A model generated the notes under the pieces. It had not been told where the DNA came from and did no database searches. It saw only the letters and a list, made by a program, of their open reading frames with translations. This document shows positions 1-34,053 of a DNA stretch of 34,053 nt, piece by piece. Location: the IMG/VR virus record IMGVR_UViG_3300042564_000223, positions 1 through 34,053 of that record; one strand, 5' to 3'. Source of the DNA: a virus. Position 1 is the first letter of the stretch; each line of letters begins with the position of its first letter. A program made the position numbers and the translations under genes.

Positions 1-1098
1 CTTGGCAATATCCTTGAGCCAGTTCCCAGTAGGAACAGCAGGACCACCAGCAGGTGATGCGGCAGTAGTAGCAGTCTGATTGACTACTTTGCTGACTGAC
101 TTAGAACCCTTGGTAGATGTATTCAGGGGCGCAGGAGGAAGTACCCCAGATGCACTAGTCCCTACGTTGCTGAGAGAACCAGACAGCCCACCTGCAACCA
201 GACCAACAACAGCAGAGAGACCAGTCTGGAATGTGTTGTACTCATCCTGAACTTTAGTACGAAGCATCGCATCTTGATACAGGTAGTCAGTACCAGCAGA
301 CACAGCAGCCTCGAAGCCACCAACAATAGCAGCCTCTTTGAGTGCAGTAGGGGTGGTCATGCGCTGCAGGTAGGTTGTTGCCGCTTTCTCTGCAGCCTGA
401 CGTGTGGCAATCTGCTTGTTCGTCTCAGTAACAACACGTGCAGTCTGCTTGCGGAGAACACGTTCAGCCACCTTCTGAGCAGCCTCTGTCGTCGCACCTT
501 TGGCAAGTTGTTTCTTGTAAGCCTGTTTAGCAGCAATCAGAGTTACCTGAGAACCAGCCTTGAAACCTACACCAGTTGCAGTTTTACCGATACCAAGTCC
601 AAGGACGTTGACAGGGTCAAGAACAGCAGAACGGGTATAGTCAAAGAGGATTTCAGCCTTCTCGCCCCATCCAGTGTCACCAGACAGACTTTGAAGACCC
701 TCAAAGATTTCATACGCCCTGCCAGCCTTAGCAAGACGTTCCTCATCCTCACCCACTTCATTCAGGTAAGTGATCTCATTGATTGCACGGACAGAGTTAC
801 CACCAGCAAAACCACGCATGTTGTTGGTAAACTTCTCTACAACCTCTTCCTTGTCCAAGTCCTGCATGTGAGTACCAAAGCGGTCCACCATGTACTCTTG
901 GATAGGCTTGAAGAAGTCATCCTGCAACAGGTCATTCTCAGAGTAATTCATCTGAGAGTAATCTGTTACGGGCATCTCTTCTGGTTGCGGAGCTTCTGGC
1001 ACGACAGTTGTTTGCACAGGAACGGCAGGTGCATTCTCCCAAGCCGCTCTTGGTTGCACTACTCTTGGCTGTACTTCGGGGGCATCACTCCAACCCAT
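1..1098 (-). CDS. Large internal virion/ejection-type protein, 3' end outside window
   Basis: The reading frame is open for 366 codons from ATG at 1098 to the window edge, so only the N-terminal part is seen. It starts MGWSDAPEV, has a Pro/Val-rich first 45 residues, then an acidic stretch and a long Ala/Lys/Arg-rich helical region. A Gly/Ala-rich hydrophobic stretch near residues 300-320 (VVGLVAGGLSG) could insert in a membrane. The ATG overlaps the preceding TAA by one base (TAATG), so it is coupled to the 316-residue gene. A large virion protein at the end of the structural block, after smaller coiled proteins and a transglycosylase-like protein, fits the DNA-ejection proteins of podoviruses. 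That role is inferred from position and composition; no catalytic motif was recognised. Confidence 0.6.
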   Translation of the reverse strand, partial: MGWSDAPEVQPRVVQPRAAWENAPAVPVQTTVVPEAPQPEEMPVTDYSQMNYSENDLLQDDFFKPIQEYMVDRFGTHMQDLDKEEVVEKFTNNMRGFAGGNSVRAINEITYLNEVGEDEERLAKAGRAYEIFEGLQSLSGDTGWGEKAEILFDYTRSAVLDPVNVLGLGIGKTATGVGFKAGSQVTLIAAKQAYKKQLAKGATTEAAQKVAERVLRKQTARVVTETNKQIATRQAAEKAATTYLQRMTTPTALKEAAIVGGFEAAVSAGTDYLYQDAMLRTKVQDEYNTFQTGLSAVVGLVAGGLSGSLSNVGTSASGVLPPAPLNTSTKGSKSVSKVVNQTATTAASPAGGPAVPTGNWLKDIAK

Positions 1099-2048
1099 TA
1101 AGGTTTCCTCCGGGTCACACCATTAGGATCAATAAACATGGTCCCAGACGGCAGTGCATTATACTCTTCATCGCTAGTAATGCTGACAATAACGTAAGAG
1201 GACAGCATAGGGTCTCTCTGAATGTCTTGAATGTAAGGGTTATCCATTTGTGCAAGAGCAGCAAAGGCTTGTTGACCATACTCATCCATCAAAGCAAACC
1301 GAGCTGAACTGCCTTCTTTACCGTACTCGTCAATCTTTGCCTTGATGTCTGCTGACAGACCTGCATCACCCTGCTCATTGGCTGCGGTCATTGCCGAGGT
1401 TGCCAAACGAAGCACTGCCTGATCGAACACCTTACGGCCCTCTTCAAGAACTTTGGGATCAGGTATGTAGTATGCTGTGGGGTCAAGCGTTGCAGTACCA
1501 GTGCGGGGCGTCTGGCTGACCTCCTGCATGGTGGTAAAGTAGGCTTCTTCATCCCCAAGATCACGACCAAGAATGTCTTCGATGCTGGGCAACTCAACGG
1601 GAGCGACACCACCCTCAGGGAGACTTACGGTAGTCAGTTCAAGGAGAGCCTCACCACGAAGGAGTGGCATGTTTCTGAGGCCAGAGCTTGCTGCAGTGAT
1701 CTCAATCTTTCTAAGTTCTCTTTCCAAGTTTGCAGCAACAAGAGGAGAGTTTGCCAAGGCTGCAACACGAGGGTCATCAACCCCTTCGAGACGCGACAAG
1801 AAAGCAGCAGCATCTGCAGCAGCCTCACGTTCCGCAGTGGCAGTTTCTTGATAAGTTTTTTGTCTTGTGGTGAGGGCGGCTGTGATTCGATCCTGCTTAA
1901 CTTGCTCCATGAAGAGTTCACGCTCATACTTACGTTGCTCTTCACGCTCAGCAGTGCGTAGGTCGATCTCTTGCTGACGCTCTTCTTTACGAGTCTTCTC
2001 TTCAATACGTGCAGTCAGTCCTGCGTCCAGTGCTTGCCAGAAACCCAT
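1098..2048 (-). CDS. Probable internal virion/structural protein (316 aa)
   Basis: The first ~110 residues are strongly charged and helical (many Glu, Arg, Gln and Ala), consistent with a coiled coil; the middle is mixed, and the protein ends with a short conserved-looking tail (LPSGTMFIDPNGVTRRKP) of a type I associate with marine phage virion proteins. The start overlaps the previous stop as TAATG at 2048, and its own stop overlaps the next gene. It lies among the 606-residue, transglycosylase-like and ejection-type genes, so a virion-internal role is likely. No enzyme motif, signal peptide or membrane segment is visible. The function is inferred from context only. Confidence 0.55.
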   Translation of the reverse strand: MGFWQALDAGLTARIEEKTRKEERQQEIDLRTAEREEQRKYERELFMEQVKQDRITAALTTRQKTYQETATAEREAAADAAAFLSRLEGVDDPRVAALANSPLVAANLERELRKIEITAASSGLRNMPLLRGEALLELTTVSLPEGGVAPVELPSIEDILGRDLGDEEAYFTTMQEVSQTPRTGTATLDPTAYYIPDPKVLEEGRKVFDQAVLRLATSAMTAANEQGDAGLSADIKAKIDEYGKEGSSARFALMDEYGQQAFAALAQMDNPYIQDIQRDPMLSSYVIVSITSDEEYNALPSGTMFIDPNGVTRRKP

Positions 2049-2560
2049 TACATATTCCCCCGAGCCATGAGACCCTTAGGTGCTACAGGAGCCTCCTCTT
2101 CAGGTGACTCTTCTTCCATCTCAATCTCTTTGACAACTTCTTTGGGCTTGGCACCCATTTCCTTCAACAACTTCTTGGCACGACTATCAATACGGTACTG
2201 TTCTTTTTCCTTTTTAGCCTTCTTGTCCTCAAAACCATCCTCAGCATCAATGCCAGAAGCCTTAGCAGCCTGTTTGATGAACTCGTGGACAACAGGGGCA
2301 ACCATCATACCAACGTCGATAGAGTGGATACCGTTTGCCACAGCACCACGCATGATCCCTACGACAAGGGTTTGGATATCAACTTCTTCAAACTCAAGAG
2401 TGTCCAGAACATCTTCAAGCATCTCTGGATCAGACAGGCGAGTGATGTGCATCTGGATTGCTTCTTCGGGATCAACAATCTCTGGGGGTCTTTCCCAAGG
2501 GAAGTTTTTTGGTGTCGTGGTCAGGGATTGACCGGGAATAGGTCCGTTGAGTGCTTGCAT
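2048..2560 (-). CDS. Hypothetical virion-region protein (170 aa)
   Basis: An acidic N-terminal half (EEAIQMHITRLSDPEMLEDV) is followed by a hydrophobic helix-rich centre and a Lys/Glu-rich C-terminus (EEESPEEEAPVAPKG), as in scaffold-like or assembly-adaptor proteins. The ATG at 2560 is preceded by GGAGG at a normal distance, and the previous gene stops two bases upstream. Its stop forms TAATG with the next start. I do not recognise the family; a structural or assembly role is suggested only by its place among internal virion genes. Confidence 0.5.
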   Translation of the reverse strand: MQALNGPIPGQSLTTTPKNFPWERPPEIVDPEEAIQMHITRLSDPEMLEDVLDTLEFEEVDIQTLVVGIMRGAVANGIHSIDVGMMVAPVVHEFIKQAAKASGIDAEDGFEDKKAKKEKEQYRIDSRAKKLLKEMGAKPKEVVKEIEMEEESPEEEAPVAPKGLMARGNM

Positions 2561-2561
2561 G

Positions 2562-3305
2562 TCAGCCTCCGAGCATCTTATTGTATCTTCTCATCCAGTC
2601 ATTCTGGTACTCTGCGGGGGTAAGGCCATTGTTGACATCTAGTGCCTTCTGGCTGATCTTACCTTGAGCATTACCAGTGTACCACACAACGGGAACTTTG
2701 GTAACATCATTATCGTTTGCAAGCAAAATTTCTCTGACGTTAGTGGCGGCGACCATGTCCTGAACCTCAGGTGGTGCGTCCTTTGCAGACTTGTACTCAG
2801 TACCAATACCGTACTTTTCAGTCATTGCCCGCCACGTACCATCAGTATACCCATATGCCCCCGAAGCAGACTGTCCCGGAGTGGGGTTCTGTACAGTGTA
2901 ATTACCACTAGACTCTTTTGCCTTAATGGTTTCAAGAATGGCTCTCACGTTCTCATCAGTCTCAGCAGCAGTAATGGGAGCAAGCAAAGGCTCAGTCTTC
3001 CAGTACTCAGGGTTTCTCTTGGCCATGGGGGAACCATCCTTGAAAGCAAGATAGTTCTCAATTTCTGAGGTACTCTGTTCCTGAGACGGCATGGACTCTT
3101 CAAACATATTTTTGATGTCGTTCATATACTTTGCACGGATAACTTCAAAATCCACGTCTTGCTGCTCCCGTTCCTGTCGTCTACCCTCTCTTGCAGCAAG
3201 ACCACCAGCAGCCTTAGCGGTACTGCCCTGAGTCACAGACTCTTTAATACGATCTGCAAGCGAGGAAGCATTGAGGTAATTTCTAGCGTATTTCATTTCT
3301 ACCAA
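2562..3305 (-). CDS. Lytic transglycosylase-like virion protein (247 aa)
   Basis: The N-terminal ~110 residues are charged and helical. Residues ~120-245 look like a compact lysozyme/transglycosylase-type domain: a Glu followed by SSGNY (Glu131, KESSGNY), then SASGAYGYTDGTWRAM (147-161), matching the E-S-x-G and GxxQ/GxYG patterns of soluble transglycosylase and resuscitation-factor folds. Such domains in podovirus internal proteins open peptidoglycan locally during DNA entry. The start could be ATG 3305, overlapping the upstream gene by seven bases, or ATG 3296, two bases past its stop; neither has a clear ribosome binding site. The catalytic assignment is by motif; the fold has not been verified. 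Confidence 0.6.
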   Translation of the reverse strand: MVEMKYARNYLNASSLADRIKESVTQGSTAKAAGGLAAREGRRQEREQQDVDFEVIRAKYMNDIKNMFEESMPSQEQSTSEIENYLAFKDGSPMAKRNPEYWKTEPLLAPITAAETDENVRAILETIKAKESSGNYTVQNPTPGQSASGAYGYTDGTWRAMTEKYGIGTEYKSAKDAPPEVQDMVAATNVREILLANDNDVTKVPVVWYTGNAQGKISQKALDVNNGLTPAEYQNDWMRRYNKMLGG

Positions 3306-5119
3306 CCCAGAATAATTTTGCGGATAGCACTATACTTTGCAGTCTTTTCTGCCTGACGAACAGACCACTTTTCCATATCAACCTTTTTGTCTTGAAGCAG
3401 CAGTTCAAGAGCACGGTCCTCGTCAGACTCTAGTGCAGTAAAGGTGTATGCCAGAGTGTCTCTTTCTCTCTGCCAAATCTCGTCCATAGCCTTTGCGGTC
3501 AAGGCATTCATAGTCTTTGCCTTTTCCAGATTGGCTTCGTTCTGTGCAGCAGTGTCAGCTAGGTTGATATCCTGCCTCCACTTGGCGTTGGCTTGAGCAA
3601 CAACAAGAGCATTGGTTGAGTTGAACTTCTTGCGCTCAGTCTCAAGCTGTGCATTAAAACGCTCAGTAGCATTGGCCTCACCTACGTTGAACTGGTCCAT
3701 TGCATTCTTTTGGTCAGCATTAAACTGAAGAGCACGAGCAGAGAGATCAGCAAAGAATTGATCTGCTTGATTTTTACTGGCAGCATTAAACTGAATGGCA
3801 GCATTGGTCTGAGCAGTGTCAGTGAGGATAGCTTGTACGTTAGACTCAGCACGAAATATCTCTACCTGCTGTGCATTGTTTAAGTTAGTTAAGTCCATCT
3901 GCAAAAAGTTCTGTGCGTTCTGAACAGCAGTTTGTTGACGGTTATTCAGGTTAGCAATATCAAGGTTAGCCATAGCAGATGCCTTAGCCAAAACCATTGC
4001 CTGCTTGTTATCTAGATTTGCAATATTTATTGTGTTGGCAATACGGCTGTTTTCCAGAGCAATCGTCTGGGCAGCAGTAAAGTTCAGGTTAGCAATATCA
4101 GAGATTTTAGCTGCGTTCTCTACACGAGTTTTGAAAGTCTGATCGAACTCTTGCTCCAAGAAGGCTGCTCTCTGTTGTGCGGCAAGGATAGCAACCTGTT
4201 GTCTGTTGGATAGGTTATCACGTTCGAAAGCCGCACGAGTCTCAGCATCAACTTGAGCAATAGGAAGTGCAGCCTCCATAGCAGCCTGAATGATAGCCTG
4301 ACCAGCCATTGAGGAAGCACCAAGGCCTCTTTGAGCCAGAGTAGCCTGAGCACTACGCATAGCACCAGCAGCCCAAGCAGGTGTCTTACCACCTTCGAAC
4401 TGTGTCATGAGACCCTCAAGCTGGCCCTGCACTGTCGCTTGAACTGTAGGAGTAGCCTCAGCAGCCTGCAACTGAGACATCATCTTATCTATTTTAGTGG
4501 CATCAACAGCAGTGCCAGAGACCATTTCTCCAGCCTCGACCTCCCGCTGCACAGGGTTAGTCATCAGGATACCAGTACCCTGAGCAGCTTCCATGTCAGC
4601 AATAGAGCTTTCTGTCTGTTGTTCTGCTACGACAGTAGAACCCTCTTTGATGGTACCCTGAACAGGTTTGATGCCAGCAGTAGACTCAGCTACCTTGTCT
4701 GCAGAAGTGACAGCAGTAACTTCCTGAGGAGCAATAGCAGTGGGTGCAGCAACCTGTGCAGCGTTGGTCATACTACCTGTGGTCGCAGTTACTTTGTCAG
4801 TTATCTGTCCTGTACCTTCGGTAATCAGGGTGTCAGGAGTAGCAGCTACTTTTTTAACTTCAGCCTCTGTGGTCAGCTTGTCTGGGGCTTGTACTAGCAC
4901 TTCGGCCAGTTGAGTTCCTGCACTCTTGGTTGCTGCGCCTCCCTCAGCCATACCAGAAGGAGTCCCTCTGATCTTCTGAACAGCACGAGTTAGCTTACCC
5001 ATACGAGCAGCCACACCCGGACTTGATTGAATGAAAGCCTCCATGGCTGGACCTTCTGCGGGACCAGTGTAACCCATCTTAGAGAGTAGGCTATATTTTT
5101 GATTGTTGTCGAAATCCAC
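3299..5119 (-). CDS. Large coiled, repeat-bearing virion protein (606 aa, GTG start)
   Basis: The start is GTG at 5119 with GGAGAG just upstream. The N-terminal half is Ala/Thr/Val-rich and low in aromatic residues. Residues ~300-420 carry a repeated motif of the form xNLxNxQQ (301-308, 343-350 degenerate, 367-374, 389-396, 411-418); the later copies are spaced 22-24 residues, and the rest of the C-terminal half is Asn/Gln/Ala-rich and predicted coiled coil. This resembles extended internal or tail proteins of marine phages that I have seen annotated only as structural. It follows a promoter candidate at 5144-5172 and leads the internal virion gene set, so it may be the first product of that transcript. 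The exact virion location is unknown. Confidence 0.6.
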   Translation of the reverse strand: MDFDNNQKYSLLSKMGYTGPAEGPAMEAFIQSSPGVAARMGKLTRAVQKIRGTPSGMAEGGAATKSAGTQLAEVLVQAPDKLTTEAEVKKVAATPDTLITEGTGQITDKVTATTGSMTNAAQVAAPTAIAPQEVTAVTSADKVAESTAGIKPVQGTIKEGSTVVAEQQTESSIADMEAAQGTGILMTNPVQREVEAGEMVSGTAVDATKIDKMMSQLQAAEATPTVQATVQGQLEGLMTQFEGGKTPAWAAGAMRSAQATLAQRGLGASSMAGQAIIQAAMEAALPIAQVDAETRAAFERDNLSNRQQVAILAAQQRAAFLEQEFDQTFKTRVENAAKISDIANLNFTAAQTIALENSRIANTINIANLDNKQAMVLAKASAMANLDIANLNNRQQTAVQNAQNFLQMDLTNLNNAQQVEIFRAESNVQAILTDTAQTNAAIQFNAASKNQADQFFADLSARALQFNADQKNAMDQFNVGEANATERFNAQLETERKKFNSTNALVVAQANAKWRQDINLADTAAQNEANLEKAKTMNALTAKAMDEIWQRERDTLAYTFTALESDEDRALELLLQDKKVDMEKWSVRQAEKTAKYSAIRKIILGW

Positions 5120-5143
5120 AGAGGCTCTCCAGTTTCTTCATCT

Positions 5144-5172
5144 ATATTAGTACAAACTACGCAGTTTTACAA
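5144..5172 (-). promoter_or_regulatory. Sigma70-like promoter for the internal virion genes
   Basis: On the minus strand TTGTAA (5172-5167) is followed, after 17 bases, by TAATAT (5149-5144). It lies in the 60-base gap between the endolysin stop and the GTG of the 606-residue gene, which is one of the few real gaps in the block. Host RNA polymerase use is inferred from the match. Confidence 0.5.
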
Positions 5173-5179
5173 GTACTAT

Positions 5180-6055
5180 TTATCCAAGCAGCTTAGCCAG
5201 AGTCTTAGGCCCAGCCACACCATCAGCGGTCAAACCGTTTGCAGTCTGCCACTTCTTTAGAGCAGCTTCAGTTCCCGGACCAAAATCCCCGTCAGCAGTG
5301 AGACCCAGCTTAGCCTGCATCTTCTTTACATCATCACCCTTGGAACCCCGCTTGAGAGTACCACCAGATGCCGAAGAAGAAGAAGAAGGGGCAGAAGCAG
5401 AAGGTGCAGGGGCCGTGATCTTACCACCAAGAGCAGCCATAGCTTTAGCGTAACGAGCCTGACGGTCAGCCAAACCAATGTCACCACCATTGATGATCTT
5501 GGTCAACTTCACGATATCACCTGTGTCTGCTACCTCGTTCAGGTTACGGCTACCCCAGAACCACAGAGCACTCTCCAGAGCACCCTTCTTGGTCATGAGG
5601 TATTTAGCAGCTTCTTCAGCAGTCATGCCAACAGTCTTACCAAAAGCAGTCGTATTTGCACGGCCAGTAACTTGTTTCAGACCTTTTCCTCTGAATAAAA
5701 ATCCATCCCCTTCTTGGGTATTGCCCAAAGCACCAGCCTTAGAACGGTTTTTATCCATGTAAACGTAGTTGGCGATCTTCTCGGGCTTGCCAGCATATTC
5801 TGCAGCATTCTCTTTACCCGGACCAAAGTAGCGTGGGAAGACCCTCAGGAGCGTAGCTTCTTTGTAGTTGAGGTTCTCTTCAAGCACCCGGAAGTCCATG
5901 CTCTCGTGGGCGCACTGGCTAATAAAGCTGGCAATTCTTTTGTCTGTCGTGATACCATACTTAGGCAGCATCTCGTTGAGGGCGACACACCATTCACCAA
6001 CTTCTTTATTGGTGGGAATCATTGCGGCCAGTTGGGCCTCAGTCAGTAAGCTCAT
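5180..6055 (-). CDS. Endolysin: GH19 chitinase-like domain plus peptidoglycan-binding domain
   Basis: Residues ~1-210 match the GH19 chitinase-like muramidase fold used by many phage endolysins: the His-Glu-Ser triplet (H50-E51-S52) with Glu51 as likely acid, and the GDGFLFRGKGLKQVTGR segment (116-132). A Ser/Ala/Pro linker (about 213-232) joins a C-terminal peptidoglycan-binding_1 repeat (233-291: KRGSKGDDVKKMQ, then DGDFGPGTEAALKKWQ). No signal peptide is present, so release needs a holin, and a candidate holin is encoded about 0.6 kb upstream. ATG 6055 has GGAGAT in front. It cleaves host peptidoglycan at the end of infection. The domain order (catalytic first, binding last) is common in Gram-negative phages. 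Confidence 0.9.
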   Translation of the reverse strand: MSLLTEAQLAAMIPTNKEVGEWCVALNEMLPKYGITTDKRIASFISQCAHESMDFRVLEENLNYKEATLLRVFPRYFGPGKENAAEYAGKPEKIANYVYMDKNRSKAGALGNTQEGDGFLFRGKGLKQVTGRANTTAFGKTVGMTAEEAAKYLMTKKGALESALWFWGSRNLNEVADTGDIVKLTKIINGGDIGLADRQARYAKAMAALGGKITAPAPSASAPSSSSSASGGTLKRGSKGDDVKKMQAKLGLTADGDFGPGTEAALKKWQTANGLTADGVAGPKTLAKLLG

Positions 6056-6066
6056 TCTCTATCTCC

Positions 6067-6474
6067 TTATTCACACCACGAGGTCTTAGCATCACCCTTG
6101 TAGGGTCGAGCAAACTCAGCGGCAATCAACATTTCTGCTAGGCTTTTTTGGTCAAGAAACACGTCACCCAGTACACGACCACCATACTTGTCCCATTTGA
6201 CGATCACGATATCAACCTCTTTGGCCTCAGCCACAGCTTTCTTCGTGAAGGCACTGGCCAACTTAGCCTTTTCTGCTTCGGCTTCACACTGAGCGCGAGG
6301 TGCTTTCTCTGGGGTATCAACCCCCAACACCCTGATTGACAGCTTGGGCGGAAGGGGTTTGGGCAAGAAGTCCACCGCGATCTCTACGGTATCACCATCA
6401 ATGACCCTAGTGATCTCATATGGTGTTGCCAGTGCAGGGCTTACTGAGAGAAGTAGTGCGACAACCCACTTCAC
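6067..6474 (-). CDS. Secreted micrococcal-nuclease-like (SNase) protein
   Basis: This 135-residue protein has a short signal peptide (residues 1-16, ending ALA) and an SNase fold: VIDGDTVEI (24-32), IRVLGVDTPE (47-56) and KYGGR (96-100). These supply the calcium-binding and catalytic Asp/Glu and the two Arg residues expected of staphylococcal nuclease (R48, D53, E56, R100). The start is GTG, overlapping the upstream stop as GTGA. It lies directly before the endolysin, so it is made with the lysis proteins and probably exported to the periplasm. Possible jobs are digesting host or competitor DNA around lysis; this is inference. The domain itself is clear. Confidence 0.85.
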   Translation of the reverse strand: MKWVVALLLSVSPALATPYEITRVIDGDTVEIAVDFLPKPLPPKLSIRVLGVDTPEKAPRAQCEAEAEKAKLASAFTKKAVAEAKEVDIVIVKWDKYGGRVLGDVFLDQKSLAEMLIAAEFARPYKGDAKTSWCE

Positions 6475-6704
6475 TTCTTCCTTACCCTCTTAGCAGGTGC
6501 CTTGCTTGTGAGAGCATCCAACACAGCCTCTTTAGCCATGTCTTTGCCCATGTTACCAAGCAAGTCTGTCGGGTTACCAGTAATAGCAGCCTTGATGACA
6601 TTCTCAACTGGGTCAGGCAAGTCTACCTTGTCCAACACAACGTCAGCTACTTTCTCTTTAGCCTTACGACCAATGAGCATTCCAACTAATTTCATACCGA
6701 TCAT
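6471..6704 (-). CDS. Small conserved-type phage protein (77 aa) in the lysis region
   Basis: The protein has a hydrophobic-amphipathic N-terminus (KLVGMLIGRKA), a central VDLPDPVENVIKAAITGNP segment and a very basic end (KAPAKRVRKK). A start at the fourth residue (MKLVG) is also possible. It overlaps the candidate holin gene by ATGA and the SNase gene by GTGA. I recall similar small proteins near lysis genes of marine phages, but no function is known to me. Confidence 0.5.
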   Translation of the reverse strand: MIGMKLVGMLIGRKAKEKVADVVLDKVDLPDPVENVIKAAITGNPTDLLGNMGKDMAKEAVLDALTSKAPAKRVRKK

Positions 6705-6982
6705 TCGGTGTACTCCTGTGTGGGCGGGGTCTCATCACCACCCTTGCTGCGATTGTTTCCTGCGGCCATTACGCCACCCAGAGCACCTACAATAAATGAG
6801 GCAATGGGGGTCAGTACTTCAAAGAATTTTCTGTCCATCTCTGAGCTTTCACCCAAAGGCTGAGTTACAAAAACCAAGCTATAAAGCACTGCGAAGATGA
6901 TGCCACCGAGGATCATAACCAGTGCCACACCAATAAAATAGCGTAGCTTGGCTTCCATAAAATCAGGGTTGTTCTTGCTCAT
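6701..6982 (-). CDS. Candidate holin (93 aa, two membrane segments)
   Basis: Starting at ATG 6982, with GGAG upstream, the protein has two clear hydrophobic segments, roughly residues 13-37 (FIGVALVMILGGIIFAV) and 55-70 (LTPIASFIVGALGGVMA), separated by a charged loop, and a polar tail with Lys/Arg. Size and topology fit a class II-type holin, and the gene is three genes ahead of the endolysin. It overlaps both neighbours by ATGA. Holin assignment rests on topology and context only; it could instead be an antiholin or an accessory membrane protein. Confidence 0.5.
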   Translation of the reverse strand: MSKNNPDFMEAKLRYFIGVALVMILGGIIFAVLYSLVFVTQPLGESSEMDRKFFEVLTPIASFIVGALGGVMAAGNNRSKGGDETPPTQEYTE

Positions 6983-7167
6983 TCTGAGGCTCCTGTTAGG
7001 TCTGTTGCACACATTCTGGTGCGAAGGCAAATAGGGGGAGTGCATTCTGGTGCTGACCAATTCTCAGGGTCTTGGCACGGGTATCTGTAAAAACCATCTC
7101 CAGAAAGATAGAAGACAGTAACCATGAGGGTGATAAAGCCACTCCAGACTAGGTACTCTGTTTTCAT
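6979..7167 (-). CDS. Small membrane protein with Cys-rich exported tail (62 aa)
   Basis: I chose ATG 7167 because it overlaps the previous stop as ATGA; a longer frame upstream would run into the preceding gene. An N-terminal hydrophobic segment (LVWSGFITLMVTVFYL, about 5-20) is followed by a tail with four Cys in YPCQDPENWSAPECTPPIC and CATD, suggesting disulfides in the periplasm. It lies between a coiled membrane protein and the candidate holin, so a role in lysis or envelope interaction is plausible. No family name is recognised. Confidence 0.5.
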   Translation of the reverse strand: MKTEYLVWSGFITLMVTVFYLSGDGFYRYPCQDPENWSAPECTPPICLRTRMCATDLTGASE

Positions 7168-7595
7168 TGTATTGGGTTCCTTGCTAAATCGTCCATAGCT
7201 TTCCACAGGTCTTCAATCTCTGCGTCATACTTCTCTAGTTTGCCTTGCAGATTAGAAGTCACACTGTCCGACTTTTCAACCATAGACCTCAGGTTCATAA
7301 GCTCTTTTTGCTGTTCGAGGATCGTTCCCATTTGAGTGGAAATAGCGGACAGCTTTGGGGCAAGACCTCTTACGTCATTGTCCTGAATGGCTTGCTCTAG
7401 GGTTTGTACCCGGCTGACCACATCTAGGACTTCAGCAACGCTTTCCTCTACACCCCAGAAACGATTGACGACATCATACGAGTAGTAGATCGTACCACTG
7501 ACACCAGAGAGGACTGGAAGGGCAGCAGCTAACCACCACCCTTTCACGTCAAAGCCTGCAATCCTCAGGCCATTGCTTTCAGCTTCTTCGCTCAC
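7164..7595 (-). CDS. Membrane-anchored coiled-coil protein (143 aa, GTG start)
   Basis: After a short polar N-terminus there is a hydrophobic stretch (WWLAAALPVLSGVSGTIYYS, about 20-39), then a long heptad-rich region with many Leu, Glu and Gln to the C-terminus. This is the architecture of an inner-membrane spanin or a membrane-tethered accessory protein. The start is GTG, overlapping the upstream stop as GTGA. The small Cys-rich membrane protein follows. The i-spanin suggestion is based on topology and the presence of a lipoprotein gene 1.3 kb upstream; it is not proven. Confidence 0.45.
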   Translation of the reverse strand: MSEEAESNGLRIAGFDVKGWWLAAALPVLSGVSGTIYYSYDVVNRFWGVEESVAEVLDVVSRVQTLEQAIQDNDVRGLAPKLSAISTQMGTILEQQKELMNLRSMVEKSDSVTSNLQGKLEKYDAEIEDLWKAMDDLARNPIQ

Positions 7596-8341
7596 GACCC
7601 ATAGCCTGCTGCGTAGACCTCTTCCAGCGTCACCACATTGTTGCCCAGAAGGCCCTGCAGACCAATACCGAACACTTGACCTGCACTCACATTCATGATG
7701 TCAGCCGTAGCAGAGTAGGCCACATTGGCACCATAGAGGCTTGTGCTTGTCGTGGCTGCAAGGTTGTCCACAGAGGCAGTCATGGTCGTGTTACGAGAAG
7801 CTGCCAAGAAGGCACCAGCATCACGAGCGTAGGTCTGAACAGCACCAAGGGCGTTGTTGTAGTTGCTCACGTCACCAGCACTGATGCTCATGTCGTTGTT
7901 GGTCAGGATCGTTTGGAATGCAATCTGCTCATTCACGGTATCTGCATTAGCAGCCATGTTGGCAACAGCCTGAACTTCCATCAGGACAGCGGTAGCAGAG
8001 ACGAGGTTGTCTACTGCCAAATCCAGATTGACCATTGCCTGTTCGTGTTGATCTTCAAACAACATTTGAGCATTGTAGTATGTTGCGTCGAGGACTGCTT
8101 GAATGTCCCCGTTGTAGTCCAACCGCATTTGTTCAGTGATGGCTGCACTCTGCATAACACCGGGAGCAATAATATCTCCGTTCCCTGCACTGTAGACAGC
8201 ACCAGTGGTCAGGTTCTGAGCAGCCGAGATTTGGTTAAGGATTGTTTGTGCTGACTGGTTCAGACCCGTTACTGTTGGGTCTGCTTGTGCGGCGGAAACG
8301 CTCAGAAAGAGTAGGGCCGTTGTTTTCTTGAATAGTGACAT
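7592..8341 (-). CDS. Secreted protein of unknown function (249 aa)
   Basis: The N-terminus is a typical signal peptide (KKTTALLFLSVSAAQA, cleavage near residue 20). The mature part is Ala/Asn/Thr-rich, helical, with no Cys, ending EVYAAGYGS. AGGAAC lies eight bases before ATG 8341. The first 107 bases overlap, in another frame, the 3' end of the upstream secreted-protein gene. No enzyme motif was recognised. As an exported phage product between lysis-associated genes it may act in the periplasm, or it may be a virion protein. Confidence 0.5.
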   Translation of the reverse strand: MSLFKKTTALLFLSVSAAQADPTVTGLNQSAQTILNQISAAQNLTTGAVYSAGNGDIIAPGVMQSAAITEQMRLDYNGDIQAVLDATYYNAQMLFEDQHEQAMVNLDLAVDNLVSATAVLMEVQAVANMAANADTVNEQIAFQTILTNNDMSISAGDVSNYNNALGAVQTYARDAGAFLAASRNTTMTASVDNLAATTSTSLYGANVAYSATADIMNVSAGQVFGIGLQGLLGNNVVTLEEVYAAGYGS

Positions 8342-9023
8342 CTGGTAGTTCCTGACCTATTTTTAAGAAAGTGTTCCAGAAGGAACGGTCTAGAGAGTAT
8401 CCAACAATATACACGTGAGGGTTTTCTCTCATGGCAATATAACCCTCCCGACCAACTAAAAGTTTTCCTGTCTCAATAGAGTAGATAGGACAGGGAGTAG
8501 ATGCTAGTGCCATTGCCCTAAAGACTTGAGGGTTATCGCACATCAAAGAAATACCACTGACTTGCAATCCGAGACCACCCTGCTCCTGAGGTGTGCCAAG
8601 TAGTCTGGCATCTTTCCTCCTGTTGCACTGGGCGTCTTGTTCCATCTTCCCCTCAGAGCGACCAAGAATACTTATCTGGAAGGCTTGCTGGTAGGGGATC
8701 AAGCAGGAGTCGTTTCCACCACCACCCATAACCGTAGGTGCTGCGGCAGTTGGTACTGGGGTGCTAAAGGGTGCTGACCCAGAACCGTTGTAGTTTTTAG
8801 TCTCACTGGTAGAAATGTTACCGCTATCAATAGTCGAATTGGTATTACCGGAGTTAGTATTCAAATCACCTGTTACTTGAGCAGAAATAGGTGAAGAAAG
8901 GATCAGTAGAGAGAGCAGAGCGCCCCCATAACATCTCGTGTATCTCCAGAGCAAAGGAGTGCGTCTGCTGCTTCCGTCTTGCCCATGTAGTAGAGTGTCT
9001 CTGAGTTCTGTCGTATCTCGCAC
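8235..9023 (-). CDS. Exported Asn/Ser-rich and Cys-containing phage protein (up to 262 aa)
   Basis: A hydrophobic signal-like segment (GALLSLLILSSPISAQ) precedes VTGDLNTNSGNTNSTIDSGN, a motif I recall from widespread uncharacterised marine phage proteins whose core also contains DSCLIPY, QDAQCNRRKDA, ISLMCDNP and STPCPI. All are present here, with Cys residues that could form disulfides. The start is uncertain: there is no ATG before the signal segment, so GTG 9023 (AAAGG upstream, but an unusually long N-terminus) or TTG inside it are the options. The gene overlaps the lipoprotein gene by up to 121 bases and the next gene by 107, an unusual double overlap. Confidence 0.6.
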   Translation of the reverse strand: MRDTTELRDTLLHGQDGSSRRTPLLWRYTRCYGGALLSLLILSSPISAQVTGDLNTNSGNTNSTIDSGNISTSETKNYNGSGSAPFSTPVPTAAAPTVMGGGGNDSCLIPYQQAFQISILGRSEGKMEQDAQCNRRKDARLLGTPQEQGGLGLQVSGISLMCDNPQVFRAMALASTPCPIYSIETGKLLVGREGYIAMRENPHVYIVGYSLDRSFWNTFLKIGQELPDVTIQENNGPTLSERFRRTSRPNSNGSEPVSTNNP

Positions 9024-9118
9024 TGAGTATCACCTTTCGGGCAGGCTGTTGTATAGGCCACGGAGGAGACAGTAACAGGGCCACAGCCAGCGACCAAGAG
9101 AATAAGTACGAGTCTCAT
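8903..9118 (-). CDS. Small lipoprotein (71 aa), o-spanin candidate
   Basis: MRLVLILLVAGC is a short signal peptide ending in a lipobox, with Cys12 as the lipidation site. The mature protein has four further Cys (TACPKGDTQC, LLCSGD and GALCSLY). The start overlaps the previous stop as ATGA, and the 3' third is overlapped in another frame by the exported-protein gene. A short outer-membrane lipoprotein in a lysis region, after a TM/coiled-coil protein, is reminiscent of Rz/Rz1 spanin pairs, but the Cys-rich nature is unlike classic proline-rich Rz1, so this remains a guess. Confidence 0.55.
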   Translation of the reverse strand: MRLVLILLVAGCGPVTVSSVAYTTACPKGDTQCEIRQNSETLYYMGKTEAADALLCSGDTRDVMGALCSLY

Positions 9119-9339
9119 TTCCGCAACGCCTGTTCAATGTTATCCAACTTGGTCATAACAGTCTTGAAGTTCTCTCGCATCTCTTTGAACTCCCTGTCGT
9201 AAGCCTCTTTGTTAGCATCATGTACAGCAGAAAGCACTGCCAGCTTTGTAGCATGATCCTGTTGAGTTCGATAGATCAAGAATACAAAGCCAGCAACAGG
9301 AGCTACAATCCACTGCATGATGGTGTTTAAGACTTCCAT
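9115..9339 (-). CDS. Single-TM coiled-coil protein (74 aa), spanin or holin accessory
   Basis: Residues ~8-23 (MQWIVAPVAGFVFLIY) form one membrane segment and the rest is charged and heptad-like, ending MTKLDNIEQALRK. This is the layout of XhlA-like or i-spanin-like proteins. ATG 9339 has GAGGGAG upstream, and the stop overlaps the lipoprotein start by ATGA, so the two are translated together, which favours a two-part membrane-spanning lysis complex. The function is inferred. Confidence 0.5.
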   Translation of the reverse strand: MEVLNTIMQWIVAPVAGFVFLIYRTQQDHATKLAVLSAVHDANKEAYDREFKEMRENFKTVMTKLDNIEQALRK

Positions 9340-9364
9340 GGCTTGCTCCCTCAGCCTTATTATT

Positions 9365-9667
9365 TTACCACGGCATCCCGGTCAGGGTGACAGGTGCCTT
9401 CTGGGCTTCGATCTGCTGCAACAGGCTGGCCTCTGCGGCGTCCTTGTCCACGGAACCCCAGACCCATGCCAGAACGTCGGCTTCGGTAAGGGTGTCGTAG
9501 GGCTTGAAGCCCGCTGCGGTGGCGTCAGGAGTGAAGCCTGCGGTGCTGTATGCGGAGGCGCTGTGTTCCCCGTCAACGGCAGTCACGGTCCAGTGAGCAA
9601 CCGTCACACCACCATCAGCGGCATTGCGGTCGAGTTGGGAAATCTTCCAAGTAATAGTCGCGGTCAT
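9365..9667 (-). CDS. DUF7936-like small phage protein (100 aa)
   Basis: The pattern TATITWKISQLDRNAADGGV, then VAHWTVTAVDG, then YDTLTEADVLAWVWG and a C-terminal LTGMPW matches, from memory, the DUF7936-type proteins found near fibre genes of many phages. Function is unknown. The start overlaps the preceding stop as ATGA. Codons here are noticeably richer in GCG, GCC and CGG than in the surrounding virion genes, as in the fibre gene upstream, suggesting this segment was exchanged as a block. Confidence 0.55.
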   Translation of the reverse strand: MTATITWKISQLDRNAADGGVTVAHWTVTAVDGEHSASAYSTAGFTPDATAAGFKPYDTLTEADVLAWVWGSVDKDAAEASLLQQIEAQKAPVTLTGMPW

Positions 9668-9870
9668 TCGGTTTCTCCTTGTGCCAGCGAGGCGGTGAGC
9701 ATGTTGACGAAGGCATCACGGCCAACCTGAAGCTGGTCAAGGTTGAACCGTGTCGAACCGATCTTGCGGTCCAGATCAGCAACGTGATTGATGAGCATCT
9801 TCTGCTCGTCCGTCAGTTGGTCCTCGGTGTAGTCTACTTCGTTGATCGTGATGACGTTTGGTTTAGCCAT
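9664..9870 (-). CDS. DUF6447-like small protein (68 aa)
   Basis: The sequence begins MAKPNVITINEVDYTEDQL and continues with an amphipathic helix, LINHVADLDRKIGSTRFNLDQL, then FVNMLTASLAQ, the pattern of DUF6447 proteins. ATG 9870 is preceded by AAGGAG; it overlaps the end of the AP2-HNH gene by eight bases. A longer in-frame start at 9915 lies inside that gene and is less likely. Role unknown; commonly sits next to fibre and DUF7936 genes. Confidence 0.55.
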   Translation of the reverse strand: MAKPNVITINEVDYTEDQLTDEQKMLINHVADLDRKIGSTRFNLDQLQVGRDAFVNMLTASLAQGETE

Positions 9871-10354
9871 GATTTGCAAACTCCTTGTGCATGTTGGCCC
9901 TTGCGGCTGCGACACACGCGGCGGCTTCTTCTAGAGAGTTAAACGGCCCAAATGATCGCTTATCCCCACCAACAGCAACGAAGCCCCTAAACTTCCCCCG
10001 AGCCATGTAAACGCCTTTTACCCCTGTTTTATTGTGCGAGGGTGTTTTGCGGTTACACATGTTCTGCTGGTGCGTCGCGGGCCGGAGGTTTTCCACACGG
10101 TTGTTTGTGAAGTCGCCGTCAATGTGGTCAAGGCAATCAGGAACGTCCCCGTAATGCCAAGCCCAAATCAGACGGTGTTCTTGGTATTGCTCTCGGTTAA
10201 ACGTGAGCATTTTATACCCGTGAGAGCTGACCCACGCGGTATCGCCAATGTTGGCGCGTCCCTTTTTTACCTTCCACGTAAGCACTCCATCTTCGTAGTC
10301 AAAGAAGCGCCTTACGGTTTCAGCATCAATGGGTTTTGCTTTTCTCTCTCCCAT
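9863..10354 (-). CDS. HNH homing endonuclease with AP2 DNA-binding domain
   Basis: This 163-residue protein has an N-terminal HNH_3-type nuclease (EHRLIWAWHYGD at 59-70, and DHIDGDFTNNRVENLR at 76-91, which supplies the catalytic His and Asn) and a C-terminal AP2 domain (about 110-160: TGVKGVYMARGKFRGFVAVG, then FGPFNSLEEAA). This is the usual design of free-standing phage homing endonucleases. AAGGAGG lies five bases before ATG 10354. It sits between the fibre and two small genes in a GC-richer segment, consistent with recent insertion. It would cut phages lacking the element at a nearby site and spread the surrounding region. Confidence 0.9.
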   Translation of the reverse strand: MGERKAKPIDAETVRRFFDYEDGVLTWKVKKGRANIGDTAWVSSHGYKMLTFNREQYQEHRLIWAWHYGDVPDCLDHIDGDFTNNRVENLRPATHQQNMCNRKTPSHNKTGVKGVYMARGKFRGFVAVGGDKRSFGPFNSLEEAAACVAAARANMHKEFANHG

Positions 10355-10373
10355 CGTGATCCTCCTTTCGGGG

Positions 10374-12161
10374 TTAGGGGTTAAGTTGTGCGCGGAGGCT
10401 GTCCACCTCGGCCTTGAGTTCCTGAACGGCTTTCACCAGCGTGGCGACCAAGAACGAGGTGTCTACGCCCTGATACTGCGGGTTGCCCTCGGCATCTACA
10501 GCGTCCTTCTCGCCCGTCACGCAATCAGGCACGACAGCTTGCAGTTCATGCGCGATGAAGCCTTGGCCGTCCGAGCCGTCAGCCTTCCATGTGTAGGTCA
10601 CAGGGTTCAACTGGGCAACAACCGCCAGAGCATCCTGCATGGGATGGACGTTCTCTTTCAGGCGGTAGTCGGAGGTGGTGTTGTAGGCGGTGGATGTGCC
10701 GTCAGTGCTAATGGAGCCGATTTGAGTTGGTCCGTTGTAGTAGAACCTAACAATGTCTCCAGTGTTGGTCTTGCGCCCAAAAACCCCGGCTGGCCCACCA
10801 GAACACATAGCGCGAACAATATTATCCGAGCCTAAAGAAATGCCTCCAACATTGCTGGAAATAGGATCAGGTGCCGTTGTTGCAACCAGCAGGTTCCCGC
10901 TGCTGTCGATGCGGGCGCGTTCTGCACCGTTTGTCCAAAAATAGACAGGTGCCGTAGCCGAGGTGTTTCCTACAAATGTCCCGGTGCTGTCGGACCCAAA
11001 GAGCGAGGTTGTGCCTTGGGCGGTTGAAGCAAGATAACCAGAAGCATGGACTTTATAGCTGGGAGAGGTCAAGCCAAACCCCACGTTGCCTGATGAGTCG
11101 ATGGTGGCTCTCGTTGTTCCGCCAGTACCAAAACGAAGGATGCCTGCGGTTGCGTCTGTGCTGGACGTGCCGATGAAAGCGCCGTTGGAAAACTGCCCAA
11201 GCTGCAAGTAGCCAGAGGCGCTGGTGTTCACACGAATGTCTGAGTTCGTGCCAGCGTTGAGTTCAAGGATCGCACCGGGAGACGCAGTTCCGATCCCGAC
11301 CAAGCCCGCAGACGTAACCCGCAACCGCTCAGCCCCACTCGTCTCCACCGTCACCGTATCAGCGGCAGGGAAGCGAATGGCGGTGTTGGTGTCACCCGAA
11401 TGCACGATCTTGTCGGCAATGGTCAGGTCGCCCGAAGCAGTCACCGTGGTGAACGTCCCGGCAGCCGCAGAAGACCCACCGATAACAGCCCCGTCGATGG
11501 TACCGCCGTTGATGTCCGTGGTGGTCAACACAGACGAAGCCAGCGTAACAACGCCCGTGCTGTCCGCAATGGAGCCAGCCGAGGTGCCGTCCTTGGCCTT
11601 GATGTTGGTGACTTCGATGTTGGTCGTGTCAACGGTCGTGGCGTTCACGGTCGTGATGTTACCAGTGGTAGAACCAAGGGTATTGATAGTGACAGCATTA
11701 ATCGTACCGCCCTCAACCTTGTCACCAGAAATCTGATTGTCAGCCAGAGTCAGTGTACCTGCAGAGACATCCAGTGTCTTGCCGGAACCAACGGTAATAT
11801 TAGAGGTCGCAATGGTAGCGTTGTCAATCGTTCCGCCGTTAATATCAGCAGTATCAGCGACAAGAGAGTCAATGTTTGCGGTACCATCAATATAAAGGTC
11901 TTTAAACTCTAGGGAGGAAGAGCCAAGGTCAACAGTGTTGTCAGTCTTAGGACGGATTACCGTAGCAGTAACAACCACATCCTGAGAAGGTCCAAGAACT
12001 TCAATGGGTGCACCCTCACCAACAGTACCGTCATGGGCATGTCCTGTGCTTACATCGAAGGCAGTCTGGATGGCGTCAAATTCACCGTCAAGGTCGCTGG
12101 CGTTAATTACGTTGCCGTTTGCGATGTTGTTGGTGGTGTCGTTACGGGTATAGCCTGTCAT
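10374..12161 (-). CDS. Tail fibre/spike with C-terminal S74 intramolecular chaperone
   Basis: The N-terminal ~110 residues (GYTRNDTTNNIANGNVINAS, and DGEFDAIQTAFD) resemble virion-attachment domains of marine phage fibres. The middle has the Gly/Thr/Ser/Asp-rich beta repeats common in fibres (NGGTIDNATI, NGGTIDGAVIGG, SSGNVGFG). The C-terminus is a peptidase S74 chaperone: SDYRLKENV places the cleavage Ser497 with Lys502 five residues later, then GFIAHELQAVVPD and a final coiled-coil (VQELKAEVDSLRAQL). The chaperone trimerises the fibre and then cuts itself off. From about 11650 leftward the DNA is visibly GC-richer than the N-terminal part, suggesting domain exchange of the receptor-binding portion. 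Confidence 0.85.
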   Translation of the reverse strand: MTGYTRNDTTNNIANGNVINASDLDGEFDAIQTAFDVSTGHAHDGTVGEGAPIEVLGPSQDVVVTATVIRPKTDNTVDLGSSSLEFKDLYIDGTANIDSLVADTADINGGTIDNATIATSNITVGSGKTLDVSAGTLTLADNQISGDKVEGGTINAVTINTLGSTTGNITTVNATTVDTTNIEVTNIKAKDGTSAGSIADSTGVVTLASSVLTTTDINGGTIDGAVIGGSSAAAGTFTTVTASGDLTIADKIVHSGDTNTAIRFPAADTVTVETSGAERLRVTSAGLVGIGTASPGAILELNAGTNSDIRVNTSASGYLQLGQFSNGAFIGTSSTDATAGILRFGTGGTTRATIDSSGNVGFGLTSPSYKVHASGYLASTAQGTTSLFGSDSTGTFVGNTSATAPVYFWTNGAERARIDSSGNLLVATTAPDPISSNVGGISLGSDNIVRAMCSGGPAGVFGRKTNTGDIVRFYYNGPTQIGSISTDGTSTAYNTTSDYRLKENVHPMQDALAVVAQLNPVTYTWKADGSDGQGFIAHELQAVVPDCVTGEKDAVDAEGNPQYQGVDTSFLVATLVKAVQELKAEVDSLRAQLNP

Positions 12162-12164
12162 GTC

Positions 12165-14144
12165 TTACTGCCTGTCGTTGTTGAGATACTCAATGATGAT
12201 TGCATCCAATGAGAAGGGTGGGTCTGTACTTTCAAAACTGTACTGAAGACTAATGGTAAAACCTGAACCAATCATCTGAGAAGTAAAAAGATACTTAAGT
12301 TTTCCACCGTAACTAGAACTACCATAAGTGGCTGAGCCATAAAAGAACACACTGTCCGCTTGGTTGCTTAAACTGAGAGGTTCTGGTTGAATAGCGTCCT
12401 GTTGGTCAAAGTCTAGTTTAGGTGAGACCGTTCCAGAGATAGCACCCTCAGGGTCAACATATGTGCTGAGCTTGTAGAAGGTCTTTCTTACTCTCGGATC
12501 AGTCACCGGGAAGTGCGGTGTGAAGTAGCTTGCAGGGATACTTGCCCCATCAAAGCCGTTACTTGACTCCATCCGATAAACATACCCGTCCCTGTTGGCA
12601 AACAGTATAACCTCTCTGGCATCAAGTGCGGAGTAAATGCTGTCAGAGACATACGCCAGAATACCATTTACTTCAGCCCAAGCCATACCCTGAGCAGTCT
12701 GGTCTGCAAACTGAGTAGCAAGAACCCCACCCGAAGTTTCTGGATTCTTACTTGCTGCATACCCAAACATTCTGTACTGATTTTTACCACGAATCACACA
12801 AGAAGTAAAGGAGGTATTTCCAGAGACAAGAGCTTTTACTTCCGATTGGATTGGTCTCGAAGCAACAGCAAGGCCAAAGTCACCAATACGGTCAGTTGCA
12901 CTCAGGAGTCTGATCCCGTCAGGTCCAAGAAAAGCGATATCACCACCCACTTCCTGAATGGTATCAGCACGAATACAGCCAATGTCCAGAGAGATGGGTT
13001 GGAGTTGGAAGTCTGCAACAGTGTTACCAGTGAGCCTGTGGATTGCGTTAGTGCTAAAGATGATTAGCTGTTCACGGAAAACAATCAGACCAGTAATGCT
13101 GTGGGGTACCGTAATCAGACCAGAGCCATTAGCAGGGGAAAAGTCTGTATCAGAGTAGGGGGAAGTAAAGGTCAGAGAGTTACCTTTAGCAAAGAAGATG
13201 TGGTTCTTAAACTCTGCCACATGCTCTGCACCAAGGATATCAGAAGGACCACCAGACAAGACTGTAAAGGTACTACCATTATACTTGAAGGGGTAGTTAG
13301 CATTGTCAACAGCCATGACGGTGGAGGTGCCAGTGAAGTTGTATCTGACAAACCTGAGCTTACTTCCCAGAGACCTGTCACTACCACGGAAGGTAATTGC
13401 GGCATTGTCTGCAGGGGAGCTTGCAAGGCTGGGGGAGATAGTAAGGGTAGCCCCACCAGAAGTCACAGTCACTGCGGCAGTAATTGTATAGACTTTTTCT
13501 ACGCCAGCAATGCTGAAGGTGTCACCCTGCTGAGGAGTACCCGTAAGCCCATCGACAATAAGACTAGAACCAGTCTGACTACCACCATTCACGAGGACAG
13601 TGCCGTAAGAGGGTTTGTTTACCCTGACCCAACCAGTACCATCAGACTCCCAGACGTTGCCATTGCGTTGTGCCAAGGCTCTCTGACGGAAGTAAACCAG
13701 ACCCTCAATAAGGTCATTATTGTTACTGAAAGTGACCAAAGCCTTGTCTGCGGGAGAAGACGCCAAGCTAGTGGTCAGGGTCAACGTCAGAACATTGGTA
13801 GAGTTATTGTAAGAGACCCCACTGGTGGCAATAGTGTAAGTACCCGTCACACCAGCAATGGTAAAAGTCTCGCCATCAGAGGGTGCCTCAAAGACGTTTG
13901 CCAGTACCAGCGTAGTGCCAGTCTGACCGCTGCCCTGAACAAGAGGCTCCCCATAAGTGGGAAGAAAGTCTTCATCAAATTTATTGTAGCCAAGGATACG
14001 TCTGTAACCACCCTCAATGGAAGGCTCAAAATTTACAAGACGCCGAGCAGAACCCGGAGCAGTAATACCTTGTTGCAAGGGGGAGATATTTGTAATCAAC
14101 CCGCCACGCATCTCAATGGGGAATGATTCCCAAGTAGTAGGCAT
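12165..14144 (-). CDS. Tail-tube/head-completion protein of P22 gp10-like type (659 aa)
   Basis: The start (PTTWESFPIEMRGGLITNIS, then VNFEPSIEGGYRRILGY) and later propeller-like repeats (DGIRLLSATDRIGDFG, NRDGYVYRMES) resemble tail stabilisation or tail-knob proteins of podoviruses. Two copies of an all-beta domain are inserted (68-140 and 185-252), each with QTG-S/T-SLxV, GDTFSIAGV, YTI and SLASSPADxAxxTF. The start overlaps the adaptor stop as TGATG. It probably forms the short tail below the portal. The family assignment is from pattern memory; the neighbours (adaptor upstream, fibre downstream) support it. Confidence 0.6.
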   Translation of the reverse strand: MPTTWESFPIEMRGGLITNISPLQQGITAPGSARRLVNFEPSIEGGYRRILGYNKFDEDFLPTYGEPLVQGSGQTGTTLVLANVFEAPSDGETFTIAGVTGTYTIATSGVSYNNSTNVLTLTLTTSLASSPADKALVTFSNNNDLIEGLVYFRQRALAQRNGNVWESDGTGWVRVNKPSYGTVLVNGGSQTGSSLIVDGLTGTPQQGDTFSIAGVEKVYTITAAVTVTSGGATLTISPSLASSPADNAAITFRGSDRSLGSKLRFVRYNFTGTSTVMAVDNANYPFKYNGSTFTVLSGGPSDILGAEHVAEFKNHIFFAKGNSLTFTSPYSDTDFSPANGSGLITVPHSITGLIVFREQLIIFSTNAIHRLTGNTVADFQLQPISLDIGCIRADTIQEVGGDIAFLGPDGIRLLSATDRIGDFGLAVASRPIQSEVKALVSGNTSFTSCVIRGKNQYRMFGYAASKNPETSGGVLATQFADQTAQGMAWAEVNGILAYVSDSIYSALDAREVILFANRDGYVYRMESSNGFDGASIPASYFTPHFPVTDPRVRKTFYKLSTYVDPEGAISGTVSPKLDFDQQDAIQPEPLSLSNQADSVFFYGSATYGSSSYGGKLKYLFTSQMIGSGFTISLQYSFESTDPPFSLDAIIIEYLNNDRQ

Positions 14145-14866
14145 CAGCTAACCCTTGTATTGGATGCGTAGTAGTTGTTCACCCGAGTGTCACGAACGTA
14201 GTCGTAACGGTTAATGTAGAGGGACCGCATATTTTTAATACCATCCTCAAACTTCTGCATGTGCAGTGTAGCATCCTGAGTGTTGCCACGGAAGGTGTAT
14301 GCGTAGTACATAGCCCCGTCAATGACTACAGAACGAAACTGCTCAGGCAGGGCAGGAACATCAGTAGCATTCTCCAAGTCAACAGCCAGCCTGTAGTATT
14401 CGTACACCAGCTCATATGCGTAGTTTGGTGCAGGATGAACCCCAAATTTCTGGTCAGGCGTTCTGAACACTCTCTGAGGAAGGCTCCTGATGGAAGTGTT
14501 TGCAGTGTTGTATTCATCGTCAAGAAAATTTTCCAGATAATCCTCGTAAGAAATGATATGAAGCTTCTGGGTAGTATTGCTGAAAGTGTCGTTACGCTTA
14601 ATCCTAAAGGTGTCAAAGTCAATCGTCTTTGCATCCTCTGGGTACGCATAACGGACTGTGCCGGGGATCAGAATGTCTTCTTGCTCTACGTGGTTAAAGG
14701 GCCACTCAAACTGATTCTGACCAACGTACCTGATTGCAGAGTTTATGGAATCTTTGGCAGCAGCATAGAATCCGCCAGCAGAAGCAAAGTTGCTGGATGT
14801 CAACTCTACTTCATTAAGCTTACGGTTAATGTCATTCACAAGTCCAAGGAAATTGTACGAAGACAA
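14144..14866 (-). CDS. Head-tail adaptor-like protein (240 aa, TTG start)
   Basis: The N-terminus (NFLGLVNDINRKLNEVEL) followed by AAKDSINSAIRYVGQNQFEWPF, then GTVRYAYPEDAKTIDFD and a C-terminal helical part, matches the tail adaptor or gatekeeper class encoded before the tail-tube protein in podoviruses. The only start near the conserved N-terminus is TTG 14866, with AAGGAT eight bases upstream, one base after the previous TAA. The next gene is coupled through TGATG. It should sit between portal and tail. The role is inferred from order and fold-like features. Confidence 0.6.
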   Translation of the reverse strand: MSSYNFLGLVNDINRKLNEVELTSSNFASAGGFYAAAKDSINSAIRYVGQNQFEWPFNHVEQEDILIPGTVRYAYPEDAKTIDFDTFRIKRNDTFSNTTQKLHIISYEDYLENFLDDEYNTANTSIRSLPQRVFRTPDQKFGVHPAPNYAYELVYEYYRLAVDLENATDVPALPEQFRSVVIDGAMYYAYTFRGNTQDATLHMQKFEDGIKNMRSLYINRYDYVRDTRVNNYYASNTRVS

Positions 14867-14867
14867 G

Positions 14868-15188
14868 TTATCTATCCTTCACAGAAATGGAGACAGTTCG
14901 TTCTGCTGTGCGACCCTGAGTGTCTGTCATTTGGCAGTAGAGCTTGTAGGTTTTGTTGTTGTCTCCCAGTCCCAGATAGATAGTAGAGACGGAAGAAGTG
15001 GTTGTCACAGAGACTGGCTGCAGCCCATTAACGACCGTGACAGGATTGAAGGTCACCTTGTTGCCACTTACATCATCAATGTACCACTGCACAGACTGGA
15101 TGGTAGCAGGGCTTCTGAGGAACCTAGACCAATCAATACTGTAGTCCAGAGTCTCATCAGGGTCTTTGTTTGGCCAACGGTAGCTCAT
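14868..15188 (-). CDS. Small Ig-like virion accessory protein (106 aa)
   Basis: The protein starts MSYRWPNKDPDETLDYSIDW and continues as alternating beta strands (VQWYIDD, VTVVNGLQPVSV, YKLYCQMTDTQGR, ERTVSISVKD), resembling Ig-like minor structural proteins. It directly follows a 33-residue gene and precedes the adaptor. It could decorate head or tail. ATG 15188 lies three bases after the previous stop. Family recall is moderate; no specific function is known to me. Confidence 0.5.
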   Translation of the reverse strand: MSYRWPNKDPDETLDYSIDWSRFLRSPATIQSVQWYIDDVSGNKVTFNPVTVVNGLQPVSVTTTSSVSTIYLGLGDNNKTYKLYCQMTDTQGRTAERTVSISVKDR

Positions 15189-15190
15189 TA

Positions 15191-15292
15191 CTAGAATCTT
15201 TCCACTGCGCTTGCAGTTCGTTCGTCTGAGGTATCCTGTCTCTGCACTACAATTACCCTACTCTCTGCAGGAATGTAGATTGTGCGTGACAT
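15191..15292 (-). CDS. 33-residue small protein
   Basis: ATG 15292 has GAGGAAGC six bases upstream and encodes MSRTIYIPAESRVIVVQRQ followed by DTSDERTASAVERF, ending in TAG. The TIYIPAE and ER-T-A patterns recur in very small proteins next to head/tail genes of marine phages. It fills a gap between two structural genes that would otherwise be empty, and the start overlaps an upstream TAA (TAATG). Function unknown. Confidence 0.55.
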   Translation of the reverse strand: MSRTIYIPAESRVIVVQRQDTSDERTASAVERF

Positions 15293-15357
15293 TATGCTTC
15301 CTCAGGTATTACGTTTGACTTAGGTATGTACACTGCACGTTGTTGTATTACCTGCAC
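15292..15357 (-). CDS. Possible 21-residue ORF or frameshifted end of the upstream protein
   Basis: From GTG 15357 the frame reads VQVIQQRAVYIPKSNVIPEEA and stops in a TAATG overlap with the next start. The RAVYIPKS segment resembles the RTIYIPAE start of the neighbour. It overlaps the 182-residue gene in the +1 frame. There is no clear ribosome binding site, so it could be a true mini-gene, a frameshift extension of the 182-residue protein, or chance. Confidence 0.25.
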   Translation of the reverse strand: MQVIQQRAVYIPKSNVIPEEA

Positions 15358-15868
15358 TTGAAGTCAGCACTTGACTGGGGAGGACTTGAGTGGCTTTGCC
15401 TGTGGTTGTCACAGAACCAATGCTTTGTACCAGACTCAACCCAGTTACAGGAACTTTAAGTGCAGGTGTTACGGTACCAAGTTGCAGCAGTGCTTGGAGG
15501 CTACTTAGAGTGACGAATGCACCAGTACCACCCTCTGCTGTAAGCTCCCCAATAGAGAAGGTCGAGGAGACACCAGTAACTTCTACTCTGTTGACGCTTC
15601 TGACTGTAACTTCACTTGTGAGAACACTTATCCCTACCCCAGACAGTGTTGTGTTAGCATCTGCAGCAAGAGAGGGTGTCCCACTAGAAGCAGTCAGGAG
15701 GTTGCTTGTGAGTACAGTGTTGGCTTTTGCAAAGGTTTGAACGGAGTCTACAGAAAAACTACTTGATACACCTGTAACTTGTTTGGTAGGGCCTACAGAA
15801 CCATACCGTGCAGAACCATACTGCCCAGTGTTATATATAGCATCCTCTGGGCCATATACGACAGTCAT
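15320..15868 (-). CDS. Thr/Ser/Val-rich beta-repeat structural protein (182 aa)
   Basis: Start at ATG 15868 in a TAATG overlap. The sequence opens VVYGPEDAIYNTGQYGSARYG and contains repeated VTGVSSxFSI/VD units (VTGVSSSFSV and VTGVSSTFSI) and similar strands, the pattern of marine phage minor structural proteins built from short beta repeats. It lies between a conserved head-type protein and tiny genes before the adaptor. The C-terminus (TTTCSVHT) looks abrupt; an alternative frame carries a more family-like ending. Confidence 0.5.
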   Translation of the reverse strand: MTVVYGPEDAIYNTGQYGSARYGSVGPTKQVTGVSSSFSVDSVQTFAKANTVLTSNLLTASSGTPSLAADANTTLSGVGISVLTSEVTVRSVNRVEVTGVSSTFSIGELTAEGGTGAFVTLSSLQALLQLGTVTPALKVPVTGLSLVQSIGSVTTTGKATQVLPSQVLTSSAGNTTTCSVHT

Positions 15869-16305
15869 TACACAAGTCTAATAATCGCGGTATCTGCAGC
15901 GGCAGCAGGGAATTGAATGGTAAAGTCACCAGCCGTCGAGGTGACAGTGCCACCGAAGCTGAGAACTGCAATAGCTCTGTTTGACTTAGAAGAGTTGTAG
16001 ATAAGAGCGCCGTTAGCAGAGATCGTAGCACTCAACCATGCAGTGTCACTGAAGTCTACAATGGCTGTGTTGGTGCTAAGGGAGATGCTTGCTCCAGACA
16101 GGGTGTTTCCACCTGCTGTGTAGTTAGTGCCAGAAGCCTCGTCAGAGTTACCTGTCAGGGTGCTGTAGTTGGTTGTACTAGCTCCATAGGTACCAGACTC
16201 AGAAGCCTTAATCAGGGCAATCTTGATAACATCTGTATCAAGGTCATGGATGCCACCAAGCACCTCGGTTTTGAATGAATTACAAACAGCAGAAGTGATG
16301 GTCAT
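15868..16305 (-). CDS. Conserved head/tail structural protein (145 aa)
   Basis: The sequence ITSAVCNSFKTEVLGGIHDL, DVIKIALIKAS, YTAGGNTLSG, VDFSDTAWLSATISANGAL, and FTIQFPAAAADTAIIRL matches a family I know from marine podovirus and cyanophage virions, annotated only as structural. GAGGGA lies ahead of ATG 16305. It follows the putative decoration gene across a 52-base gap that contains a hairpin. The exact virion location is unknown. Confidence 0.6.
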   Translation of the reverse strand: MTITSAVCNSFKTEVLGGIHDLDTDVIKIALIKASESGTYGASTTNYSTLTGNSDEASGTNYTAGGNTLSGASISLSTNTAIVDFSDTAWLSATISANGALIYNSSKSNRAIAVLSFGGTVTSTAGDFTIQFPAAAADTAIIRLV

Positions 16306-16324
16306 CTTTTTCCCTCGAAAGTTA

Positions 16325-16348
16325 AGGGTGCCCCCTAGAGGACACCCT
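16325..16348 (-). other. Intergenic hairpin AGGGTG...CACCCT
   Basis: A 6-bp stem (16325-16330 with 16343-16348), extended by two inner pairs with a bulge, lies between two structural genes. It closely resembles the hairpin at 16873-16897. There is no long U-tract on the minus strand (TTAACTTT follows), so an mRNA stability or processing element is more likely than a strong terminator. Confidence 0.45.
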
Positions 16349-16357
16349 AATGTTTAA

Positions 16358-16846
16358 TTAGGCGAGAGTGTCGCGGTCAACTTCTGCAGCGACCTTACGT
16401 GCATCAATGTCCATCAGAACTGCGAACACACGAACCACACCCGAGGTCGGGGCAGTCGTAGCGGTGACAATCGTCAGGTCAATGGTGTCAGCAGTACCTC
16501 CAACCACGAGGGGCTGGAAGGCAGCAGCGTTCTGAGCATAAGCACCAGCAGCAGCAGCGTCAAGGTCGAAACCGTCAACGAAAACGTCAGCATCCACACC
16601 AGTGCCGAGGTCCAGAGTGTTGTCATTCGACTCACCACCAGCAACGGTGATAATCTCGAAGCCAGCATTCAAGATCATGGTATTGGCCGGAACCGAGATA
16701 GCTTCGATCACGTCAGTAGCAACCAGAGCCGAGCCTTTAGCAGTAGCAGCAGCAGCGAAGTCAATCAAGACTTCTTTGAAGTAGGGCATACGCCCAGCGG
16801 TGAAGCCATCAACAGACCCGCCCGCGAGAGTGGTAACAGTAGCCAT
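16358..16846 (-). CDS. Putative capsid decoration/head protein (162 aa)
   Basis: This Ala/Val/Asp-rich beta protein (GRMPYFKEVLIDFAAAATAK, then AISVPANTMILNAGFEI and DLGTGVDADVFVDGFD) directly follows the major capsid gene, where decoration proteins are often found. The family looks familiar from marine phage heads. AAGGAC lies before ATG 16846. It is flanked on both sides by near-identical hairpins, which may balance its expression against the capsid protein. The decoration role is inferred. Confidence 0.55.
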   Translation of the reverse strand: MATVTTLAGGSVDGFTAGRMPYFKEVLIDFAAAATAKGSALVATDVIEAISVPANTMILNAGFEIITVAGGESNDNTLDLGTGVDADVFVDGFDLDAAAAGAYAQNAAAFQPLVVGGTADTIDLTIVTATTAPTSGVVRVFAVLMDIDARKVAAEVDRDTLA

Positions 16847-16872
16847 TTAAGTGTCCTTTCCTATGGCGGTTA

Positions 16873-16897
16873 AGGGTACCCCACAGAGGGATACCCT
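16873..16897 (-). other. Intergenic hairpin AGGGTA...TACCCT
   Basis: The 6-bp stem (16873-16878 with 16892-16897) plus an inner CCC/GGG stem sits between the capsid and decoration genes. Stem ends and the flanking TTAA resemble the hairpin at 16325-16348, so the two were probably duplicated and may act in mRNA processing or stabilisation. Confidence 0.45.
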
Positions 16898-16907
16898 AGG
16901 GTCTATA

Positions 16908-17984
16908 TTAGGCGAGGTTGTAACGAGCAACCGTCAGAGCTTCCGGGCGCAGAATCTTACGACCGTACAGGTGCATACCACGCACGATGTCAGCGAACGA
17001 GTCCGGGTCACGGTAGGTTTCGGTCTTGTTGATCTGCTCAGCAGTAGCCACAGCCGAGTCATGACCAGCAACGATCACACCGTAGTTCGTGGACTGTGCG
17101 CTGGAGTTACCAACGAAGGACGAACCGCTACCGACCTGCGGCAGGTTGTTCGACACGTAGACGCGGAAGCCGTTCCAGTTCGTCAGGACCAGACCGTTAC
17201 GCAGAGCACCCGACTCGCCCTGATCTGCATTCAGGAAGCGCGAATCTTCGTCCATCAGGACTTCCATCATCACGGGGTCAATCACCAACCAACGGCCAGT
17301 CTTGTCCACGTTCTGCTGGTCGAGCAGACGGCCCATGCGGTTAATCAGCATGACGGGCGAGACGTGAGTGGTCGGGAGGGCACTAGCACCCGGAAGACGA
17401 GCAGCAACCGGGATCGAGTCCCCAACGCTACCAGCCGTGGTGATGTTGCCAAACGAGGGGCGCGAGAGCTTCATCGAAGTCAGCAGTTCGTCCGAACCAG
17501 CCGTGGTGATAGCTTTGGTGCCATTCACAACGTCATTCACGGTACCAGCGTTGGTGTGCAGAGCGGCCTGCTTGTAGCCCGAGAGGTAGCCCAGAACTTC
17601 TTGGTCATGCTGGTCAGCCAAGCGGTAAGCCGCACGGTTGGTAGCAAGGTCCATGAAGTTGACGTGCGAGTGAGCTTCTTCGATGTCATCAACTTTGAAG
17701 GCGAAATAGTTGGCCTTGTCGATAACCAGCGAGAAGTCTTCGTCGTCGAGGTCTTGAGCTTGAATCTGGGTACCACGTGCATAGGCCGAGACCGAGATTT
17801 CCGGTTCTTTGATGATACGGACGGTATCACCCTGAGCCGAGATTTCACCGAAGTAATCCGAGTTAGTGATGTCACCAACCACAGTTGCTTTACGGAGAGC
17901 GAGTTGAACTTTCTTCGAGTAGATGACCGAAGAAAAATTTCCATTGGGCAGGTTTGACCAGCCAGCAGCAGTTTGGAAAGCCAT
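16908..17984 (-). CDS. Major capsid protein (358 aa)
   Basis: The sequence has the features of HK97-fold coat proteins of podoviruses: an N-terminal arm (AFQTAAGWSNLPNGNFSSVI), a central beta/helix body (DTVRIIKEPEISVSAYARG, WLVIDPVMMEVLMDEDSRFL), a GFRVYVSNNLP strand and a C-terminal YGRKILRPEALTVARYNLA. I recall near relatives as capsid proteins in marine phages. AGGAGG precedes ATG 17984 and an upstream promoter candidate gives the gene its own transcript. It follows the scaffold gene, the normal order. Codon use is biased to favoured codons, as for a highly expressed gene. Confidence 0.85.
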   Translation of the reverse strand: MAFQTAAGWSNLPNGNFSSVIYSKKVQLALRKATVVGDITNSDYFGEISAQGDTVRIIKEPEISVSAYARGTQIQAQDLDDEDFSLVIDKANYFAFKVDDIEEAHSHVNFMDLATNRAAYRLADQHDQEVLGYLSGYKQAALHTNAGTVNDVVNGTKAITTAGSDELLTSMKLSRPSFGNITTAGSVGDSIPVAARLPGASALPTTHVSPVMLINRMGRLLDQQNVDKTGRWLVIDPVMMEVLMDEDSRFLNADQGESGALRNGLVLTNWNGFRVYVSNNLPQVGSGSSFVGNSSAQSTNYGVIVAGHDSAVATAEQINKTETYRDPDSFADIVRGMHLYGRKILRPEALTVARYNLA

Positions 17985-18159
17985 GAGAAAATCCTCCTAT
18001 GATATTTGGCTTTGATTAGAAGCAAAACATGTCTATAAGAGGCTGACGGGATTCTAGGGTGCATCGTCTATGAACTATAAGGATCAGTTATGGTTCAAAG
18101 AATATGGGCCTGTACTTGGTCAGGTAAGTCTTACTTGATGGTTAAGCTTTAAGGGAAAA

Positions 18160-18199
18160 CAAATAGCCATGGGTGTCACTGAGAGGCCACAGCTATTTG
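18160..18199 (-). terminator. Terminator-like stem before the capsid gene
   Basis: CAAATAGC (minus strand, 18199-18192) can pair with GCTATTTG (18167-18160), and TTTTCCC follows. The stem starts at the predicted start point of the promoter at 18205-18232, so it may end scaffold transcripts, cap the capsid mRNA with a 5' hairpin, or attenuate it. This stem and the promoter are the main signals seen in the 251-base gap. Confidence 0.45.
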
Positions 18200-18204
18200 A
18201 GGTA

Positions 18205-18232
18205 GTTATATGAAGAAGTCCTTACTTGTCAA
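18205..18232 (-). promoter_or_regulatory. Sigma70-like promoter for the capsid gene
   Basis: On the minus strand a perfect TTGACA (18232-18227) is followed after 16 bases by TATAAC (18210-18205), immediately beyond the scaffold stop codon. The predicted transcript has a leader of about 215 bases before the capsid ATG. Confidence 0.6.
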
Positions 18233-18235
18233 GAA

Positions 18236-19093
18236 CTATCTTGCACCGCCAGAGAGATCGTACACAAAATTACCCTTGCGGATAGCTTCCATGATCTTGT
18301 TCTCGTTCTTGGCGTATTCATCCATGTTCATCTTAGCAACACGGGATTCGTAAATCTTCTCACCGTCCTTATCAAAGTCCACATTGGCTTTGGTCTTGGT
18401 TTGGATGAGAGAGGCAGCTTCTTTGCTCTTTGCCTTGAGTGCCGAGGGGGTAAGACCCTTATCAACTTTGTACAGGTCAAGAACACGGATCACTGCACGG
18501 GCATCTTCTTCGTTCTCATAGAGAGCATCCTGAACCCACTTAGGTTGTTCTTCTGCCCAATTGTGGAACTCGTCAGACTTACGGAGAGCATCAAAGTCAG
18601 GGTGAGACACTCGGATGGCATCAAGAGCCTTGTTCCGCACAGCCTCAACAGACATCTTCTCGTATTCATCAAACTTGTTTTTGTACTGAGAGAGCTTTTC
18701 TTCTGCTTTCTTAGTTGCAATCGTCTCAACAATAGAGGCAACATCAGGGTACTTACTTGCCCACGCTGCAATGTCTTCATCAGACTTAGGGGGCAAAATA
18801 CGTGCACTGGGTGACACAGAGTTCTTCAACTCCTCAAACTTTGCTTCCCACTCTTTTTCTTTTTCAGAAAGGTGTCTACGTAGATCACCATAACGCTTCT
18901 TAAAAGACTTCTCTTCCGGGTCGTTAGGTTCAGACTCAACCTCTTGGGTTTTGACCTCTACTTCTTCCTTAGGCTCTTCTTCTGGTGCCTTTGTTCTATT
19001 GATAAGCTCTTCAAGTTCTTTTTCTTCATCCTCAATACGTTTACGATTACGGCTGCTGAATGAGGAATCAACGTAGACTTTAGTTACAGACAT
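18236..19093 (-). CDS. Capsid scaffold/assembly protein (285 aa)
   Basis: The protein is highly charged and helical: a Glu/Lys-rich N-terminal third, SFKKRYGDLRRHLSEKEKEW, a middle with AAWASKYPDVASIVETIATK, and an end reading EAIRKGNFVYDLSGGAR. It has no Cys. This composition, the end motif and the place between portal-side genes and the major capsid gene fit a podovirus scaffold. ATG 19093 has AAAGGAT upstream. It would coassemble with coat protein in the procapsid and leave before or during packaging. Confidence 0.7.
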   Translation of the reverse strand: MSVTKVYVDSSFSSRNRKRIEDEEKELEELINRTKAPEEEPKEEVEVKTQEVESEPNDPEEKSFKKRYGDLRRHLSEKEKEWEAKFEELKNSVSPSARILPPKSDEDIAAWASKYPDVASIVETIATKKAEEKLSQYKNKFDEYEKMSVEAVRNKALDAIRVSHPDFDALRKSDEFHNWAEEQPKWVQDALYENEEDARAVIRVLDLYKVDKGLTPSALKAKSKEAASLIQTKTKANVDFDKDGEKIYESRVAKMNMDEYAKNENKIMEAIRKGNFVYDLSGGAR

Positions 19094-19160
19094 TCTTTAT
19101 CCTTTATGTTGGGGCCAGCCTTGGCTGGGTAGCCTTATTGTTTGTATAGCACAGTCTTGG

Positions 19161-22100
19161 TTAGGAGGCAAGACCTTTTTTGTTACGAGTAGTTTTTTCA
19201 GGTCTGCTAATCAAACCACCCTCTGCACGACGAGTTGCATTTGACCCCCTACTAGAACTTCCTTGTTGGTCTCTTCCTCCAGAGCGTCCTGCAGAGGTTC
19301 CTGTAGAAGCTTTCTCTTTGCTTGCTTGTGCTGACCTACTACTTGCACTTGTTGATGCTGCCTTTTCTTTAGCGTCAACTTTGCTCACGCTTTTAGTGTC
19401 TCTGTCTCTGCTTGCTTGTGCTGCTCTATCTCTAGCTTCAATAGCTGCTTTAGCTGCCATAGCGTCTGCTCTAGCCTTAGCTTCAGCATCTGCTTTAGTC
19501 TTAGCCTCAGCTGCTGCTCTATCTCTAGCTTCAATAGCTGCTTTAGCTGCCATAGCGTCTGCTCTAGCCTTAGCTTCAGCATCTGCTTTAGTCTTAGCCT
19601 CAGCTGCAGCAGTAGGTGTAGTAGTAGGTGTAGCAGTGGGTGTAGCAGTGGGTGTAGCAGTAGGTGTAGCAGTGGGAGAACTGAGTGCAGCAGCAGCATA
19701 CTGGTTCCCGGTGGCAACAATACCCATACGCACAGCGGCTCTTTGTGCTACAGGCAAGGAATCAATTTTGTCTTCGACACGAGCTTCCAAGTCCGTGTAT
19801 TGGGTGGTACCCTTCAAGCCCTTAGCTTCCATAACACTAAGTGCTGCTCTGGCCTCAGCAATATTTTGAAGTTCGGAAGTAGCCTTAGTTCCAAGGCCAA
19901 GGACACCTGCAACAGCACCAATAGGCCCACCAACAACCGCACCTGCGATAGCAGCACCCCTTCCGATATTAGCAGCCGTCTTATCTGAGAGTGCATCTAC
20001 ACCAAAACTGTAGGGGTCAGAGCTAATGGCATCTCTATTTTTATCTCCCCAACCCTGAAACCCAGCAGAGCCTTGCCCAGTTGTGGGTGCTTCATCCCTA
20101 TCTCTGCCATCTCGCTGAGTTTGTGTGGGGGCGGTAGGTGTTTGGGTTGTGGGGGTTGTGGGTGTAGGTGTTGCAGGCTGACCAGCAAGTTCTTGCGACC
20201 AAGGAACAAAACCTTCAGGTATAATCCCAAGAGGCATATTACCCATAAACTGGATAGTGCGCTCTTCTTTCGTCGTTGGGTTGATGTAACGACGAGACTC
20301 AATACCAGAGGGGCTACCCGGAATAGCTGCAGGTTCATCCAGAGTAAATTGAGTACGGTCAAAAGGCTTACTTGCAAATTGAGTTCGATCAAAAGCCATA
20401 CCACCCTCTTGCATACCTGCAGGCATCTGGTACAGGGTTGCTTGATCCTGATAGGGGGTAGAGACAGGCTGTTCAACCATGCCACCGTAGGCCATCCGCG
20501 CAGGCGCAGTCCGAGCAAGCTCTTCAGAGCCTCCTAGGGCCTCCATGAGCATCTGCTCTTCCTCAGGGGTAAGCTCTTCTTCTTGGCCCTCTGCGGGCAC
20601 TCCCTGAGCGTTTACGGGGGTACCACCGATACGACCGTCAGCCTCCATCTCCATCATGCCCTGCTTAGCCTGAGCACGAAGGTCTTCAAAGAATCTTACA
20701 CCGTAGTAGCGCAACACATCTGCAGGGACAACATACTCACCCTCAGAGAGTTGGGCAGGAATGTCATCTCGCACTTCCGAAGCCAAGGAACCCGGAGGGA
20801 TTTCGTTACCAGTGACAGGCTCACGGCTCATTCCGTCATCAGCCATACCACCTTCTTGCATCAGTCTATTCATTTGGTCGTCCTCTACCATGCCACCTTC
20901 GGCAAATCTCAGGTCTGGTTCTGTAATTTTCTTAGGGTCAAACTTCGCCCGTACATCTCTTAATACTGCTGGAGAGTTTTTAGGTCTATCAATAAGCATG
21001 ATAAGACTTGTGCTGCCGGGGTCTTCAATGTCGTTAATATATGGGACGTGGGTAAACCCTTCTCTTGCCAGTTCTCTACGAAGATTTACTGCAGCAACCT
21101 GATTAGGGTTGTTGGGTAGCAATTCATTCTGTGGAAACAAAAGACCGGAATACTCTCGGATCATAGAGTTCACATCTGCCTCACTGAAAAATCCAGTGGG
21201 ATTATCAAAAAGCTCTTCCGGCTTCTTGTTGAACATCTTTGCAATTTCTTCTTTTGTAACTGGGTCTGTGGTCCGTGCACGAAGCTCCATTGTATAGCCC
21301 TGAGGATTCTCAACCCGACCTGTGTAACGGTCTTCGGTTACATAGAGATTTCTCTCTGCTGCAGCCCTAGCTGTACCAACGTGCACACCAAGCAAATCTT
21401 GTGCGCTACGACCCAACTTGGTCTCTTTTGCAAGATCAAACTCAGTAAATTCTTCAGGCGCTGTAGAGGTGTGATATACCGTATCTCTAAACCCTAGAGC
21501 CTCTGCTTTTTTGTCTGTCGGTCTTTCTGGGCCTTCCCCTGCACGAGGACCAAGAGGCGCTCTTTCTGGGAGAGGCTTCTCCGTCATGTAAGTAAACTTA
21601 GGGTTTTTCTTTGGTGGTAAGTAACTTGAAACATGACTTACAACAGAGAGAACGTCATCTGAGTTTACCCCAATGTACTCTGCCACAGGTTTGATTTCAG
21701 TTTCTATAAAATTCCAATATCTTTGATCCTCGTGGTGAGGAAGCTTTTTGGCAAGGTCCAAAATTTCTTTGTCTTTGAAATGATTAAGGACAGCCAACGA
21801 ATTGGTTGCCGTTTGACCCCAAAGAGTGTCTGCAGGGTACAGTGCCACTTCCTCAGAGTAAGAGTCTTTAAGTTTTGCAATACTTTCCTCTGGAGTCAGT
21901 TTTTCGTCAGAAGCAAATCCTGCAACGGACTCTTTGGGATTGCTCTTAGGGAAGAGCGTACCTTCATCCAAAGGTTCAAAATCAGAATCGACAAGATTCT
22001 CATCAACTTCTGGGGAGTCAAGCTTACCGCCCCTCTTCAAAAACTTTGCAGGAGTCATAGTGATGCCTGCGGGAGTAACTGCCGTAAGATCACCGTATGT

Positions 22101-22424
22101 GGGGTTATCACCAGAAGCAATCTTACGGAAAGGTTCGTAAGCACCTTTAATAGTCTCTTTTGCAAACTCTGAGGTCTCTTCAAGAGATGGCAAAGAAGGG
22201 TCAGACAGATACTCTCCTACGGCCTTAACTGCGGCTACAATAGGGCGCTCCTGAGTTGTCTTGGTTTCAGGGTACAAGGTGTACTCTTCCCCTGTCTTTG
22301 ATTTGTAGACAGTTCCACCAAGCTCGTCAAAACCAACCACAGTGTCATTAGGGCCTGCAATCAGGGGGACGTTCTGTGCACTGATGTCCTCAGCACGAGT
22401 AAGACCTTTTCTATTCCCGATCAT
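19161..22424 (-). CDS. 1087-residue multidomain virion protein with ART-like region
   Basis: Residues ~310-520 look like an ADP-ribosyltransferase-type domain of phage polyvalent proteins: DTVYHTSTAPEEFTEFD, then LLGVHVGTARAAAERN, YTMELRA, and THVPYINDIEDPGSTSLIML. About 560-620 contains DDIPAQLSEGEYVVPADVLR followed by YYGVRFFEDLR, a motif common in marine phage virion proteins. The tail is low complexity: a TPTA repeat (~916-938), two 31-residue Ala/Lys repeats (940-1001) and a Ser/Arg/Lys-rich end. ATG 22424 overlaps the preceding stop by ATGA. It lies between portal and scaffold, so it may be packaged and delivered with DNA. Whether the ART region is catalytic is not decided by inspection. 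Confidence 0.55.
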   Translation of the reverse strand: MIGNRKGLTRAEDISAQNVPLIAGPNDTVVGFDELGGTVYKSKTGEEYTLYPETKTTQERPIVAAVKAVGEYLSDPSLPSLEETSEFAKETIKGAYEPFRKIASGDNPTYGDLTAVTPAGITMTPAKFLKRGGKLDSPEVDENLVDSDFEPLDEGTLFPKSNPKESVAGFASDEKLTPEESIAKLKDSYSEEVALYPADTLWGQTATNSLAVLNHFKDKEILDLAKKLPHHEDQRYWNFIETEIKPVAEYIGVNSDDVLSVVSHVSSYLPPKKNPKFTYMTEKPLPERAPLGPRAGEGPERPTDKKAEALGFRDTVYHTSTAPEEFTEFDLAKETKLGRSAQDLLGVHVGTARAAAERNLYVTEDRYTGRVENPQGYTMELRARTTDPVTKEEIAKMFNKKPEELFDNPTGFFSEADVNSMIREYSGLLFPQNELLPNNPNQVAAVNLRRELAREGFTHVPYINDIEDPGSTSLIMLIDRPKNSPAVLRDVRAKFDPKKITEPDLRFAEGGMVEDDQMNRLMQEGGMADDGMSREPVTGNEIPPGSLASEVRDDIPAQLSEGEYVVPADVLRYYGVRFFEDLRAQAKQGMMEMEADGRIGGTPVNAQGVPAEGQEEELTPEEEQMLMEALGGSEELARTAPARMAYGGMVEQPVSTPYQDQATLYQMPAGMQEGGMAFDRTQFASKPFDRTQFTLDEPAAIPGSPSGIESRRYINPTTKEERTIQFMGNMPLGIIPEGFVPWSQELAGQPATPTPTTPTTQTPTAPTQTQRDGRDRDEAPTTGQGSAGFQGWGDKNRDAISSDPYSFGVDALSDKTAANIGRGAAIAGAVVGGPIGAVAGVLGLGTKATSELQNIAEARAALSVMEAKGLKGTTQYTDLEARVEDKIDSLPVAQRAAVRMGIVATGNQYAAAALSSPTATPTATPTATPTATPTTTPTAAAEAKTKADAEAKARADAMAAKAAIEARDRAAAEAKTKADAEAKARADAMAAKAAIEARDRAAQASRDRDTKSVSKVDAKEKAASTSASSRSAQASKEKASTGTSAGRSGGRDQQGSSSRGSNATRRAEGGLISRPEKTTRNKKGLAS
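19421..19606 (-). repeat. Two tandem 93-bp repeats in the 1087-residue gene
   Basis: Units begin at 19421 and 19514 and are nearly identical over 93 bp. They encode two copies of a 31-residue Ala/Lys/Glu/Asp segment (AEAKTKADAEAKARADAMAA onward), a probable long helix or coiled coil that can change length by unequal recombination. Confidence 0.85.
19609..19676 (-). repeat. 12-bp tandem repeats encoding TPTA units
   Basis: Five to six copies of a 12-base unit (GTAGGTGTAGCA-like on the plus strand) encode TPTATPTATPT, a flexible linker before the Ala-rich helix. Copies differ by single bases (GTA/GTG). Confidence 0.8.
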
Positions 22425-22612
22425 TCTGCATTCACCTTGTCACGGAGTTTCATCAGGTTCTTCAAGGCTTGAATTTCTCCTTGAGTCCGGTAAATATCTA
22501 CAGTGTCTGTGACCTGTTCGAGCTTCTTATAGCAGGCTTGGATTCTGTTGCCCAATTCTTGCTGAAAGTCTACCCAGAGTTCTTTGTTGTTGACGAAAGG
22601 CTTTAGGTTCAC
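22421..22612 (-). CDS. Small coiled protein after the portal (63 aa, GTG start)
   Basis: The sequence LWVDFQQELGNRIQACYKKL, then VDIYRTQGEIQALKNLMKLR and DKVNAE, is a continuous amphipathic helix pattern. The GTG start overlaps the portal stop as GTGA and its own stop overlaps the next start as ATGA. I recall similar small proteins immediately downstream of podovirus portals, with no known role. Confidence 0.6.
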   Translation of the reverse strand: MNLKPFVNNKELWVDFQQELGNRIQACYKKLEQVTDTVDIYRTQGEIQALKNLMKLRDKVNAE

Positions 22613-24693
22613 TGCTGGCCCTCACCAGTATTGGCTGCAAAACCCGGCTCACCCGGAGTAGGGACAGAACCAGTGCCCATGTTACCACCGCCAGAGCCTG
22701 TCGTATCCTGAGCCTGAACACCTGCAGGGGCGGCAGGAGGCTGTCCGGGTTGAGGAGCCTGAGGTGCAGGGGGCTGAGTTGCTTGGAAGCTCTTGAGGAT
22801 TTCAGCTTGAATGGCTGCACGTTGCATGGAGTTTGCAACCTTGTCAGGATCAAGGTCCATAGACTTAGCAATCTCACGGACGATGTAGTCCATACGAGCA
22901 AACGGAGCGAGGACAGGGTTCTGAACAACACCAAGGAACTGCATCAGACGCTGCGAACGAACTTCGTTGGCCATCAGGGATTCAGTACCAGCAGCCTTGA
23001 CTTCCAAGTCACCCTTGATCTCAGGGTCAAAGTCAAACTGCATGTTGAAGCTGAACAGTGCTTTACCAAGAGGGGCAAGCAAATAGTCGTCAATGTTCTT
23101 GACCACAGTACGGATAGAACCGTTAGCGGCAGACATCAGCATGGAAATGCCAGAGGCTGTACGACCAACACCACTTACACCAGTCTGGCCATGGGCAAAC
23201 GACGGGAAACCAGTGGATTCATCGGCCAATACTCTGGCTTTATCAAACATCTGCATGTTCTCGTTGGAGACGTTAGGAAACTTTGTGCCGAAGATAGCCT
23301 GACCCGGAGCGCCACCCTGACGCCGGAAGACTTTACCGGGATACACACTCAAGTCTTGACCGGGAACAAGGTTTGTCTCGTCCACTTCAATAATCAAGTT
23401 GCCACTCAGAGCAGCGTTGTCCACTGCCATACGCATAAACCCGTTCATCAGGGTCTGAGTGTCATCCATATTCTCTGCAACACCAACGCCCCATATCGAA
23501 TAGGGATTGATTTCGTAGGGTACGACGTAGAAGGGGATAATTGTGGGTGTGAAGGGGTTCATCACAAGACGAAGAACTCTGCCATTGCAAATCCAGATAT
23601 TGACCGAGATTTGAGGCTTGTTCTTGAGTTCAGAAGGGATAGTTACGTTGTGGTTCTCAAGGATGTCCCTGTCCACATTGCCCCAGAACTCCAGAACCTC
23701 ATAACGCTCTGTGTTAGGTTGTTGGGCATCATCTTCCATGACCTGTTCCCACCACTCTTTGATGTAGTTGGGGCCAAACTTGATTGCAGTTTCAATCTCA
23801 TTCTTACGGAAATAGGGACGAGTAGCAAGCTTACGGAGATCACTGCGAGACATCTTGTGACGCTCAATAGCAAACTCAGACTCTTCCATGTTGTTGGCAT
23901 CTGGGTCCGGGTAGAAGTTCCAGATAGACACGTTAGAGACCATAGGGACAGTCTTAATCACCGGATCGTAGTTGCCCGTGTCATCCCAGCGAGGATACTC
24001 TTTATCGACTGCGAACGGACCCTTCATTACGCCAGTGCCAAACAAAGCACACTCAAAGGCAGTAGACCGCAGGTGCTTAGAGGCATGGGACTCTTCAAGC
24101 TGGTCGTGGATTTTCTTTTCCATCTTCTTGGCTGCAATCATAGCAGGCTCAAAGGTAATCTGAGATGGAGTCATGCCGGGGCCGGGACGAACTTCTTCGA
24201 TAGGCTCAAGCTCTTTCTTGAGTCCACCAAGACGCTCACGGTAGTCCTGCATGGTCTCGCCGGGAAGCAGAGGCTCAATACCAGCAGCCTTCTCTGCCTT
24301 CTTCACTTCGTCGTTAGTCTCAATGTGGACTGTATCTACCACACCCTCAGGGAGCGTAGTAGGATCAATAGTGATAGGAAACTTATTACCACCGAAGAGC
24401 ACCTCGGTCATCTGCCCAAAGGCAGCAAGTACTTTAGTTTTAGTAACTTTCACAAAAACTCTGGACTTCTCGGTGTCAGTAAATTTGACATCAGGGCCAT
24501 ACAAACCACGATAATTGCGGTAGGCCATAATCCAACGATACTCCTCCGTCTCTCTTGCAGTCTCAGCCTTAGAGAAACGCTCTTCCACGTAGGAGACAAT
24601 CGTACCTGCTTTTTTATCAGTGTTCGTGTCGCCAGAGGTATCCTCGACTGCAAGCATCTTAATGCTATCGGGGGAGATGTTGTCTTCTTCCAT
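22609..24693 (-). CDS. Portal protein (~694 aa)
   Basis: This large alpha/beta protein follows the large terminase. It has the traits of podovirus portals: an N-terminal helical part (VEERFSKAETARETEEYRWI), a central region with WNFYPDPDANNMEESEFAIE, PFYVVPYEINPYSIWGVGVA, and the C-terminal FSFNMQFDFDPEIKGDLEVK followed by a Pro/Gln-rich tail (QATQPPAPQAPQPGQPPAA). It forms the DNA-passage ring at one capsid vertex and docks the terminase. I chose ATG 24693 because GGA lies seven bases upstream; TTG 24705 and ATG 24699 are alternatives with poorer signals. Confidence 0.8.
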   Translation of the reverse strand: MEEDNISPDSIKMLAVEDTSGDTNTDKKAGTIVSYVEERFSKAETARETEEYRWIMAYRNYRGLYGPDVKFTDTEKSRVFVKVTKTKVLAAFGQMTEVLFGGNKFPITIDPTTLPEGVVDTVHIETNDEVKKAEKAAGIEPLLPGETMQDYRERLGGLKKELEPIEEVRPGPGMTPSQITFEPAMIAAKKMEKKIHDQLEESHASKHLRSTAFECALFGTGVMKGPFAVDKEYPRWDDTGNYDPVIKTVPMVSNVSIWNFYPDPDANNMEESEFAIERHKMSRSDLRKLATRPYFRKNEIETAIKFGPNYIKEWWEQVMEDDAQQPNTERYEVLEFWGNVDRDILENHNVTIPSELKNKPQISVNIWICNGRVLRLVMNPFTPTIIPFYVVPYEINPYSIWGVGVAENMDDTQTLMNGFMRMAVDNAALSGNLIIEVDETNLVPGQDLSVYPGKVFRRQGGAPGQAIFGTKFPNVSNENMQMFDKARVLADESTGFPSFAHGQTGVSGVGRTASGISMLMSAANGSIRTVVKNIDDYLLAPLGKALFSFNMQFDFDPEIKGDLEVKAAGTESLMANEVRSQRLMQFLGVVQNPVLAPFARMDYIVREIAKSMDLDPDKVANSMQRAAIQAEILKSFQATQPPAPQAPQPGQPPAAPAGVQAQDTTGSGGGNMGTGSVPTPGEPGFAANTGEGQQ

Positions 24694-24711
24694 TCTCATT
24701 TCCAATTTGTG

Positions 24712-26295
24712 TTAGTAGCCGAAGGTACTGTCAGCGATCTGAAAGCCAGTTCTGCCAGAGTTAGGGTCCAGATCGAATAGACCACTCCTCGGGCGAGTCA
24801 TAACCCCGTATCTCAGGGCATCGTACAAGTGATCTTCTGCCTTAGTGTCCACATCTTCTGGGTTAGTTTTATCTAGGGGAAGAGATGGCAGTTGAGAGAT
24901 CAGGTTCTTACAAGTATTGAAGATAACCATTCTGGGTGCATCTGTGTAAGTATCGTGCTGCAAACGTCTGTGGATTTCGTTCTTACCTGCAATACGAGAA
25001 CCCTTACTCCTGTCTGCAGGACGCCAGCGGCATCCCTTGAGGATCATGCGTTCAGCAATGCTAGGGCCAGTATCACCACGCTTGTGCCAGAGGGAGGAGT
25101 CAAGTACACCGTAGCGCATCTTTTCCCCAGACTCTTCTTCAAGAACTCTGTCTGCCAAATCTTCTGCAAGAACCTTGGAGACGTACAACTCACGGTACAC
25201 AATCAACTGCTCGTCAGGAGCCACAGCAAACCAAAGAACACCAGTATAAGAACTGTAGCCGTAGTCAGCCGCACGAAACCTTGGCCAGCTAGTAGGGATT
25301 TCAAACGGGTCAATGACATGCAGTCTACGATTAAACTCTGGGAAGGCAGCACCCTCTGCAGTATCCCAGTTACCTTCTAGAAGCTGCTTCCTCTGGTGCT
25401 CAGGGAGAGACAAGAGGTTGGCTTCGTACATACCGTCTTCAGCTAGATACGGGTTATCGAAGAGGGTTGCAGGGATGAAGCGTCTTTGGAAGAGAGGCTC
25501 ACCTTCACGAGAATGACCCTTGGGCCACTGTAGGGTTTCACCTGTCTCCGGGTCAATAGCCCAGAAAGCTTTACCGGGAGGTGAGGGATCAATGAAGGCT
25601 TTCTTAACCCAATGATGTCCTGCCCCTCCGGGGTTGGTTGTAGCTCTCTGATAGAGCTTTAGGCCGCTATCACGAGTTGTTCTGAGACGAGAACGCATGT
25701 AGTTCCAAGCGTAGGGGCTAGACCACTGAGTAAGTTCGTCGAAACCAATCCAGTTGTATGCTTGACCCTGATAGCGAGTAACGTCATCATCTGCGTCAAG
25801 GTAGCTCATCCAGAGTGTTGCTCCAGACGGTGCTACCCAAGTCTTGTCTCTCTCTAAAAACTTAATCCCCGGAATGGCTCTGGGGTACAACATCTTTGAA
25901 ACAGAAACAAGTTCTCGAAGTTCTTCTGTAGACTTACGCACCAAGAGCATCTTGGCATGTTCATTGTTCAAATACCGTACTGGGTCTGCCAACATGGCGT
26001 AGGATTTACCACCACCCGCTGCACCACCATAGAGAACCTCTTGCTCATCTGCAGACAAGAACTCTGTCTGAGGTCCGGGGTTGGGTTGGAAGATAACTTC
26101 CCTAGCCTTCTCAACATCAAACTTCGCTGGAATCGCTTGTGCGTAGGTTTTGCTCTCCGCTGGAACTACTACTACTGGTTCTGACTGCACTTCCACCGAT
26201 TTTTGCTTCAAGTCTTTCGGCTTTTTCGAGGGCCGCTTTGTACTTCTCGGCAAAGAAGCGTTGGTTTGCAGCGTCTGTCTTACGTTTGTACTCAA
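24712..26295 (-). CDS. terL: Large terminase subunit (TerL)
   Basis: The ATPase has a Walker A GGAAGGGKS (residues 90-98 counted from TTG 26295) after FQPNPGPQTEFL, and Walker B WIGFDE (D186-E187). The nuclease domain shows AADYGYSSYTGVLWF, GVLDSSLWHKRGDTG and YDALRYGVM, supplying the metal-binding Asp residues. It cuts concatemeric DNA and pumps it through the portal. The start is unclear: no ATG lies before Walker A, so TTG 26295 or GTG codons around residue 34 must be used. The 5' end overlaps the HTH-like gene by up to 179 bases. Confidence 0.9.
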   Translation of the reverse strand: MSTNVRQTLQTNASLPRSTKRPSKKPKDLKQKSVEVQSEPVVVVPAESKTYAQAIPAKFDVEKAREVIFQPNPGPQTEFLSADEQEVLYGGAAGGGKSYAMLADPVRYLNNEHAKMLLVRKSTEELRELVSVSKMLYPRAIPGIKFLERDKTWVAPSGATLWMSYLDADDDVTRYQGQAYNWIGFDELTQWSSPYAWNYMRSRLRTTRDSGLKLYQRATTNPGGAGHHWVKKAFIDPSPPGKAFWAIDPETGETLQWPKGHSREGEPLFQRRFIPATLFDNPYLAEDGMYEANLLSLPEHQRKQLLEGNWDTAEGAAFPEFNRRLHVIDPFEIPTSWPRFRAADYGYSSYTGVLWFAVAPDEQLIVYRELYVSKVLAEDLADRVLEEESGEKMRYGVLDSSLWHKRGDTGPSIAERMILKGCRWRPADRSKGSRIAGKNEIHRRLQHDTYTDAPRMVIFNTCKNLISQLPSLPLDKTNPEDVDTKAEDHLYDALRYGVMTRPRSGLFDLDPNSGRTGFQIADSTFGY

Positions 26296-26575
26296 GCTTA
26301 ATCCTCTTATACAGACCTACGTGAGAGATGGGTCTACCACTCTGCTCACTCAACCAAGCTGCAACTGCTCTGTAGGAGTACTTCTTGAGGTGCTTCTTTG
26401 CTTGCTCAAGGAGTTCTAGCTCTTCTGGGATAGGGAGCAGTACATCAGGGTCGTTGGGGTCTTCTCTGTACCCGAAGGGCATAATCCTGCCGCTTCTGAC
26501 AACAGGCTTCCACTCGAAGTGGTCACCGTGGTCGATGGGTTTTGGGAGTTTCCATTCTGTTTTGATTTTTGGCAT
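26117..26575 (-). CDS. HTH-like protein next to terminase (152 aa)
   Basis: The middle (YSYRAVAAWLSEQSGRPISH, then VGLYKRIKLEYKRK) reads as a helix-turn-helix of the resolvase or small-terminase type, followed by a charged helix (EKYKAALEKAERLEAKIGG) and a Ser-rich end. It may be a second terminase-associated DNA-binding protein; the more typical small terminase is the gene before it. A TTGACA-17-TATAAG promoter ends six bases before ATG 26575, and there is no Shine-Dalgarno sequence, so its mRNA may be leaderless. The 3' part overlaps the 5' end of the large terminase in another frame. Confidence 0.55.
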   Translation of the reverse strand: MPKIKTEWKLPKPIDHGDHFEWKPVVRSGRIMPFGYREDPNDPDVLLPIPEELELLEQAKKHLKKYSYRAVAAWLSEQSGRPISHVGLYKRIKLEYKRKTDAANQRFFAEKYKAALEKAERLEAKIGGSAVRTSSSSSSGEQNLRTSDSSEV

Positions 26576-26581
26576 GAGTTA

Positions 26582-26610
26582 CTTATACTATCAACGACGC
26601 AAACTGTCAA
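26582..26610 (-). promoter_or_regulatory. Strong sigma70-like promoter before the packaging genes
   Basis: On the minus strand TTGACA (26610-26605) is followed after 17 bases by TATAAG (26587-26582), and the ATG of the HTH-like gene begins six bases later. The -35 element overlaps the stop codon of the preceding small terminase gene. The geometry predicts a transcript beginning at or near the ATG. Confidence 0.65.
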
Positions 26611-26969
26611 TCACTTTTCTTAGAAGGGAGAATAAAGAGTGGGACATCAGACTCCACCTTGACTTCATCCTTGGCCTTGAAGCCACCACGATCCAGCAAA
26701 TCCTTAGCTGCAGCCATCTTCTCTTTGTTGCCGAGTGCAGTAGGATCAATAATCACTTCGTACATGCTGTATGCAGCCTTCACACCAACACGAGTAATGA
26801 ACTTCTTGGTGAGTTCTGCAATCTCATCCTCAATGGACTCAACGATGTGCTTTGTGGAGTATGTGTCGCTATAGCCAGCCAGCTTCTTGGCCTTAACGTA
26901 GTCACCCCGAGCCTCTTCGAAGAGGACATCAAGGAACTTCTGCTGCATCTCGGTAAGCTGTTTAGTCAT
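26607..26969 (-). CDS. Small terminase subunit (TerS-like)
   Basis: The sequence TKQLTEMQQKFLDVLFEEAR then GDYVKAKKLAGYSDTYSTKH, a helical centre, and DPTALGNKEKMAAAKDLLDR followed by a C-terminal PLFILPSK matches the small terminase family with an N-terminal HTH. It recognises the packaging site and loads the large subunit. It overlaps the previous gene by ATGA. It is followed by another HTH-like protein before the large subunit, an unusual three-gene arrangement. Confidence 0.7.
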   Translation of the reverse strand: MTKQLTEMQQKFLDVLFEEARGDYVKAKKLAGYSDTYSTKHIVESIEDEIAELTKKFITRVGVKAAYSMYEVIIDPTALGNKEKMAAAKDLLDRGGFKAKDEVKVESDVPLFILPSKKSD

Positions 26970-27352
26970 TTGCGGAACCTCGCTGTTTTCTTTGCAACAC
27001 TTTCGGGCTGCTTGGAGAACTGCTTCCCTTTCTTGGTGTCTTCTCTTTTCTTCGCACTGGTACGGGCATACTCTTCTTTAGAAAGAGCTTCTCTGGCTTT
27101 CTTGGGCAGATACCGTTCCCCAGTAGCTTTTGGACCTTGGGTAGAGTTTTTGCCAGACTTAGTGCCCCACTCTTCTTTTGTCCATTTGGTCAAAGATTTC
27201 TGGGACTCAGTCTTCTCCCCAGAGTAACTACCACCCTTTTCTTTGTAGATTTTACCTGCCAGTTGCATGGCTCTTGCTGAGTGTTTGCCACCCATCTTGG
27301 CCTTTGCCTGCGCCTTAGAGGCTTCCCAAAGCTTTTCGTCAGTCCTCGTCAT
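26966..27352 (-). CDS. DUF5872-like basic protein (128 aa)
   Basis: Very rich in Lys, Ser and Thr, with SARAMQLAGKIYKEKGGSYSG, then LTKWTKEEWGTKSGKNS and ERYLPKKAREALSKEEYA. This pattern matches, from memory, DUF5872 proteins of marine and giant viruses. Its strong positive charge suggests nucleic acid binding. ATGA overlap with the preceding gene and with the next. No known role. Confidence 0.6.
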   Translation of the reverse strand: MTRTDEKLWEASKAQAKAKMGGKHSARAMQLAGKIYKEKGGSYSGEKTESQKSLTKWTKEEWGTKSGKNSTQGPKATGERYLPKKAREALSKEEYARTSAKKREDTKKGKQFSKQPESVAKKTARFRK

Positions 27353-27702
27353 GACTGTGGCCTTGTCGTATTGGCAGTAAAGAGTTCTTCTGCAGTGCAG
27401 AGTGCATCTACAGTTCCACTGGAACCTAAGACAATCTCCAGACGGTCCTCAGGGTCCAACACAATGTAGCTCTGAGAGAGTTGTATAAACTCCCCTGTGC
27501 TCATATTCTTACCACCAATGATATAGTAGGTAGCATTGTCAGCTTTTCTGTACCACTTCAGCGAGACTGTATTATTCCCACCAGCATTGGTAAAGAAAAC
27601 TAGGGGAATCTTTGACCTGCAATTGAGCGGACACGTATACAGGACATGGGTCGCTGCAGTTGTACACGCAATTAAGTGAGAGATTGCCCTAACTTCTGCC
27701 AT
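27349..27702 (-). CDS. Small beta-rich, probably structural protein (117 aa)
   Basis: The sequence HVLYTCPLNCRSKIPLVFFT, NNTVSLKWYRKADNATYYII, GKNMSTGEFIQLSQSYIVLD and DALCTAEELF resembles a family I recall in marine phages, of the kind found in small virion-surface proteins. ATG 27702 overlaps the preceding TAA (TAATG). The three Cys might form a disulfide. Function unknown; the location before terminase genes is compatible with a head-fibre role. Confidence 0.5.
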   Translation of the reverse strand: MAEVRAISHLIACTTAATHVLYTCPLNCRSKIPLVFFTNAGGNNTVSLKWYRKADNATYYIIGGKNMSTGEFIQLSQSYIVLDPEDRLEIVLGSSGTVDALCTAEELFTANTTRPQS

Positions 27703-27806
27703 TACTTAAACTTCTTCTTGGCCATGCAAGAACCCATAGCTTTGCACTTAGCTGGTGCAGGGCAAGACTTGCAGGGGGTGAATTTGGGTGCAGGTTTCTT
27801 AGCCAT
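27702..27806 (-). CDS. 34-residue Cys-rich mini-protein
   Basis: ATG 27806 encodes MAKKPAPKFTPCKSCPAPAK then CKAMGSCMAKKKFK. The four Cys (12, 15, 21, 27) with many Lys suggest a small zinc knuckle. It follows the upstream gene by two bases and couples to the next through TAATG. The first residues resemble the KPAPKKG repeats of the upstream neighbour. Confidence 0.6.
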   Translation of the reverse strand: MAKKPAPKFTPCKSCPAPAKCKAMGSCMAKKKFK

Positions 27807-27808
27807 GA

Positions 27809-28264
27809 TTATTTGCCTTTACCTTGAGCAGGTTTCATCGAAGCACCACAATTGGCCATGCCGCCCTTATTGTAGCCCTTCTTAGTCATACCACCCATAG
27901 CCATACCTTTTTTGGGGCTAGGTTTACCGGGATTAACGGACTTGGGGCCAGAAGGTCTGACGGGAGTACTTCCAGAGCGTCTGGGTTTAACTTTTGGCAG
28001 AGGGACAGGCGAAGCAGTTTGCATAGGCGCTGTATTCGGTTTTGTGAAGTTCGAAGCTTTCTGCTGCTCCAGAGCGGCAAGCTCTGCTGGACCAAAAGAA
28101 GGGGCTGGCCCCGGCGTAGCTGAAACACGGGTTTCTCCCGGCTTTAGAGGTCGCTGAGCCATAGCCTGCAATGCTTCTGGGCTGCTGGCCATACCACCCA
28201 TAGCCATACCTTTTTTGGGTGCAGGTTTCTTAGCCTTAGCAGCTTTGGGTTTACCGTACATCAT
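27809..28264 (-). CDS. Low-complexity Pro/Lys/Gly/Met protein with repeats (151 aa)
   Basis: Two KPxPKKGMAMGGM units, one near residue 13 and one near 113, flank a Pro-rich middle; the end reads KKGYNKGGMANCGASMKPAQ, a motif I recall in marine phage proteins. It is very basic. Starts at ATG ATG 28264/28261, overlapping the previous TGA. No fold or function is recognised; disorder is likely. Confidence 0.55.
   Translation of the reverse strand: MMYGKPKAAKAKKPAPKKGMAMGGMASSPEALQAMAQRPLKPGETRVSATPGPAPSFGPAELAALEQQKASNFTKPNTAPMQTASPVPLPKVKPRRSGSTPVRPSGPKSVNPGKPSPKKGMAMGGMTKKGYNKGGMANCGASMKPAQGKGK
27887..27916 (-). repeat. 30-bp direct repeat, copy 1 (copy 2 at 28190-28219)
   Basis: The 30 bases at 27887-27916 recur exactly at 28190-28219 in the same gene, encoding the PKKGMAMGGM segments. 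Exact DNA identity suggests recent duplication or maintained recombination. Confidence 0.8.
28190..28219 (-). repeat. 30-bp direct repeat, copy 2
   Basis: Second copy of the unit at 27887-27916; the pair is 303 bp apart, a multiple of three, so recombination between them would delete in frame. Confidence 0.8.
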
Positions 28265-28419
28265 TTGTCTTTTCTCCGGGGTTTGGTGACACCCTTAATG
28301 GTGCCCTTGTTTTCTAAAGCATAGAAGATTTGTTCACCCTTCTTCTTGCCGTCGCCTGACTGGCTGTATTCCTTGGCTATAGCAGCCTTGATCTTTTTAC
28401 CCTTAGAGGTAAGAGGCAT
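28261..28419 (-). CDS. Small basic conserved-type phage protein (52 aa)
   Basis: ATG 28419 gives MPLTSKGKKIKAAIAKEYSQ then SGDGKKKGEQIFYALENKGT and IKGVTKPRRKDK. The pattern skGkKI..EY..kKGe.iFYA..NKGtIKGV is one I know from many phages, unnamed in function. It begins two bases after the previous TAA and its TGA overlaps the next ATG. Confidence 0.7.
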   Translation of the reverse strand: MPLTSKGKKIKAAIAKEYSQSGDGKKKGEQIFYALENKGTIKGVTKPRRKDK

Positions 28420-28421
28420 GA

Positions 28422-28943
28422 TTACGAACCACTACGCTCACGGAGGGTCATACCACGCTTCACTGCGCTACGATCCTTCTGCGTTGCAAGTTCTTCCTTG
28501 AGGCGCTTAAGCTTTGCACTCTCTTCAGGCTTCTTCTTGGCAGCAGTTCTTGCAGCAGTAGCAGCAGCATCCTTGGCCCTACGGTCTTTACGGCGCTCAG
28601 CTTCGGTCATATCCTTACGGGATTCTGCAACAGAAGCAGCCTTAGCACCGGGACGCACATCTACTTTGGCAGAGGCACTAGCACTGGCAGCAGCAGGTTT
28701 AGCAACAGCAGAAGTAGCTTTAAGGGACTCCTTCATGGAAGCCTTCTTAGCCATCTCAGTCTTTGCTTTCACTTCACGAGCATTAGCTTCCACAGAGGCA
28801 GGACGAGCTTTGGGCTTAGGAGCAGCTTTCTTACCAGCTTCCTCTGCATAGTCAGTCGTGTAAGATTTACCATTCCAAGTGAATGTCTTACCTGCGCCAA
28901 GTTCTTTACGCGCCTTAGCAAACGCCTCTTTAAATGTTGCCAT
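28422..28943 (-). CDS. Ala/Lys-rich protein with conserved N-terminus (173 aa)
   Basis: The N-terminal FKEAFAKARKELGAGKTFTW then NGKSYTTDYAEEAG is a conserved marine phage motif; the remainder is a low-complexity Ala/Lys/Arg/Ser region. The strong positive charge and helix propensity suggest DNA or RNA binding or a packaged internal protein. It starts six bases after the previous stop. Function unknown. Confidence 0.55.
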   Translation of the reverse strand: MATFKEAFAKARKELGAGKTFTWNGKSYTTDYAEEAGKKAAPKPKARPASVEANAREVKAKTEMAKKASMKESLKATSAVAKPAAASASASAKVDVRPGAKAASVAESRKDMTEAERRKDRRAKDAAATAARTAAKKKPEESAKLKRLKEELATQKDRSAVKRGMTLRERSGS

Positions 28944-28949
28944 AATGAT

Positions 28950-29312
28950 TTAGTCCTTCGACTTCTTTTTCTTTTCCAGAGACTTCTTAGCCCGAGACAT
29001 ATTCTCACGCTCAAACCTGTCATACATTTTAACAGTGCTATCAGTTTTTGCTTTTTTAGGGCCAACAATAGACTTAATGGTCCGAGATTCATCGGCATAC
29101 TGAGCAGCACTCAAAGAGCTGACCAAAGCGCTGTTGTAAGGCTCTTTACGTCCAGCAGCTTTCATCGCCTTAAATGCGTTATCCCTACGTTCATCTGAAG
29201 TATTCCCACGAACATACTGCTGAGCACTAGCTGCAGTCTTGTAGGTCTTCTTGGGCTTGCTAGGAGCCTTATTCACTGTGGTAGCCTTGCGGCCTGTAGG
29301 TTTAATTGCCAT
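28950..29312 (-). CDS. Basic hypothetical protein (120 aa)
   Basis: Lys-rich, with KTYKTAASAQQYVRGNTSDE, then RRDNAFKAMKAAGRKEPYNS and a KKSLEKKKKSKD tail. No motif recognised. It lies in the series of small basic genes that precedes the terminase genes and may share their role, perhaps as DNA-binding proteins. Confidence 0.5.
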   Translation of the reverse strand: MAIKPTGRKATTVNKAPSKPKKTYKTAASAQQYVRGNTSDERRDNAFKAMKAAGRKEPYNSALVSSLSAAQYADESRTIKSIVGPKKAKTDSTVKMYDRFERENMSRAKKSLEKKKKSKD

Positions 29313-29319
29313 GATGAGG

Positions 29320-29580
29320 TCAATCCTTTGGGTTTTTCTTGGCTGCAGTCTTTGTTCTAGGAAAAGACCGATTGGCAGTCTTGGTGACTACACGAAGGTT
29401 TTTAGGTTTTCCGTTCTTGGGGTTACCATCTTTGTGGTCGATGTCTTTACCATCACCCTTAGACACTACACCCTTCTTCTCCAAGTCATAACGAGCACGT
29501 TTACGAGCATTGTTACGCTCCCGCTGTTCGGGCTTCGCGTGATAGTTAGCGTACTCTGACTTGTAGTTACGGGGTGCCAT
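29320..29580 (-). CDS. HNH-like small protein (86 aa)
   Basis: The segment KGDGKDIDHKDGNPKNGKPK then NLRVVTKTANRSFPR carries the Asp-His and Asn of the HNH core, in a very basic protein with a conserved NYKSEYANYHAKPEQRERNN start. Small stand-alone proteins of this kind occur often in phages and may help terminase-linked cleavage or act as homing nucleases. TGATG overlap with the previous stop. The pattern is clear; activity is untested. Confidence 0.65.
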   Translation of the reverse strand: MAPRNYKSEYANYHAKPEQRERNNARKRARYDLEKKGVVSKGDGKDIDHKDGNPKNGKPKNLRVVTKTANRSFPRTKTAAKKNPKD

Positions 29581-29897
29581 CAGTCTTCTTCTTTTTCGTA
29601 ATCTTTTTCCCAGTCGGGGCAATCCCAACCTTGGCAGGCAGCTTCCTGAGAGCAAGCAAATTGGAACTTCTTGCAGGCACCCATACCAGATTCCAGCTTC
29701 AGGGCCTTCAGAGTTTGGACTCGATTATCGAAATACTCACAATTACCACACTTCTTCAACTCAGCAATGGCTACAGGCTTATTCCATGCCTTGGCAAGCT
29801 CTTCAGGAGTAGCACCATACATCCAGTACGTCTCTGCTCTCTTCTTGTTCTTCGGAGAAACCTCAGGAATCTCACCAATCATCAGGCCCATCATCAT
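29580..29897 (-). CDS. Cys-rich, HiPIP-like or metal-binding protein (about 105 aa)
   Basis: Starting at one of three consecutive ATG codons (29897, 29894, 29891), the protein has CGNCEYF, then a 20-odd residue spacer, GMGACKKFQFACSQEAACQG and WDC. The CxxC...C...GW-C arrangement recalls high-potential iron-sulfur proteins and related phage proteins, but six Cys are present and the match is loose, so zinc or iron binding or a redox role are all possible. The previous stop lies a few bases upstream and the 3' end overlaps the HNH-like gene. Confidence 0.5.
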   Translation of the reverse strand: MMMGLMIGEIPEVSPKNKKRAETYWMYGATPEELAKAWNKPVAIAELKKCGNCEYFDNRVQTLKALKLESGMGACKKFQFACSQEAACQGWDCPDWEKDYEKEED

Positions 29898-29901
29898 TTT
29901 C

Positions 29902-30192
29902 TCACCATTTCTCACGATCCGACCAAAACGCAGCAGACATTTTGCCCTTTGCAATGTTCTTGGCGTGTCTTGCCTTGAAGGAGGCTCTCTTTTTCTTCAT
30001 TTTGTCAGCCTCACCAGCCTTGGGAGCACCTGCAGTACTGGCACCCTGCTCACCAAACCTGATGGTTTTGACCTTATCACCCTCTTTTGCTACCACAATG
30101 TGTGACTTCTTAGGGTGATCTGGGGTTCTCTTGGGCTTATTGAAGCCTGCAACACCTGCTCTGGCCAGTCTGGGGTCTTTTTCACTGGGCAT
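29902..30192 (-). CDS. DUF6321-like basic protein (96 aa)
   Basis: The sequence PKRTPDHPKKSHIVVAKEGD, KVKTIRFGEQGAST and ASFKARHAKNIAKGKMSAAF followed by WSDREKW matches DUF6321 proteins, from memory common in marine phages. I chose ATG 30192, which overlaps the preceding TAA as TAATG. Function unknown; the Lys content suggests nucleic acid binding. Confidence 0.65.
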   Translation of the reverse strand: MPSEKDPRLARAGVAGFNKPKRTPDHPKKSHIVVAKEGDKVKTIRFGEQGASTAGAPKAGEADKMKKKRASFKARHAKNIAKGKMSAAFWSDREKW

Positions 30193-30434
30193 TATTCCCA
30201 CTCTCTCTTACGATCTGGCTCAAAAACGTCACTCTTCTTCAGGTGACCCTCTAGGTACATGGCTCTCTCAATCCTGTCTAGGGAGTATCTTTCCCCAGTC
30301 CTCTGGAAGATGGCCTCACGAACGTAGAACACATCAGATCGGGGTATGTGAACCCTCTTAAGTCTACCTTCATCCTTGTCTGCAAGGGCATTGTAGAAGT
30401 TGGTGAGCACATCGTCGTCTGCGAAATATTTCAT
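30192..30434 (-). CDS. First gene of the leftward block (80 aa)
   Basis: The sequence KYFADDDVLTNFYNALADKD, RLKRVHIPRSDVFYVREAIF and LDRIERAMYLEGHLKKSDVF resembles an uncharacterised marine phage family. It is the first gene after the 1.6-kb control region. A promoter ends six bases before ATG 30434 and no Shine-Dalgarno sequence is positioned normally, so a leaderless mRNA is possible. The charge pattern would allow DNA binding; no fold is recognised. Confidence 0.6.
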   Translation of the reverse strand: MKYFADDDVLTNFYNALADKDEGRLKRVHIPRSDVFYVREAIFQRTGERYSLDRIERAMYLEGHLKKSDVFEPDRKREWE

Positions 30435-30440
30435 TTGCTA

Positions 30441-30468
30441 GTTATATCCTTGAGCTTCTTAGAGTCAA
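30441..30468 (-). promoter_or_regulatory. Promoter directly before the first leftward gene
   Basis: On the minus strand TTGACT (30468-30463), a 16-base spacer, and TATAAC (30446-30441), then six bases to ATG 30434. Spacing and lack of a leader match the promoter at 26582-26610. Confidence 0.55.
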
Positions 30469-30569
30469 GCCTTATCTTGTACTTTCAGGGAGAAACTTAC
30501 AGTTTGAGAGGAACGACAGAAAAAATTACCTTGGGGTACTTGAAATTCTGTTTTTCCTTCCTACGTATA

Positions 30570-30754
30570 TACATTAAGAGATACATAATGTTCCTACCTT
30601 AAGCTTCATAAGGTTATACCTTATTTTTATATAATTACTTAAAGGTAATAAGTACTTAAGTATACCTTAAGGTACTCTTGAAGCTATCTCATCAGGCTTC
30701 ATTATGAGATACACTAAGCTTCTTGAAGCTATACATTATGTATCTCTTAATGTA
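30570..30754. repeat. AT-rich control segment bounded by a 22-bp inverted repeat
   Basis: Bases 30570-30591 are the exact reverse complement of 30733-30754. Between them is a very AT-rich 141-base stretch with smaller repeats (CTTAAGG, AAGCTT, GAAGCTAT, GAGATAC and near palindromes such as AAGTACTTAAGTA). This could be an operator pair for DNA looping, a replication origin's melting region, or an RNA stem in the leftward leader. The right arm overlaps the -10 of the promoter at 30754-30781. Confidence 0.7.
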
Positions 30755-30781
30755 ATATACCGCCTTCCTGTCGTTTGTCAA
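30754..30781 (-). promoter_or_regulatory. Leftward sigma70-like promoter at the inverted repeat
   Basis: On the minus strand TTGACA (30781-30776) is followed after 16 bases by TATATT (30759-30754). Its start point would fall inside the right arm of the inverted repeat at 30733-30754, so a repressor binding that arm would block it. Confidence 0.6.
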
Positions 30782-30876
30782 GAGGTCTTCTCATCTTTTT
30801 CTAGAAATATTTATACCTCCCCAAGCTCTCTACCTCCAGACTCACCCCACTCGGGAGTAACACCACGAACATAGCT

Positions 30877-30962
30877 AAAAGAGCCTCATAGAGAGCCGCC
30901 AGATGGGCATCTCCACTTTTTCTAGGTCACCATAGCCAAGAACCAAGATGGCTCTCTGAGGC
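30877..30962 (-). terminator. Terminator- or attenuator-like stem in the leftward leader
   Basis: GCCTC-AT-AGAGAGCC (30883-30897) can pair with GGCTCTCT-GAGGC (30950-30962): thirteen pairs with a two-base bulge. On the minus strand the stem is followed by TCTTTT (30882-30877). With the promoter candidate at 30993 it could yield a ~110-base terminated RNA. Confidence 0.45.
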
Positions 30963-30992
30963 CCCTCCTACGCTCTCTACAACTGTGGTACC

Positions 30993-31022
30993 ATTATACC
31001 CCTATTTGTCTAGACAACTTAA
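30993..31022 (-). promoter_or_regulatory. Upstream leftward promoter candidate with perfect -10
   Basis: The minus strand shows GGGGTATAATGG, a perfect TATAAT at 30998-30993. The -35 is weak (TTAAGT, 31022-31017, spacer 18) and overlaps a 12-bp palindrome, which might be an activator or repressor site. Confidence 0.4.
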
Positions 31023-31054
31023 GTGTTAACCACTGAGGCTTTTTCTGGTTAACA
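31006..31054. promoter_or_regulatory. Operator-like palindromes
   Basis: TTGTCTAGACAA (31006-31017) is a perfect 12-bp palindrome. Just beyond it TGTTAACCA (31024-31032) and TGGTTAACA (31046-31054) form a 9-bp inverted repeat with a 13-base spacer. Both lie next to the -35 of the promoter at 30993-31022 and look like sites for dimeric regulators. Confidence 0.45.
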
Positions 31055-31059
31055 GAACT

Positions 31060-31440
31060 ACAAAAATCCCCCCGCTGTCATTGTGGGTATACGCTATCAG
31101 GCATCCCCCCTGTGGCCCATGCCCCTCCCCCTATGCACCGAAAGCTGGTAGGTCGTGCCGTTTTCCCCCGAAGCCCTAGGCCAGTATATGCTAACACATT
31201 GAAAAGATTATGTTTCTGACAGAATGTAGGTTTATTGAATTGAATGTTAAGGCTTTTAACATCTTGGAATTTGACCGGATGGTAAAAAGCGCAAGAGGGA
31301 TGCATCACCTAGGGTCACATTCGGAATCCAGAATACATCCCCCATCCCCCTTATCACATGCAGGATTCGGAATCTGTCCCCCCACGTATACGCGCGTGTT
31401 CCTATACCCAGATCAGGTCATCATATTCAAGAAATAGAAT
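31060..31440. other. Gene-free C-run-rich segment with repeated ATTCGGAATC
   Basis: No convincing gene is present. Runs of five or six C recur on the plus strand, often as ATCCCCC. ATTCGGAATC occurs at 31319-31328 and 31365-31374, each near CACAT and C-runs. A 7-bp stem ATGTTAA...TTAACAT (31244-31262) also occurs. Iteron-like origin sites or single-strand structure (G-rich minus strand) are possible; nothing is decisive. Confidence 0.4.
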
Positions 31441-31513
31441 TCGACATGACCCTGCATTTTTCCGCTTGCAATCTTTTTCGGGAAAGCGTTGGATGTATTC
31501 ACCGAAGCGGAAA

Positions 31514-32028
31514 CGCCTAGGACGGCGGGAAGCGAAGACCTAGGGAAGCGGCGAAGAGCTAGCACCTAGTGATACCTTCCCCCGATAAAGGCGAGCCTAG
31601 GCGCAAGCAAGACCTAGGGAAGGCGAAGAAAGAATGTGTTGACAAGGTTTCGAGTAAATGCCAGGGTAGGGGCAAGGCATCCCTGAGAGGGGCAATGCAC
31701 TCCAGATACAGCATAACCCTTCGGGGGCCTAGGTCTGGGTGGGATGCCGACTATAAGCGGGAAGTAAGGCCACCATCTTTGGCCCGTGCTCTTTATCATC
31801 TTCAGCCTAGGCTGATATCGTTAAGGCAATGAAACCTTGCTACCTAGTTGAAGCGCGAAAGCGTGGATGCGATAATGGACGCAACGCAAGGTGGAGCCGC
31901 TAGAAAGCAAACTGGTGAGCCTTGCCAGTATAATAAAAGTTAGGTATTCAAGCCTAGGTAGAATGGGAAGATAAGTATTGACAGAGACTTGCATCTGTGG
32001 TTCGCTGTAGGTGCAATGCTAAGTCAAT
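31514..32028 (+). ncRNA. Candidate large structured noncoding RNA (~515 nt)
   Basis: The gene-free segment contains many long complementary pairs: 31514-31521 with 31596-31603 (8 bp); 31610-31618 (or its copy at 31536-31544) with 31728-31736 (9 bp); 31676-31683 with 31741-31748 (8 bp); GGCCA/TGGCC at 31768-31784; TCAGC-CTAG-GCTGA at 31802-31815; 31840-31852 with 31947-31961 (13 bp with a 2-base bulge); GCAAGG/CCTTGC at 31886-31925; ATTGAC/GTCAAT at 31977-32028 enclosing a 7-bp stem. CCC-TTCG-GGG and GCGC-GAAA-GCGT supply classic UUCG and GNRA loops when read as plus-strand RNA. It ends just before the first rightward gene. No clear plus-strand promoter was found, although TATAAT occurs at 31930. 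It may be related to large ornate phage RNAs such as GOLLD or ROOL, but I cannot match a consensus. Confidence 0.5.
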
Positions 32029-32047
32029 CAGCAATATGAGGTCTGAC

Positions 32048-32770
32048 ATGTCGTGGAAGGGTAATCTTCTGTCGTGTGGTTCCAATGCCAAGACTGTGAA
32101 GGGTGATGGGTCAGAGTATCTAACGGCCATCATGTATCTTAAGCCTTACAAAACCGCAGGGATCAATCTGTGTGCTATGGCTGAGCAAGCTAAGTGCATT
32201 GACCCTTGCCTAGTAGGTGCGGGACGTGGCCAGATGGATAGTGTCCAAGCGGGACGCCTTCGCAAAACTGAGTGGTTCATTCGGGATCGTGCTGGCTTCA
32301 TGGCTCAGATGGTGACTGATGTGCAAGCCTTTGTGAAGTATTGTGCCAAGCGTGATATCCAGCCATGTGTCAGACCTAACGGCACGAGTGACATTCGGTG
32401 GGAATTGATCCCTGTGATGGTTGATGGGGTGGCCTATGCCAATATCATGCAAGCCTTCCCTTCGGTGATCTGGTATGACTATACAAAGATTGCCAATCGG
32501 CGCAATGTCCCTGTGAATTATCACCTCACGTGGTCTTATTCTGGGGCGAATGAAGCCTATGCCAAGCAACATGCGATTGCCAAGGTGAATGGCCTGAATA
32601 TCGCCGTGGTGTTTCGCCGCAAGGTTGATATTCCATCTGAGTATCTAGGGCTTCCCACGATTGATGGCGACCGTGACGATATGCGTTTCCTTGACCCTAA
32701 GGGTGTGGTCGTTGCACTGTATGCCAAGGGTAAGGCGAAACAAGATCAATCCGGCTTTGTCGTAAACTGA
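32048..32770 (+). CDS. Gp88/DUF7227-like protein (240 aa)
   Basis: The sequence GNLLSCGSNAKTVKGDGSEY, then INLCAMAEQAKCIDPCLVGA and GRGQMDSVQAGRLRKTEWFI, and RPNGTSDIRWE (109-119) matches a widespread phage family I know as DUF7227 or gene-88-like. Three Cys (42, 50, 54) spaced Cx7Cx3C suggest a metal or iron-sulfur site. I chose ATG 32048 with GAGG seven bases upstream; ATG 32036 is in frame but lacks a site. It is the first gene of the rightward cluster. The biochemical role is unknown. Confidence 0.7.
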   Translation: MSWKGNLLSCGSNAKTVKGDGSEYLTAIMYLKPYKTAGINLCAMAEQAKCIDPCLVGAGRGQMDSVQAGRLRKTEWFIRDRAGFMAQMVTDVQAFVKYCAKRDIQPCVRPNGTSDIRWELIPVMVDGVAYANIMQAFPSVIWYDYTKIANRRNVPVNYHLTWSYSGANEAYAKQHAIAKVNGLNIAVVFRRKVDIPSEYLGLPTIDGDRDDMRFLDPKGVVVALYAKGKAKQDQSGFVVN

Positions 32771-32784
32771 GAAGGGACAAGACA

Positions 32785-32949
32785 ATGGCTAAGTTTCATG
32801 TGATCCTTGCGGATGAATTGGGTGAAGAGTTTAGCGTAGAGCTTGAAGCACAAGACCGCGATGATGCGTGGGACACTGTGCAGATGGATTACCCCGAAAG
32901 CTCTGTGGTGTATGTGCAACAACTAAAACGATATGTGCGGGAGTATTGA
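32785..32949 (+). CDS. Small early protein (54 aa)
   Basis: ATG 32785 after AAGGGAC encodes MAKFHVILADELGEEFSVEL then EAQDRDDAWDTVQMDYPESS and VVYVQQLKRYVREY. The alternating strand-helix-strand pattern suggests a small alpha/beta domain. It lies 14 bases after the preceding stop. No family recognised. Confidence 0.6.
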   Translation: MAKFHVILADELGEEFSVELEAQDRDDAWDTVQMDYPESSVVYVQQLKRYVREY

Positions 32950-32952
32950 CAC

Positions 32953-33132
32953 ATGACAAGATATTGGATCAACGCACCCTCAACCCTACAAAGTGTCCAC
33001 CTAATGCACGGGCAAAACGTCTTGTGTGATACGTCGGTCAGGTTTGGTGAGTGTGTGACAGTATACTTCACCAGTGGCCCCACAATTTCTGCAATGATCC
33101 CTTCAAGATACCTCTCAAAAGGATGGAGATAA
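32953..33132 (+). CDS. Small early protein (59 aa)
   Basis: Begins three bases after the previous TGA and reads MTRYWINAPSTLQSVHLMHG then QNVLCDTSVRFGECVTVYFT, ending YLSKGWR. There is no strong ribosome site of its own, so coupling to the previous gene is likely. Beta-rich; function unknown. Confidence 0.5.
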   Translation: MTRYWINAPSTLQSVHLMHGQNVLCDTSVRFGECVTVYFTSGPTISAMIPSRYLSKGWR

Positions 33133-33134
33133 CC

Positions 33135-33353
33135 ATGTTTATCATCTTCGCAACCAAGTCTCTGAATGATGGGACAAAAGGCTTCCGCTTCAATGTGCTG
33201 GGCAAGAAGGGTCTGGTGCGTCTCCGCAAGCGCAAGAACAATGGATGGCATATCGTGCAGGATGATTGCATGACCGCCGTTCACATGGGCAAGTTGAGCC
33301 TCTACACTGAGCGCCAGACTACTATGCGGAAACTTCAACACTTCGCCGGATGA
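33135..33353 (+). CDS. Small basic early protein (72 aa)
   Basis: ATG 33135 follows GGATGGAG closely and gives MFIIFATKSLNDGTKGFRFN, VLGKKGLVRLRKRKNNGWHI then a C-terminal YTERQTTMRKLQHFAG. The basic strand-rich centre could bind nucleic acid. A longer upstream start would overlap the preceding gene and lacks support. Confidence 0.55.
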   Translation: MFIIFATKSLNDGTKGFRFNVLGKKGLVRLRKRKNNGWHIVQDDCMTAVHMGKLSLYTERQTTMRKLQHFAG

Positions 33354-33364
33354 GGGGAAAGACA

Positions 33365-33580
33365 ATGCAGTTCATTCGTAAGTCAATGCTAAGTGGTGTC
33401 ACCCGATCCCGTGACATTGATGTGACTGAGGAAGAGTATGACCGCTGGCGCAGTGGTATGCTGATCCAGAGAGCAATGCCCCACCTGTCTGATGTGGACC
33501 GGGAGTTCATTATGACGGGTATCACAGAGGAAGAATGGGGCGAGGAAGAATGGAACGCAGAGATGAAGGAGGAAGTGTGA
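33365..33580 (+). CDS. Acidic small phage protein (71 aa)
   Basis: The sequence GVTRSRDIDVTEEEYDRWRS, then GMLIQRAMPHLSDVDREFIM and TGITEEEWGEEEW matches a motif I recall in many phages (IQ.a.P.L...REFImTGIT.eEW), function unknown. ATG 33365 with GAGGGGAAAG upstream was preferred to an earlier ATG. The stop overlaps the next start (TGATG). Confidence 0.65.
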   Translation: MQFIRKSMLSGVTRSRDIDVTEEEYDRWRSGMLIQRAMPHLSDVDREFIMTGITEEEWGEEEWNAEMKEEV

Positions 33581-33744
33581 TGATCCGTGCTGTAGAATAC
33601 TTCGACACTGAGGCTGAGGCTGAACAAGAAGGCCAACGCTGCAAGGCTCTGCTTGGGCCGGGGTATGGATACTCCTATCGTGTGTGGCAAGAAACCAGTG
33701 GGGCATGGGTGCTTGACTCTTCCCGCTACTCCTCTTGCGATTGA
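33580..33744 (+). CDS. Small conserved-type phage protein (54 aa)
   Basis: MIRAVEYFDTEAEAEQEGQR then a GPGYGYSYRVWQETSGAWVL segment and DSSRYSSCD; the GPGY and DSSRYSSCD ends look familiar from other phages. ATG 33580 overlaps the previous TGA and GGAGGAAG lies ahead. Role unknown. Confidence 0.65.
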   Translation: MIRAVEYFDTEAEAEQEGQRCKALLGPGYGYSYRVWQETSGAWVLDSSRYSSCD

Positions 33745-33766
33745 CATCTTGCGATTGAGGTGTAGT

Positions 33767-33844
33767 ATGGAATGGATACTGCTAGGTTGCTTCATGGGCC
33801 TTGGCCTGTGTGTTGTATTCGCCTCACAAGATGATGGGGCTTGA
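33767..33844 (+). CDS. 25-residue membrane peptide
   Basis: MEWILLGCFMGLGLCVVFAS then QDDGA is almost entirely one hydrophobic helix. GAGG lies nine bases before ATG 33767. Very short, so coding status is uncertain. Confidence 0.4.
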   Translation: MEWILLGCFMGLGLCVVFASQDDGA

Positions 33845-33870
33845 CTCGAAAGAGCTTGACTCGAAAGGAC
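33841..33870 (+). repeat. Tandem 15-bp duplication before the last gene
   Basis: TTGACTCGAAAG occurs at 33841-33852 and 33856-33867, a 15-base period. The second copy carries the GAAAGGA ribosome site of the next gene. Confidence 0.7.
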
Positions 33871-33877
33871 AATGGGA

Positions 33878-34053
33878 ATGAAAGTCTTCGTGGTTACTGA
33901 TGGTCATGCTGGTCACGTCTTTTCTGCAAGGGAAGTAGTGAAACCAGATAATGTGCAGACAAAAGAGCCTACTGAGTGGGTGATCTGTAGTCCTTATCGC
34001 CGTGTCTACCTTGATGAGGGTGGCATGTATGTGATCTGGAAGAAACGTAAAAC
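33878..34053 (+). CDS. Small protein, 3' end outside window
   Basis: From ATG 33878 (GAAAGGA eight bases upstream; ATG 33872 is too close to it) the frame reads MKVFVVTDGHAGHVFSAREV then VICSPYRRVYLDEGGMYVIW and runs off the window. It looks like a compact beta protein of the early cluster. Unrecognised. Confidence 0.55.
   Translation, partial: MKVFVVTDGHAGHVFSAREVVKPDNVQTKEPTEWVICSPYRRVYLDEGGMYVIWKKRK

Follow-up and report, generated by a model that had tools for sequence, protein, structure and literature searches.

Positions 31440-32047 of the window (the whole stretch of DNA analysed here, an IMG/VR virus contig of 34 kb, or 34,053 nucleotides) appear to form the untranslated 5′ leader with which the rightward early operon begins in a marine phage of the HMO-2011-like kind, and this leader seems to carry a nut-like, boxA-dependent signal for transcription antitermination, composed of a boxA-like sequence and a small covarying hairpin that we call P2. 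We give this joint reading a probability of about 0.6. The window has a degenerate copy of a signal that many phages carry, in which a boxA match and the covarying hairpin after it would probably let host RNA polymerase pass terminators. As judged from alignments with relatives, the stretch is assembled from leader modules that can be exchanged. The covarying hairpin that accompanies boxA is newly seen. More tentatively, with somewhat less than an even chance, boxA-P2 may represent a class of antitermination RNA not yet described in phages: aquatic phages unrelated to one another would have copied the boxA of host rRNA and joined to it a shared covarying UA/GAUNAU hairpin, which would contact RNA polymerase, a Nus factor or an unknown protein of the phage.

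Little is known about transcription control in the abundant HMO-2011-like marine phages, and a comparative paper on this group makes no mention of promoters, intergenic regions or terminators (PMC9038755). In the open-access literature searched, few reports cover Nus-type antitermination beyond rRNA and the lambdoid phages, and none describes a boxA-P2-like element for HMO-2011-like phages; such a description may exist elsewhere. A boxA identical to that of the host, joined to a new covarying motif, leads to the testable hypothesis that these phages exploit the antitermination machinery of rRNA operons to express their early genes. Furthermore, P2 and a second hairpin element, H, provide two new RNA models with which genomes can be annotated and further phages of this strategy sought.

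A modular leader between divergent gene sets

Late genes (terminase, portal and major head protein) occupy the minus strand up to position 30434, and early genes run rightward, beginning with a member of the GP88 family, relatives of which are present in 25 IMG/VR loci. Between them lies a 1.6-kb divergent region (30435-32047) with no obvious gene. A first-pass annotation of 31514-32028 had placed this stretch beside the early genes, flanked by modules that diverge, which is borne out, and had called it gene-free, which holds for obvious genes: ORFs of 87 and 61 amino acids are listed mechanically, but close relatives have unrelated sequence in part of the stretch. The window terminase shares 65% identity with that of Puniceispirillum phage HMO-2011 and 97% with that of contig L035, and we therefore classified the window as an HMO-2011-like phage; hosts of the phage contigs were assigned from relatives only. 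A T7-like RNA polymerase gene was found in none of 15 phage records by a search that detected the positive control (an Autographiviridae phage), which is consistent with dependence on host RNA polymerase.

Table 1. Features of the leader and the first early gene in the window
Feature	Position	Strand	Remarks
Upstream promoter-like block (TTGCAA-17 nt-TTGGAT)	31466..31494	+	at the end of conserved noncoding block 31392-31489
Second promoter-like site (TTGACA-17 nt-CAGGGT)	31639..31667	+	conserved in close relatives
P1 hairpin (GGCCA-CCATCTT-TGGCC)	31768..31784	+	boxB-like position, 2 nt before boxA
boxA-like sequence TGCTCTTTATCATC (core TGCTCTTT)	31787..31800	+	second half diverged from GACATTG
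P2, divergent copy (CC-UA-hairpin with GAAA loop-GAUAAU-GG)	31840-31881	+	window left out of the R2 covariance model
H element, imperfect 59-nt hairpin	31974..32032	+	directly precedes the early genes
First early gene, GP88 family (PF17338)	32048..32770	+	Pfam E 5.7e-42; ATG at 32048

When the divergent region was aligned with close relatives, gathered via a neighbouring 80-aa late gene, four patches proved to be conserved (31392-31489, 31638-31676, 31753-31794 and 31972-32028), and the sequence between them diverges. The first patch is 94% identical in L035 and is present in L027, L029 and L034 as well; L003 has a positionally equivalent CCCTGCATTTT..TTGACC..TAGTTAATT block, with similar blocks in L008 and L014. 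The second promoter-like site is kept as TTGACA/TTGACG-N17-CAGGGT/CAAGGT/CAGAGT in L027, L029, L034 and L035 and is doubled in tandem in L034/L035. This site was not called by a consensus promoter scan. From their sequences and conservation, we infer that both sites act as promoters.

Downstream, unrelated sequence replaces the segment between P1-boxA and H in close relatives: 31795-31971 of the window is not homologous to L027/L029, and a pattern scan for closer relatives of 31800-31970 returned only chance matches in two unrelated phages. That the promoter, P1-boxA (31753-31794) and H are kept while the sequence between them diverges counts in favour of the leader reading. A separate segment, 31669-31753, is identical in the window and L027 with divergent flanks and is missing from L029, and thus looks like a recently exchanged module.

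A boxA-P2 unit in early phage leaders

Early leaders of related contigs and of other phages carry a canonical boxA, [C/T]GCTCTTTGACAT(T/C)GTTA. To place this sequence among bacteria, GTDB genomes were scanned with the 17-mer GCTCTTTGACATTGTTA, which matched 81 stretches, many of them (chiefly in Sphingomonadales) with the 16S 27F motif about 200-240 nt further downstream; this placement identifies those matches as rRNA-operon boxA. The canonical phage boxA is identical to the alphaproteobacterial rRNA-operon boxA. For gammaproteobacteria, the boxA consensus is GYTCTTTAANA (PMC5725501). The window copy has lost the GACATTG half, and matches TGCTCTTTRACA with one mismatch (11/12 positions), the sole site with at most one mismatch to that sequence in the 34-kb window. 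Its core is conserved in close relatives. The homologous site in L034/L035 is the canonical TGCTCTTTGACATT, a sequence that also occurs in 16S operon leaders, and L027/L029 retain only TGCTCTTT of boxA and are without P2.

The P1 hairpin is conserved in the window, L027, L029, L034 and L035. In many other phages hairpins of differing sequence precede boxA, with individual p values mostly of 0.005-0.2, and several have no hairpin; support for a P1-like hairpin ahead of boxA across phages is moderate. The exact phage P1-boxA string occurs in none of the GTDB genomes.

In phages, boxA is followed by P2, a motif of the form NNC-UA-stem-loop-stem-GAUNAU-GNN in which two covarying stems surround an invariant UA/GAUNAU internal loop. 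A pattern scan collected 36 distinct boxA-P2 variants, and the alignment for covariation was made on P2 alone. The covariation score is 0.408 versus 0.103 for shuffled alignments (0/500 as high), with slid controls at 0.10 or below, and 46 cells are changed on both sides versus 19.6 when shuffled. Specifically, pair 2 of P2a is paired in 30/30 with three pair types (C-G, A-U and G-C), and pair 2 of P2b is paired in 30/30 with two. The P2b stem ranges from 2 to 11 bp in length, and conservation does not extend to the P2 loop. Across 1.6 Mb of viral loci, a set partly assembled through boxA patterns, TTTGACA lies upstream of almost every CTA-hairpin-GATNATG match. We rejected TTTGACA as a -35 element, its spacing to GATNAT being variable and far from 17 nt.

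The unit was also seen independently in contigs gathered through proteins (L010, L013, L015, L034, L035, L051, L052, L056, L058, L062, L067, L069, L073, L077, L079 and L098), and five near-genome-size contigs that were searched each have a single copy, at the start of the early operon. A second lineage (L247 and L259) has boxA-P2 at the start of its early genes, where these and the terminase diverge as they do in the window; a search with the window terminase does not detect the terminase of this lineage, which carries phrog_1297 ATPase and phrog_1314 genes. The strict boxA-P2 pattern was sought as host chromosomal or prophage copies in 385 alphaproteobacterial genomes and occurred in none, no Rfam family matched the unit in eleven loci searched, and blast of the L264 and L052 leaders in isolate phages gave nothing useful. 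Among 30 distinct HMO-2011-like family members that have the region, nine carry the strict unit, and HMO-2011, CRP-1 and CRP-13 lack it, on which grounds we rejected a group-wide presence. As a separate observation, L247, which has boxA-P2, contains a Type II hammerhead ribozyme match between early genes (6875-6946; 41 bits, E 8e-5).

The model R2 has its top match on the window leader at the P2 position (15.2 bits, E 0.002 in 601 nt), and this is its only match at E≤10 across the whole window (E 0.11). Because other family members score 22-33 bits, the window copy is degenerate: the closing pairs and the UA/GAUAAU loop fit, the inner stem, of 2 bp, an internal loop and 4 bp, is weak, and the spacer from boxA is longer, at about 40 nt to CTA. 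We regard the window P2 as a divergent and possibly decayed member of the family. A weaker P2-like match (CCTAGG..CCGATAAAGG) lies upstream of the inner promoter at 31513-31594, with 11.8 bits and E 0.016 in 601 nt.

In the mechanism we propose, host RNA polymerase would initiate at predicted start sites of one or two leader promoters, and the nascent RNA would then offer a nut-like unit of small hairpin, boxA and P2. Host NusB-S10 would bind boxA as in host rRNA leaders, P2 would strengthen or specify the Nus complex, and the unit would make the polymerase resistant to termination, such that transcription extends across the long early region. The H hairpin, which precedes the ribosome-binding site of the operon's first gene and is found again ahead of other early genes, would presumably be processed. 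In rRNA antitermination, boxA is reported to be necessary and sufficient for factor recruitment (PMC10250234). Against antitermination we counted the missing GACATTG, the reduced boxA and absent P2 of L027/L029, the weak P2 and its longer spacer, the 9/30 strict occurrences, the lack of the unit in HMO-2011, CRP-1 and CRP-13, and the moderate support for P1. No phage antiterminator protein was identified, N-like proteins not having been sought systematically. Since the boxA 3′ half and P2 are both degenerate in the window, activity there may be reduced or altered, and together with the 9/30 figure the degenerate copy leaves function in the window phage uncertain.

This arrangement resembles several known systems. 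As in the E. coli rrnTAC leader (boxB-boxA-boxC), promoters and a hairpin precede a boxA near the transcript start, and the canonical phage boxA is the 17-mer of alphaproteobacterial 16S leaders; in contrast, the phages have the covarying P2 hairpin where rrn has boxC, the window boxA is diverged, the downstream gene is early gene GP88 rather than rRNA, and no RNA family is found in the window. Lambda N, of an arginine-rich type of protein that binds the boxB hairpin, acts via boxA and boxB, and a lambda-type nut site shares with the phage leaders a boxA and an adjacent hairpin in an early transcript. However, the sequence and loop of the P2 hairpin are not conserved, its conserved part is the UA/GAUNAU internal loop, and the host group is another. 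The put RNA of HK022 comprises two stem-loops in about 70 nt and acts as RNA alone with no dedicated trans-acting protein (PMC9378689). It too is a structured RNA in an early phage leader, where ours is likewise proposed to render polymerase termination-resistant, but boxA, which is central in the HMO-2011-like leader, is unmentioned for put (PMC9378689).

Alternative readings of the leader

The first-pass annotation had proposed that 31514-32028 forms one large structured noncoding RNA of the GOLLD/ROOL kind, an abundant phage transcript. The elements it named are present: a stem of CTACCTAGTTGAA (31840-31852) with TTCAAGCCTAGGTAG (31947-31961), candidate pseudoknot pairings AGACCTAGG/CCTAGGTCT and GGCATCCC/GGGATGCC, and the loop sequences TTCG (31720 and 32001) and GAAA (31857). 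The unusual stem density was also recovered, with nine perfect Watson-Crick stems of at least 8 bp versus 1.2 in dinucleotide shuffles (0/40 as high), in a 1.6-kb divergent region poor in genes. However, much of this excess is explained by the self-complementary word CCTAGG, which is repeated seven times in 515 nt (13.6/kb versus 0.07/kb in the remaining window) and is not conserved, being absent from the L034/L035 loci and present in 2-4 copies in L029 and L027. As a whole, the stretch folds modestly better than shuffled sequence (z -1.53, 1/20; z -2.47, 1/100), with z -1.21 for the reverse strand, and the best-folding sub-region is the 3′ hairpin at 31972-32032 (z -2.72, 0/100 shuffles). The stretch shares with GOLLD, ROOL and OLE a setting in noncoding DNA of a phage or bacterium, but Rfam covariance models, including GOLLD, ROOL, HEARO and OLE, gave no match in the window at gathering threshold, a search at E≤10 across 30800-32100 gave two chance matches only, and no large fold is conserved. 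Homologues reveal covariation in the small modules P2 and H. The long-range stems are not kept in close relatives, nor is the 31795-31971 segment, L029 lacks 31669-31753, and the 13-bp stem and the conserved P2 pairing are alternatives to each other, since they share 31843-31852. With the CCTAGG origin of many of the stems, the modest energy and the lack of an Rfam match, a single large ornate RNA is unsupported as such and we rejected it as very improbable; what survives of the structured-RNA claim is real covarying structure in small cis-acting leader modules, P1-boxA-P2 and the hairpin H. As a further observation, the CTAG-rich CCTAGG cluster spans 31173-31958 of the window, and the word is also clustered in L010.

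Three other readings concern the boxA-P2 leader itself. The unit in the window might be a decayed relic in which recombination replaced the downstream half, leaving P1-boxA inactive and only the promoter and H at work. This accounts for the altered boxA 3′ half, for a P2 of 15 bits versus 22-33 elsewhere and for the lack of P2 in L027/L029, but the window, L027 and L029 retain P1 and TGCTCTTT while their neighbours changed, and the P2-like match is unique in 34 kb and lies at the expected place; we consider decay somewhat unlikely. Repression, whereby Nus factors bound to the leader would block translation or expression of the early genes, has a precedent in the E. coli suhB 5′ UTR, where boxA represses suhB (PMC5725501), and boxA-P2 does sit in a 5′ UTR, at a distance from a start codon that is in some cases about 40 nt. 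In the HMO-2011-like family, however, P2 is roughly 100-400 nt from the first gene, and a placement at the head of a long early operon suits antitermination better, which makes repression a decidedly unlikely role. Finally, P1 followed by the T-rich boxA core was flagged by a terminator scan (31768-31784) and could be read as a weak intrinsic terminator, but terminator-like sites are not above shuffles (2 vs 2.5), and what follows the hairpin in relatives is the boxA of rRNA operons, GCTCTTTGACATTGTTA, with no U run, so that we find this hardly credible.

The H hairpin and other conserved elements

The H family consists of imperfect hairpins before early genes, with at most two strong copies per locus, and each is a two-part covarying stem with a conserved internal loop. 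Across 18 pairs, 99% of cells are paired and the covariation score is 0.518 versus 0.193 shuffled (0/500), with both-sided changes in 10 pairs; the window copy scores 65.3 bits with model R1, in which the window row is included. T7 has RNase III processing hairpins between its early genes, and H resembles these as an imperfect covarying hairpin with an internal loop before early genes, but its sequence is unrelated and its processing is putative. H is most likely an RNA processing hairpin, of RNase III type by this analogy, or one that protects a 5′ end.

H could instead be a promoter, made of TTGACA and a -10-like loop sequence, since most copies carry TTGACAGA and several have a TAGGCT-like sequence 17-18 nt downstream. 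However, both stems covary, including in L009, which has two copies with different arms, the first of them with a loop insertion of roughly 31 nt, and copies in six loci (L045, L067, L268, L056, L013 and L015) keep the hairpin without TTGACA. Because TTGACA is dispensable and the loop tolerates the L009 insertion, an RNA hairpin is better supported, and we consider the promoter reading unlikely.

Two further elements lie closer to the late genes. A strongly conserved noncoding block (..CTGTCATTG..GTATACGC..CCCCCC..GGCCCATGCCC..) occupies 31034-31136 of the window; 33 aligned sequences, including CRP-13 (L163), yield no consensus RNA structure on either strand, and the block is possibly a DNA site, e.g. 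an origin, a packaging site or a late promoter. At 30570-30754, a perfect 22-nt inverted repeat with 141 nt between its arms, accompanied by related AAGCTTC-type repeats, is kept in close relatives and is a possible terminator or origin-like structure.
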